Source of the DNA: Terriglobia bacterium | GTDB lineage: Bacteria; Acidobacteriota; Terriglobia; UBA7540 | DNA: 35,930 bases | Assembly: GCA_020072925.1 (NCBI GenBank) | Contig: JAIQGA010000134.1 | Coordinates: 1-35,930 of the forward strand | Direction: 5' to 3' | Shown here: positions 1-35,930 of the stretch, piece after piece | How the letters are laid out: each line of letters starts with the position of its first letter | Position numbering within the stretch: the stretch's first letter is position 1 | Notes under the pieces: generated by a model | What the model was told of the DNA's origin: nothing | Seen by the model: the letters and a program-made list of their open reading frames with translations, nothing else | Database searches by the model: none | Position numbers and translations under genes: made by a program

Positions 1-1226
1 TCGCTGTGCCTCAAAGAAAGAAAGGCGGCTTCAAACTGCGAGGGCGGCCAATAGACGCCCCGCTCCAGCAATGCGCGGAAGAAGCGGCCAAAGGCGGCGG
101 TATCTGAGGTCTTCGCGCTCGCATAATCCGTTACGGGTTGCGCTGTGAAGAATGCGGTGAGCATCGACCCCATGCGGTTCACGGTGAGCTTTACTGCCGC
201 TTTGTCGGCTTTCGCTTTCCATCCCGAGGCCAACTTCTCGCCAAGCGTCTCAAGGCGCGCATAGACGCCAGGCCGGCGGAGGATTTCCAGCGTCTTTAGT
301 CCCGCCGCAACCGCCAGCGGATTTCCGGAGAGTGTACCCGCCTGATAGACAGGGCCCGCGGGTGCGACACGATCCATCAACTCGGCTTGGCCGCCATACG
401 CGCCCACCGGCAGGCCGCCCCCAATCACCTTGCCCAGGGTCGTCAGGTCTGGCCGAATCCCGTATAGTTGCTGCGCGCCTCCATACGCAACGCGAAAGCC
501 CGTCATGACTTCATCAAAGATCAGGACGGTGCCCTGTTCCGCCGTGAGCGTTCGGAGTCGTTCGAGAAAGCCCGGCTTCGGCGGTACGCAGCCCATGTTG
601 CCCACAACCGGCTCAACGATCGCTGCGGCAAACTGATTTTTGTGGGTGCGGAATGCTTCGTCAACTGCTGCAGGATCGTTGAAGGGCACCGTGATCGTCA
701 ATTGTGCGAGCGCCGCGGGCACCCCGGGGCTGTCCGGCAAACCCAGCGTCGCCACACCGGACCCCGCCTTTACGAGCAGGCTATCGCCATGACCGTGGTA
801 GCAACCCTCGAACTTCAGAATCTTGTCGCGCCCCGTGGCCGCGCGCGCCACGCGCAAGGCTGAAAGCGTAGCTTCGGTGCCGGAGTTCACCAGGCGCACA
901 CGTTCGATCGACGGGAAGGCCTCGACGATGCGTTCCGCGAGTTCGACTTCTGCCGCCGTACACGCCCCAAAGCTCGTCCCAGTCTTCAGCACCGCGGCAA
1001 GCGCTTCGACAACCTCCGGGTGACAATGGCCGAGAATCAGCGGCCCCCAGGAAAGCACGTAGTCGACATAGTGCTTGCCGTCCACATCGGTGATCCGAGA
1101 GCCCTGCCCCCCAGTGATGAACACGGGGTCGCCCCCGACCGCCCGAAAGGCGCGCACCGGCGAGTTCACGCCTCCCGGCATAAGGCTTAGTGCTTTCTTG
1201 AAAAGTTCCTGGGATTTAGTTGTCAT
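1..1226 (-). CDS. hemL: Glutamate-1-semialdehyde 2,1-aminomutase (3' end cut by window)
   Basis: PLP enzyme that converts glutamate-1-semialdehyde to 5-aminolevulinate, the last step of the C5 route to tetrapyrroles, in the cytosol. The frame is open from ATG at 1226 to the window edge, 408 residues. The start [13 protein letters not shown], then [12 protein letters not shown] and [13 protein letters not shown], are typical. The substrate and PLP region includes NSGTEA and the YHGHGD motif. The Schiff-base lysine is K266 in TLGKVIGGG, close to K265 of the E. coli enzyme. The last visible residues ([14 protein letters not shown]) match the block about 20 residues before the usual C-terminus, so only a short tail is missing. 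No strong Shine-Dalgarno precedes the ATG. The downstream neighbour is outside the window; the upstream gene on the same strand is a flavoprotein of the geranylgeranyl reductase family, 125 bases away, so co-transcription is possible but unproven. Confidence 0.97.
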
Positions 1227-1351
1227 GGAATTTGATTGTCACCACATCAGGGATGTCAGGCCGCCGAAGGACCGACCGGACCCGCGAGCCCAGCCGCCCG
1301 GTACTGCATGCCTTCCCTCCTGCACCTGTGACCCGTAACGAAAGGGGCAGG

Positions 1352-2530
1352 TCATGCTGGTCGTGGCGGGCGCGGCGACTGGTCCACAAAGCCGGTCGCC
1401 ATCTCCCATATCGATGCCACAAGACCCCGATAGAAGCGCAGCCCGAGACCCGCATAGGACTGCGTTCCGTCAATCAGATCCTGCAGAAGATTCTTGATGG
1501 TTTTGGTCCGGGCCGCAAACTGAATCAGTCGCGTGGTATTCGCATCGCCGAGGAAATCGCCGCGATAGAAAAGGCGCGCCAACTGTGCCCCATGGGTCAT
1601 GGTGCGTCCGAATTCCTGCCGCACGAGGTCCGGATACAGCCCCGGGGAATTTTCGAGCATCGCGTGGGCAAACAATTCTCCGGAGCGCATTGCGTAGTAA
1701 ATTCCCTCGCCGGTTACGGGATCAACCAGGCCCGCCGCATCTCCGACCAGCCCCCAGCCTTGGCCCGCCAAACGCAGGTTGCTCCAACTCTCTTCGGTGA
1801 GCGAGGGAAGCAAATGGCTATAAATCGTGGCGTGCTCCGTGCCATAGTTGAAAGCCCGCATGAAGCCGTGCAGCCGCTCGCGCAGGCCGGCCATGCGGTC
1901 TTCACCCACCTTGGCACAAATCCCCACGGAAAGATGATCGGGCCGCGGGAAGGCCCACGCGTAACCCTCAAGATCCTGGAAAAATTGAATTCGCAGCAGG
2001 TCATCTTCGCCCGGCACGTAATAGCCAAAGGTTAGCATGAAATCCCGCCAGGCGAAGTCTTCAACCAGGAGCGCGCGCAGACGCGTTCGCGCGCCCGAGG
2101 CCAGCACCAGGAAATCCGCGCGATAAGTTCCCGTGCGACAACTCAGTTCCCAACCCGAGCCGAGGCGCCGGAAGTGCAGAACTCGATCGGGAATGACCCG
2201 GGCGCCCGCGGCTTCGGCGCGGCTCAGCAGAAGGTGATTCAACGTGGCGCGCGAGTAAATCGCCAGGGGTGAGCGCAAGTGCAGGCGCACCCGGTCGCCG
2301 CTGGGCGCGATAAACTCTATGTCGGCAACTTGTTTGCCGTGCCCGGTGGCCTCGCCCAGGAATGGATAACGCTTGAGCGCCTTGTAGCTCAGGCCTCCGC
2401 CGCAGGGCTTTTCCCACCCGAGCTTCTCCTCGAAGACCAGGGTCCGCACTCCGCCCTTTGCCAGCGCTTCCGCGGTCACGGCGCCGGCCGGGCCTCCGCC
2501 GATGATGGCAGTGACTTGCGCTTTCACCAT
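1352..2530 (-). CDS. Geranylgeranyl reductase family FAD-dependent oxidoreductase
   Basis: A 392-residue flavoprotein of the ChlP/BchP/FixC-like group, which reduces isoprenoid double bonds or acts as an electron-transfer flavoenzyme. The N-terminal dinucleotide-binding loop is IIGGGPAGAVTAEAL (residues about 9-23), followed by the conserved KPCGGGLS segment near residue 41. The second FAD motif, GDAAGLVDPVTGEGIYYAM, lies near residue 263 and is diagnostic of the family. There are no membrane segments or signal peptide. A GAGAGGGG stretch directly abuts the ATG at 2530, so GTG at 2527 could also be used. In a non-phototroph the likely substrate is a quinone side chain or a membrane isoprenoid; that is inference. 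It lies upstream of hemL on the same strand, echoing tetrapyrrole/isoprenoid gene pairings in phototrophs, but no other photosynthesis gene is present. Confidence 0.88.
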   Translation of the reverse strand: MVKAQVTAIIGGGPAGAVTAEALAKGGVRTLVFEEKLGWEKPCGGGLSYKALKRYPFLGEATGHGKQVADIEFIAPSGDRVRLHLRSPLAIYSRATLNHLLLSRAEAAGARVIPDRVLHFRRLGSGWELSCRTGTYRADFLVLASGARTRLRALLVEDFAWRDFMLTFGYYVPGEDDLLRIQFFQDLEGYAWAFPRPDHLSVGICAKVGEDRMAGLRERLHGFMRAFNYGTEHATIYSHLLPSLTEESWSNLRLAGQGWGLVGDAAGLVDPVTGEGIYYAMRSGELFAHAMLENSPGLYPDLVRQEFGRTMTHGAQLARLFYRGDFLGDANTTRLIQFAARTKTIKNLLQDLIDGTQSYAGLGLRFYRGLVASIWEMATGFVDQSPRPPRPA

Positions 2531-2622
2531 CCCCTCTCGCGTAGCGACTCAGATTAGCATGCTCGCTCCAAGGTGTAAATTCGTCGTGGCCGGTCCAGCG
2601 GTTTGATAAAAAACCCGCAGCC

Positions 2623-2719
2623 TTGTCATCTTGAGGAGCCGAAGGCGACGAGGGATCTCCGCATTTGCTTGAATCTACAAATGCCTCGATTCGTCGCCTC
2701 GCTCAGATTGACATGACAA
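2623..2719. repeat. Imperfect inverted repeat of the GTCATCnTGAGCGAAG type
   Basis: The ends are TTGTCAT (2623-2629) and ATGACAA (2713-2719). The right arm read on the minus strand continues as CAATCTGAGCGAGGCGACGA, parallel to CTTGAGGAGCCGAAGGCGACGA on the left. Both arms resemble the dispersed TGTCATnCTGAGCGAAGCGAAG sequence I recall from many Acidobacteriota and other soil genomes. It lies in the divergent gap between the flavoprotein gene and rfaE2. Whether it forms a transcript structure is not known. Confidence 0.6.
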
Positions 2720-2788
2720 ACTGAAGTTGTCGCCAGCACGCGCCACGCCAGCCGCAGGGCGCGTGCTAAAATAAATTACGGAGGGCTG

Positions 2789-3295
2789 ATGACGAGAATT
2801 GCCGACAAGATCCTGCCGCTCGAACGCGCGTACGAAGTGGTAGATGAATTGAAGCGGCAGGGAAAGCGTGTCGTTTTCACCAATGGCTGCTTCGATGTGC
2901 TGCATCCGGGCCACACGCGCTGCCTGGCGGAAGCGCGAAAGCTCGGCGACCTCCTGATCGTGGCGATGAACAGTGACCGCAGCGTGCGCGCGCTGAAAGG
3001 CGAGGACCGCCCACTTCAGCCCGAGGACGAACGCGCGGAAATCCTGGCGGCGCTGGAAGCCGTGGATTACGTGACCATCTTCGACGACCTCACTCCCCAG
3101 GCGGTGATCGCGCGCATGCTGCCGCAGGTCCTGGTCAAGGGTGGCGACTGGGGGCACAACGAAATCGTGGGTCGCGCCGAGGTCGAGGCCGCCGGAGGAG
3201 GCGTCGTGTCCATCCCCGTCGTGCACGGCTACTCGACTTCGGCAATCATTGAAGCAGCCTCTGAGATTGCACCGAGCGACAAGAAGATCGGGTGA
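2789..3295 (+). CDS. rfaE2: D-glycero-beta-D-manno-heptose 1-phosphate adenylyltransferase (HldE C-domain)
   Basis: Nucleotidyltransferase that activates heptose-1-phosphate with ATP to give ADP-heptose for the LPS inner core. The 168-residue protein is the stand-alone adenylyltransferase half of HldE; no kinase domain is fused. The nucleotide-binding motif [10 protein letters not shown] is at residues 33-42, with the HxGH core. VKGGDW and [11 protein letters not shown] follow, and the family ending YSTSAIIE is present. The start is supported by GGAGG at 2780-2784, four bases before ATG. The product is cytosolic. The partner kinase, isomerase and phosphatase genes are not in this window. The 3' end runs straight into an octamer-word repeat element. 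Confidence 0.95.
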
Positions 3296-3425
3296 TCGGG
3301 CCATCGGGTGATTGAGCGATTGAGTGATTGGGCGATTGAAAAAGCAAGCAAGGAATTCACCGCTCAGGCTTCGCAGCCGCGGACTCTTCAATCACGCAAT
3401 CACCCGATCATGCAATCACCCAATC
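3290..3425. repeat. Octamer-word element (GTGATTGA type), inverted arms
   Basis: The left arm, about 3290-3341, reads as variants of an eight-base word (GTGATTGA, GCGATTGA, GTGATTGG). The right arm, about 3388-3425, carries the complement (CAATCACG, CAATCACC), so the two ends are inverted copies. It begins at the stop codon of rfaE2 and ends about 30 bases before mfd. Another element with the same word lies after 20211. Confidence 0.75.
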
Positions 3426-3454
3426 TGCGGATCACTTGTCACTGTAATTGAGCC

Positions 3455-6400
3455 ATGCCGGACATCCGCCCACTGATTCAACCTCTCCTTGATCACGCGG
3501 CGTTCCGCGCGGTCCGGGAGGCGCTCCGCGAGGGAGCTGCCCGGGAGTCGAGGACCCTCACCCTCTCCGGCCTGACGCGCCCTGCGAAGGCGCTGGTCGT
3601 CGCCGGGCTGGCGCATCAGGTCGGGCGCCCGGCCATCGTGCTCACCTCCGATAACGAGGCGGCGGAGCAGCTTCGCGCCAGCACCGCCACCTTTCTGGAA
3701 TGGCTTGAGCCGGGCGCGGGCGCACGAGTTCAGGCGTTGCCGGCATTCGATTGTTCGCCGTATGAAGGGCGTTCGCCGCACGCCGAGGTCCAGGAACAGC
3801 GCGCGGTGGCGCTCTGGAGCGTGGGCTGCGCCCGGACCCGCGCGCTCTATGTCCCGCTGCCCGCGGCCATGGGACGCTTCCGCGCGCGCGAGTATTACGG
3901 CTCACTCGCGCTGGAGCTCAGGGTCGGCGACGAATTGAACCTTGATGATCTGCTCGAGCACCTGCGCACCGTGGGCTATGAGTCCGGCGAACCGGTTGCG
4001 GAAGTCGGTCAGTTCTCGGTGCGCGGCGGGATCGTGGACGTTTTCCCTCCCGAAGCTTCGTGTCCCTTCCGCCTGGAGTTCTTTGGCGATCAGGTTGAAT
4101 CGGTGCGCGAGTTCGATCCGGCAACGCAGCGTTCTCGCCAGGCCGCACCCTCGGCATTGCTCCTGCCGCTCGCGGAAACACAGCGCTCAGGCCAATTCTT
4201 CGCCACGCTGGTGAAAGTTCTGCGGCAGCGTGCGCCCCACCGCCGTGCCGCGGCCGGCGCCACCGCGCGAGACTCCGAAGCCGAGCCGGAATGGGCGCCG
4301 GAATATTCCGGTCCCTTCCCGGGGTGGGAGTTTTTTGCCCCGCTGGTCGAACCGCAGCCCAATTCCCTGCTGGCACTTTTTCGGAGCCCGGTCCTTGTCT
4401 GGGACGAACCCTTGGAGCGGCAAGCGCAATTAAAGGAGACGCTTGAAGGCCTGGCCGCCGGCTTCGATGAGGGGCGCGACATCGTGCCGCCCCGGCCCAA
4501 GCCGGAAGAGATGTTTCTGAGCGAACAGGAATTCCTTCACGCCTGCGAGTCAGCGCCACAGCTTTTCTTGAAGGAGCTCGCCGTCACCGAGAGCAAGGAC
4601 GCCTTTCGAACCTCCATAGGAGTTCCTGCCGTCCCAAACCAGGTGAGTGCCGCGGAGCCCGTCGGCGAATTAGAAGAGAAGACCCCCAGCACCCAACACC
4701 CAGCACCCAGCACCCTTGATTCAGTCCCCAGCACCCAGCACCCAGCACCCAGCACCCCTCAGTCAGCCCCCAGCCCCGAACTCGTCCTCCTGACGCAACC
4801 TACTCCGAAATTTCAAGGCGGCGTGAAGGCCCTGGCGGAAGATTTGCGCGCGCGGCTCGAGCAAGGGATGGCCGTGGTGTTCGTGATGCCGACGGCCGGG
4901 AAGATCGATCGCCTGCGCGAAATCCTCACCGAATATCAACTGCCCTTCGGGAGCGTCGAGCCGACGCCCATCGCCATAGATAGCGCCGGCGCAGAGAAGA
5001 GCGGTCCAATCAGGGGAATCTGGATCGCGCGCGGTGAAATCGCCGAAGGGGTTGTCATTCCTGAGCTGGGTCTGACTTGGCTCGCCGACCGCGACCTGTT
5101 CGGCGGATTCGACTGGGGCGCGACGCGGCGGCGCGAGCGCGCGGGCATCTCGAGCTTCATTTCCGACCTCAGCGACCTCAAGGTCGGCGATTACGTCGTG
5201 CACGTGGACCACGGAATCGCCCTCTACCGTGGCCTGCGCCAACTTTCCGTCGGGGGCGCCACGCGCGACTTCATGCTTTTGACGTACCAGGAAGACGCCA
5301 AGCTTTATGTGCCGCTGGAGCGCCTGGACCTGGTCGAGAGATACCGCTCGGGCGGTGATGGCGCCAAGCCGGCGCTCGATCGCCTGGGCGGAGCCACCTG
5401 GGAGCGCACAAAGACCCGCGTCAAGCGCGCGCTGCGCGACATGGCCCAGGAACTTCTGCAGCTTTACGCGGAGCGCAAGATGCGCGGCGGCGTCCCTGCG
5501 AGCGCCGACACGCCATGGCAGAAAGAATTCGAAGACGCTTTTGAATTCGAGGAAACCCCCGACCAGTTGACGGCGGTCGCGGACATCAAGCGCGACCTGG
5601 AAAGCCCGGACCCGATGGACCGCCTGCTGTGCGGCGACGTGGGCTACGGCAAAACCGAACTCGCGATGCGCGCGGCCTTCAAGGTGGTCCAGGACGGCCG
5701 GCAGGTGGCGCTGCTCGCTCCGACCACCGTCCTGGCCTTCCAGCACTACACGACCTTCCGCCAGCGGATGTCGGCGTTCCCCATTCGCGTCGAGATGCTC
5801 AGCCGCTTCCGCAGCGCCGCGGAGCAGAAGAAGGTCGTCGCCGACGCCGAGGCCGGTCGGGTGGACATTCTTATCGGCACGCACCGCCTGCTCTCGAAGG
5901 ACGTGCGCTTTCGCGAACTGGGACTTCTGGTCGTGGATGAAGAACAGCGGTTTGGGGTGGCGGCAAAAGAAAGGCTGAAAAAGCTTCGCGCGCAGGTCGA
6001 CGTTCTGACGATGTCTGCCACGCCCATTCCGCGCACCCTGCACATGTCGCTGGGTGGCTTGCGCGACTTTTCGGTGATCGAGACGCCGCCGCGCGGCCGC
6101 CTGGCCATTCAGACTGTTGTCGCGCCTTTCGGCCAGGCATTGATCCAGTCGGCAATTCTCCAGGAGATGCAGCGCCAGGGCCAGGTCTTTTTCGTGCACA
6201 ATCGGGTGGAATCGATTTTCACCATTGCGGCGCTTTTGCAGCGCCTGGTGCCCACGGCGCGCATCGGCGTCGCGCATGGCCAAATGGGTGAAAAAGACCT
6301 CGAGCGGGTAATGCTGAAGTTCATGCAGGGCGAATACGAAGTCCTCGCCGCCACGGCGCTCATCGAAAACGGGCTGGACATTCCGCGCGCCAACACCATG

Positions 6401-7171
6401 ATTGTCAATCACGCCGATCGCTTCGGCCTGGCGGACCTCTACCAGTTGCGCGGGCGCGTAGGGCGCTCGAGCCGCCGCGCCTATGCCTACTTCCTGATTC
6501 CCGCCGAAGAGACCCTCACGCCCACCGCCAAGCGGCGTCTGGCGGCCCTCAAAGAGTTCTCCGACCTGGGCGCGGGCTTTCGCCTGGCGGCGCTCGACCT
6601 GGAACTGCGAGGCGCGGGCAATCTCCTGGGCCGCGAACAGCACGGCCACCTCGACGCCATCGGCATTGATCTCTACCTCCGCATGCTCGAACAAACGGTG
6701 GAAGAGTTGAAAGGTGCACCGGCCAAGCTCGAGGTCCGCACCTCGCTCAACCTCGGCTTGGATATCAAGATTCCGGACACTTACATCGCCGACGAGAGCC
6801 AGCGCCTGCGGATGTACAAGCGGATTTCCAGCCTGGCGACGCCGGAGGCGCGCCCCGAACTCGAAGCGGAACTCGCCGACCGCTTCGGGCCTATTCCCCC
6901 ATCGGTTTCAAACCTGCTCGCCTATGCGCAGCTCAAAAGCGCGGCGGAGCGCCTGCTGGTCCAGTCCATCGAGCGAAAAGGGGAGGAGATTCTGATGCGC
7001 TTCCACCAGCAGGCGCCCGTGGACGCCAAGAAGTTGATGCAGTTTCTGCGAAGGCAGCGCCCATCGGAGTTTCGCCCCGACGGCCTGCTGCGCTTCCGCC
7101 TGCGCGCGCCGGATGGCAAGCTGATCGATCAGGTCCAAAACGTCTTGCAGGAACTGCGGGCGGCGAATTAA
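3455..7171 (+). CDS. mfd: Transcription-repair coupling factor Mfd
   Basis: Cytosolic ATP-dependent translocase that removes RNA polymerase stalled at DNA lesions and recruits UvrA. It has 1238 residues against about 1150 for E. coli Mfd. The N-terminal UvrB-like module is visible from VLTSDNEAAEQL to VRGGIVDVFPPE (about 60-215). The RNA polymerase interaction region is near DLKVGDYVVHVDHGIALYRG (about 574-593). The translocase has Walker A GDVGYGKTE at 727-735, DEEQ at 828-831, and the TRG-like segment with RGRVGRSSRRAY near 1000. The C-terminal domain starts around 1100. An unusual in-frame insert of heptapeptide repeats, unit PSTQHPA, occupies residues 411-438, between the UvrB-like module and the polymerase-binding part. 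ATG at 3455 gives the family N-terminus, though no clear Shine-Dalgarno precedes it. Confidence 0.97.
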   Translation: MPDIRPLIQPLLDHAAFRAVREALREGAARESRTLTLSGLTRPAKALVVAGLAHQVGRPAIVLTSDNEAAEQLRASTATFLEWLEPGAGARVQALPAFDCSPYEGRSPHAEVQEQRAVALWSVGCARTRALYVPLPAAMGRFRAREYYGSLALELRVGDELNLDDLLEHLRTVGYESGEPVAEVGQFSVRGGIVDVFPPEASCPFRLEFFGDQVESVREFDPATQRSRQAAPSALLLPLAETQRSGQFFATLVKVLRQRAPHRRAAAGATARDSEAEPEWAPEYSGPFPGWEFFAPLVEPQPNSLLALFRSPVLVWDEPLERQAQLKETLEGLAAGFDEGRDIVPPRPKPEEMFLSEQEFLHACESAPQLFLKELAVTESKDAFRTSIGVPAVPNQVSAAEPVGELEEKTPSTQHPAPSTLDSVPSTQHPAPSTPQSAPSPELVLLTQPTPKFQGGVKALAEDLRARLEQGMAVVFVMPTAGKIDRLREILTEYQLPFGSVEPTPIAIDSAGAEKSGPIRGIWIARGEIAEGVVIPELGLTWLADRDLFGGFDWGATRRRERAGISSFISDLSDLKVGDYVVHVDHGIALYRGLRQLSVGGATRDFMLLTYQEDAKLYVPLERLDLVERYRSGGDGAKPALDRLGGATWERTKTRVKRALRDMAQELLQLYAERKMRGGVPASADTPWQKEFEDAFEFEETPDQLTAVADIKRDLESPDPMDRLLCGDVGYGKTELAMRAAFKVVQDGRQVALLAPTTVLAFQHYTTFRQRMSAFPIRVEMLSRFRSAAEQKKVVADAEAGRVDILIGTHRLLSKDVRFRELGLLVVDEEQRFGVAAKERLKKLRAQVDVLTMSATPIPRTLHMSLGGLRDFSVIETPPRGRLAIQTVVAPFGQALIQSAILQEMQRQGQVFFVHNRVESIFTIAALLQRLVPTARIGVAHGQMGEKDLERVMLKFMQGEYEVLAATALIENGLDIPRANTMIVNHADRFGLADLYQLRGRVGRSSRRAYAYFLIPAEETLTPTAKRRLAALKEFSDLGAGFRLAALDLELRGAGNLLGREQHGHLDAIGIDLYLRMLEQTVEELKGAPAKLEVRTSLNLGLDIKIPDTYIADESQRLRMYKRISSLATPEARPELEAELADRFGPIPPSVSNLLAYAQLKSAAERLLVQSIERKGEEILMRFHQQAPVDAKKLMQFLRRQRPSEFRPDGLLRFRLRAPDGKLIDQVQNVLQELRAAN
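4685..4768 (+). repeat. CCCAGCA heptamer repeat inside mfd, in frame
   Basis: About 84 bases made of the heptamer CCCAGCA and variants (CCCAACA), interrupted once by CTTGATTCAGTC. Three heptamers make 21 bases, so the translation repeats every seven residues: PSTQHPA, PSTLDSV, PSTQHPA, PSTPQSA. The base pattern is like the intergenic word elements of this window rather than like the surrounding GC-rich mfd codons, which suggests insertion or expansion of an element within the gene. Confidence 0.85.
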
Positions 7172-7274
7172 GATAAAAGTGCCTTGCCGATGGAGGCTCG
7201 CACCAAACAACCCGCGGGCGGTCTTGGCCCTCCAACGATAAGGCAGCAGGAAATCCGGAACAGGTCGGTATGAT

Positions 7275-8303
7275 ATGAGAAGAGTCTTGAGCGTCACGGC
7301 AAGCTGGGCGGTGCTAATGATGATGATGGCGGCAGTGCCCGCGCCCGCCGCCACGAAGATCGTGGACCGCATCATCGCCAGGGTCAATAGCGAGATCATC
7401 ACCCAGCGCATGTTCGAGCAGGAGAAGGAAAAACTGCGGACGCAGTTGAGCAGCGACTATTCTGGCGCGGAACTGGAAACGCAATTCCGCGAGCAGAGCA
7501 GGAACCTTCTGCGCGACCTGATCGACCAATCCCTGATGGTGCAGAAGGCCAACGACCTCGACATCAATGTCGATACCGACGTCATCAAGAAATTGGACGA
7601 TATCCGCCAGCAATACAACCTCTCCTCTCTCGACGATCTCCAGAAGGAAGTCGAAAAGCAGGGAATCATCTGGGAAGATTTCAAGGATCAGATCAAGCGC
7701 CAGTTGCTGATGCGCGAAGTCATCGGGCGGGAGGTGGGTTCGCGGATCGTGGTCTCGCGCGACGATGCGCGCAAGTATTACGAAGCGCACAAGGATGAAT
7801 TCAAGTCGCCCGGCATGGTCCACCTGGAGGAAATCCTGGTCTCCGCCCAGAAGCACAAACCCGAGGAGGCCAAGAAGCGCGCGGCCGACGCGCTGGCGGA
7901 CCTGAACGCCGGGCAGCGTTTTTCCGAGACTGCCAAGAAGTATTCCGACGGCCCCAATGCCGACCAGGGCGGCGACATCGGCTTTGTGAAGATGGGCTCG
8001 ATGGCCCCGGAAATCGCAGACGCCGTCTCCAAGCTCGAAGTCAATCAGACCAGCGGCATTCTGGACACCAAGTTCGGGTACCTGATCCTCAAGATCACCG
8101 AGCGGTTCAGTCCCGGCATCCCCAAGTTCGAGGAAGTCGAACAGCGCATCAACGAACAGCTTTACAACCAGAAAATGCAGCCCGACCTGCGGAGTTACCT
8201 GCGCGAACTCCGCAAGGAAAGTTATATTTACCTGGCGCCGGGGTACATCGACGCGGGCGCGGAGCGCCCCAGCGATGCGCTGGCCGCGAAGGGCGCTCAA
8301 TGA
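7275..8303 (+). CDS. SurA-like periplasmic peptidyl-prolyl isomerase/chaperone
   Basis: Predicted periplasmic chaperone for outer-membrane proteins. The 342 residues start with a Sec signal (RR, hydrophobic stretch, cleavage near PAPAA, about residue 25). The mature start VDRIIARVNSEIITQRMF is the typical SurA N-domain opening. A SurA_N-like helical region spans about 27-160. A single parvulin/PpiC domain spans about 178-275, with EEILVSA, a GGDIGFVKMGSMAPE segment and FGYLILKITE. E. coli SurA has two parvulin domains; this shorter one-domain form is common outside Proteobacteria. Its stop overlaps the next start (ATGA at 8300-8303), so it is translationally coupled to the YhaM-like RNase gene. 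Confidence 0.88.
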   Translation: MRRVLSVTASWAVLMMMMAAVPAPAATKIVDRIIARVNSEIITQRMFEQEKEKLRTQLSSDYSGAELETQFREQSRNLLRDLIDQSLMVQKANDLDINVDTDVIKKLDDIRQQYNLSSLDDLQKEVEKQGIIWEDFKDQIKRQLLMREVIGREVGSRIVVSRDDARKYYEAHKDEFKSPGMVHLEEILVSAQKHKPEEAKKRAADALADLNAGQRFSETAKKYSDGPNADQGGDIGFVKMGSMAPEIADAVSKLEVNQTSGILDTKFGYLILKITERFSPGIPKFEEVEQRINEQLYNQKMQPDLRSYLRELRKESYIYLAPGYIDAGAERPSDALAAKGAQ

Positions 8304-9301
8304 AGGAAGGCTTTGTCGCGCACCTCACTCCGGAAACCTTCGTACGCAGCACTTTTCTTGTCCAATCCAAGGAACGCAAAATCGCCAGCAACGGCGCCGC
8401 GTACCTCGATCTGAACCTCCAGGACACCACCGGCGTGATCCCCGCCAAACTCTGGGACTGTGACCGGCACACCCTCGATTTCGAGGTGGACGATGTGGTC
8501 CGGGTGGAAGGACAAGTCGAGAGCTACCGGGGCGCGGCGCAACTCAAGATCCGAAAGATCTCCCGCTGCACGGACGAGGCGCTCGACCTGCGCGATTATT
8601 TGCCGCACTCCGCCCGCGATCCCGAGGAAATGTTTGCGTCCCTTCTCACCCGCCTGCAGCGCATGGAAGAAGGACCGCTGCGGGCGCTGCTGCTGGCGAT
8701 CATGGAAGATCCCGCTCTGGTGGAACAATACAAGCTGGCGCCCGCGGCGATGAGTTACCACCATGCTTACCTGGGCGGCCTGCTCGAACATGTTTGCTCG
8801 CTTGTGGAACTGGCCGATCAACTGGTGGACCATTATCCGTCGCTGCGGCGCGACCTGGTGGTGGCAGGCCTGGTCTTGCACGACCTGGGCAAAACGCAGG
8901 AACTCGCTTTCGGGCGGTCCTTCCGTTACACCACGCGAGGCCAATTGCTGGGCCACATCACTATCGGCCTGGAAATCGTGCAGGAGAAGATCCGCTCGCT
9001 GCCCGATTTTCCCGCTGACCTGAAAGCCCAGCTCGAGCACATCATTCTATCGCACCACGGCCAGTTGGAATTCGGCTCGCCCAAGGAACCCATGTTTCCC
9101 GAGGCGCTGGTGGTGCATTATCTGGATGACCTGGACTCCAAGCTGGCGAGCATGAAGGCACAATATGCCGCCGACCGCGACCGGGCCGGCGATTGGACCG
9201 CGCGCAATCCCGCGCTCAGGAAAGAGCTGCTGAAAGTCGGGGAGCCTTCAGAGGTCCCGGCGGCGAAATCCGCCAGCCAGAGCGGAGCGAAGAAACCCTG
9301 A
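8300..9301 (+). CDS. YhaM-like 3'-5' exoribonuclease (OB-fold plus HD domain)
   Basis: A 333-residue protein with the YhaM/Cbf1 architecture. An N-terminal OB-fold (about 15-90) contains the nucleic-acid-binding pattern YLDLNLQDTTGVIPAKLWD. A metal-dependent HD phosphohydrolase domain follows (about 150-290), with HH at 154-155, the HD pair H194-D195 in LHDLGK, then LGH, ILSHHGQ and YLDDLDSK. Members of this family trim RNA, and in some cases DNA, from the 3' end in the cytosol. The start lies in the ATGA overlap with the surA-like gene. The C-terminus is an alanine/serine/lysine-rich tail with no domain. Confidence 0.88.
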   Translation: MKEGFVAHLTPETFVRSTFLVQSKERKIASNGAAYLDLNLQDTTGVIPAKLWDCDRHTLDFEVDDVVRVEGQVESYRGAAQLKIRKISRCTDEALDLRDYLPHSARDPEEMFASLLTRLQRMEEGPLRALLLAIMEDPALVEQYKLAPAAMSYHHAYLGGLLEHVCSLVELADQLVDHYPSLRRDLVVAGLVLHDLGKTQELAFGRSFRYTTRGQLLGHITIGLEIVQEKIRSLPDFPADLKAQLEHIILSHHGQLEFGSPKEPMFPEALVVHYLDDLDSKLASMKAQYAADRDRAGDWTARNPALRKELLKVGEPSEVPAAKSASQSGAKKP

Positions 9302-9350
9302 CATATGTGCCGGCATATCGCTGCTAATTCGCCCCTCCGCATGAAAGCTG

Positions 9351-9452
9351 AGTTCTGTGTGTGCTCTGTGACTTTGAAGCCTTAACACAGAGTTCACGGA
9401 GCGTCTCTGTGAACTCAGTGTTGAGGCATTTCTGACCACTGAGAACACGGAG
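9351..9452. repeat. CACAGAG/CACGGAG-word element with internal hairpin
   Basis: AT-richer stretch between the YhaM-like and FabZ-like genes. It has TTCTGTGTGTGCTCTGTGAC at the left, a central near-palindrome in which AACACAGAGTTCAC is answered by GTGAACTCAGTGTT, and GAGAACACGGAGAAAC at the right. The words match those in the elements at 14094-14190 and 17395-17512. Confidence 0.7.
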
Positions 9453-9485
9453 AAACTGGGGCAAGAGTACAAGCCCTCTCAGCGA

Positions 9486-10007
9486 ATGAAGGAACGGATT
9501 GCCAGTGCCAAAGGAAAAGCCTTGAGCACCGAACCTCCGGAATTCCCCGTTACTCTTTTCCAGGACGCGATTCAGCGTACCCTGCCGCATCGCTATCCCT
9601 TTCTGCTCGTGGATCGGGTCACGGAATTCATCCCTGGCCAGCGCATCGCCGCCACCAAGCATTTCTCCGCCAATGACGAAGCCGGGCGAGGCTTCGCGCC
9701 CGGAGCCCCCATGGTGCCCACCGGCATCGTCCTGGAGATGGTCACGCAATTGGGCGCCATCCTGGTCCTCGAACGCCCGGAAATGGCCGGCAAGGTGGCA
9801 ATGATCCTGCAAATTCCCTCCGCGCGTTTGCTCGCGCCGGTGGAGCCGGGCGATACGCTGCGCGTCGAGGCCGAGGTCATCAAGATCGGCCAGGTCTTCG
9901 GCGAACTGCGCGGCGCCGCCTACCGCCGGGGCGAATTGGTCGCCGAGGGCCAGATGCGCTTTGCCATCGCCGACGCCGCCGCGGTCGGGCTGGGGAACAG
10001 AAGTTGA
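9486..10007 (+). CDS. FabZ-like hotdog protein lacking the catalytic histidine
   Basis: A hotdog-fold protein of 173 residues with clear FabZ similarity: LPHRYPFLLVDRV near residue 33, GQRIAATKHFSAND, and the later LLAPVEPGDTLRVEAEV. FabZ dehydrates 3-hydroxyacyl-ACP using a His in GHFPGxPxMPG and a Glu in the following helix. Here the segment reads GFAPGAPMVPTG, so the His is replaced by Phe, while the Glu is kept in IVLEMVTQ. It may therefore be a thioesterase-like or non-catalytic relative, or use another acid/base. ATG at 9486 has a weak ribosome site; TTG at 9522, six bases after an AAAGGAAAAG run, is an alternative and would give a more usual N-terminal length. No other fatty-acid genes adjoin it. 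Confidence 0.75.
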   Translation: MKERIASAKGKALSTEPPEFPVTLFQDAIQRTLPHRYPFLLVDRVTEFIPGQRIAATKHFSANDEAGRGFAPGAPMVPTGIVLEMVTQLGAILVLERPEMAGKVAMILQIPSARLLAPVEPGDTLRVEAEVIKIGQVFGELRGAAYRRGELVAEGQMRFAIADAAAVGLGNRS

Positions 10008-10190
10008 CAGTACACAGTTGACCGTCAACGGTCCAAACCACGAGAATTCCCAGGATCGGATTATTGGCAACAGGAAGAATCCTTAACAAGCCCCGCGCGG
10101 ATACTTTCGGTGCGCCTGTTCCCCTTCGGCGCGGTCCATCACCCAGAAAGAGATTCAACTGTCAACTGTCGACCGTTAACTGTAAACTAT
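10003..10190. repeat. GTTGACA heptamer-word element, inverted arms
   Basis: The left arm (about 10003-10035) contains GTTGACAGTACACAGTTGACCGTC. The right arm (about 10158-10190) contains AACTGTC twice, then GACCGTT and AACTGTA, i.e. the complement of the same seven-base word. About 120 bases of non-repetitive DNA lie between them. The right arm ends five bases before the GTG start of the dus gene. Confidence 0.75.
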
Positions 10191-10194
10191 TCCC

Positions 10195-11205
10195 GTGCTC
10201 TTCGAGCGCCTTACGATCCGTGACGTAACGATCCAGCCCGCGTTCATCCTGGCGCCGATGGCTGGGGTCACGGACACGGTGTTTCGTCGTTTCATCAAGC
10301 GGCTGGGCGGATGCGGCCTGATCATGACCGAGTTTGTTTCGAGCGAAGGCATGATCCGGCGCAACTTCCGCTCGCAGCGTTATTTGTATTACACGCCGGA
10401 AGAGCGGCCCATCAGCGCCCAGATTTTTGGCGCCGATCCAGAGCACCTGGCGGACGCCGCGCGGCAAACCGAGGACCTGGGGTTCGACCTCGTGGATTTA
10501 AACCTGGGTTGCCCCGCGAAGAAGGTGATCAAGTGCGGAGGCTCGGGGCTGCTGCGCGATCTAGCCTTGCTGGAGAAGATTTTGAAGAGCATCCGCGCCG
10601 CGGTTGCGATCCCCTTCACCATCAAGCTGCGCGCGGGCTGGAGCGACGAAGAAATCGTCGCCGTGCAGGTGGCGCGCCTGGCGGAAGAATGCGGCGTGGA
10701 GGCGCTGGCGGTCCACCCTCGCACGCGCCTGCAAGGGTACAGCGGCCGGGCGCGCTGGGAGATCATCCAGGAAGTAAAGGCCGCGGTGCGCATTCCGGTG
10801 ATCGGCAATGGCGACGTGTTCAAGCCCGAAGATGCCGCGGCCCTGCGCGAACAAACCCGCTGCGACGCAGTGATGATCGGCCGCGCCGCACCCACCAACC
10901 CGTGGATATTCCGGCAGCTCGAGCAGTTCTTCCGCACCGGGACCTACGCCGAACCGGCCGAGTCAGACCGCTACCAACTCATCCGCGACTATTACGGGAT
11001 GCTCGTGGCGGAAGAAATCCCCGGCGCCATCGGCAAGATGAAGCAATTCGCGAGCTGGTTTACGCACGGAGTGCGCAACGGCGCGGAACTGCGGCGGCAG
11101 GTGCAGAGCGCGCGCGATACCGCCGAGGTCCTGGAGCGCGTGCACGTGTTCTTCGGTCCCGCGCAGGCCGCGGCGGGCGTTTCCAAGCAAGCCGTAACCA
11201 CCTAA
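10195..11205 (+). CDS. dusB: tRNA-dihydrouridine synthase (DusB-like)
   Basis: FMN enzyme that reduces uridine to dihydrouridine in tRNA. The 336-residue protein begins with GTG at 10195, directly after the repeat arm. The TIM-barrel opening is LAPMAGVTDTVFRR. It then has SAQIFGADPEHL, the catalytic-cysteine motif LNLGCPAKKV, TIKLRAGW, AVHPRTRLQGYSG, IGNGDVF and MIGRAAPTNPWIF, all in the expected order. A helical C-terminal domain follows. The group assignment to DusB rather than another Dus is by overall pattern and is not certain. It is followed after 24 bases by a PilZ gene on the same strand. Confidence 0.95.
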   Translation: MLFERLTIRDVTIQPAFILAPMAGVTDTVFRRFIKRLGGCGLIMTEFVSSEGMIRRNFRSQRYLYYTPEERPISAQIFGADPEHLADAARQTEDLGFDLVDLNLGCPAKKVIKCGGSGLLRDLALLEKILKSIRAAVAIPFTIKLRAGWSDEEIVAVQVARLAEECGVEALAVHPRTRLQGYSGRARWEIIQEVKAAVRIPVIGNGDVFKPEDAAALREQTRCDAVMIGRAAPTNPWIFRQLEQFFRTGTYAEPAESDRYQLIRDYYGMLVAEEIPGAIGKMKQFASWFTHGVRNGAELRRQVQSARDTAEVLERVHVFFGPAQAAAGVSKQAVTT

Positions 11206-11229
11206 TCCCCTTCGAAAGGTGCCCCACCC

Positions 11230-11574
11230 ATGGCCAACGCAGATGCTGAACGGCGAACACAAAAACGCGTGGAAGCGGCAGTTCCCATTCAGGTTCGCTG
11301 GACGGACCCCCACGGCGAAACCGTCGAAGAATTCACCGAGGCGCTCGAAGTAAGCCGCCGTGGCCTCTCGTTTTTGACCCACCATGACGTCCCTATGTTT
11401 ACGAATCTCACCGTCGTCATCCCGGGCCGCGGTCCTATGCGGCCCGGCGAGGGTCCTAGCGATTTCTTCTCCACGGCCACGGTAGTCCGCGTCCTTCAAG
11501 AAGAAAAACAGTACCGCATCGGCGTCCGATTCGTCGGCGCCACGCTGCCCATGTATAGCGCAGAGAGCGCGTAA
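11230..11574 (+). CDS. PilZ-domain protein (putative c-di-GMP binder)
   Basis: A 114-residue single-domain protein. The PilZ c-di-GMP signature has an RxxxR element followed by a (D/N)xSxxG element. Here the first is RRTQKR at residues 8-13, and the second appears as EVSRRG, with Glu in place of Asp/Asn. The remainder is the expected beta-barrel pattern (FTNLTVVIPG, FFSTATVVRV, YRIGVRFV). It probably responds to c-di-GMP by contacting a partner. No motility or cellulose gene is nearby to suggest which one. An AAAGGTG site precedes the ATG. Confidence 0.8.
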   Translation: MANADAERRTQKRVEAAVPIQVRWTDPHGETVEEFTEALEVSRRGLSFLTHHDVPMFTNLTVVIPGRGPMRPGEGPSDFFSTATVVRVLQEEKQYRIGVRFVGATLPMYSAESA

Positions 11575-11601
11575 CTCCAGGTGACAGGGAAGAAGATTTG
11601 A

Positions 11602-11666
11602 AGGGTAAGGGATGAAGGACAAGGGTTGAGGGTTGAGGGTCGAGGGTCGAGGGTTGAGGGTTGAGA
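11602..11666. repeat. GGGTTGA heptamer tandem repeat
   Basis: Six head-to-tail seven-base units at 11623-11664: GGGTTGA twice, GGGTCGA twice, GGGTTGA twice. They are preceded by degenerate copies from 11602. It sits in the short convergent gap between the PilZ gene and rsmI and ends 22 bases before the rsmI stop. No inverted partner arm is visible. Confidence 0.9.
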
Positions 11667-11687
11667 CGGCACAGGGAAGAACTGCCG

Positions 11688-12584
11688 TCAGGGCTGGGCG
11701 CTCTTTTCCATCTGAAGCTGGCGATAAGCCGCGCTGCGCGAGAGGCCACGGGCGCGGGCCACGACCTTCAGTGCGCCTCGCTCGTCGAGGCCTTGCTCGG
11801 CCATCACGCGGGAAATTTCTTTTCGGAGAGGCGCCTCGGCCGGCGTGGCGGTCCCTTCCGCCTCGGCCATCTTCCCCACCAGAACCGTGATCTCGCCTTT
11901 GATCGCCCGCTTCTTCAATTGCTCGAGTAGACCGGAAACGCTTCCGCGCAGGAATTCCTCATGCAGCTTGGTGACTTCGCGCGCTATCACCGTTTCCCGG
12001 TCGCCGAGAACCCCGCGCACGTCTTCGAGCATTTCGAGCAGCCGATGGGGCGCCTCGTAAAAGACCAAGGTCTTGGTGGCGTCCTTCAATTCCGCCAGCG
12101 CTTTGCGCCGTTGCCCACCCCGGCTGGGAAGAAAACCCAGGAAGCGGAATTTGTCGACGGGCAAGCCCGACGCGGCCAGCACCGCCACAAACGCGGACGC
12201 TCCGGGAACCGGGATTACCGGGATGTTGTGCCGCACCGCCAGATGCACTAGCCGGAAACCGGGGTCGGAAACCACCGGCATGCCGGCGTCCGTCACCAGC
12301 GCGATGCGGCTTCCCTCCCCCATCTGGATCACCAGTTCCGGGGCGCGTGTCATCTCGTTGTGTTCGTGGTAGCTAACCGTAGGCGTTCGGATCTTGTAGG
12401 CATTCAAGAGCTTCTGGGTGCGGCGCGTGTCCTCGCAGGCAATTAGGTCCACTTCCTTCAGAACGCGAATCGCTCGCAGGGTGATGTCCTCGAGATTGCC
12501 GATGGGAGTGCCCACGATGTAAAGCTGCCCCTGCGAACCGTTCGCGGGTTCGAGGGGATCGAGAAGCTGAGGTTTGACTCGCAT
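11688..12584 (-). CDS. rsmI: 16S rRNA (cytidine-1402-2'-O)-methyltransferase RsmI
   Basis: SAM-dependent methyltransferase that modifies C1402 of 16S rRNA, in the decoding centre. The tetrapyrrole-methylase fold is clear: QLYIVGTPIGNLEDIT, ACEDTRRTQKLL, SYHEHNE, LVTDAGMPVVSDPG, VIPVPGASAFVAVLAASGLP, FLGFLPSR and FYEAPHRL. ATG at 12584 gives 298 residues, near the usual length. A TTG at 12629 would add 15 residues that do not look conserved. The C-terminus (after about 235) is a helical extension with an AAYRQL segment typical of the family. It is the last gene of the minus-strand group that includes the zinc-ribbon microprotein. Confidence 0.95.
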   Translation of the reverse strand: MRVKPQLLDPLEPANGSQGQLYIVGTPIGNLEDITLRAIRVLKEVDLIACEDTRRTQKLLNAYKIRTPTVSYHEHNEMTRAPELVIQMGEGSRIALVTDAGMPVVSDPGFRLVHLAVRHNIPVIPVPGASAFVAVLAASGLPVDKFRFLGFLPSRGGQRRKALAELKDATKTLVFYEAPHRLLEMLEDVRGVLGDRETVIAREVTKLHEEFLRGSVSGLLEQLKKRAIKGEITVLVGKMAEAEGTATPAEAPLRKEISRVMAEQGLDERGALKVVARARGLSRSAAYRQLQMEKSAQP

Positions 12585-12779
12585 CGGCGCGCCATCCGTC
12601 CGGACGAAATTGCCGTTCCAGTGTACCAACTCGCCGCCAGCATGGCAACGCCACGTTTGCTGACAGGCCGTGTGGAAGGTTTGGCGGCCCGCGAGTCACG
12701 CTCCCGAGCTTCGCGCGGCTATGTCCCTTCGCTGCACCCTGGATGCGCTGAGCGGAACATTCCCTGATGATCGAACCAT

Positions 12780-12929
12780 TCAGGAGTGCTTCCCAGTTTT
12801 GTTGGACAGGGGATTCTTGTGCAGGCTTTCGCCCTGCACCTTGGACTTGCAGGCTGCACAGATGCTCTCTTTGGACGGCTTGCCGCAAAGCATGCAGACG
12901 CGGTGATGGTGTGGACCCGTACGTTTCAT
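12780..12929 (-). CDS. 49-residue zinc-ribbon microprotein
   Basis: A short reading frame of 49 codons starting at ATG 12929. It has a strong ribosome site: AGGAG (plus strand 12935-12939) spaced five bases from the ATG. The protein starts MKRTGPHHHRV, then has two CxxC pairs, CMLC at residues 12-15 and CAAC at 24-27, which is the layout of a zinc knuckle or ribbon. The C-terminal half is lysine-rich and probably disordered. I do not recognise a named family. It lies 68 bases downstream of a secreted-protein gene and about 195 bases upstream of rsmI, on the same strand. The spaced cysteines and the ribosome site make it likely to be a real gene. A nucleic-acid-binding or ribosome-associated role would be inference. 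Confidence 0.72.
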   Translation of the reverse strand: MKRTGPHHHRVCMLCGKPSKESICAACKSKVQGESLHKNPLSNKTGKHS

Positions 12930-12997
12930 GAACTCTCCTCTTGAAATCTTGTGCCTTAACAGCCCTCGCCGGGTGACCCCGTCTGATAAAAGTAACC

Positions 12998-14020
12998 TTA
13001 GCGATTCGCGCTTTCAGAGCCTGTCCCACGGGACGGCGCCGGCTCCGGGCTTTGTGGCGGCACGAGGTTACCAAGCGCCATGTCCAGCCAATTTCGCACG
13101 CTGGCTTCATCACGATAGGCTTCGGACAAAGGACGATCGCGGAAGCTGGCGCCGACATTAGTCTGCGTAACCAGCACGGCAAAGCCCCGACGATTGGCCC
13201 ACAACAGTTTGCTGGGCGGCCCATAGAGTTTCATGTCCACGGTGGCCGCCGGCACATCCCCCTCATCCGGCATGCGCGCGAGAACCGAGAGCGCCCGGAC
13301 CAGCTTGGTGGAGATCACCTGCCCGGCGCCATCCCACTCCGCCATGGAGCCGATGAAATGTGCCTGAACGCGTTCTACGTTAATTTCGAGGACGGCGTCC
13401 ACGCGGGCTTCCGAGAGCACGGTCCCCACCAGCCGCTGCTGCTCCTGAATGTAGCGCCCCATATTGAATTCGCCGGTGGCGGGGTCGATGTCGCCCAAAG
13501 TCGAACTCGACACTTTCACCCGGCTGCGGATTTCTTCCGCCAGCGCGGGTGGCGCAAACCACCATCCCATCTTTCGTTCCAGATAACGCTGAATTTCATC
13601 CACAATCCCCTGCGAGTCCGCGACGCCGTAAGTCGGCAGAATGATTACCTTCTTGATCCCGCTCCGGATTTGGTTCGCAGGAACGAAGTACTCCTCCAAC
13701 GGGTAGGTCATCCAATCAAGGTAATTCACGCCGTCCTTGGGCGTGTACCAGATCGTGACCTTGGCGCCGATCGCCACCTTGGAGGTCAGGTCCTCTTTGG
13801 GGACCAGCGTGATTTCGCCTTCCTTTGCACCCGCGACCATGATTCGCGTGGGCTCAATCAGGGTCACTATGCCCACCAATTTGATCGACTTCTCGCGCGC
13901 GGCAACCGCCGCGGGCAGGAGAGTCAGCGCCAGCACGAGCACCTGCGCGCACCGGCTCAATCCCGCGAGCCCGCGGCTGGCGCCCTCCACACTTCCTTCT
14001 CGCCTTGGATGAATTCCCAT
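12998..14020 (-). CDS. Uncharacterised exported protein
   Basis: A 340-residue protein I cannot assign to a named family. After a 20-residue basic lead there is a hydrophobic Sec-type signal (VLVLALTLLPAAVAA, ending about residue 41). The first mature part (about 45-110) looks like a small beta domain (IKLVGIVTLIEPTRIMVAG). The main part (about 120-310) has the spacing of CsgG/LpoB-like lipoprotein folds: KVIILPTYGV, a helix with IVDEIQRYLERKMGW, then VGTVLSEARVDAVLEINV and VLVTQTNV. There is no lipobox cysteine. The C-terminal 25 residues are proline/serine-rich. It heads the group containing the zinc-ribbon microprotein and rsmI. A periplasmic location is likely; the fold comparison is tentative. 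Confidence 0.75.
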   Translation of the reverse strand: MGIHPRREGSVEGASRGLAGLSRCAQVLVLALTLLPAAVAAREKSIKLVGIVTLIEPTRIMVAGAKEGEITLVPKEDLTSKVAIGAKVTIWYTPKDGVNYLDWMTYPLEEYFVPANQIRSGIKKVIILPTYGVADSQGIVDEIQRYLERKMGWWFAPPALAEEIRSRVKVSSSTLGDIDPATGEFNMGRYIQEQQRLVGTVLSEARVDAVLEINVERVQAHFIGSMAEWDGAGQVISTKLVRALSVLARMPDEGDVPAATVDMKLYGPPSKLLWANRRGFAVLVTQTNVGASFRDRPLSEAYRDEASVRNWLDMALGNLVPPQSPEPAPSRGTGSESANR

Positions 14021-14093
14021 GTAATCCCCAGGTCCTTCGCGTTATGCGAAGATTTCTCCTTGCGCCCGAACTGTCCTGCGATGACAAAAGACT

Positions 14094-14190
14094 CAACACA
14101 GAGCGCACAGAGCAAAACATCGAGGCCACAGAGCAAAAGCCCCTGCACAATCCCCGTAAACTCCGTGCGCCCTCGGTGACCTCTGTATTG
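14094..14190. repeat. CACAGAG-word element, inverted arms
   Basis: The left part has AACACAGAGCGCACAGAGC and a further GGCCACAGAGC. The right part (14155-14190) is the complement type, with AACTCCGTGCGCC and GACCTCTGTATT. It fills much of the 263-base gap between two minus-strand genes, 14021-14283, in which I see no coding frame. Confidence 0.7.
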
Positions 14191-14283
14191 GGATCTTTTC
14201 CTTCGGGTGCGGCCGACTGATGCCTTAGCTTCAAACCCGAGAGGCACAAAGAATCCGCAACATGCTGTTAGAGCGTACCTATA

Positions 14284-14823
14284 TTACTTCAACGGCAGCT
14301 CATATCGGTTCAGGTAGAGGCGCGCTGGCTCGCCCTTGGCCACGGCCACGTGGAGGGGCGAAGGCTGCTTCAGCTTCTCATCGCGCTTCGCACTGCACTC
14401 GCCCACTTTCTCCCCCGCTTGGTTATAGAGGAAGAATTTGGCGTCGGCGTTGCTCGTCGGCGCAGGTTTGTCCAGCCCAAAGCCGTAACTCCCCACGCCC
14501 ACGGAGATGCCGCAAACCGAAAACTTCCCTTCGGAGATCATCATGCCGATGTACTTCTGCTTGATCTGCGAACTGTAGCCCGTAGTATCGATCAAGGCGA
14601 AAAGAACCCGGGCGCCTTGCGGCGTTTTCAACAACGCTGCGTTGCGCGACTCCGTCGGAATGGAGTTGCCCTCCAAATAGAAATCCTTGGGGAAGGCTTT
14701 TTCAAACGCCGTCCCCGTGATCTGCTCGAATGCGCCTTGAGCGCGTCGAGGGACACGTACCAGGTCATGCCCGGTCGAGCGAAAGTCTATCACGAAAAAC
14801 CAGCGGAACTGTAGGGACGTCAC
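14284..14823 (-). CDS. Uncharacterised protein
   Basis: A 179-residue frame beginning with GTG at 14823. From residue about 40 it looks like a well-conserved globular domain: FEKAFPKDFYLEGNSIPTESRN, VLFALIDTTGYSS, QKYIGMMISEG, CGISVGVGSYGFGL and FFLYNQAGEKVGEC, ending LYLNRYELPLK. It pairs two cysteines (in SVCGIS and GECSA). I recall similar Acidobacteriota proteins that begin with a signal peptide directly before this domain, but the N-terminus here (TSLQFRWFF...) has none, so the true start or a lost 5' end is uncertain. It is divergent from the penicillin-acylase gene, with only about 60 bases between them. Function unknown. Confidence 0.6.
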   Translation of the reverse strand: MTSLQFRWFFVIDFRSTGHDLVRVPRRAQGAFEQITGTAFEKAFPKDFYLEGNSIPTESRNAALLKTPQGARVLFALIDTTGYSSQIKQKYIGMMISEGKFSVCGISVGVGSYGFGLDKPAPTSNADAKFFLYNQAGEKVGECSAKRDEKLKQPSPLHVAVAKGEPARLYLNRYELPLK

Positions 14824-14884
14824 AAAGTTGATTCGACCTCATTTCCGCTCTGCTATAGTACGCGCCCACGGAGGTCGTCCCGCC

Positions 14885-17374
14885 ATGACCGATGCCAATG
14901 CGCCTTTTCGCCACCGCACAGGGAGCCTGAGCATTGCCCTGCTGGCAATTCTCTCCGCCTGCTCCGCCACCTTCGGCCAGAATTCTCTTTCCACGGCGCA
15001 AGCCCCAGGCACCAGCCTCTCGCTGCCGGGCCTGAAGGCGACAGCGAGCGTTTACCGCGACCGCTACGGCATTCCCCACATCTACGCGCAATCGAGCGAA
15101 GACGCCTTTTTCGCCCTCGGCTACCTCCACGCCAGCGACCGGCTCTTTCAGATGGAAATCTTCCGCCGCCGCGCCTCAGGAACGCTGGCAGAGATTTTTG
15201 GCAAGTCGGTCCTTGATGACGACATCTTCGTGCGCCAACTCGGTATCCGGCGCACGGCGCAGGCTGTGTGGGACAGCTCGGAACTCGACACGAAGGTCAA
15301 GCAGGAGATCATGGCGTATTGCCAGGGTGTCAACGCGCGCCTCCAGGAACTCGCGGGACATGAGTTGCCCGAACCGTTCAAGAGCCTGGGTCTCGCGCCC
15401 GCTCCCTGGTCGCCCGTGGACGCCCTGGTCTTTCCGAAGTACATGGGCTGGGACCAATCCGGCACCGACACGGACGTGTGGATGGGCATGCTGGTTCAGA
15501 AACTGGGCCTTGCCACCGTGGAAGAATTGTTCCCGCTCGACCGGCCTTATGAAATTCCGACGGTCTCCGAGGCGGATTGGAAGGCGGTCTCCAAAAGCGG
15601 GCGCGCGGCTCCGGCGGCGGCCATCCCCGCGGAAGCGGGGACCAGCCACTACAGCTTCCCTTCAGGATTTGAAGAGGCCGCGCAGGACCTGCATCGCCAC
15701 TTCGTAAGTGGACGTTTCGCGGGCCGCTTCGCGCACGGCAGCAACAATTGGGCCGTGGACGGAAAGAAGTCGGCGACCGGCAAGCCGCTCCTGGCCAATG
15801 ACCCCCATCTCGGCTTCTCGCTGCCTTCCATCTGGTACACCGCACACCTTGTGGCGCCGGGGCTGAACGTGATGGGCGTGACGTTCGCGGGGTTCCCCTA
15901 CGTCATCATCGGCCACAACGATCGCGTGGCCTGGGGCCTCACGAACTTGCAGAGCGATGTCGTGGATTACTTCATCGAAAAGATGGACGAACAGCACCCA
16001 CATCAGTACTTTTATCGGGGCGAGTGGATTGACACGGTGCGGCGCACCGAGGAAATTCCCGTGCGCGGAGAGCCGCCCGTGCACCTGGAGATTGAATCCA
16101 CAGGCCACGGGCCGCTCGTGACCACGCACGGCGCGAGGCTGGCGCTTGCCTGGACGGGCCTTCAGCCTACGCCGGACGTCAACGCGCTCGCGCACTTCAA
16201 CACGGCGCGCAATCTGCGGGAGTTCCGCCAGGCGCTGCGCGATTTCCGCGTCCCGCCCCTGAATATCGTGTATGCCGACGTGGAGGGCAATATCGCCATC
16301 TTCCCGCACGGCGCCTTGCCCGTCCGCAAGCGCGGCGACGGCCGCTGGCCGGTGGACGGCTCATCGGGCGACTACGACTGGGCGGGCACGATTCCGGACG
16401 ATCAACTCCCCGCCGCCATCAATCCGCCCGAGCATTTTCTGGCCTCAGCCAACGGCCGTCCCACGCCGGTGGGATATCCCTTTTACCTCGGCTGGATGTG
16501 GGACCCGAGCTACCGCACGCGGCGTATCCATCAGCTTCTCAGTGCACACGGCCACATCACCCTCGAGCAGATGGAGGCGTTTCAAACCGACGCGCACGAT
16601 TCCGCCGCGGAGTCGTTTGTCCCCGTCCTGATTGCCGTCTACGACCGCAAGCCTTTCGGCGACGGAACCGCTCGTCGCGCCATCGAGGAATTGCGCCACT
16701 GGGATTTCGTGGCCACCCCAGAGAGCGTCGCGACCACCATCTGGTCGGCCTGGTTCAAGAGGTTCCGCGACGCCGTGTGGGACGACGATTTTGCCAAAGC
16801 CGGCGTCGAGCCCTGGTCGGGCGGTTGGGGCTTTTCAGGCTCCAACGCGCGCCAGCCCGAAATCGAGGTGCTCGAATACCTGACGCGCGAGAATCCAACT
16901 TCGCCCTGGTTTGATGACGTCCGCACCCCCGAGCGGGAAACGCGCGACGAAATCATGGCGCGCAGCTTTCTCGAGGCGATTCAACAACTGGTGAAGGTTC
17001 GCGGTCCGGACCTGGCCGCGTGGAAATGGGGAAAGACCAATGTGCTCCGATTGCACTCGCTCACGCAACAGACCGCGCTCGATCGCGGGGGCATGCCGGT
17101 GCGCGGGGATGAGTTCACGCTCTGCCCCGGCGATGACGGCGGCGGGCCGGTGACCGGCGGTGCCTCCTGGCGCATGGTTGTTGACCTTGCCGACCCCGGC
17201 CATAGCTTCGGCATCTACCCCGGCGGCGAAAGTGAGAATCCCACGAGCCCGCACTACGACGATCAGGTCGCGCCCTGGGCCGCGGGCCAATACTTGCCGC
17301 TCTATTTCTATGCGTCGCCGGAAGGATTTCAGCCCGGACAGGTGGAGTCAATTTTGGCGATCAGGCCGCGTTAG
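14885..17374 (+). CDS. Penicillin acylase family Ntn-hydrolase
   Basis: An exported, self-processing amidase of the penicillin G acylase/AHL acylase family; the substrate is unknown (N-acyl amides, possibly N-acyl homoserine lactones). ATG at 14885, ten bases after GGAGG at 14870-14874, gives 829 residues with a signal peptide (LSIALLAILSACSATFGQ). An upstream in-frame TTG at 14828 lacks these supports. The alpha-chain pattern DRYGIPHIYAQSSEDAFFALGYLHASDRLFQME is clear. The autoproteolytic site is HGSNNWAV, with the nucleophile Ser286 that becomes the beta-chain N-terminus. Family residues LANDPHLGF, GFPYVIIGHNDRVAWGLTN and the late GGASWRMVVDL are present. It appears full length. A possible -10 (TATAGT at 14854) precedes it without a well-placed -35. 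Confidence 0.93.
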   Translation: MTDANAPFRHRTGSLSIALLAILSACSATFGQNSLSTAQAPGTSLSLPGLKATASVYRDRYGIPHIYAQSSEDAFFALGYLHASDRLFQMEIFRRRASGTLAEIFGKSVLDDDIFVRQLGIRRTAQAVWDSSELDTKVKQEIMAYCQGVNARLQELAGHELPEPFKSLGLAPAPWSPVDALVFPKYMGWDQSGTDTDVWMGMLVQKLGLATVEELFPLDRPYEIPTVSEADWKAVSKSGRAAPAAAIPAEAGTSHYSFPSGFEEAAQDLHRHFVSGRFAGRFAHGSNNWAVDGKKSATGKPLLANDPHLGFSLPSIWYTAHLVAPGLNVMGVTFAGFPYVIIGHNDRVAWGLTNLQSDVVDYFIEKMDEQHPHQYFYRGEWIDTVRRTEEIPVRGEPPVHLEIESTGHGPLVTTHGARLALAWTGLQPTPDVNALAHFNTARNLREFRQALRDFRVPPLNIVYADVEGNIAIFPHGALPVRKRGDGRWPVDGSSGDYDWAGTIPDDQLPAAINPPEHFLASANGRPTPVGYPFYLGWMWDPSYRTRRIHQLLSAHGHITLEQMEAFQTDAHDSAAESFVPVLIAVYDRKPFGDGTARRAIEELRHWDFVATPESVATTIWSAWFKRFRDAVWDDDFAKAGVEPWSGGWGFSGSNARQPEIEVLEYLTRENPTSPWFDDVRTPERETRDEIMARSFLEAIQQLVKVRGPDLAAWKWGKTNVLRLHSLTQQTALDRGGMPVRGDEFTLCPGDDGGGPVTGGASWRMVVDLADPGHSFGIYPGGESENPTSPHYDDQVAPWAAGQYLPLYFYASPEGFQPGQVESILAIRPR

Positions 17375-17394
17375 CCCGGCTTTCAAAAAGAATC

Positions 17395-17512
17395 AACACA
17401 GAGGACGCAGAGAACAACAAAAACACGGAGAGAACACGGAGAAACAGAAAGAAAAACACAGGTGGCTTCTCCGTGGCCTCTGTGCCGGGCTTTTCTCCGT
17501 GTCCTCTGTGTT
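17395..17512. repeat. Word element with perfect 12-bp terminal inverted repeats
   Basis: The ends AACACAGAGGAC (17395-17406) and GTCCTCTGTGTT (17501-17512) are exact complements. The interior carries ACACGGAGA-type words on the left and TTCTCCGTG words on the right, so the inverted relation continues inward imperfectly. It is 118 bases long, encodes nothing, and lies between the convergent acylase and membrane-protein genes. Confidence 0.85.
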
Positions 17513-17547
17513 AAATCTTTGCCATGACACAACTGGCACTATCAGAG

Positions 17548-18402
17548 TCACGCCGCGTTAGGGTATTGATCGCTGGAGGTCGCTTGCGGCGACTGATCTT
17601 TCCCCGCAAAAAAGCGGGCCAGCAGCACCGCAAATCCCACGGCCAGCGCTGCGAACAGACCTGCCATACCATACTCTGTTCCAAAGCCTTTCAAGCCCAT
17701 CACTACGATGAGTGCCGCCAGTTGTGCGCTCATGAGCATCATGAAAGTGATGAGAGCCGGAGCGAAGACAAAGCCCAGGACTTTCCTGCGCAGGAGCATG
17801 ATGGCGGTAACAACCAGCCCCGGCAGCAAGAGCGCCAGATCCAGAACGTGGACGGGATTGGTGAGGAGGCCGAGATCCTTGATGTTCTGCGGTGTCTGGT
17901 GCGAGAGCAAAGCGGGGATGTCTTCCTGCAACCATCCAACGGCCGCGAGGGAGGCAAGCACAAGAAACACCAGGGCCACTGTCTTTGCCGGGGCCCCTGG
18001 GCCATAAGACCGGGCGATTTCCTCGGCCGGCAGGGATGGAAGGCTTCCCGCCAATGCATAAAAGCTCAGCCCCAGGGTGCCGCAATAGATCAGGAACAAG
18101 GCGTTGAAATGAACCGCTAAGGTATAGATTATAAAGTTATATAGAAGATACAATAGACTTCCCATCCATACCAGTCGCGCCGGCTGCGAACCTCTCAGGG
18201 CGAGGGTAGCGCTCACCACCAGGACTGGCACGACGAGGGCCACATTAACAACATCCCCGCCCCTGCCCTGAGTGGCCCAATTGAGTGTTTCCTGCGCGTA
18301 GGTGGATGGCCAGAAGAGTCCCGCCCATGAAGTGACCACCACCAGCGCAGCGATCGGAAAGCTTAGCCAGAATACAGACCGTCCTGCTGGCTGCGTTTTC
18401 AT
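17548..18402 (-). CDS. Uncharacterised polytopic membrane protein
   Basis: A protein of 284 residues with about eight predicted membrane segments: near 10-30, 50-70, 77-96, 101-121, 139-158, 182-204, 211-236 and 241-264. There is little soluble material except the loop PAEEIARSYGPGAP and a polar C-terminal tail. The segment NPVHVLDLALLLPGLV, followed by LLRRKVLGFVFAPAL, recalls a common uncharacterised membrane family; I know no function for it. ATG at 18402 has GAGG six bases before it. A GTG at 18414 overlapping the upstream stop is also possible. Either way it is tightly coupled to the PIG-L gene upstream. Confidence 0.78.
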   Translation of the reverse strand: MKTQPAGRSVFWLSFPIAALVVVTSWAGLFWPSTYAQETLNWATQGRGGDVVNVALVVPVLVVSATLALRGSQPARLVWMGSLLYLLYNFIIYTLAVHFNALFLIYCGTLGLSFYALAGSLPSLPAEEIARSYGPGAPAKTVALVFLVLASLAAVGWLQEDIPALLSHQTPQNIKDLGLLTNPVHVLDLALLLPGLVVTAIMLLRRKVLGFVFAPALITFMMLMSAQLAALIVVMGLKGFGTEYGMAGLFAALAVGFAVLLARFFAGKDQSPQATSSDQYPNAA

Positions 18403-18410
18403 AGCAATCC

Positions 18411-19355
18411 TCACGCGCCCTCGGGCAGGAATTTGCCTACCAGGCCCTTGACGTCGACTTTCTCCTTGGGTCCAATGATGACACTACCCGGTCTCGGCTC
18501 GACCACTTCCCCGCCCTTCATGAAGGTGACGCGGTACAACTCGGCGAAGAAATAGCGCTGCGCTGCGCCCCCCTGGCCTCCCAGGACTTCCGAGCCGCGC
18601 CGCACGTTGTTCATCAGCCGGTGAGGCTGCAAGAGGTGATAAGGATTGCGCTTCACTTCGCCGCCGTGCTCGGCGGTAGCCATCAACTGGAGAGCGAGGG
18701 TTTCCGCGCTCACGCCGACCATCAGGTTGGGCTGCTTCAATTCGGCCCAGAATTCCGTTTCGATCAGAGGAAAGAGCCCGCGGTCGTGGCGCTCGAGGTA
18801 GGCGCCCAGCGCGTCGGCCACCAGGAAGTGCGTGCCAATGTGCGTGGTATTGAAATCCTCCCCGTGCGGAGCCAGCACGACGTCCGGGATCTCGCGCTCG
18901 AAAATTTCGGTGAGGGTTTCGACCTTCGCCGCCCACTCCTCACGGTGGTCCCGGCGATTGGCCAGGTTGACGCGGTCAAGGCCCACGGGTTGGTCGGGAA
19001 CGATGAGCTCGAAGCCCAGCGCGCGGCACGCCGATTCGAGCTCGCCCAGCCGCCGCGCCTTCTGGCTGATGTTACTGCCCAGCGTGATCGCGCAGTTCAC
19101 CACGCGCGCGCCAGCTTCCTGCCGGAAACGCAGCGCCAGCGCGCCAATCAGCGATTCGTCGTCGGGATGCGGTGAACACATCACGACGGTTGCCGGCGCG
19201 GCTTTGCGCGCCGAGACTCGGGGGGCCACCAGTGGCTTCCGCGAAGGTCCAATCGGAATGGACTTTCCTGCCTCGATTGCCTTGACCGTCGTTTGCACGT
19301 ACCGAAGCCAGCGCTTGCGAGCGGTTTCCCACGCGGCCGATTTATTCTTAGACAC
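18411..19355 (-). CDS. PIG-L/LmbE family N-acetyl-sugar deacetylase
   Basis: Zn-dependent deacetylase fold of the PIG-L/MshB/LmbE group, acting on N-acetylglucosamine-containing substrates; the exact substrate is unknown. The 314-residue protein starts with GTG at 19355, seven bases after GGAGG. The metal and catalytic motif is CSPHPDDESLIGAL (residues about 60-73). The second metal-binding element is HGEDFNTTHIGTHFLV (near 165-180). The N-terminal 50 residues are basic, and the C-terminal third (after about 230) is a family-variable extension. No signal peptide is visible, so it is probably cytosolic. Its stop overlaps the alternative start of the membrane-protein gene. Confidence 0.88.
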   Translation of the reverse strand: MSKNKSAAWETARKRWLRYVQTTVKAIEAGKSIPIGPSRKPLVAPRVSARKAAPATVVMCSPHPDDESLIGALALRFRQEAGARVVNCAITLGSNISQKARRLGELESACRALGFELIVPDQPVGLDRVNLANRRDHREEWAAKVETLTEIFEREIPDVVLAPHGEDFNTTHIGTHFLVADALGAYLERHDRGLFPLIETEFWAELKQPNLMVGVSAETLALQLMATAEHGGEVKRNPYHLLQPHRLMNNVRRGSEVLGGQGGAAQRYFFAELYRVTFMKGGEVVEPRPGSVIIGPKEKVDVKGLVGKFLPEGA

Positions 19356-19551
19356 GTCAAATCCTCCATTGAAGGGTCACTTCGAAACCTAGCTATCCTA
19401 CGACAACCGCATCGAGAACTGAATAGCCAAGGAGTCTGTGGGCGATTTGTCCTGCCTCGTCGCGCCCCCCCGAAACATTTCCGCCAGCGGCTGGACTTGC
19501 GTGTACAATGTGCGGCGAACGCCAGTCAATCTCAACGATTGAGGTGCGGTT

Positions 19552-20211
19552 ATGAAAAAGAATATGCTCCTGGTGCTTGCGGCACTGGCATTCCTCACAG
19601 TCCCTTCGGCGCTGTTGGGGCAGGATTGGATCCAGCTCTTTAACGGCAAAGACCTGACGGGGTGGAAGCATGTAGGCCCCGGAAACATGACCGTCGAAGA
19701 CGGGCTGATTCACACTCACGGGGGAATGGGCCTGCTCTATTGGAACGCGGGCAAGGTCGGAAACTGCGTCATCCGGGTGGTTTACAAGATGCGCGATTTC
19801 AACGACAACTCGGGAGTCTTCATCCGCATTCCCGTGGAGCCGCGTGAGGAGTGGATGCCGGTCAATTATGGCTATGAGGTGCAGATTGATAATCACCCGG
19901 AGACCTCCAACGAAGACGAGTATCACGTGACGGGGACGCTCTATTCGTTGACCAAGCCGCTGGCCATGCCGGGCAAGCCCGGCCCGGAATGGAATACCAT
20001 GGAAATCACGCTTGACGGGCCGCACACGGTCGTCGTTCTGAATAGCGTGAAGGTGACGGATTATACAGAAGGCCAACCGATGCCGCCGCGCAAATTCGAT
20101 TTCGAGCCGCAGCGCGGCCCTCGGCCCACCCTCGGCTACTTCGGCCTGCAAAATCACAGCGACAAGGACATTGTGTTTTTCAAGGAAGTCGCGTTCAGGC
20201 CCTTGCATTGA
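19552..20211 (+). CDS. Exported DUF1080 protein (3-keto-disaccharide hydrolase-like)
   Basis: A 219-residue protein with a Sec signal (MKKNMLLVLAALAFLTVP, cleavage near LLGQ) followed at once by the DUF1080 hallmark WIQLFNGKDLTGWK. The rest is the concanavalin-like beta-sandwich pattern: NMTVEDGLIHTHGGMGLLYW, FNDNSGVFIRIP, GYEVQIDNHP, TLYSL, WNTMEITLDGPHTVVVLN and LGYFGLQNHSDKDIVFFKEVAF. Family members have been reported to hydrolyse 3-keto-glycosides or to hydrate 2-hydroxy-3-keto-glycals. GAGGTG at 19540-19545 supports the start. The next two genes are the expected partners for such chemistry, so a periplasmic step in sugar breakdown is the favoured role. Confidence 0.9.
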   Translation: MKKNMLLVLAALAFLTVPSALLGQDWIQLFNGKDLTGWKHVGPGNMTVEDGLIHTHGGMGLLYWNAGKVGNCVIRVVYKMRDFNDNSGVFIRIPVEPREEWMPVNYGYEVQIDNHPETSNEDEYHVTGTLYSLTKPLAMPGKPGPEWNTMEITLDGPHTVVVLNSVKVTDYTEGQPMPPRKFDFEPQRGPRPTLGYFGLQNHSDKDIVFFKEVAFRPLH

Positions 20212-20349
20212 GTGATTGCGTGATTTGGTGATTGGGTGATTGAGTCATTTACTCATTGAGTCATTTGGCCATTGAACCATTGAATCCATGAAGCCAGAAT
20301 GCGCAATTCGGTTTCTTCAGTGATGAAATGAATCAATGGCGCAATGGTT
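20212..20349. repeat. Octamer-word element (GTGATTGG/GTCATTTG type), inverted arms
   Basis: It starts at the base after the DUF1080 stop. The left arm, about 20212-20288, is a run of eight-base words (GTGATTGC, GTGATTTG, GTGATTGG, GTGATTGA, GTCATTTA, CTCATTGA, GTCATTTG, GCCATTGA, ACCATTGA). The right arm (about 20318-20349) carries the complement, AATGAATCAATGGCGCAATGG. It separates the first two genes of the putative 3-keto-sugar operon. An in-frame ATG at 20328 falls inside the right arm. Confidence 0.8.
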
Positions 20350-20363
20350 TTGGGGGGTGCAAC

Positions 20364-21266
20364 ATGCCGCAAGCAATTGATCGTCGCGATTTTCTCAAGA
20401 CCGCCGGCGTGGCCGTGGCAGGCTCGGTGCAAGTAAGCTTGGCCAACTCCCTGCCGCAAGAAGCGAAGAAGGCGGAACCCCAGCCGCGATTATTCTCCGG
20501 CTGCTGCGCCTATTCTTACGGCAAATACCTCAAGAGCGGCCAGATGACCATGGAGGATTTCATCCTCAAAGCCGTGGAATTGGGCATTGACGGCGTGGAT
20601 ATCACGACATACTGGCTGAAGTCGACCCAGCCTGCGTACCTGGCCGGCCTGCGTCACTTCGCTTTCAAACATGGAGTTCCTTTCTCCGGCGCGGCCATTG
20701 GCAGCGACATGTGCCAGCCCGACCCTGCGAAGCGGGCGTCTGAACTCACCAACATCAAAAAGTGGATCGATGCCACCGAACTCCTCGGCCCCTCGCACCT
20801 CCGCGTTTTTGGCGGCGAGCTTCCGCCGGGCGCGACGGAAGCGCAGGGCATCGGCTGGGTGGTGGAGACCATGAAGCCTGCGTGCGACTACGCCGCCCGG
20901 AAAGGCATCACCCTGGGGATCGAAGATCACGGCGGCATCACGTCCAAGGCTTCGACCATCCTCGAGATTCTTCGCCGCGTGAATTCTCCCTACGCGGGAA
21001 TTAACCTCGATATCACCAATTTTACCGAGAACGAGTACGCGCAGATCGATGCGTGCATTCCGTACGCGACGCACACCCACATCCGCGAGGCCTTCGGCGC
21101 ATCGAAGGAACTCGTTGACCTCGAGCGCGTCTGGAGCATGTTCGCCAAAGGCGGTTACAAGGGATACATGTCAGCGGAGTACGAAGGCGAGGAAGACGCG
21201 ATGACCGCCGTTCCCAAGCTTCTCGGAAAGATCAAGACTCTCTGCAAGATATATTCAAGTGTGTAA
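20364..21266 (+). CDS. Tat-exported sugar isomerase/epimerase-like TIM-barrel protein
   Basis: A 300-residue protein of the xylose-isomerase-like/AP-endonuclease-2 TIM-barrel superfamily. The twin-arginine signal is at the N-terminus (DRRDFLKTAGVAVAG). The barrel has the usual metal ligands: Glu in GIEDHGG, Asp in INLDITNF, His in YATHTHIREAF and Glu in YMSAEYEGEED. ATG at 20364 follows a G-rich ribosome site and gives the signal peptide a standard length; the upstream ATG at 20328 lies within a repeat arm. Homologous folds include 3-keto-glycoside 1,2-lyases and epimerases. Folding in the cytosol before Tat export fits a metalloenzyme. It is 16 bases upstream of the oxidoreductase gene. Confidence 0.87.
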   Translation: MPQAIDRRDFLKTAGVAVAGSVQVSLANSLPQEAKKAEPQPRLFSGCCAYSYGKYLKSGQMTMEDFILKAVELGIDGVDITTYWLKSTQPAYLAGLRHFAFKHGVPFSGAAIGSDMCQPDPAKRASELTNIKKWIDATELLGPSHLRVFGGELPPGATEAQGIGWVVETMKPACDYAARKGITLGIEDHGGITSKASTILEILRRVNSPYAGINLDITNFTENEYAQIDACIPYATHTHIREAFGASKELVDLERVWSMFAKGGYKGYMSAEYEGEEDAMTAVPKLLGKIKTLCKIYSSV

Positions 21267-21282
21267 GCCCTGGAGGTGCATC

Positions 21283-22515
21283 ATGTCGAGTCGCCGCAAG
21301 TTCATGGGGCAAGTTCTGGGCGGAAGCGCCGGCCTGGCCGTGTCGGGCTGGCTTGCGCCCGCCAGGAGTCTGGGCGCCAACGACCGCGTGCGCTTTGGAT
21401 TGATCGGCGCGGGAGGCCGCGGGCAGGAAATCTTCAAGGCGGCGCTGCGCGCGCCCAACACCGAAGCGGTGGCGGTCGCCGACGTCTATACGCGCCGGCT
21501 CGATGAAGTCAAGGCCCTGGTTCCCGCGATCAAAACCTACGGGGATTTTCGCCGCCTGCTCGACGATAAAAGCATCGACGCGGTCCTCATCGCCACGCCG
21601 CAGCACCAGCACGCCCTGAATTTCGTTCCGGCCATTCAGGCCGGAAAGGATATTTACCAGGAAAAGACCATGGCCTTCAATCCCGACCATGCCAAGCGCA
21701 TGCGCCGCGCCTTTCAGGGCTCCGGCCGCGTCGTGCAGGTGGGGATTCAGTCGACCACCGGCGCAGGGTTCGAGAAGGCGCGCGACCTGCTGGCGCGCGA
21801 GAAGATGGGCACCATCACAGCCATCCACACGCATCATTTCCGAAACGCGCCCTACGGCGGCTGGCTGCGCGAAATCCCTCCCGATTGCGACGCGCAGCAC
21901 GTGGCGTGGAAGGCCTTCGAGGGCGAGGCCGCGCCGCACCCCTTCGACCCCCAGCGGTACTTGAACTGGCGATTCTACTGGGACTATTCGGGTGGAAACG
22001 TTTTCGAGAACATGGTGCACCAGGTGGGCTTCTGGTACAAGGCGCTGGGCCTGAACATCCCCCAAGCAGCGACCATGAAGGGTGAGAATTATCTCTCGCC
22101 GAAGATGCAGGTCCCCGACACCATGAATGTCACGATGGAGCAGCGCGAGAGAATTCTCTTCACTTGGAATTCCATGTTTGGGAACGATTACTACGGCGAA
22201 GGTGAAGATCTCGTGCTCGGCAACCAGGGCACGATCCTGTGCAAGGAATTGAGCGCTCTGCGCTACGTGCCGCAGGGCGCCAAGGCGGAAGAGGCCGCGG
22301 CCAAGCCCTCCGGCGCTGCACCCGACATCGTGGGCGGCGGGGATACCACCGATGACCACATGCGAAATTTCTTCGATTGCGTGCGCAGCCGCAAGGAACC
22401 CAATGGCTCGTTCGAAATCGGCTTCCGCTCCGCCATCGCCTGCCAGATGGCGATCACCTCGTATCGGCGCAGGCGCACCGTGCGCTGGGACGCGGAGAAG
22501 GAGGAGATTGTTTAG
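21283..22515 (+). CDS. Tat-exported Gfo/Idh/MocA family oxidoreductase
   Basis: A 410-residue NAD(P)-dependent sugar oxidoreductase. ATG at 21283 is placed by GGAGGTG at 21272-21278. A twin-arginine signal (SRRKFMGQVLGGSAG) precedes the Rossmann fold, whose loop is FGLIGAGGRGQEIF. ATPQHQHAL and YQEKTMAF correspond to the usual NAD-contact and EKP region, with Thr replacing Pro. The C-terminal sheet domain includes GGNVFENMVHQVGFWYKALG. A Tat signal on a nucleotide-dependent enzyme implies export with bound cofactor, as in Zymomonas glucose-fructose oxidoreductase. With its neighbours it could oxidise the C3 hydroxyl of a glycoside. Confidence 0.9.
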   Translation: MSSRRKFMGQVLGGSAGLAVSGWLAPARSLGANDRVRFGLIGAGGRGQEIFKAALRAPNTEAVAVADVYTRRLDEVKALVPAIKTYGDFRRLLDDKSIDAVLIATPQHQHALNFVPAIQAGKDIYQEKTMAFNPDHAKRMRRAFQGSGRVVQVGIQSTTGAGFEKARDLLAREKMGTITAIHTHHFRNAPYGGWLREIPPDCDAQHVAWKAFEGEAAPHPFDPQRYLNWRFYWDYSGGNVFENMVHQVGFWYKALGLNIPQAATMKGENYLSPKMQVPDTMNVTMEQRERILFTWNSMFGNDYYGEGEDLVLGNQGTILCKELSALRYVPQGAKAEEAAAKPSGAAPDIVGGGDTTDDHMRNFFDCVRSRKEPNGSFEIGFRSAIACQMAITSYRRRRTVRWDAEKEEIV

Positions 22516-22557
22516 AAAAAGGAGTCAGAAGACAGGAGTCAGAAGTCAGAAGAAAAA
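22512..22557. repeat. GTCAGAA heptamer-word repeat
   Basis: GTCAGAA units and a variant (GACAGGA) run head to tail directly after the oxidoreductase stop, ending in an A-rich tract. I see no inverted partner arm in the 117-base convergent gap. Confidence 0.7.
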
Positions 22558-22632
22558 CAATCCCGATACGATCATGGCTGCTCGCATATCAATTCTCCCG
22601 CCCCCGAAGGGTAGTGCCGTTTTTCTGATCGC

Positions 22633-23877
22633 TTAATAGACCACAACATCACCTTCCTTAAGTCCGGAAGTGATTTCGGTATTCACGCCGTCCTGCGCGC
22701 CCACCTGCACGGGCCGTGTCTTGACGGCCTCTGCCGTTTTCACGCGCACCAGGGGCGCTCCATCATTGAACTCCACGGCGCGCTGCGGGACGATGAGCAC
22801 GTTCTTCTTCTTCGCCAACTGAACATACACATCCACGCGCAGCCCGACCCTGAGGGGCGAGCCGGGATCGAGTTCCACGAAGCTCTCCAGGACGTCCGTA
22901 TCCACTTTGTCGGTGGGATTATCCGTTTGAATTTTCTTTTTTCCCAACCCACCGCTGATGCGCGTCACCGTACCGTGAAATACCTTTCCGCGAAAGGCGT
23001 CGCAGCGGACCTCCGCTTGCTGGCCGAGGCGGATTTTGCCGATGTCGGTCTCGTCAATCTCCGCTCTCACCATAAGGCGAGTCGTATCGGAGACTGAAAC
23101 AATGGGCTGATAAAGCGACTCATAAGAAATCGACTCGCCGGGATTCATGTAACGCTTTACGACGACGCCATCCACCGGTGAGCGCACGAAGGTGTTGTCG
23201 TAGTTATCCTGGGCCTGTGCGAGCTGCGCGCGGGCCAATTCCACGCTGGCCTTCGCGGCGGCAACGTCCTCGAAGCGCGGCGGAGCCATGATGAGCTTAT
23301 AATTCTGGCGGGCAGTTTCGAGTCTTGCCTCGCTCATCTTCCAGTCGCGCTCCGCCTGGTCGAGCACGGAGCGCGAAACGATGCCGCCTTCCTTGAAGAG
23401 CCGCCGCTGGCGCTCGTGAGTCTGCTGGGCGTTATCGGCGGCGGCCTGAGCTTCCTGCATTTGCGCGCGCGAGGCATCGCGCTCCTCCGGCCGCGCGCCG
23501 TTCTGAAGCTTTTCCAGGGCGGCCTGTTCCCGCGCCACATTTGCGCGCGCCTGCTCCACCTGCGCGGCGAGGTCGTCGTTCTCGAGGACGGCCACCACCT
23601 CTCCCTTACGGGCGGGGTCGCCGTCGTTCACGCGCACTTCCTTCAGCCGTCCCACCACGCGCGAAGCCAGCTTGATTTCCTGCGACGTGGCGCCTTCCAC
23701 ACGCCCACGCGCCGCCAGGTGCCAGTCGATTGTTCCCCGGCGCACCCGGAATTCATGGGAAGCCCCGCCGGCGTTGCGCTGCGAGGAAGCAAAGAAAATC
23801 AACAACGGCGCCGCCAGCACGACGCCGACGCCCGCGAACAGATATAAATGCTTGTGATTGCGCGCCATTTTACTCAT
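22633..23877 (-). CDS. Periplasmic adaptor (HlyD/DevB-like) of an ABC exporter
   Basis: Membrane-fusion protein that links an inner-membrane ABC transporter to an outer-membrane channel. It has 414 residues: a cytosolic lead, one membrane anchor (about 10-30), a barrel-sandwich start with the lipoyl-like segment GRLKEVRVNDGDPARKGEVVAVLEN (near 75-100), a long alpha-helical hairpin rich in Ala/Gln/Glu (about 105-215), the second lipoyl half TFVRSPVDGVVVKRYMNPGES, a beta-barrel and a C-terminal VGAQDGVNTEITSGLKEGDVVV. Its start overlaps the ATPase stop (ATGA at 23874-23877), so the operon order is permease, ATPase, adaptor. It is intact, unlike the ATPase gene. No TolC-like gene is in the window. 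Confidence 0.9.
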   Translation of the reverse strand: MSKMARNHKHLYLFAGVGVVLAAPLLIFFASSQRNAGGASHEFRVRRGTIDWHLAARGRVEGATSQEIKLASRVVGRLKEVRVNDGDPARKGEVVAVLENDDLAAQVEQARANVAREQAALEKLQNGARPEERDASRAQMQEAQAAADNAQQTHERQRRLFKEGGIVSRSVLDQAERDWKMSEARLETARQNYKLIMAPPRFEDVAAAKASVELARAQLAQAQDNYDNTFVRSPVDGVVVKRYMNPGESISYESLYQPIVSVSDTTRLMVRAEIDETDIGKIRLGQQAEVRCDAFRGKVFHGTVTRISGGLGKKKIQTDNPTDKVDTDVLESFVELDPGSPLRVGLRVDVYVQLAKKKNVLIVPQRAVEFNDGAPLVRVKTAEAVKTRPVQVGAQDGVNTEITSGLKEGDVVVY

Positions 23878-24493
23878 TCAACCAGTTGACCATCTTCGAA
23901 ATGCAAAATCCGGTCCGCGAGACTCGCCACGCGCGAATCGTGGCTGACCATGAAAACCAGGCGGCCCTCGTTGTGGGCGAGGTCGTGCAGGACCTCGGTG
24001 ATCAGCCGGCCGGTCTTCGAGTCGAGCATCCCCGTGGGTTCATCCGCCAGGATGATCGGGGGATTCCCCGCCAGGGCGCGCGCCACTGCCACGCGCTGCT
24101 TTTCTCCGCCGCTCAAGTCTTCGGGCAAGTGATCGAGGCGCTTTGCCAGACCGAGGCGAGCGAGTAACTCTCGGCCTGCTCGACCGCCTCTTCTCCCCGA
24201 ACGCCCTTGATGTTCAGCGTCGCCTCGACGTTCTCGCGCGGCAGGCGCGCCTCGTCCAGCGAACTCACGTCTTCATCAAAAAGGGAAACGGAACCAGTGG
24301 TCGGTTTCAGCAAGCATCCCATGAGCATCAGCAACGTGGTCTTCCCGCTCCCCGAAGGCCCCATCAGCATAAAGAACTTCCCCGCTTCCAAGTCGAGGGA
24401 GACATCGCGTACCGCTTCTACGGCGGTTTCCCCGGCGCCGTAAGTCTTGCTGACGTTCTCGAGCCTGACGACGGTCTGTGCAACAGTGTCCAT
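23874..24493 (-). pseudogene. Broken ABC exporter ATPase (DevA/LolD-like)
   Basis: The ATPase of the exporter, with two lesions. The first frame from ATG at 24493 has VVRLENVSKTYG and the Walker A loop MGPSGSGKTTLL. The residues after LDEARLPR jump directly to ENVEATLNIKG: about 23 residues holding the Q-loop (the usual IGFVFQ...NLLP stretch) are absent, with the junction near 24232-24243. Second, after EEAVEQAE a single missing base near 24167-24172 shifts the frame, and that frame stops soon after. The other frame carries LLARLGL and then the signature LSGGEKQR, Walker B PIILADEPTG, the D-loop and the H-loop MVSHD, to the stop overlapping the adaptor start. Both changes together argue for a decayed gene rather than one sequencing error, though an assembly fault is not excluded. 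Confidence 0.82.
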
Positions 24494-24504
24494 GTCAATG
24501 AGAG

Positions 24505-24630
24505 CGGTCCGTCGTCCGTGGTCCGTTGTCAGTTGTCCGTTGCGCTCCTGGCTGGACAACCAGGTTCATTAACAGACGACCGAGGGCAGTTCCGGGCAAC
24601 TGACCACGGACAACGGACTAAGGACAACTA
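24505..24630. repeat. GTCCGTT heptamer-word element, inverted arms
   Basis: Left arm 24505-24541: GTCCGTC, GTCCGTG, GTCCGTT, GTCAGTT, GTCCGTT. Right arm about 24595-24630 carries the complement (AACTGACCACGGACAACGGAC). It lies between the permease stop and the ATPase start, within the exporter operon. The right arm touches the permease stop codon. Confidence 0.85.
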
Positions 24631-25752
24631 GCTCTTAAACACCAGCGCCGGATCGATCTTGGTGACCTTATAGATCGACAACGTCGACGACCACAAGCAC
24701 ATCAGCGCAGTGAGGACGTAGATTCCGGCCAGAACCTGCCAGGGAAGGAGGACCTGAAGGTTTCCCCTCTTGATCGCCTGGATCACCCAAAAACTCACGA
24801 ACTCGCCCGCAACATAGCCGATCACCGAGTTGATCAGCGCCTGCTCGATGATGATTTTGTAGAGGTCCCAGTTGGAGGCGCCGATCGCCTTGAGGGTTCC
24901 GAATTCCTTCAGGTGCTCGGTGGTGGAAGTGTAGATCGTGTTCGCGACGATGACCGTGCCGATCACCACGCCCATCAGGGCGATGGAGAGCAGCGCCATG
25001 CCGGTGCCGGTGTTGATCATCCAGTAGTCGCGCGTTTTCTTGCTGAACTCCCGCGAGGTGTAGACATCCACATCCTTCACCGTGGCTTTCAAGCGCTGCT
25101 GGACGGCCTCGATCGAATAGCCCGGCTCAACCTTAACCAGGATATAAACCGTGTTGCCCTTCGCCACGAAGGAAAGGTTGAGCGCATTCTTGAAGGAGGT
25201 AAAGATATACGGACTTTGAATAAACGACTTGGCGCCGCGGATGATTCCCACCACGCGAACGCGATGGCTGTTGATCTCGGTTTCCCCGCCGATCGGGAGA
25301 TCTCCCAGGCGATTGGTTTCCGCCTCGTCGTAGAACACGGAGTTGAAATATTTCACATCCTGGGGATTGCCTCGAACGATATTCCACGGAGCCCCCACCA
25401 ACGTGTCCGGATCGTATCCCACCATCTGCACGGTTTCCTGGCTTCCGCCGGGAGTTTTCCAGTAGCCGAAGGCCAGCAGGTATTTTTCAGCCCACAGCAC
25501 GCCGGGCACCTCACGCGCCTCGTAGAGTTTCTTTTCGCTGATGGGGCGCCCGAAATCGAAATTCTCCAGGCCGTGCGCGGTGATCCAGATATCGGCCTCG
25601 GTATGATCGATCAGCACGCTGGCGTTGGCGAGAAAGGCGAGGTACACCCCTACCTGTATAGTGATGAGCACGACAGCAAAAGTGATGCCTGCCAGGGCCA
25701 CACTGAAGCGGACTTTGTCGTGGAGCAAATTCTTTCGGGCAATCGAAACCAT
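24628..25752 (-). CDS. DevC-like FtsX-type ABC exporter permease
   Basis: Inner-membrane permease with the DevC/MacB-type plan: one membrane segment at residues about 15-42 (VALAGITFAVVLITIQVGVYL), a large periplasmic domain (about 45-255) and three C-terminal segments (about 260-290, 310-335, 340-365). FGTLKAIGASNWDLYKIIIEQALINSVIGY is the FtsX-domain signature. The periplasmic IDHTEADIWI and VGYDPDTL segments resemble DevC of the cyanobacterial DevBCA glycolipid exporter. The gene is the first of the operon and looks complete (374 residues). Upstream is a pair of CTTAAC half-sites, about 11 bases before the start codon. The ATPase it needs is broken in this copy. Confidence 0.9.
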   Translation of the reverse strand: MVSIARKNLLHDKVRFSVALAGITFAVVLITIQVGVYLAFLANASVLIDHTEADIWITAHGLENFDFGRPISEKKLYEAREVPGVLWAEKYLLAFGYWKTPGGSQETVQMVGYDPDTLVGAPWNIVRGNPQDVKYFNSVFYDEAETNRLGDLPIGGETEINSHRVRVVGIIRGAKSFIQSPYIFTSFKNALNLSFVAKGNTVYILVKVEPGYSIEAVQQRLKATVKDVDVYTSREFSKKTRDYWMINTGTGMALLSIALMGVVIGTVIVANTIYTSTTEHLKEFGTLKAIGASNWDLYKIIIEQALINSVIGYVAGEFVSFWVIQAIKRGNLQVLLPWQVLAGIYVLTALMCLWSSTLSIYKVTKIDPALVFKS

Positions 25753-25762
25753 TCTGATCTAC

Positions 25763-25779
25763 CTTAACGAAATCTTAAC
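25763..25779 (-). promoter_or_regulatory. Direct-repeat box, possible OmpR-family response-regulator site
   Basis: On the plus strand CTTAAC (25763-25768), five bases, CTTAAC (25774-25779): an exact direct repeat with an 11-base period, one helical turn. This is the layout bound by PhoB/OmpR/PmrA-type regulators (the PmrA-like form is TTAAG-N6-TTAAG on the minus strand). It is 11-27 bases upstream of the exporter permease start. Binding is inference. Confidence 0.35.
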
Positions 25780-25849
25780 ATGCGTCAGGGGCTAGCAACG
25801 TGAAACTTTGTCACCTCTTCCCGCGTCTATGGGAGTGACTGCGGAATTT

Positions 25850-25865
25850 GGAGTTTGAAAACTCC
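25850..25865. promoter_or_regulatory. 16-base perfect palindrome in a divergent gap
   Basis: GGAGTTT, two bases, AAACTCC. It lies between the divergent exporter permease (start 25752) and BON-protein gene (start 25948). It could be a dimeric repressor or activator site serving either gene. There is no T-tract, so it does not look like a terminator. Confidence 0.4.
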
Positions 25866-25947
25866 ACGCGGGGCACGATAAACCGCCCGCAGGCAGACGG
25901 GGCTTAACTTGACAACCCAGGATTTCGTAAGCCCCAGGAGGTTAACG

Positions 25948-26694
25948 ATGCGCCTAACACGAATTCTCTTTGCGCCAGGGCTCCTGATTCTCGCGGCGGC
26001 GATGAGTTTTGCCCGACCGCATGCCATCGCGCCCGCGCAGATCACGGCGGAGATTACGGACAAGCTCTACCACGCCCAGATCTTCAAGCATGGGCAGGTG
26101 CAAGTGAACTTTGACAACGGTATTGCGACCCTTTCCGGGACCGTGGAAAGCATCGGCGTCAAGATGGATGCCGAGCGGGCAGCCCGGAAGGTGGATGACG
26201 TCCGCCAAGTGGTGGACAATCTCCAGGTGCGTGCCGACGACGTGACGCCGCAGCAGATTCTGGAGAAGGCCCGACACGAGATCCTCACGTATTACGCCTA
26301 CACGATTTTTGACAACATCGAACTGGGAACGCAGGGGAACACCCTCGCGGTCAACGGGCAGGTGACGCAACCCTACAAGAAGGGAGACATCGGGAATTTC
26401 CTCGCGCACATCAAAGGTGTTGCTCAACTTCAGAACAACCTCGAGGTTCTCCCTCTCTCCGATTTCGATGACACTGCGCGAATCCAGATCGCCCGGGCGA
26501 TTTACGGCGACCCCTTCTTTACCTATTACGGCAACCAGGCGCTTCCACCGATTCACATTATCGTGAAGAACGGAGACGTAACTCTGGTGGGAGTCGTGGC
26601 CACGCAGATGGACAAGCAGAAGGCAGCGATGGACGCCCTGAACGCCGGAACGTTCTTCTCGCTCAAGAACGACCTGCGCGTGGAGCGCGGATGA
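25948..26694 (+). CDS. Exported protein with three BON domains
   Basis: A 248-residue protein with a Sec signal (MRLTRILFAPGLLILAAAMSFA) and three successive BON-like repeats, at about 30-95, 102-167 and 173-246. Each has the characteristic V.V.NG...L.G.V pattern: VNFDNGIATLSGTV, LAVNGQVTQPY and IIVKNGDVTLVGVVAT. BON domains bind membranes or other envelope parts in OsmY- and secretin-type proteins. AGGAGGT at 25936-25942 fixes the ATG at 25948. It is transcribed divergently from the exporter operon, so its envelope role may be linked, but that is inference. Confidence 0.88.
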   Translation: MRLTRILFAPGLLILAAAMSFARPHAIAPAQITAEITDKLYHAQIFKHGQVQVNFDNGIATLSGTVESIGVKMDAERAARKVDDVRQVVDNLQVRADDVTPQQILEKARHEILTYYAYTIFDNIELGTQGNTLAVNGQVTQPYKKGDIGNFLAHIKGVAQLQNNLEVLPLSDFDDTARIQIARAIYGDPFFTYYGNQALPPIHIIVKNGDVTLVGVVATQMDKQKAAMDALNAGTFFSLKNDLRVERG

Positions 26695-26737
26695 CCAGGG
26701 GTCTTTCGGGCGAGCCTCCCCTCGGCCCCGGTGACGT

Positions 26738-27739
26738 TCAAGCCGGGGGAGGCGGTCCGGTGGACTCGCGGATAACCAGTTCAGGGTCGATGAGAAACTC
26801 CCGGCCCTGAACTTCCTCCTCCTCGCGCGAAGGAACCAGCGCCTCGAAAGAAAGGTGGCCAATCTTCTCACGAGGGATGTTGACCGTCGTTAAGGGCGGG
26901 AAGGCATACTCGGAAAGGCTGATGTTGTCATAGCCAGTGACGGAGACATCGCGCGGCACCTCCAGGCCCTGCTCGCGGAGTGCCGCGAGCACCCCCAGCG
27001 CCATATAATCGTTCACACAGATAATGGCCGTGGGCTTGAAGCCCGAAGCCAGCAGCGTGCGGGTGGCCTGCTTGCCCCCCGCGGGGCCGTCGCGGTCCGC
27101 AACGGTGGTCGATTCCACCTGCCCCGCATAACGCTTCATCGTCTCCACAAACGAGACCTTCCGGTCCAGCAGGGGTTCCAGGCCGGTGTGATGCCCGACG
27201 AACGCCATCCGCCGATGACCGAGGGAGTGGAGGTACTCGACGGTTTTCTGAATGCCCTTTTGATAGTTGACCTTAATGTTCGAGATATTACGCGCCGGTG
27301 TCCCGACGTCGTAGAACACGATGGGAAGGTCGGACTCCACCAGTTCTTGAATCAGTGAGGGCTCCATCTCGGAGACAATCACCGCCAGGCCGGCCACGCG
27401 GCGCCCCATCATCAGGTGCACGCTGCTCACCAGCCGTCGAGGCAGGTAATCGGTGTTGGCCACGACCACTTCGTACCCCTGGCGGTGGGCATCCGATTCC
27501 AGGGTGCGGAAGATGTCCAGGAAAAAGGGGTTTTCGAGATTCGAGACAATCATCCCCAGGCTGCGGCTCTTCCCTCCCGCGAGCGTCCGCGCATGAAGGT
27601 TGGGATGATACTTCAGTTCCTTAATGGCCTTCAGCACCCGCGCGCGGGTGGCGTTCTTGACCGGCCCCGCCTTATTCAGTACACGGGATACCGTGGCGAT
27701 GGAAACCCTGGCGCGTCTTGCGACATCTTCAAGTTTCAT
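26738..27739 (-). CDS. LacI/GalR-family transcriptional regulator
   Basis: A 333-residue sugar-responsive DNA-binding regulator. The N-terminal helix-turn-helix and hinge are KLEDVARRARVSIATVSRVLN and KELKYHPNLHARTLAGGKS (residues 2-58). The periplasmic-binding-protein-like effector domain follows: LGMIVSNLENPFFLDIFRTLE, LGHRRMAFVGHH, ICVNDYMALGVLAAL and VSVTGYDNISLSEYAFPPLTTV. The C-terminus is proline-rich. It has its own promoter with a symmetrical AAGCGCTT operator just downstream, so it probably represses itself. Candidate targets are the sugar-oxidoreductase genes nearby, but I see no second copy of the operator in their upstream regions. Confidence 0.94.
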   Translation of the reverse strand: MKLEDVARRARVSIATVSRVLNKAGPVKNATRARVLKAIKELKYHPNLHARTLAGGKSRSLGMIVSNLENPFFLDIFRTLESDAHRQGYEVVVANTDYLPRRLVSSVHLMMGRRVAGLAVIVSEMEPSLIQELVESDLPIVFYDVGTPARNISNIKVNYQKGIQKTVEYLHSLGHRRMAFVGHHTGLEPLLDRKVSFVETMKRYAGQVESTTVADRDGPAGGKQATRTLLASGFKPTAIICVNDYMALGVLAALREQGLEVPRDVSVTGYDNISLSEYAFPPLTTVNIPREKIGHLSFEALVPSREEEEVQGREFLIDPELVIRESTGPPPPA

Positions 27740-27788
27740 GGCTGCAAAGACTCCGCGGGAATCGGCTTTTCATCGGGCACTACTCTGA

Positions 27789-27805
27789 AAGCGCTTCAAG
27801 CGCTT
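27789..27805. promoter_or_regulatory. Double AAGCGCTT operator for the LacI regulator
   Basis: Two copies of the palindrome AAGCGCTT, at 27789-27796 and 27798-27805, separated by one base. The CG-centred palindrome is typical of LacI/GalR operators. It lies about 12-28 bases downstream of the predicted transcription start of the lacI-type gene, where a bound repressor would block transcription. Autoregulation is inference. Confidence 0.7.
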
Positions 27806-27823
27806 AACTTTCTTTGGCACAAT

Positions 27824-27852
27824 AATATATGGATATCAGTCGCTAAAAGCAA
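27824..27852 (-). promoter_or_regulatory. Sigma-70-like promoter of the LacI-family gene
   Basis: On the minus strand: -35 TTGCTT (plus 27847-27852), a 17-base spacer, and -10 TATATT (plus 27824-27829). The spacing is optimal and the region is AT-rich relative to its surroundings. The predicted start is near 27817. Confidence 0.55.
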
Positions 27853-27941
27853 TGGGAGGTTGCAGAAAATTTTCAGCCTGACCCGTCTTCGTCCTGCTAG
27901 CCCAGTCGGTGTACAAGAATGCTTGGGAATGCGCCGAGCGG

Positions 27942-28985
27942 TTACGGGCCGACCTCGACGAGGGTGCCCGGAGCTGCGTGGTTAACGGCGGATCGCAATA
28001 CGGTACGCCGGTAATGGCCCGGCGAATTGCCTGGCAGGTAGAAGATGGCGGTTAGATCGGGGTGAGCCGCCAGGACCCGGCGGCTTCCCTCTACGCCCAG
28101 CACGAAAAGTTTGGATAACGCATCGCTCTCGGTTGTAGAGGGCGCGAGTACCGTGGTAGAAAGCATGTTCTCCACCGGCCAACCCGTCCGCGGGTCCATG
28201 ATGTGGCAGTACGTTTTCCCGCCTATGTCGAAGAATTTCTCATAGCTGCCGGAAGTCGAAAGTGAGTAATTCCGAAGGATGAGTGTGTCCGCGGGTTTAC
28301 CAGCCTGATAAGGGTCTCGGACCGTCACGTGCCAGCCGCGCTCCCCGGGCGGGGCGCCCAGCGCATAGATGCTGCTGGTACCGCCGGAGACCAGGGCGCT
28401 CGCGATGCCGTTGGAGCGAAGGACCTCGACCGCCTGGTCTACCGCGTAACCCTTGGCAATTCCACCCAGGTCCAGTTCAATCCCGCTTTTATCAAATCGA
28501 ATCGTGCGCGCCGCGGGGTCGAGCTTAATGTGCTGATAACCGACGCGCTTCAGGACGTCGGTGATTTCCGCCGGCGAGGGCAGAAGACCGCGCCCCCGGA
28601 AGAATCCCCAGTGCTTCATGAGCGGTCCCACGGTGATATCGAAAGCGCCGTCGGTCTCGCGACTGTACTGAACTGATTGCTCGAGTAAACGGAAAAGGTG
28701 CGGCTCGACGAGCACCGCATGGCTCGCGGCCTCGCGGTTGATCGCGGAGAGTTCGCTCTCCGGCTTGTAGTTGCTCATCTGCGCGTCAACCCGGTCCAAT
28801 TCCTGGAACACCTGCTCGACCACTTCCCCGAGGAAATTCCGGTCGCGCCCGTAAGCCACGACGGTGAAGACCGTTCCCATGGCCTCGTGTGAAGCCTCGT
28901 AGCGCACGAGTGACTGGGCAGCCTCCCCCGGCGCGGCGAGGAGGATTAGGGCCAGGAGCGGCCGCAAAAAGAATTGCTGGATCAT
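27942..28985 (-). CDS. apbE: FAD:protein FMN transferase (ApbE family)
   Basis: Exported enzyme that attaches FMN covalently to Thr/Ser of target flavoproteins, using FAD and Mg2+. ATG at 28985 gives 347 residues with a signal peptide (FFLRPLLALILLAAPGEA); a GTG at 29024 would add 13 residues. Family motifs in order: ASHEAMGTVFTVVAYG, MSNYKPESELSAINR, DITVGPLMKHWGF, ELDLGGIAKGYAVDQA, ALVSGGTSSIYALG, YCHIMDPRTGWPV and SDALSKLFVLG. No Nqr/Rnf subunit or other obvious acceptor flavoprotein is nearby. The neighbours are a Tat-exported oxidoreductase (upstream, 81 bases) and a LacI regulator (downstream). Confidence 0.93.
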   Translation of the reverse strand: MIQQFFLRPLLALILLAAPGEAAQSLVRYEASHEAMGTVFTVVAYGRDRNFLGEVVEQVFQELDRVDAQMSNYKPESELSAINREAASHAVLVEPHLFRLLEQSVQYSRETDGAFDITVGPLMKHWGFFRGRGLLPSPAEITDVLKRVGYQHIKLDPAARTIRFDKSGIELDLGGIAKGYAVDQAVEVLRSNGIASALVSGGTSSIYALGAPPGERGWHVTVRDPYQAGKPADTLILRNYSLSTSGSYEKFFDIGGKTYCHIMDPRTGWPVENMLSTTVLAPSTTESDALSKLFVLGVEGSRRVLAAHPDLTAIFYLPGNSPGHYRRTVLRSAVNHAAPGTLVEVGP

Positions 28986-29066
28986 CCGTTTGGTATGCCC
29001 CGCAGACAATGCACCGGAATGCACCGGCGAGAAGGTTCAACGGTCATTCAAATCGCTTCGATGGCG

Positions 29067-30368
29067 CTAGGCGGGCTTGGTCGGCCAGAGAACTTTCTGC
29101 CCCGTCTCAACTGCGCGATTGGCGTAGATGACCGCCAGCGCGTCGGCCACCCCCATTTCGAGCGGCGCCGCCACCGGTTTCCCATCGCGAATGCTGGCGA
29201 AGAAATTCGTCTGCTCGCTCCACCAGGGATCGTGCTGCTCCTCATAGTTGAAGATCCCCATCGACGCCAGCCAGCGCCGGGCGTAACGGACTTCGCGTTC
29301 GAGGAACGCGCCCTCTCCGTTGCCGTGCTCGGGGAAAATGGGAATCCCTTCCTGCGTGGCCTGCTTGGTGACGGTCGCGCCCGCCCACCAGTTTTCCTTG
29401 GCGCCGGCCTGAGTGACCTTCGCCGCGTGCTCGCGAAAATACATCCCCTTACCGATAGTGATGATGAGCGTTCCCCCATCGCCCATAATCTGCTCATCGA
29501 AATCATAGTGCTGGTTGTAGAGGATGGAACTATACAGGAGCTTGCGCCCGCCGGGGTATTCGAAGATGGCTTGCACGTTATCGCAGACCTCGCGGCCGTC
29601 CTGCCAGTAATCGATGCCACCCGTGGCCACCACCGAAAGCGGTTCGGCGCCAAACGCCCAGTTGGTCACATCGATCTGGTGGGAAGCCAGTTCCGCCATC
29701 AGGCCGCCCGAATACTCCTTATACATCCGCCAGTTGATCAGGCGCTCGAACTTGGGGTCCGGCACGGGCCGTCGCCAGTTGTTGTTGCGATGCCATTGCG
29801 CCCGGACAAACATTACCTTGCCGAGCGCGCCCTTGCGGATCATCTCAATCGCCACCTGGTATAGCACGCTCGAGCGGCGCTGCAATCCGACTTGCAGCAC
29901 CTGTTTCGGGTGCTCGGCCGCCACCTTGCGGATCTGGTCCGCCTCCTCTTCTTTGAAGAACATGCTCTTCTCGACGAAAACGTGTTTGCCGGCGTCGAGA
30001 GCGTCGATCACCATCCTTGCGTGCAGGTTCAGCGGGGTGACAACGTAGATCGCGTCCAGGTCCTTCCGCTCGAGCATTTTCCGGTAGTCTTCGTAAGTGT
30101 CCGGGTTTGTGCCGATGGTCTCCACGCCCTTCTTGAGGTTGGGCGGGTAGATGTCGCAAGTGGCTACACAGCGAGCCTCCGGAATCGTGGTGGCGAACTT
30201 CAGCAGCGTGCAACCCTCCGTCCCGGTCCCAATCATGCCGAACCGCACCACCTGGCTCGGACTGGGCGCAGCCAGAATCGCGGGTGCGCCGGGCAAAGCG
30301 GAGGCCGCCGCCACGACTGCGGCGGTCTTCAGAAAATCGCGACGAGTAACGTCTTGCTCTTTCTCCAT
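29067..30368 (-). CDS. Second Tat-exported Gfo/Idh/MocA oxidoreductase
   Basis: A 433-residue sugar oxidoreductase with a twin-arginine signal (TRRDFLKTAAVVAAASALPGAPA). The Rossmann loop is FGMIGTGTEGCTLL, followed by TPLNLHARMVIDAL and VFVEKSMFF, where EKS replaces the usual EKP. The substrate domain contains QRRSSVLYQ, LINWRMYKEYSGGLMAELASHQIDVTNW and a C-terminal DALAVIYANRAVETGQ. AAGGAGC about nine bases before the ATG supports the start. It is only distantly similar to the enzyme at 21283, so the two probably act on different sugars or steps. It heads a minus-strand group with apbE. Confidence 0.92.
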   Translation of the reverse strand: MEKEQDVTRRDFLKTAAVVAAASALPGAPAILAAPSPSQVVRFGMIGTGTEGCTLLKFATTIPEARCVATCDIYPPNLKKGVETIGTNPDTYEDYRKMLERKDLDAIYVVTPLNLHARMVIDALDAGKHVFVEKSMFFKEEEADQIRKVAAEHPKQVLQVGLQRRSSVLYQVAIEMIRKGALGKVMFVRAQWHRNNNWRRPVPDPKFERLINWRMYKEYSGGLMAELASHQIDVTNWAFGAEPLSVVATGGIDYWQDGREVCDNVQAIFEYPGGRKLLYSSILYNQHYDFDEQIMGDGGTLIITIGKGMYFREHAAKVTQAGAKENWWAGATVTKQATQEGIPIFPEHGNGEGAFLEREVRYARRWLASMGIFNYEEQHDPWWSEQTNFFASIRDGKPVAAPLEMGVADALAVIYANRAVETGQKVLWPTKPA

Positions 30369-30707
30369 AACTCTAGCTCCTTATGAGTGCGCAGGCCCAA
30401 CTCCTGGCCTCGGGCGAGATTTCGCACAGCGACAACTCGCCGCTGAGAATCTTAGCACTTCCTTGACCAATTGCACCACCCTCCGTCACATTCTATCCCC
30501 ATGACCCGACAACACTTAACGCTTGGACAAAGACCATGCTACAGCTTGCTGGCAGGCGACACGGCAAAATGCCCAAGAATGTTTGGACAGCCTGACTTGT
30601 CGCGTCTTGGGTCGCCCAGGATCGAATGAGCGCGGCTCCCTCTCAATGACCTCTCTAGTCCAAAACGCATCTGGGATATACTGGGTAAGGAGGACTGTTC
30701 GACGACG
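30369..30707. other. 339-base divergent intergenic region without a gene
   Basis: It lies between the divergent oxidoreductase and S41 protease genes. A 62-codon plus-strand frame here (30523-30711) has no ribosome site and no recognisable protein pattern. It contains AAGGAGG at 30687-30693, the likely ribosome site for the S41 gene, and a TATACT at 30677 too close to that site to act as its -10. I see no word-repeat element, hairpin or RNA gene. Confidence 0.5.
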
Positions 30708-32255
30708 TTGAGTCACTCGGGCCGATATATACGCCAAACCTTGCTGGTGGCTGCCGCGTGTTTCTTTTTCGCGCACCTGAAGGCCCAATCCGAACCTCCC
30801 TCCGATGATGTCACCCGCGACAGCCTGAAATTTGCCGCCATCATCAGCGCGGTTGACAAGAATTATGTGGATCCGGTCAGTGCCGACCATGTCATTCTCG
30901 ATGGCGGCATTCGTGGCATGCTCACCGCGCTCGACCCTTTTTCGGCGTTCTTCGATCGCGATCAATTCGAGATGCTCCAGCAGCAGGCGCGGGGAGAGGC
31001 GCTGGGCTTCGGCTCGATCCTTTACGTGACCCCTGGAAAAGTGCTGGTGCTCCAGACCGCGCAAGGTTCTCCTTCCTTTCGCGCAGGTTTGGGTCCCGGC
31101 GACGAAATCGTGGCGATCAACGGGCAGCGCGTAGACCGGCTCAGTTTCGAAGAACTTGTTAATCTCCTGCGAAGTTCGCGTTCCCATCCCGTGCGTCTGG
31201 GAGTGATTCATCCCGGGCGGCTGATTTCGCAAGACTTCGAGCTCAAACCCGCCGAAGTCGCCCTGCCCACCGTGGACCGGACTTTTCTCCTTTCGCCCGG
31301 CGTCGGGTATCTGCATATCAGCGGCTTCGAGCTGAAAACGCCCCAGGAGGTCATCGTGGCGCTGAAGGACCTCGATGCGCCGCACCTGAAGGGCCTGCTC
31401 CTCGATTTGCGCGGTAACCACGGCGGGATCGTGGATTCGGCCGTGGCCGTCGCCAGCCTGTTTCTCAAGCCCGGCGAACTGGTTCTTACTGTGCGTGGCC
31501 GCGCGATGCCGGAGAAGACTTCGAAGACCGTTTCCGCGCCGGAGCAAAGCACCCTTCCGCTGGTGGTCCTGGTGAACGGCGATACGGCCAGCGCCGCAGA
31601 GGTTCTGGCGGCGGCACTCCAGGAGCACGACCGCGCGGTCATCGCCGGCGAGCCCACATACGGCAAGGGGGTGGTGCAGACCGTCATGAACCTCAGCGAA
31701 GATACCGGCCTGGCGCTCACTACAGGCCAGTACTTCACTCCCTCGGGCCGCTCGATCCAGCGGCCGCTGCCGGGAACCGCGCTGGCCGCGACCGAGGCAA
31801 GCCTTGATCCTGCTCCGCACACGTTCCATACGGACGACGGGCGACCGCTCGCCGCCAGTGGCGGCATCACACCGGACGTGGCCATTCCCGCGCGCGCCCT
31901 CGATCCCTGGATCACCTTCCTTGATCAAACGGGCACCTTCACCAACTTCGCGGAAAACTACATGACCTTGCATGGCAGGGCAACCGATTCGTTTCAAACC
32001 ACCCCGGCTGTCCTCGAGGATTTCAGGGAGTACCTGGCCCGGCATCAGATCCGAGCCCCCGAGGAATATTGGAGCAAAGATTTGGACTACCTGAAACTGC
32101 GGATCAAGTCGGAACTGTTCAACCTGGTTTTCGGCCTTTCGCGCGGCGACGAAGTGATAACCAAAGGCGATGCGCAGGTCGAGCGCGCCGCGAGCCTTCT
32201 CGCCAAGGTCCCGCAAATCCTCAAGCGGCCTCAGGTCGCGAAATTGCCGCCTTAA
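30708..32255 (+). CDS. S41-family (C-terminal processing) serine protease
   Basis: A 515-residue exported protease of the CtpA/Prc type. TTG at 30708, 14 bases after AAGGAGG, gives a signal peptide (RQTLLVAAACFFFAHLKAQ). An N-terminal helical region is followed by a PDZ domain (about 85-175, with LGFGSILYV and GPGDEIVAINGQRV). The S41 core has GYLHISGF, LLLDLRGNHGGIVDSAV and NGDTASAAEVLAAALQ. The catalytic dyad is Ser295 and Lys320 (GEPTYGKGVVQ), with the same 25-residue spacing as E. coli Prc. The C-terminal third (about 375-515) is a helical extension. It probably trims envelope proteins in the periplasm. The spacing from the ribosome site to TTG is long, so the exact start is uncertain. 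Confidence 0.92.
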   Translation: MSHSGRYIRQTLLVAAACFFFAHLKAQSEPPSDDVTRDSLKFAAIISAVDKNYVDPVSADHVILDGGIRGMLTALDPFSAFFDRDQFEMLQQQARGEALGFGSILYVTPGKVLVLQTAQGSPSFRAGLGPGDEIVAINGQRVDRLSFEELVNLLRSSRSHPVRLGVIHPGRLISQDFELKPAEVALPTVDRTFLLSPGVGYLHISGFELKTPQEVIVALKDLDAPHLKGLLLDLRGNHGGIVDSAVAVASLFLKPGELVLTVRGRAMPEKTSKTVSAPEQSTLPLVVLVNGDTASAAEVLAAALQEHDRAVIAGEPTYGKGVVQTVMNLSEDTGLALTTGQYFTPSGRSIQRPLPGTALAATEASLDPAPHTFHTDDGRPLAASGGITPDVAIPARALDPWITFLDQTGTFTNFAENYMTLHGRATDSFQTTPAVLEDFREYLARHQIRAPEEYWSKDLDYLKLRIKSELFNLVFGLSRGDEVITKGDAQVERAASLLAKVPQILKRPQVAKLPP

Positions 32256-32260
32256 CTCCG

Positions 32261-32367
32261 TGCTCAAGCTTCAATCGGCCGAGAGCAAGAAAAGCATCGC
32301 ACAGGCCGCAGCAGTTGGGTTGACCTACCTCGGCCGCGAGCGTAAACTCAACCTCAAATGGGATTGA
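32261..32367 (+). CDS. Possible 35-residue leader frame before the retropepsin-like gene
   Basis: A short frame from GTG at 32261, six bases after the S41 stop. It is Ala/Lys/Arg-rich (AESKKSIAQAAAVGLTYLGRER) and its stop lies just inside the next gene (ATGGGATTGA at 32358-32367), an overlap that would allow translational coupling. The next gene has no ribosome site of its own, which is the main reason to list this frame. There is no recognisable domain; it may be non-coding. Confidence 0.28.
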
Positions 32368-32732
32368 CGTATATCGCACTCACGGTTGCGAACCCACGGG
32401 CCCCAAGGCGCCGAGCCCGGCTGCGCTTTCTGGTGGACTCGGGCGCCGTGTACTCGGTTATCCCTGCGGTGGCGCTGCGGAGGCTGGGGGTCAAACCGCA
32501 CTCCCAGCGCACCTTCACTTTGGCCGACGGCTCCGAGATCAAACGCCGTATCGGGGATGTGGTACTACGACTAAACGGAGAACAAGGGGCATCGCCGGTC
32601 ATCTTCGGGGAAAAGGGCGACAGCACTTTGCTGGGCGCCGTTTCGCTTGAAGCGCTGGGCCTGGTTCTTGACCCGCTCAAGCGCGAATTGAAGCCGCTGC
32701 CGATGGTCCTGGCACGCGGGGAAATCCGCTAA
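32358..32732 (+). CDS. Retropepsin-like (clan AA) aspartic protease-fold protein
   Basis: A 124-residue single-domain protein. The catalytic-loop pattern is FLVDSGAVYSVIP, with D27-S28-G29 in place of the usual DTG, followed by the flap-region ADGSEIKRRIGDVVLRL and the second-half hallmark LLGAVSLEALGLVLDP. This matches bacterial clan AA proteins, which work as homodimers like retroviral proteases. There is no signal peptide, so it is probably cytosolic. DSG occurs in some active family members; activity cannot be decided here. The start lacks a Shine-Dalgarno and overlaps a short upstream frame. Confidence 0.72.
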   Translation: MGLTYIALTVANPRAPRRRARLRFLVDSGAVYSVIPAVALRRLGVKPHSQRTFTLADGSEIKRRIGDVVLRLNGEQGASPVIFGEKGDSTLLGAVSLEALGLVLDPLKRELKPLPMVLARGEIR

Positions 32733-32804
32733 AAACGGGATTGCCACGGGGCGTGCAGCGCCGCCCAAGTGGAATTTTGGAACTTAGGATTACGGTCAAA
32801 ATTG

Positions 32805-32921
32805 ATTGGGAGAGTACTGAAGACAACAGGGGTCGAAAAAGTCGAAGAGTTGAAATAGTCAAAATCCAGTACCCACAAGCTTGAACTCTTCGACTTCTTC
32901 AACTTATTCAACTCTACCAAT
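32805..32921. repeat. GTCGAAGAG/TTGAA-word element with 11-base terminal inverted repeats
   Basis: The ends ATTGGGAGAGT (32805-32815) and ACTCTACCAAT (32911-32921) match as inverted repeats at 10 of 11 positions. Inside, the left arm has GTCGAAAAAGTCGAAGAGTTG and the right arm its complement type (ACTCTTCGACTTCTTCAACT). It is 117 bases long, markedly AT-richer than its flanks, and lies between convergent genes. Confidence 0.82.
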
Positions 32922-32938
32922 CCCTCGAGCACCGGTTC

Positions 32939-33328
32939 TCACGCTACGGCTTCCGCCTCGATCTCCACGAGCATCTCGGGATCGACGAGCCGCACCACGC
33001 CGATCAGGCTGGTGGCAGGGTGCACTTCCCCGAAAAACTCCGCGTGGGCCTTGGCGACTTCTTCCCAGCGGTCGATTTGCGTCACATAGATGCGCGTGCG
33101 AACCACGTTTTCCAAACCGAGTCCCAGCCGCTTGAGCGCATTCTCGATGTTGCGAATCGTCTGGACGGATTGCGCGTACATATCCCCCGGGGCCAGGACC
33201 TTCCCCGACGGGTCCGTTCCGGTCGTACCCGAGACGTGGATCGTCTCCCCCACTTGGACGGCGCGCGCGTAGCCCACCTTTGGTTCCCAGGGCGTCCCGG
33301 AAAAGATCTTACTGCGTTTGACCTTCAT
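32939..33328 (-). CDS. RidA/YjgF-family protein lacking the RidA arginine
   Basis: A 129-residue trimeric-fold protein of the Rid superfamily. ATG at 33328 follows GAGGAGG by five bases; an in-frame upstream start at 33364 is less likely. The pattern VGYARAVQVGETIHVSGTTG, then TIRNIENALKRLGLGLENVVRTRIYVT, is typical. In RidA the imine-deaminase arginine lies in PARS near the C-terminus. Here that segment is PATSLIGVVRLVDPEMLVEIEA, with Thr in place of Arg. The conserved Glu (EIEA) is kept. It therefore probably belongs to a Rid subgroup without classical 2-aminoacrylate deaminase activity. Confidence 0.88.
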   Translation of the reverse strand: MKVKRSKIFSGTPWEPKVGYARAVQVGETIHVSGTTGTDPSGKVLAPGDMYAQSVQTIRNIENALKRLGLGLENVVRTRIYVTQIDRWEEVAKAHAEFFGEVHPATSLIGVVRLVDPEMLVEIEAEAVA

Positions 33329-33387
33329 CTGCGCCTCCTCTCTCGCGAAAACCCGGCGCCGCACTCCGCGCCGCGGGTTTCAGCCGA

Positions 33388-33909
33388 CTACAGTTGTTCA
33401 GGTTCAAAATATCGGCGGTGAGCCCGCGCGGCCATCGACAGGCGCAGACGGCGCCGTTCCAGGGCCTCGCGATAACGCCGCTTCTCTTTCACGGTGCGCG
33501 GGACGAGTGGGGGAACTTCCTTCGGTTTTCCTGCCGAGTCCAGAGCCACGTAGGTGACAAACGCTGAACTGGTCTGGCGCCGTTCCCCGGTGAGGTAATC
33601 TTCAAGAAATACCTTGACCTCCGCCTCCATCGAAGTGTGAAAGGCGCGCGTGATTCGGGAGCGGAGGACGATTAACTGGCCCACGCGGATGGGGTGGATG
33701 AAGTCGAGGTTGTCCACCGAGGCGGTCACCACCAGACTTCGGCAATGGCGGTGGGCGGCGATAGCTCCGGCGATGTCAATCAAGTGCATAACTTTGCCAC
33801 CCAGGATATTGCCGAGGGGATTCGCGTCGTTGGGCAACACCACTTCGATCATATCCGCAGTGGATTCAGCAACAGTTTTTCCCTTCAACCTTTGGCTTTC
33901 GCGAGGCAT
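33388..33909 (-). CDS. Acyl-CoA thioesterase (YciA-like hotdog)
   Basis: A 173-residue hotdog thioesterase that hydrolyses acyl-CoA in the cytosol. The family pattern LPNDANPLGNILGGKVMHLIDIAGAIAAHRH is at about 27-57, including the catalytic Asp in the helix. It is followed by VDNLDFIHPIRVGQLIVLRSRI and SSAFVTYVALD. ATG at 33909 is chosen because the codons upstream of it read like non-coding sequence and overlap the divergent promoter. The C-terminal 40 residues are basic (RRYREALERRRLRLSMAARA), longer than in YciA. It is divergent from a TPR gene. Confidence 0.9.
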   Translation of the reverse strand: MPRESQRLKGKTVAESTADMIEVVLPNDANPLGNILGGKVMHLIDIAGAIAAHRHCRSLVVTASVDNLDFIHPIRVGQLIVLRSRITRAFHTSMEAEVKVFLEDYLTGERRQTSSAFVTYVALDSAGKPKEVPPLVPRTVKEKRRYREALERRRLRLSMAARAHRRYFEPEQL

Positions 33910-33937
33910 GTTTTGCCGGGCCCGGATTTCGGATGTT

Positions 33938-33966
33938 TTGCCTAAAATGTTACGGCAGCCTATACT
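33938..33966 (+). promoter_or_regulatory. Sigma-70-like promoter upstream of the TPR gene
   Basis: TTGCCT (33938-33943), a 17-base spacer, TATACT (33961-33966). It lies in the divergent gap and reads toward the TPR and RhaT-like genes, leaving a leader of roughly 90 bases. Confidence 0.5.
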
Positions 33967-34063
33967 ATGCGAGCCCTGCGGCGGTTGCAACCGGATTCCG
34001 CGCAGCGCCTTGCCGCTGATGGCGGAAACTCCCCTGGCGTGGGCGAAACTTGGAGGACCACCG

Positions 34064-34396
34064 TTGGCGGACGAGGCCCCAAAGAGTCGTCTGGAATTTC
34101 TCACCGAAGCGCTGCGCCGTAATCCCGACGACGCCTTCACGCGCTACGCGCTGGCCCTCGAGCTGGCCAAGTCGGCTCCGCAAGAAGCCTGGCAACACTT
34201 CGACTACCTGCTCGCGCACCATCCGGATTATGCCGCGACCTACTACCAAGCGGGAATGTTCCTCTTGGGCCAGGGCCGCCGCGAAGAGGCCCGTCAGGTC
34301 CTGACGAAGGGGATTGAAGTCACACGGCGCCAGGGCAAGCAGCACGCCCAAAGCGAACTCCAGGCAGCGCTCGACGATCTTGACGATGAAGCCTAA
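34064..34396 (+). CDS. Small TPR-repeat protein
   Basis: A 110-residue cytosolic protein made mainly of tetratricopeptide helices: SRLEFLTEALRRNPDDAFTRYALALELA, then AWQHFDYLLAHHPDYAATYYQAGMFLLGQGRREEARQVL. The start chosen is TTG at 34064, seven bases after GGAGG (34052-34056). An in-frame ATG at 34019 without a ribosome site would add 15 residues. It lies 26 bases upstream of the RhaT-like gene on the same strand and is probably co-transcribed with it. TPR proteins are adaptors, and no partner is evident. Confidence 0.78.
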   Translation: MADEAPKSRLEFLTEALRRNPDDAFTRYALALELAKSAPQEAWQHFDYLLAHHPDYAATYYQAGMFLLGQGRREEARQVLTKGIEVTRRQGKQHAQSELQAALDDLDDEA

Positions 34397-34422
34397 CGAG
34401 CAGCGGCGAATCGAGTGGAAAA

Positions 34423-35427
34423 ATGCTGAGCTGGATCGGGGTAGCGGTGGCGGGCGCTCTCAACGGGACCTTTGCGGTTCCGCTCAAAACCACTCGCACC
34501 TGGAAATTCCATCATATCTGGACCGTGCACTCGCTTCTCGCCATGTGTGTGTTTCCCTGGCTCTATGTCTTCCTGAGCGTGCCGCACTGGCAGGCCACCC
34601 TTCGCGCTGTTCCGGTGAGCGGTTGGCTGGGGCTGATTGGTTGGGGAGTGTTGTTCGGAATCGCCTCGCTGCTCTATGGAGTAGCCGTCGATCTGCTCGG
34701 TATCGCGCTGGGCTTCGCGATTCAACTGGGCCTCTCGATTGTCCTGGGCTCGCTTCTTCCTCTGTTTTGGGCCGGGGCCTTTCACCTGCGCACCGCCCGC
34801 GACTGGCTCTTCCTGACGGGGTTGGCCGTGATGGTAGCCGGCGTGATTCTGTGCGCTCAGGCTGGCGGGTCGAAGACTAAAGCCGAGCCGGCAGCCGCGA
34901 CCGGCGCGCGATTTCGCAAAGGGCTCATTATCGCCCTCATTGGAGGTGTGCTCGCACCGACCTTGAACTTCGGCATTCAATATGGCACTTCCCTTTTGGC
35001 GCGCGTGGGCGAGATGCCGGGCAGCGCGCGCTTTCCGTTGCTCATCTACCTCGCCTGGGCGATTTTTCTCTCCGCCTCCGCGCTGCTTCAGGCGGGCTTC
35101 TGCTTCTGGCGGGTCATCCGCGCCCGGCAGGCGGGCGCGTGGACGGCGCCGGGAGCGCAACGCGACGCCGCCCAAGTCGTGGCGATGAGCACCGTCTGGA
35201 TCGCCAGTGTGTTCCTCTACGGCCGAAGCGCCTTCGCGCTGGGCAGACTCGGCAATAGCTTTGGCTGGCCGATTTTCATCGCGCTCATCATCCTGACGTC
35301 GAATGCCTGGGGGATCATTCTGGGGGAATGGAAGGGCGTTTCGCGGGCCGGCTTCTTGCGAATGATTGCGGGGAGCGCCGTGCTCGTCCTCGCAGCCTTC
35401 CTGATCGGCCAGGGAAGCCGCGGCTAA
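34423..35427 (+). CDS. RhaT-like sugar/proton symporter (DMT superfamily)
   Basis: A 334-residue inner-membrane protein with about ten membrane segments throughout. The opening GVAVAGALNGTFAVPLKTTRTWKFHHIWTVHSL matches the L-rhamnose-H+ symporter RhaT family (NGSFAVPMK...W). The second half repeats the plan (GLIIALIGGVLAPTLNFGIQYG). The end has SFGWPIFIALIILTSNAWGIILGEWKG, the well-conserved RhaT C-terminal block. The actual sugar is unknown; no rhamnose catabolic genes are in the window. It could import a product of the periplasmic sugar pathway, but it lies 12 kb from it. Confidence 0.88.
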   Translation: MLSWIGVAVAGALNGTFAVPLKTTRTWKFHHIWTVHSLLAMCVFPWLYVFLSVPHWQATLRAVPVSGWLGLIGWGVLFGIASLLYGVAVDLLGIALGFAIQLGLSIVLGSLLPLFWAGAFHLRTARDWLFLTGLAVMVAGVILCAQAGGSKTKAEPAAATGARFRKGLIIALIGGVLAPTLNFGIQYGTSLLARVGEMPGSARFPLLIYLAWAIFLSASALLQAGFCFWRVIRARQAGAWTAPGAQRDAAQVVAMSTVWIASVFLYGRSAFALGRLGNSFGWPIFIALIILTSNAWGIILGEWKGVSRAGFLRMIAGSAVLVLAAFLIGQGSRG

Positions 35428-35455
35428 CGGTGCGCTTTCCTCCGCGTTCCGTTAG
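35423..35455. terminator. Hairpin at the RhaT stop, terminator-like without T-tract
   Basis: CTAACGG (35423-35429) pairs with CCGTTAG (35449-35455), and an inner CGC/GCG pair follows. It spans the stop codon. The expected run of T after the stem is missing, so intrinsic termination is doubtful. Confidence 0.35.
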
Positions 35456-35483
35456 GACCGCCCCTCGACGCTCAGCAAGCTTG

Positions 35484-35512
35484 TTTATCACGCCCGCAAG
35501 CGCGACTATAAT
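35484..35512 (+). promoter_or_regulatory. Promoter with perfect TATAAT, near-leaderless
   Basis: TATAAT at 35507-35512, with a weak -35 TTTATC at 35484-35489 (17-base spacer). The predicted start is about six bases before the ATG of the CDF gene, and no Shine-Dalgarno is visible, so translation may begin on a near-leaderless transcript. Confidence 0.45.
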
Positions 35513-35524
35513 GCGAGAGCCGAT

Positions 35525-35930
35525 ATGACCACCCGCGCGCCTCTACCCACGTCGAACGTCCCCGCCCAGGAGAAGCAGGCGGTCGCGCTGACTTCCGTAT
35601 TGGCGGCGGTCCTGCTGACCACCATGAAGATGGTGGTCGGCATTCTGACGGGCAGCCTGGGAATTCTCTCGGAGGCCTTGCACTCCGCGCTCGACCTGGT
35701 CGCGGCGGCGGTAACTTACTTTTCCGTGCGAGTGTCCGACCGACCGGCCGACCCGAACCACCCCTTCGGTCACGGCAAAATCGAGCACCTCTCGGCGTTC
35801 ATCGAGACCGCGCTGCTTTTCCTCACCTGCGCGTGGATCATCTGGGAAGCCACGAAGCGGCTCTTTTTCCGCGAGGTCCACCAGCCCCTGCATCGCCTGG
35901 TTGAATGTGCGCGCCAGGCCAAGCTGCGCG
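35525..35930 (+). CDS. Cation diffusion facilitator metal transporter (5' part only)
   Basis: The first 135 residues of a CDF-family divalent-metal/proton antiporter, cut by the window edge. After a polar lead, the first membrane segment is VALTSVLAAVLLTTMKMVVGIL. The second carries the metal-site pattern ILSEALHSALDLVAAAV (HxxxD). HPFGHGKIEHLSAFIE is the cytosolic family signature. A third segment (TALLFLTCAWIIWEATKRLFF) follows. The last 20 or so residues (HQPLHRLVECARQAKLR) do not look like the usual FREVHVE...WAF continuation of the family, so the sequence may diverge or be faulty near the window end. No ribosome site precedes the ATG. Confidence 0.85.
   Translation, partial: MTTRAPLPTSNVPAQEKQAVALTSVLAAVLLTTMKMVVGILTGSLGILSEALHSALDLVAAAVTYFSVRVSDRPADPNHPFGHGKIEHLSAFIETALLFLTCAWIIWEATKRLFFREVHQPLHRLVECARQAKLR

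Follow-up and report, generated by a model that had tools for sequence, protein, structure and literature searches.

In Bacteroides thetaiotaomicron, the cluster BT2156-BT2160 encodes exported enzymes of the DUF1080 and Gfo/Idh/MocA families, along with BT2156, which we take to be their TIM-barrel partner. The literature gives BT2158 of this cluster as a periplasmic glycoside 3-dehydrogenase (PMC11300592). For Caulobacter, a 3'-ketolactose route in the periplasm, with a 3'-ketolactose hydrolase of the DUF1080 family, has been put forward (PMC9007349). AtOGE and AtHYD of Agrobacterium tumefaciens act on O-beta-glucosides: AtOGE is a stand-alone TIM-barrel eliminase with no second subunit, oxidation is carried out by a flavoenzyme, and neither a DUF1080 protein nor a Tat-exported Gfo oxidoreductase is described in that operon (PMC10628242). 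The levoglucosan enzymes LgdA-LgdB1-LgdB2-LgdC of Bacillus smithii follow the same four-step logic as the pathway proposed below and include sugar-isomerase-like and Gfo enzymes; the substrate there is an anhydrosugar, soluble NAD is added and DUF1080 is not mentioned (PMC7676230). The C-glycoside eliminases (CGEs) DgpB-C/PuCGE and AgCGD2 combine a TIM-barrel alpha-subunit, bearing a metal site and a catalytic histidine, with a beta-subunit; DgpA is the oxidoreductase associated with them.

The window (the whole stretch of 35,930 nucleotides that was analysed) carries three genes of these families, consecutive on the + strand and in the order given by the sequence-only reading, with Pfam scores all above their cut-offs. 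They encode a DUF1080 protein (19552..20211, 219 aa; PF06439, 3keto-disac_hyd, 139.5 bits against 26.8), a xylose-isomerase-like TIM barrel (20364..21266; PF01261, 97.2 bits against 31.1) and a Gfo/Idh/MocA oxidoreductase (21283..22515, its ORF listed from 21259 or 21283; PF01408, 66 bits against 24). The set of leaders named by that reading, one Sec and two Tat, was also borne out. The DUF1080 protein begins MKKNMLLVLAALAFLTVPSALLGQ, a Sec-type leader as judged by eye. The longest ORF for the TIM barrel opens at 20328, from which its residues are numbered here; the start is best placed at ATG 20364, because the orthologs almost always keep the methionine that is Met13 of the long ORF. From this start the protein begins MPQAIDRRDFLKTAG, a Tat signal by TIGR01409 (19.7 bits, over the cut-off of 16.7) that scores slightly below the cut-off of Pfam TAT_signal (21.2 bits against 22.7). 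The Gfo protein begins MSSRRKFMGQ... from the start at 21283, and its twin arginine is invariant in 11 orthologs; the twin arginine is likewise kept in the TIM orthologs. Both proteins are therefore predicted, from sequence, to be exported by Tat. Between the TIM and Gfo genes lie 16 nt; the DUF1080 stop codon is followed by 116 nt before the long TIM ORF or 152 nt before the preferred ATG. No terminator-like site was found on the + strand between the three genes, and a promoter and terminator scan gave nothing beyond chance level.

We consider that the Gfo oxidoreductase, the TIM barrel and the DUF1080 protein form an exported 3-keto-glycoside pathway, with a probability of about 70%. C3 oxidation, 1,2-elimination and hydration is the best-supported reading of their chemistry, and the pathways for levoglucosan, for C-glycosides and in Agrobacterium follow the same step logic (PMC7676230, PMC8563793, PMC10628242). 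In the periplasm, the Gfo oxidoreductase would oxidise a glycoside at its C3 hydroxyl, using a bound nicotinamide cofactor. In the TIM barrel, which would hold a divalent metal, His201 would act as the base that removes H2, and the aglycone would leave by 1,2-elimination to give a 2-hydroxy-3-keto-glycal. This product would be hydrated to the 3-keto-sugar by the DUF1080 protein, which may itself carry out the elimination on some substrates, and the 3-keto-sugar might then be reduced by the same or a second exported Gfo oxidoreductase, or be taken up. From the protein families, export signals, gene order, active-site residues and gene neighbourhood observed, we infer the catalytic steps and their order, the metal, the cofactor and the substrate, the roles being drawn from PDB titles and from papers on related systems. 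O-glycosides are likelier substrates than C-glycosides, because no gene for a CGE beta-subunit occurs among the neighbouring genes; a search of the genome with PF19906 (C-glycoside beta-subunit family) gave zero matches, as did its control. No sugar transporter or hydrolase that would mark the substrate was found at the locus. Export by Tat might imply, as the sequence-only reading held, that the cofactor is self-recycling.

A profile of the Gfo orthologs matched 8tdf/8tdh first in the PDB (94 bits), followed by 3ec7 and DgpA (7xr9), with inositol dehydrogenases reaching 53 bits. The structures 8tdf/8tdh are probably of the BT2158 type, judging from a deposition series shared with the entries for BT2157 and from the NCBIfam result: the best NCBIfam model for the window protein was BT_2158_fam (NF058561), at 105 bits, a score so far below the cut-off of 750 that the protein lies outside this equivalog. 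Against IolG models it scored 78.9 bits. In the Gfo/Idh/MocA family, the GxGxxG motif binds the nucleotide and the lysine of the EK motif is catalytic. The corresponding GAGGRG, together with D67 and E127-K128, is conserved in the ortholog alignment (n=11), and the protein is predicted to be a glycoside C3 dehydrogenase, possibly also a 3-keto-sugar reductase. Compared with the BT2156-BT2160 cluster, with which the locus shares the DUF1080 and Gfo families, close solved-structure matches and export, the window sequences are distant; the operon also has only one Gfo gene, a second lying 6.5 kb away on the opposite strand.

The TIM barrel was compared with solved structures by profile and by model. 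A profile of the orthologs (29 sequences) matched 4ovx, Art22 and then the CGE alpha-subunits 7bvr/7exz (DgpC), 7xrf and 9m3b, and neither AtHYD nor YcjR was among the PDB matches at E 0.01. The AlphaFold model (pLDDT 89) was closest to the uncharacterised 4ovx (VIA Z 32.2) and to Art22 (Z 30.5), followed by 7exz (VIA Z 27.1, rmsd 2.7, 237 aligned), many sugar epimerases (Z about 26-26.6), AtHYD (8ro4, Z 25.6) and YcjR (6wn6, Z 24.9); D-tagatose/D-allulose 3-epimerases and IolI (Z about 26) are among these fold neighbours. Because epimerases score nearly as high as 7exz, the fold alone does not settle the function. Sequence identity with characterised enzymes is about 20-25%. The xylose-isomerase-like fold also spans epimerases, isomerases and dehydratases with identical metal ligands.

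Residues E199/H201/D228/H251/E284/E286 align with E147/H149/D179/H269/E305/E307 of AgCGD2, which comprise the metal ligands, the catalytic histidine and the glutamate that assists it (PMC8563793). The metal ligands E199, D228, H251 and E284 are present, the base His201 sits two residues past the first of them, and Glu286 occupies the position of the assisting glutamate; all 29 sequences have H201, D228 and E286, and among them the other site residues are at least 90% conserved. His201 corresponds to H143 of PuCGE and to H134 of AtOGE, the latter essential in that its alanine variant is inactive (PMC10628242), while the isomerase Art22 has E-N-Y at the E-x-H site, with a tyrosine in place of His201. 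The fifth ligand of AgCGD2, Lys271, is Arg253 in the window protein and Arg or Lys among its relatives. This ligand was not treated as defining, because in PuCGD a water coordinates the metal in place of K271 (PMC8563793) and AtOGE is described without it. All published active-site residues of the CGE alpha-subunits are kept except for this one lysine, which agrees with the earlier suggestion that the barrel acts as a lyase, and the protein is predicted to be a Mn-dependent 3-keto-glycoside 1,2-lyase (eliminase). With the C-glycoside eliminases it shares the metal site and the catalytic histidine; it differs from them in the lysine ligand, in having no beta-subunit gene nearby and in its length of ~260 residues, which leaves no room for the lid insertion. 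AtOGE resembles it in having the same catalytic histidine and no second subunit.

The predicted model of the DUF1080 protein (pLDDT 83.6) has a concanavalin-like fold according to its structure matches. It resembles BT2157 (8rr2_A; VIA Z 21.5, rmsd 2.4, 190 aligned residues), with Z about 21.5-22 to 8rr2 and 9fbe, titled 3-keto-glycoside eliminase/hydratase in the PDB, and to 8tda and 8v31, titled hydratases; the protein is shorter than BT2157. His202, in the motif LQNH, is invariant in 11 orthologs and aligns with His275 of BT2157, in MQDH, given a numbering offset of 25 taken from the residue ranges of the structure match. The His275 Asn variant is hydration-deficient (PMC13273386), the enzyme of that paper being, as we read it, BT2157. 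The DUF1080 protein is predicted to be a 3-keto-glycoside eliminase and/or a 2-hydroxy-3-keto-glycal hydratase.

Orthologs of the TIM barrel occur throughout the family and, within the class, in a few further families. The named relatives are Terriglobia and group 13 Acidobacteria MAGs, in keeping with the Acidobacteriota named in the sequence-only reading. With genes called by a codon-usage caller, a co-directional DUF1080 and/or Gfo ortholog adjoins the TIM gene in 18 of 35 loci, the window included; this count takes in one locus where only the end of DUF1080 matches (L059) and one where Gfo is 1.6 kb downstream (L060). The DUF1080-TIM and TIM-Gfo pairs recur in different genera, and such recurrent adjacency is not attributable to chance, since the genomes span several million bases. 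The genes are thus kept together in relatives, a point whose failure would have told against the sequence-only reading, although the full trio was found in only 4 of 61 genomes (that of the window, G007, G008 and G020). Three others (G009, G023 and G029) have two TIM paralogs each, one adjoining DUF1080 and the other Gfo, and in several genomes DUF1080 or Gfo is located away from the TIM gene. About half of the 35 loci are without both partners, and the neighbours of these lone TIM genes (aminotransferases, GH28, a response regulator, peptidases) have no common theme.

One alternative, which we regard as unlikely but deserving of serious weight, departs from the favoured pathway solely in what the TIM barrel does. 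The DUF1080 protein would both eliminate and hydrate, as the PDB titles of BT2157 (8rr2, 9fbe) would allow, and the barrel would perform another step, for instance C4 epimerisation of the 3-keto-sugar, as in YcjR of E. coli, or hydration only, as in AtHYD. Both of these enzymes are fold neighbours of the barrel; against this, its profile reaches the eliminase alpha-subunits and neither of them at E 0.01, and the eliminase histidine is conserved. A further alternative is an exported cyclitol or free-sugar pathway consisting of an inositol-like dehydrogenase and an IolE-like dehydratase or ketose 3-epimerase, with DUF1080 only as a lectin-like sugar binder. The IolG score of the Gfo protein, the 3-epimerases and IolI near the barrel and the concanavalin-like fold of DUF1080 would each suit it. 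However, the ligand set and E-x-H histidine of the barrel fit eliminases, unlike the E-N-Y of Art22; the Gfo profile search ranks BT2158-type structures above inositol dehydrogenases; and those DUF1080 proteins whose function is known are catalysts, with the hydration histidine kept here. We therefore consider a cyclitol or free-sugar pathway improbable.

Little probability is likewise given to the view that the three genes are adjacent members of large, paralogous exported families and form no functional unit. In the source genome, the BT2158 model finds about 40 proteins, 17 of which score higher than the window Gfo, and there are 10 DUF1080 matches; few relatives have the complete trio, and the gap of 116-152 nt between the first two genes contains a repeat. 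These points are countered by the co-directional pairs in 18 of 35 loci from different genera and by the three genomes in which two TIM paralogs are divided between both partners.

Beyond the trio, a wider conserved neighbourhood, new in this analysis, comprises genes for a PIG-L protein, a LacI-family regulator, a second Tat-exported Gfo oxidoreductase and an ApbE protein, all on the - strand. The PIG-L (LmbE-type) de-N-acetylase family gene (18411..19355; Pfam PIG-L, 43 bits) is divergent from the trio. Its orthologs, 60-64% identical, lie upstream of DUF1080 or TIM in five relatives' loci (L051, L054, L055, L057 and L058), so that it is a conserved neighbour and possibly an associated gene. 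The LacI-family sugar-responsive regulator (26738..27739) is a candidate regulator of the cluster, having an ortholog directly downstream of Gfo in L064 and L065 (72% identity) and another in L051 (84%). The ApbE family gene (27942..29024; FAD:protein FMN transferase-like, Pfam ApbE, 278.6 bits) is paired with the second Gfo/Idh/MocA gene (29067..30368), for which the best solved match is a glucuronide-3-dehydrogenase (8tdi). In L055 and L057, orthologs of this second Gfo (69-71%) adjoin the TIM gene, and in L053 one lies close by; the pair with ApbE is kept in all three. The second Gfo protein may be a partner dehydrogenase or reductase of the pathway. A more speculative arrangement, which we consider doubtful, is a closed, redox-neutral periplasmic machine: the first Gfo protein would keep its NAD, reoxidised by reduction of the 3-keto-sugar, the second Gfo and ApbE (27942-30368) would supply a reductase or an electron-transport link, and the TIM barrel would represent an eliminase subfamily without a characterised member, with 4ovx as its nearest solved structure.

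Working in the periplasm, put forward as notable by the sequence-only reading, is not a new setting, since BT2158 has been reported as periplasmic and, for Caulobacter, a periplasmic route for 3'-ketolactose has been suggested. With about 40 BT2158-like and 10 DUF1080 matches in the genome, the trio is also one of many. Most likely it is a credible new example of the pathway known from gut Bacteroides and Agrobacterium rather than a system of a new kind. If the exported 3-keto-glycoside pathway is right, non-hydrolytic glycoside breakdown would extend to widespread, poorly cultured soil bacteria, about whose use of carbon little is known. The trio would also offer a defined and testable group of enzymes from outside the gut Bacteroides, one of them from a TIM-eliminase subfamily missed by classical glycoside-hydrolase annotation.

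The octamer-word element noticed earlier between the DUF1080 and TIM genes was confirmed as a repeat of TGATTGGG-like words with an 8-bp period (20206..20289). At its place, two close relatives (L050 and L051) carry a second DUF1080 gene in tandem; the window DUF1080 groups with the first of these copies, the second being missing in the window. The repeat was considered as part of the operon and dropped from it, since comparable 7-8-bp tandem repeats occur at many sites of the window. The word TGATTGGGTGATTG has 16 matches in the window at up to 3 mismatches, against 2.3 expected.

The genome holding the window (G000) is greatly expanded in Gfo/Idh/MocA enzymes resembling BT2158, the periplasmic glycoside 3-dehydrogenase of Bacteroides thetaiotaomicron, with approximately 40 matches, the majority of which align from model position 1. 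Several DUF1080-Gfo pairs additional to that of the window were also identified; examples of the expansion and of these pairs are C410:27947-29362 and loci L003, L004 and L006. The Gfo enzyme on contig C410 (376 bits) is far nearer to BT2158 than that of the window. DUF1080 copies sharing 75-82% identity with the window's protein occur in other genomes (G053:C10:14412-15035, G002:C84 and G016:C311), one being from a different family of the same class. None has the TIM barrel gene nearby, which suggests that the DUF1080 gene moves independently.

A second Gfo/Idh/MocA gene, its product Tat-exported by signal, adjoins an ApbE gene (27942-30368, minus strand), with glucuronide-3-dehydrogenase (8tdi) as its top solved-structure match. 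This pair is kept next to TIM barrel orthologues at L055 and L057.

The ABC ATPase gene at 23874-24559 (minus strand), flanked by HlyD and FtsX/MacB genes, is disrupted, leaving separate ORFs of 148 and 84 aa, and shows a frameshift and an apparent internal deletion; its counterpart is intact in relatives (L050, L051 and L053). It is either a pseudogene or an assembly error.

The window is also rich in tandem repeats of 7-8 bp period, mainly intergenic, whose word differs from repeat to repeat (3286-3425, 4685-4781, 10155-10188, 11608-11665, 20206-20289, 22523-22552 and 24507-24628).
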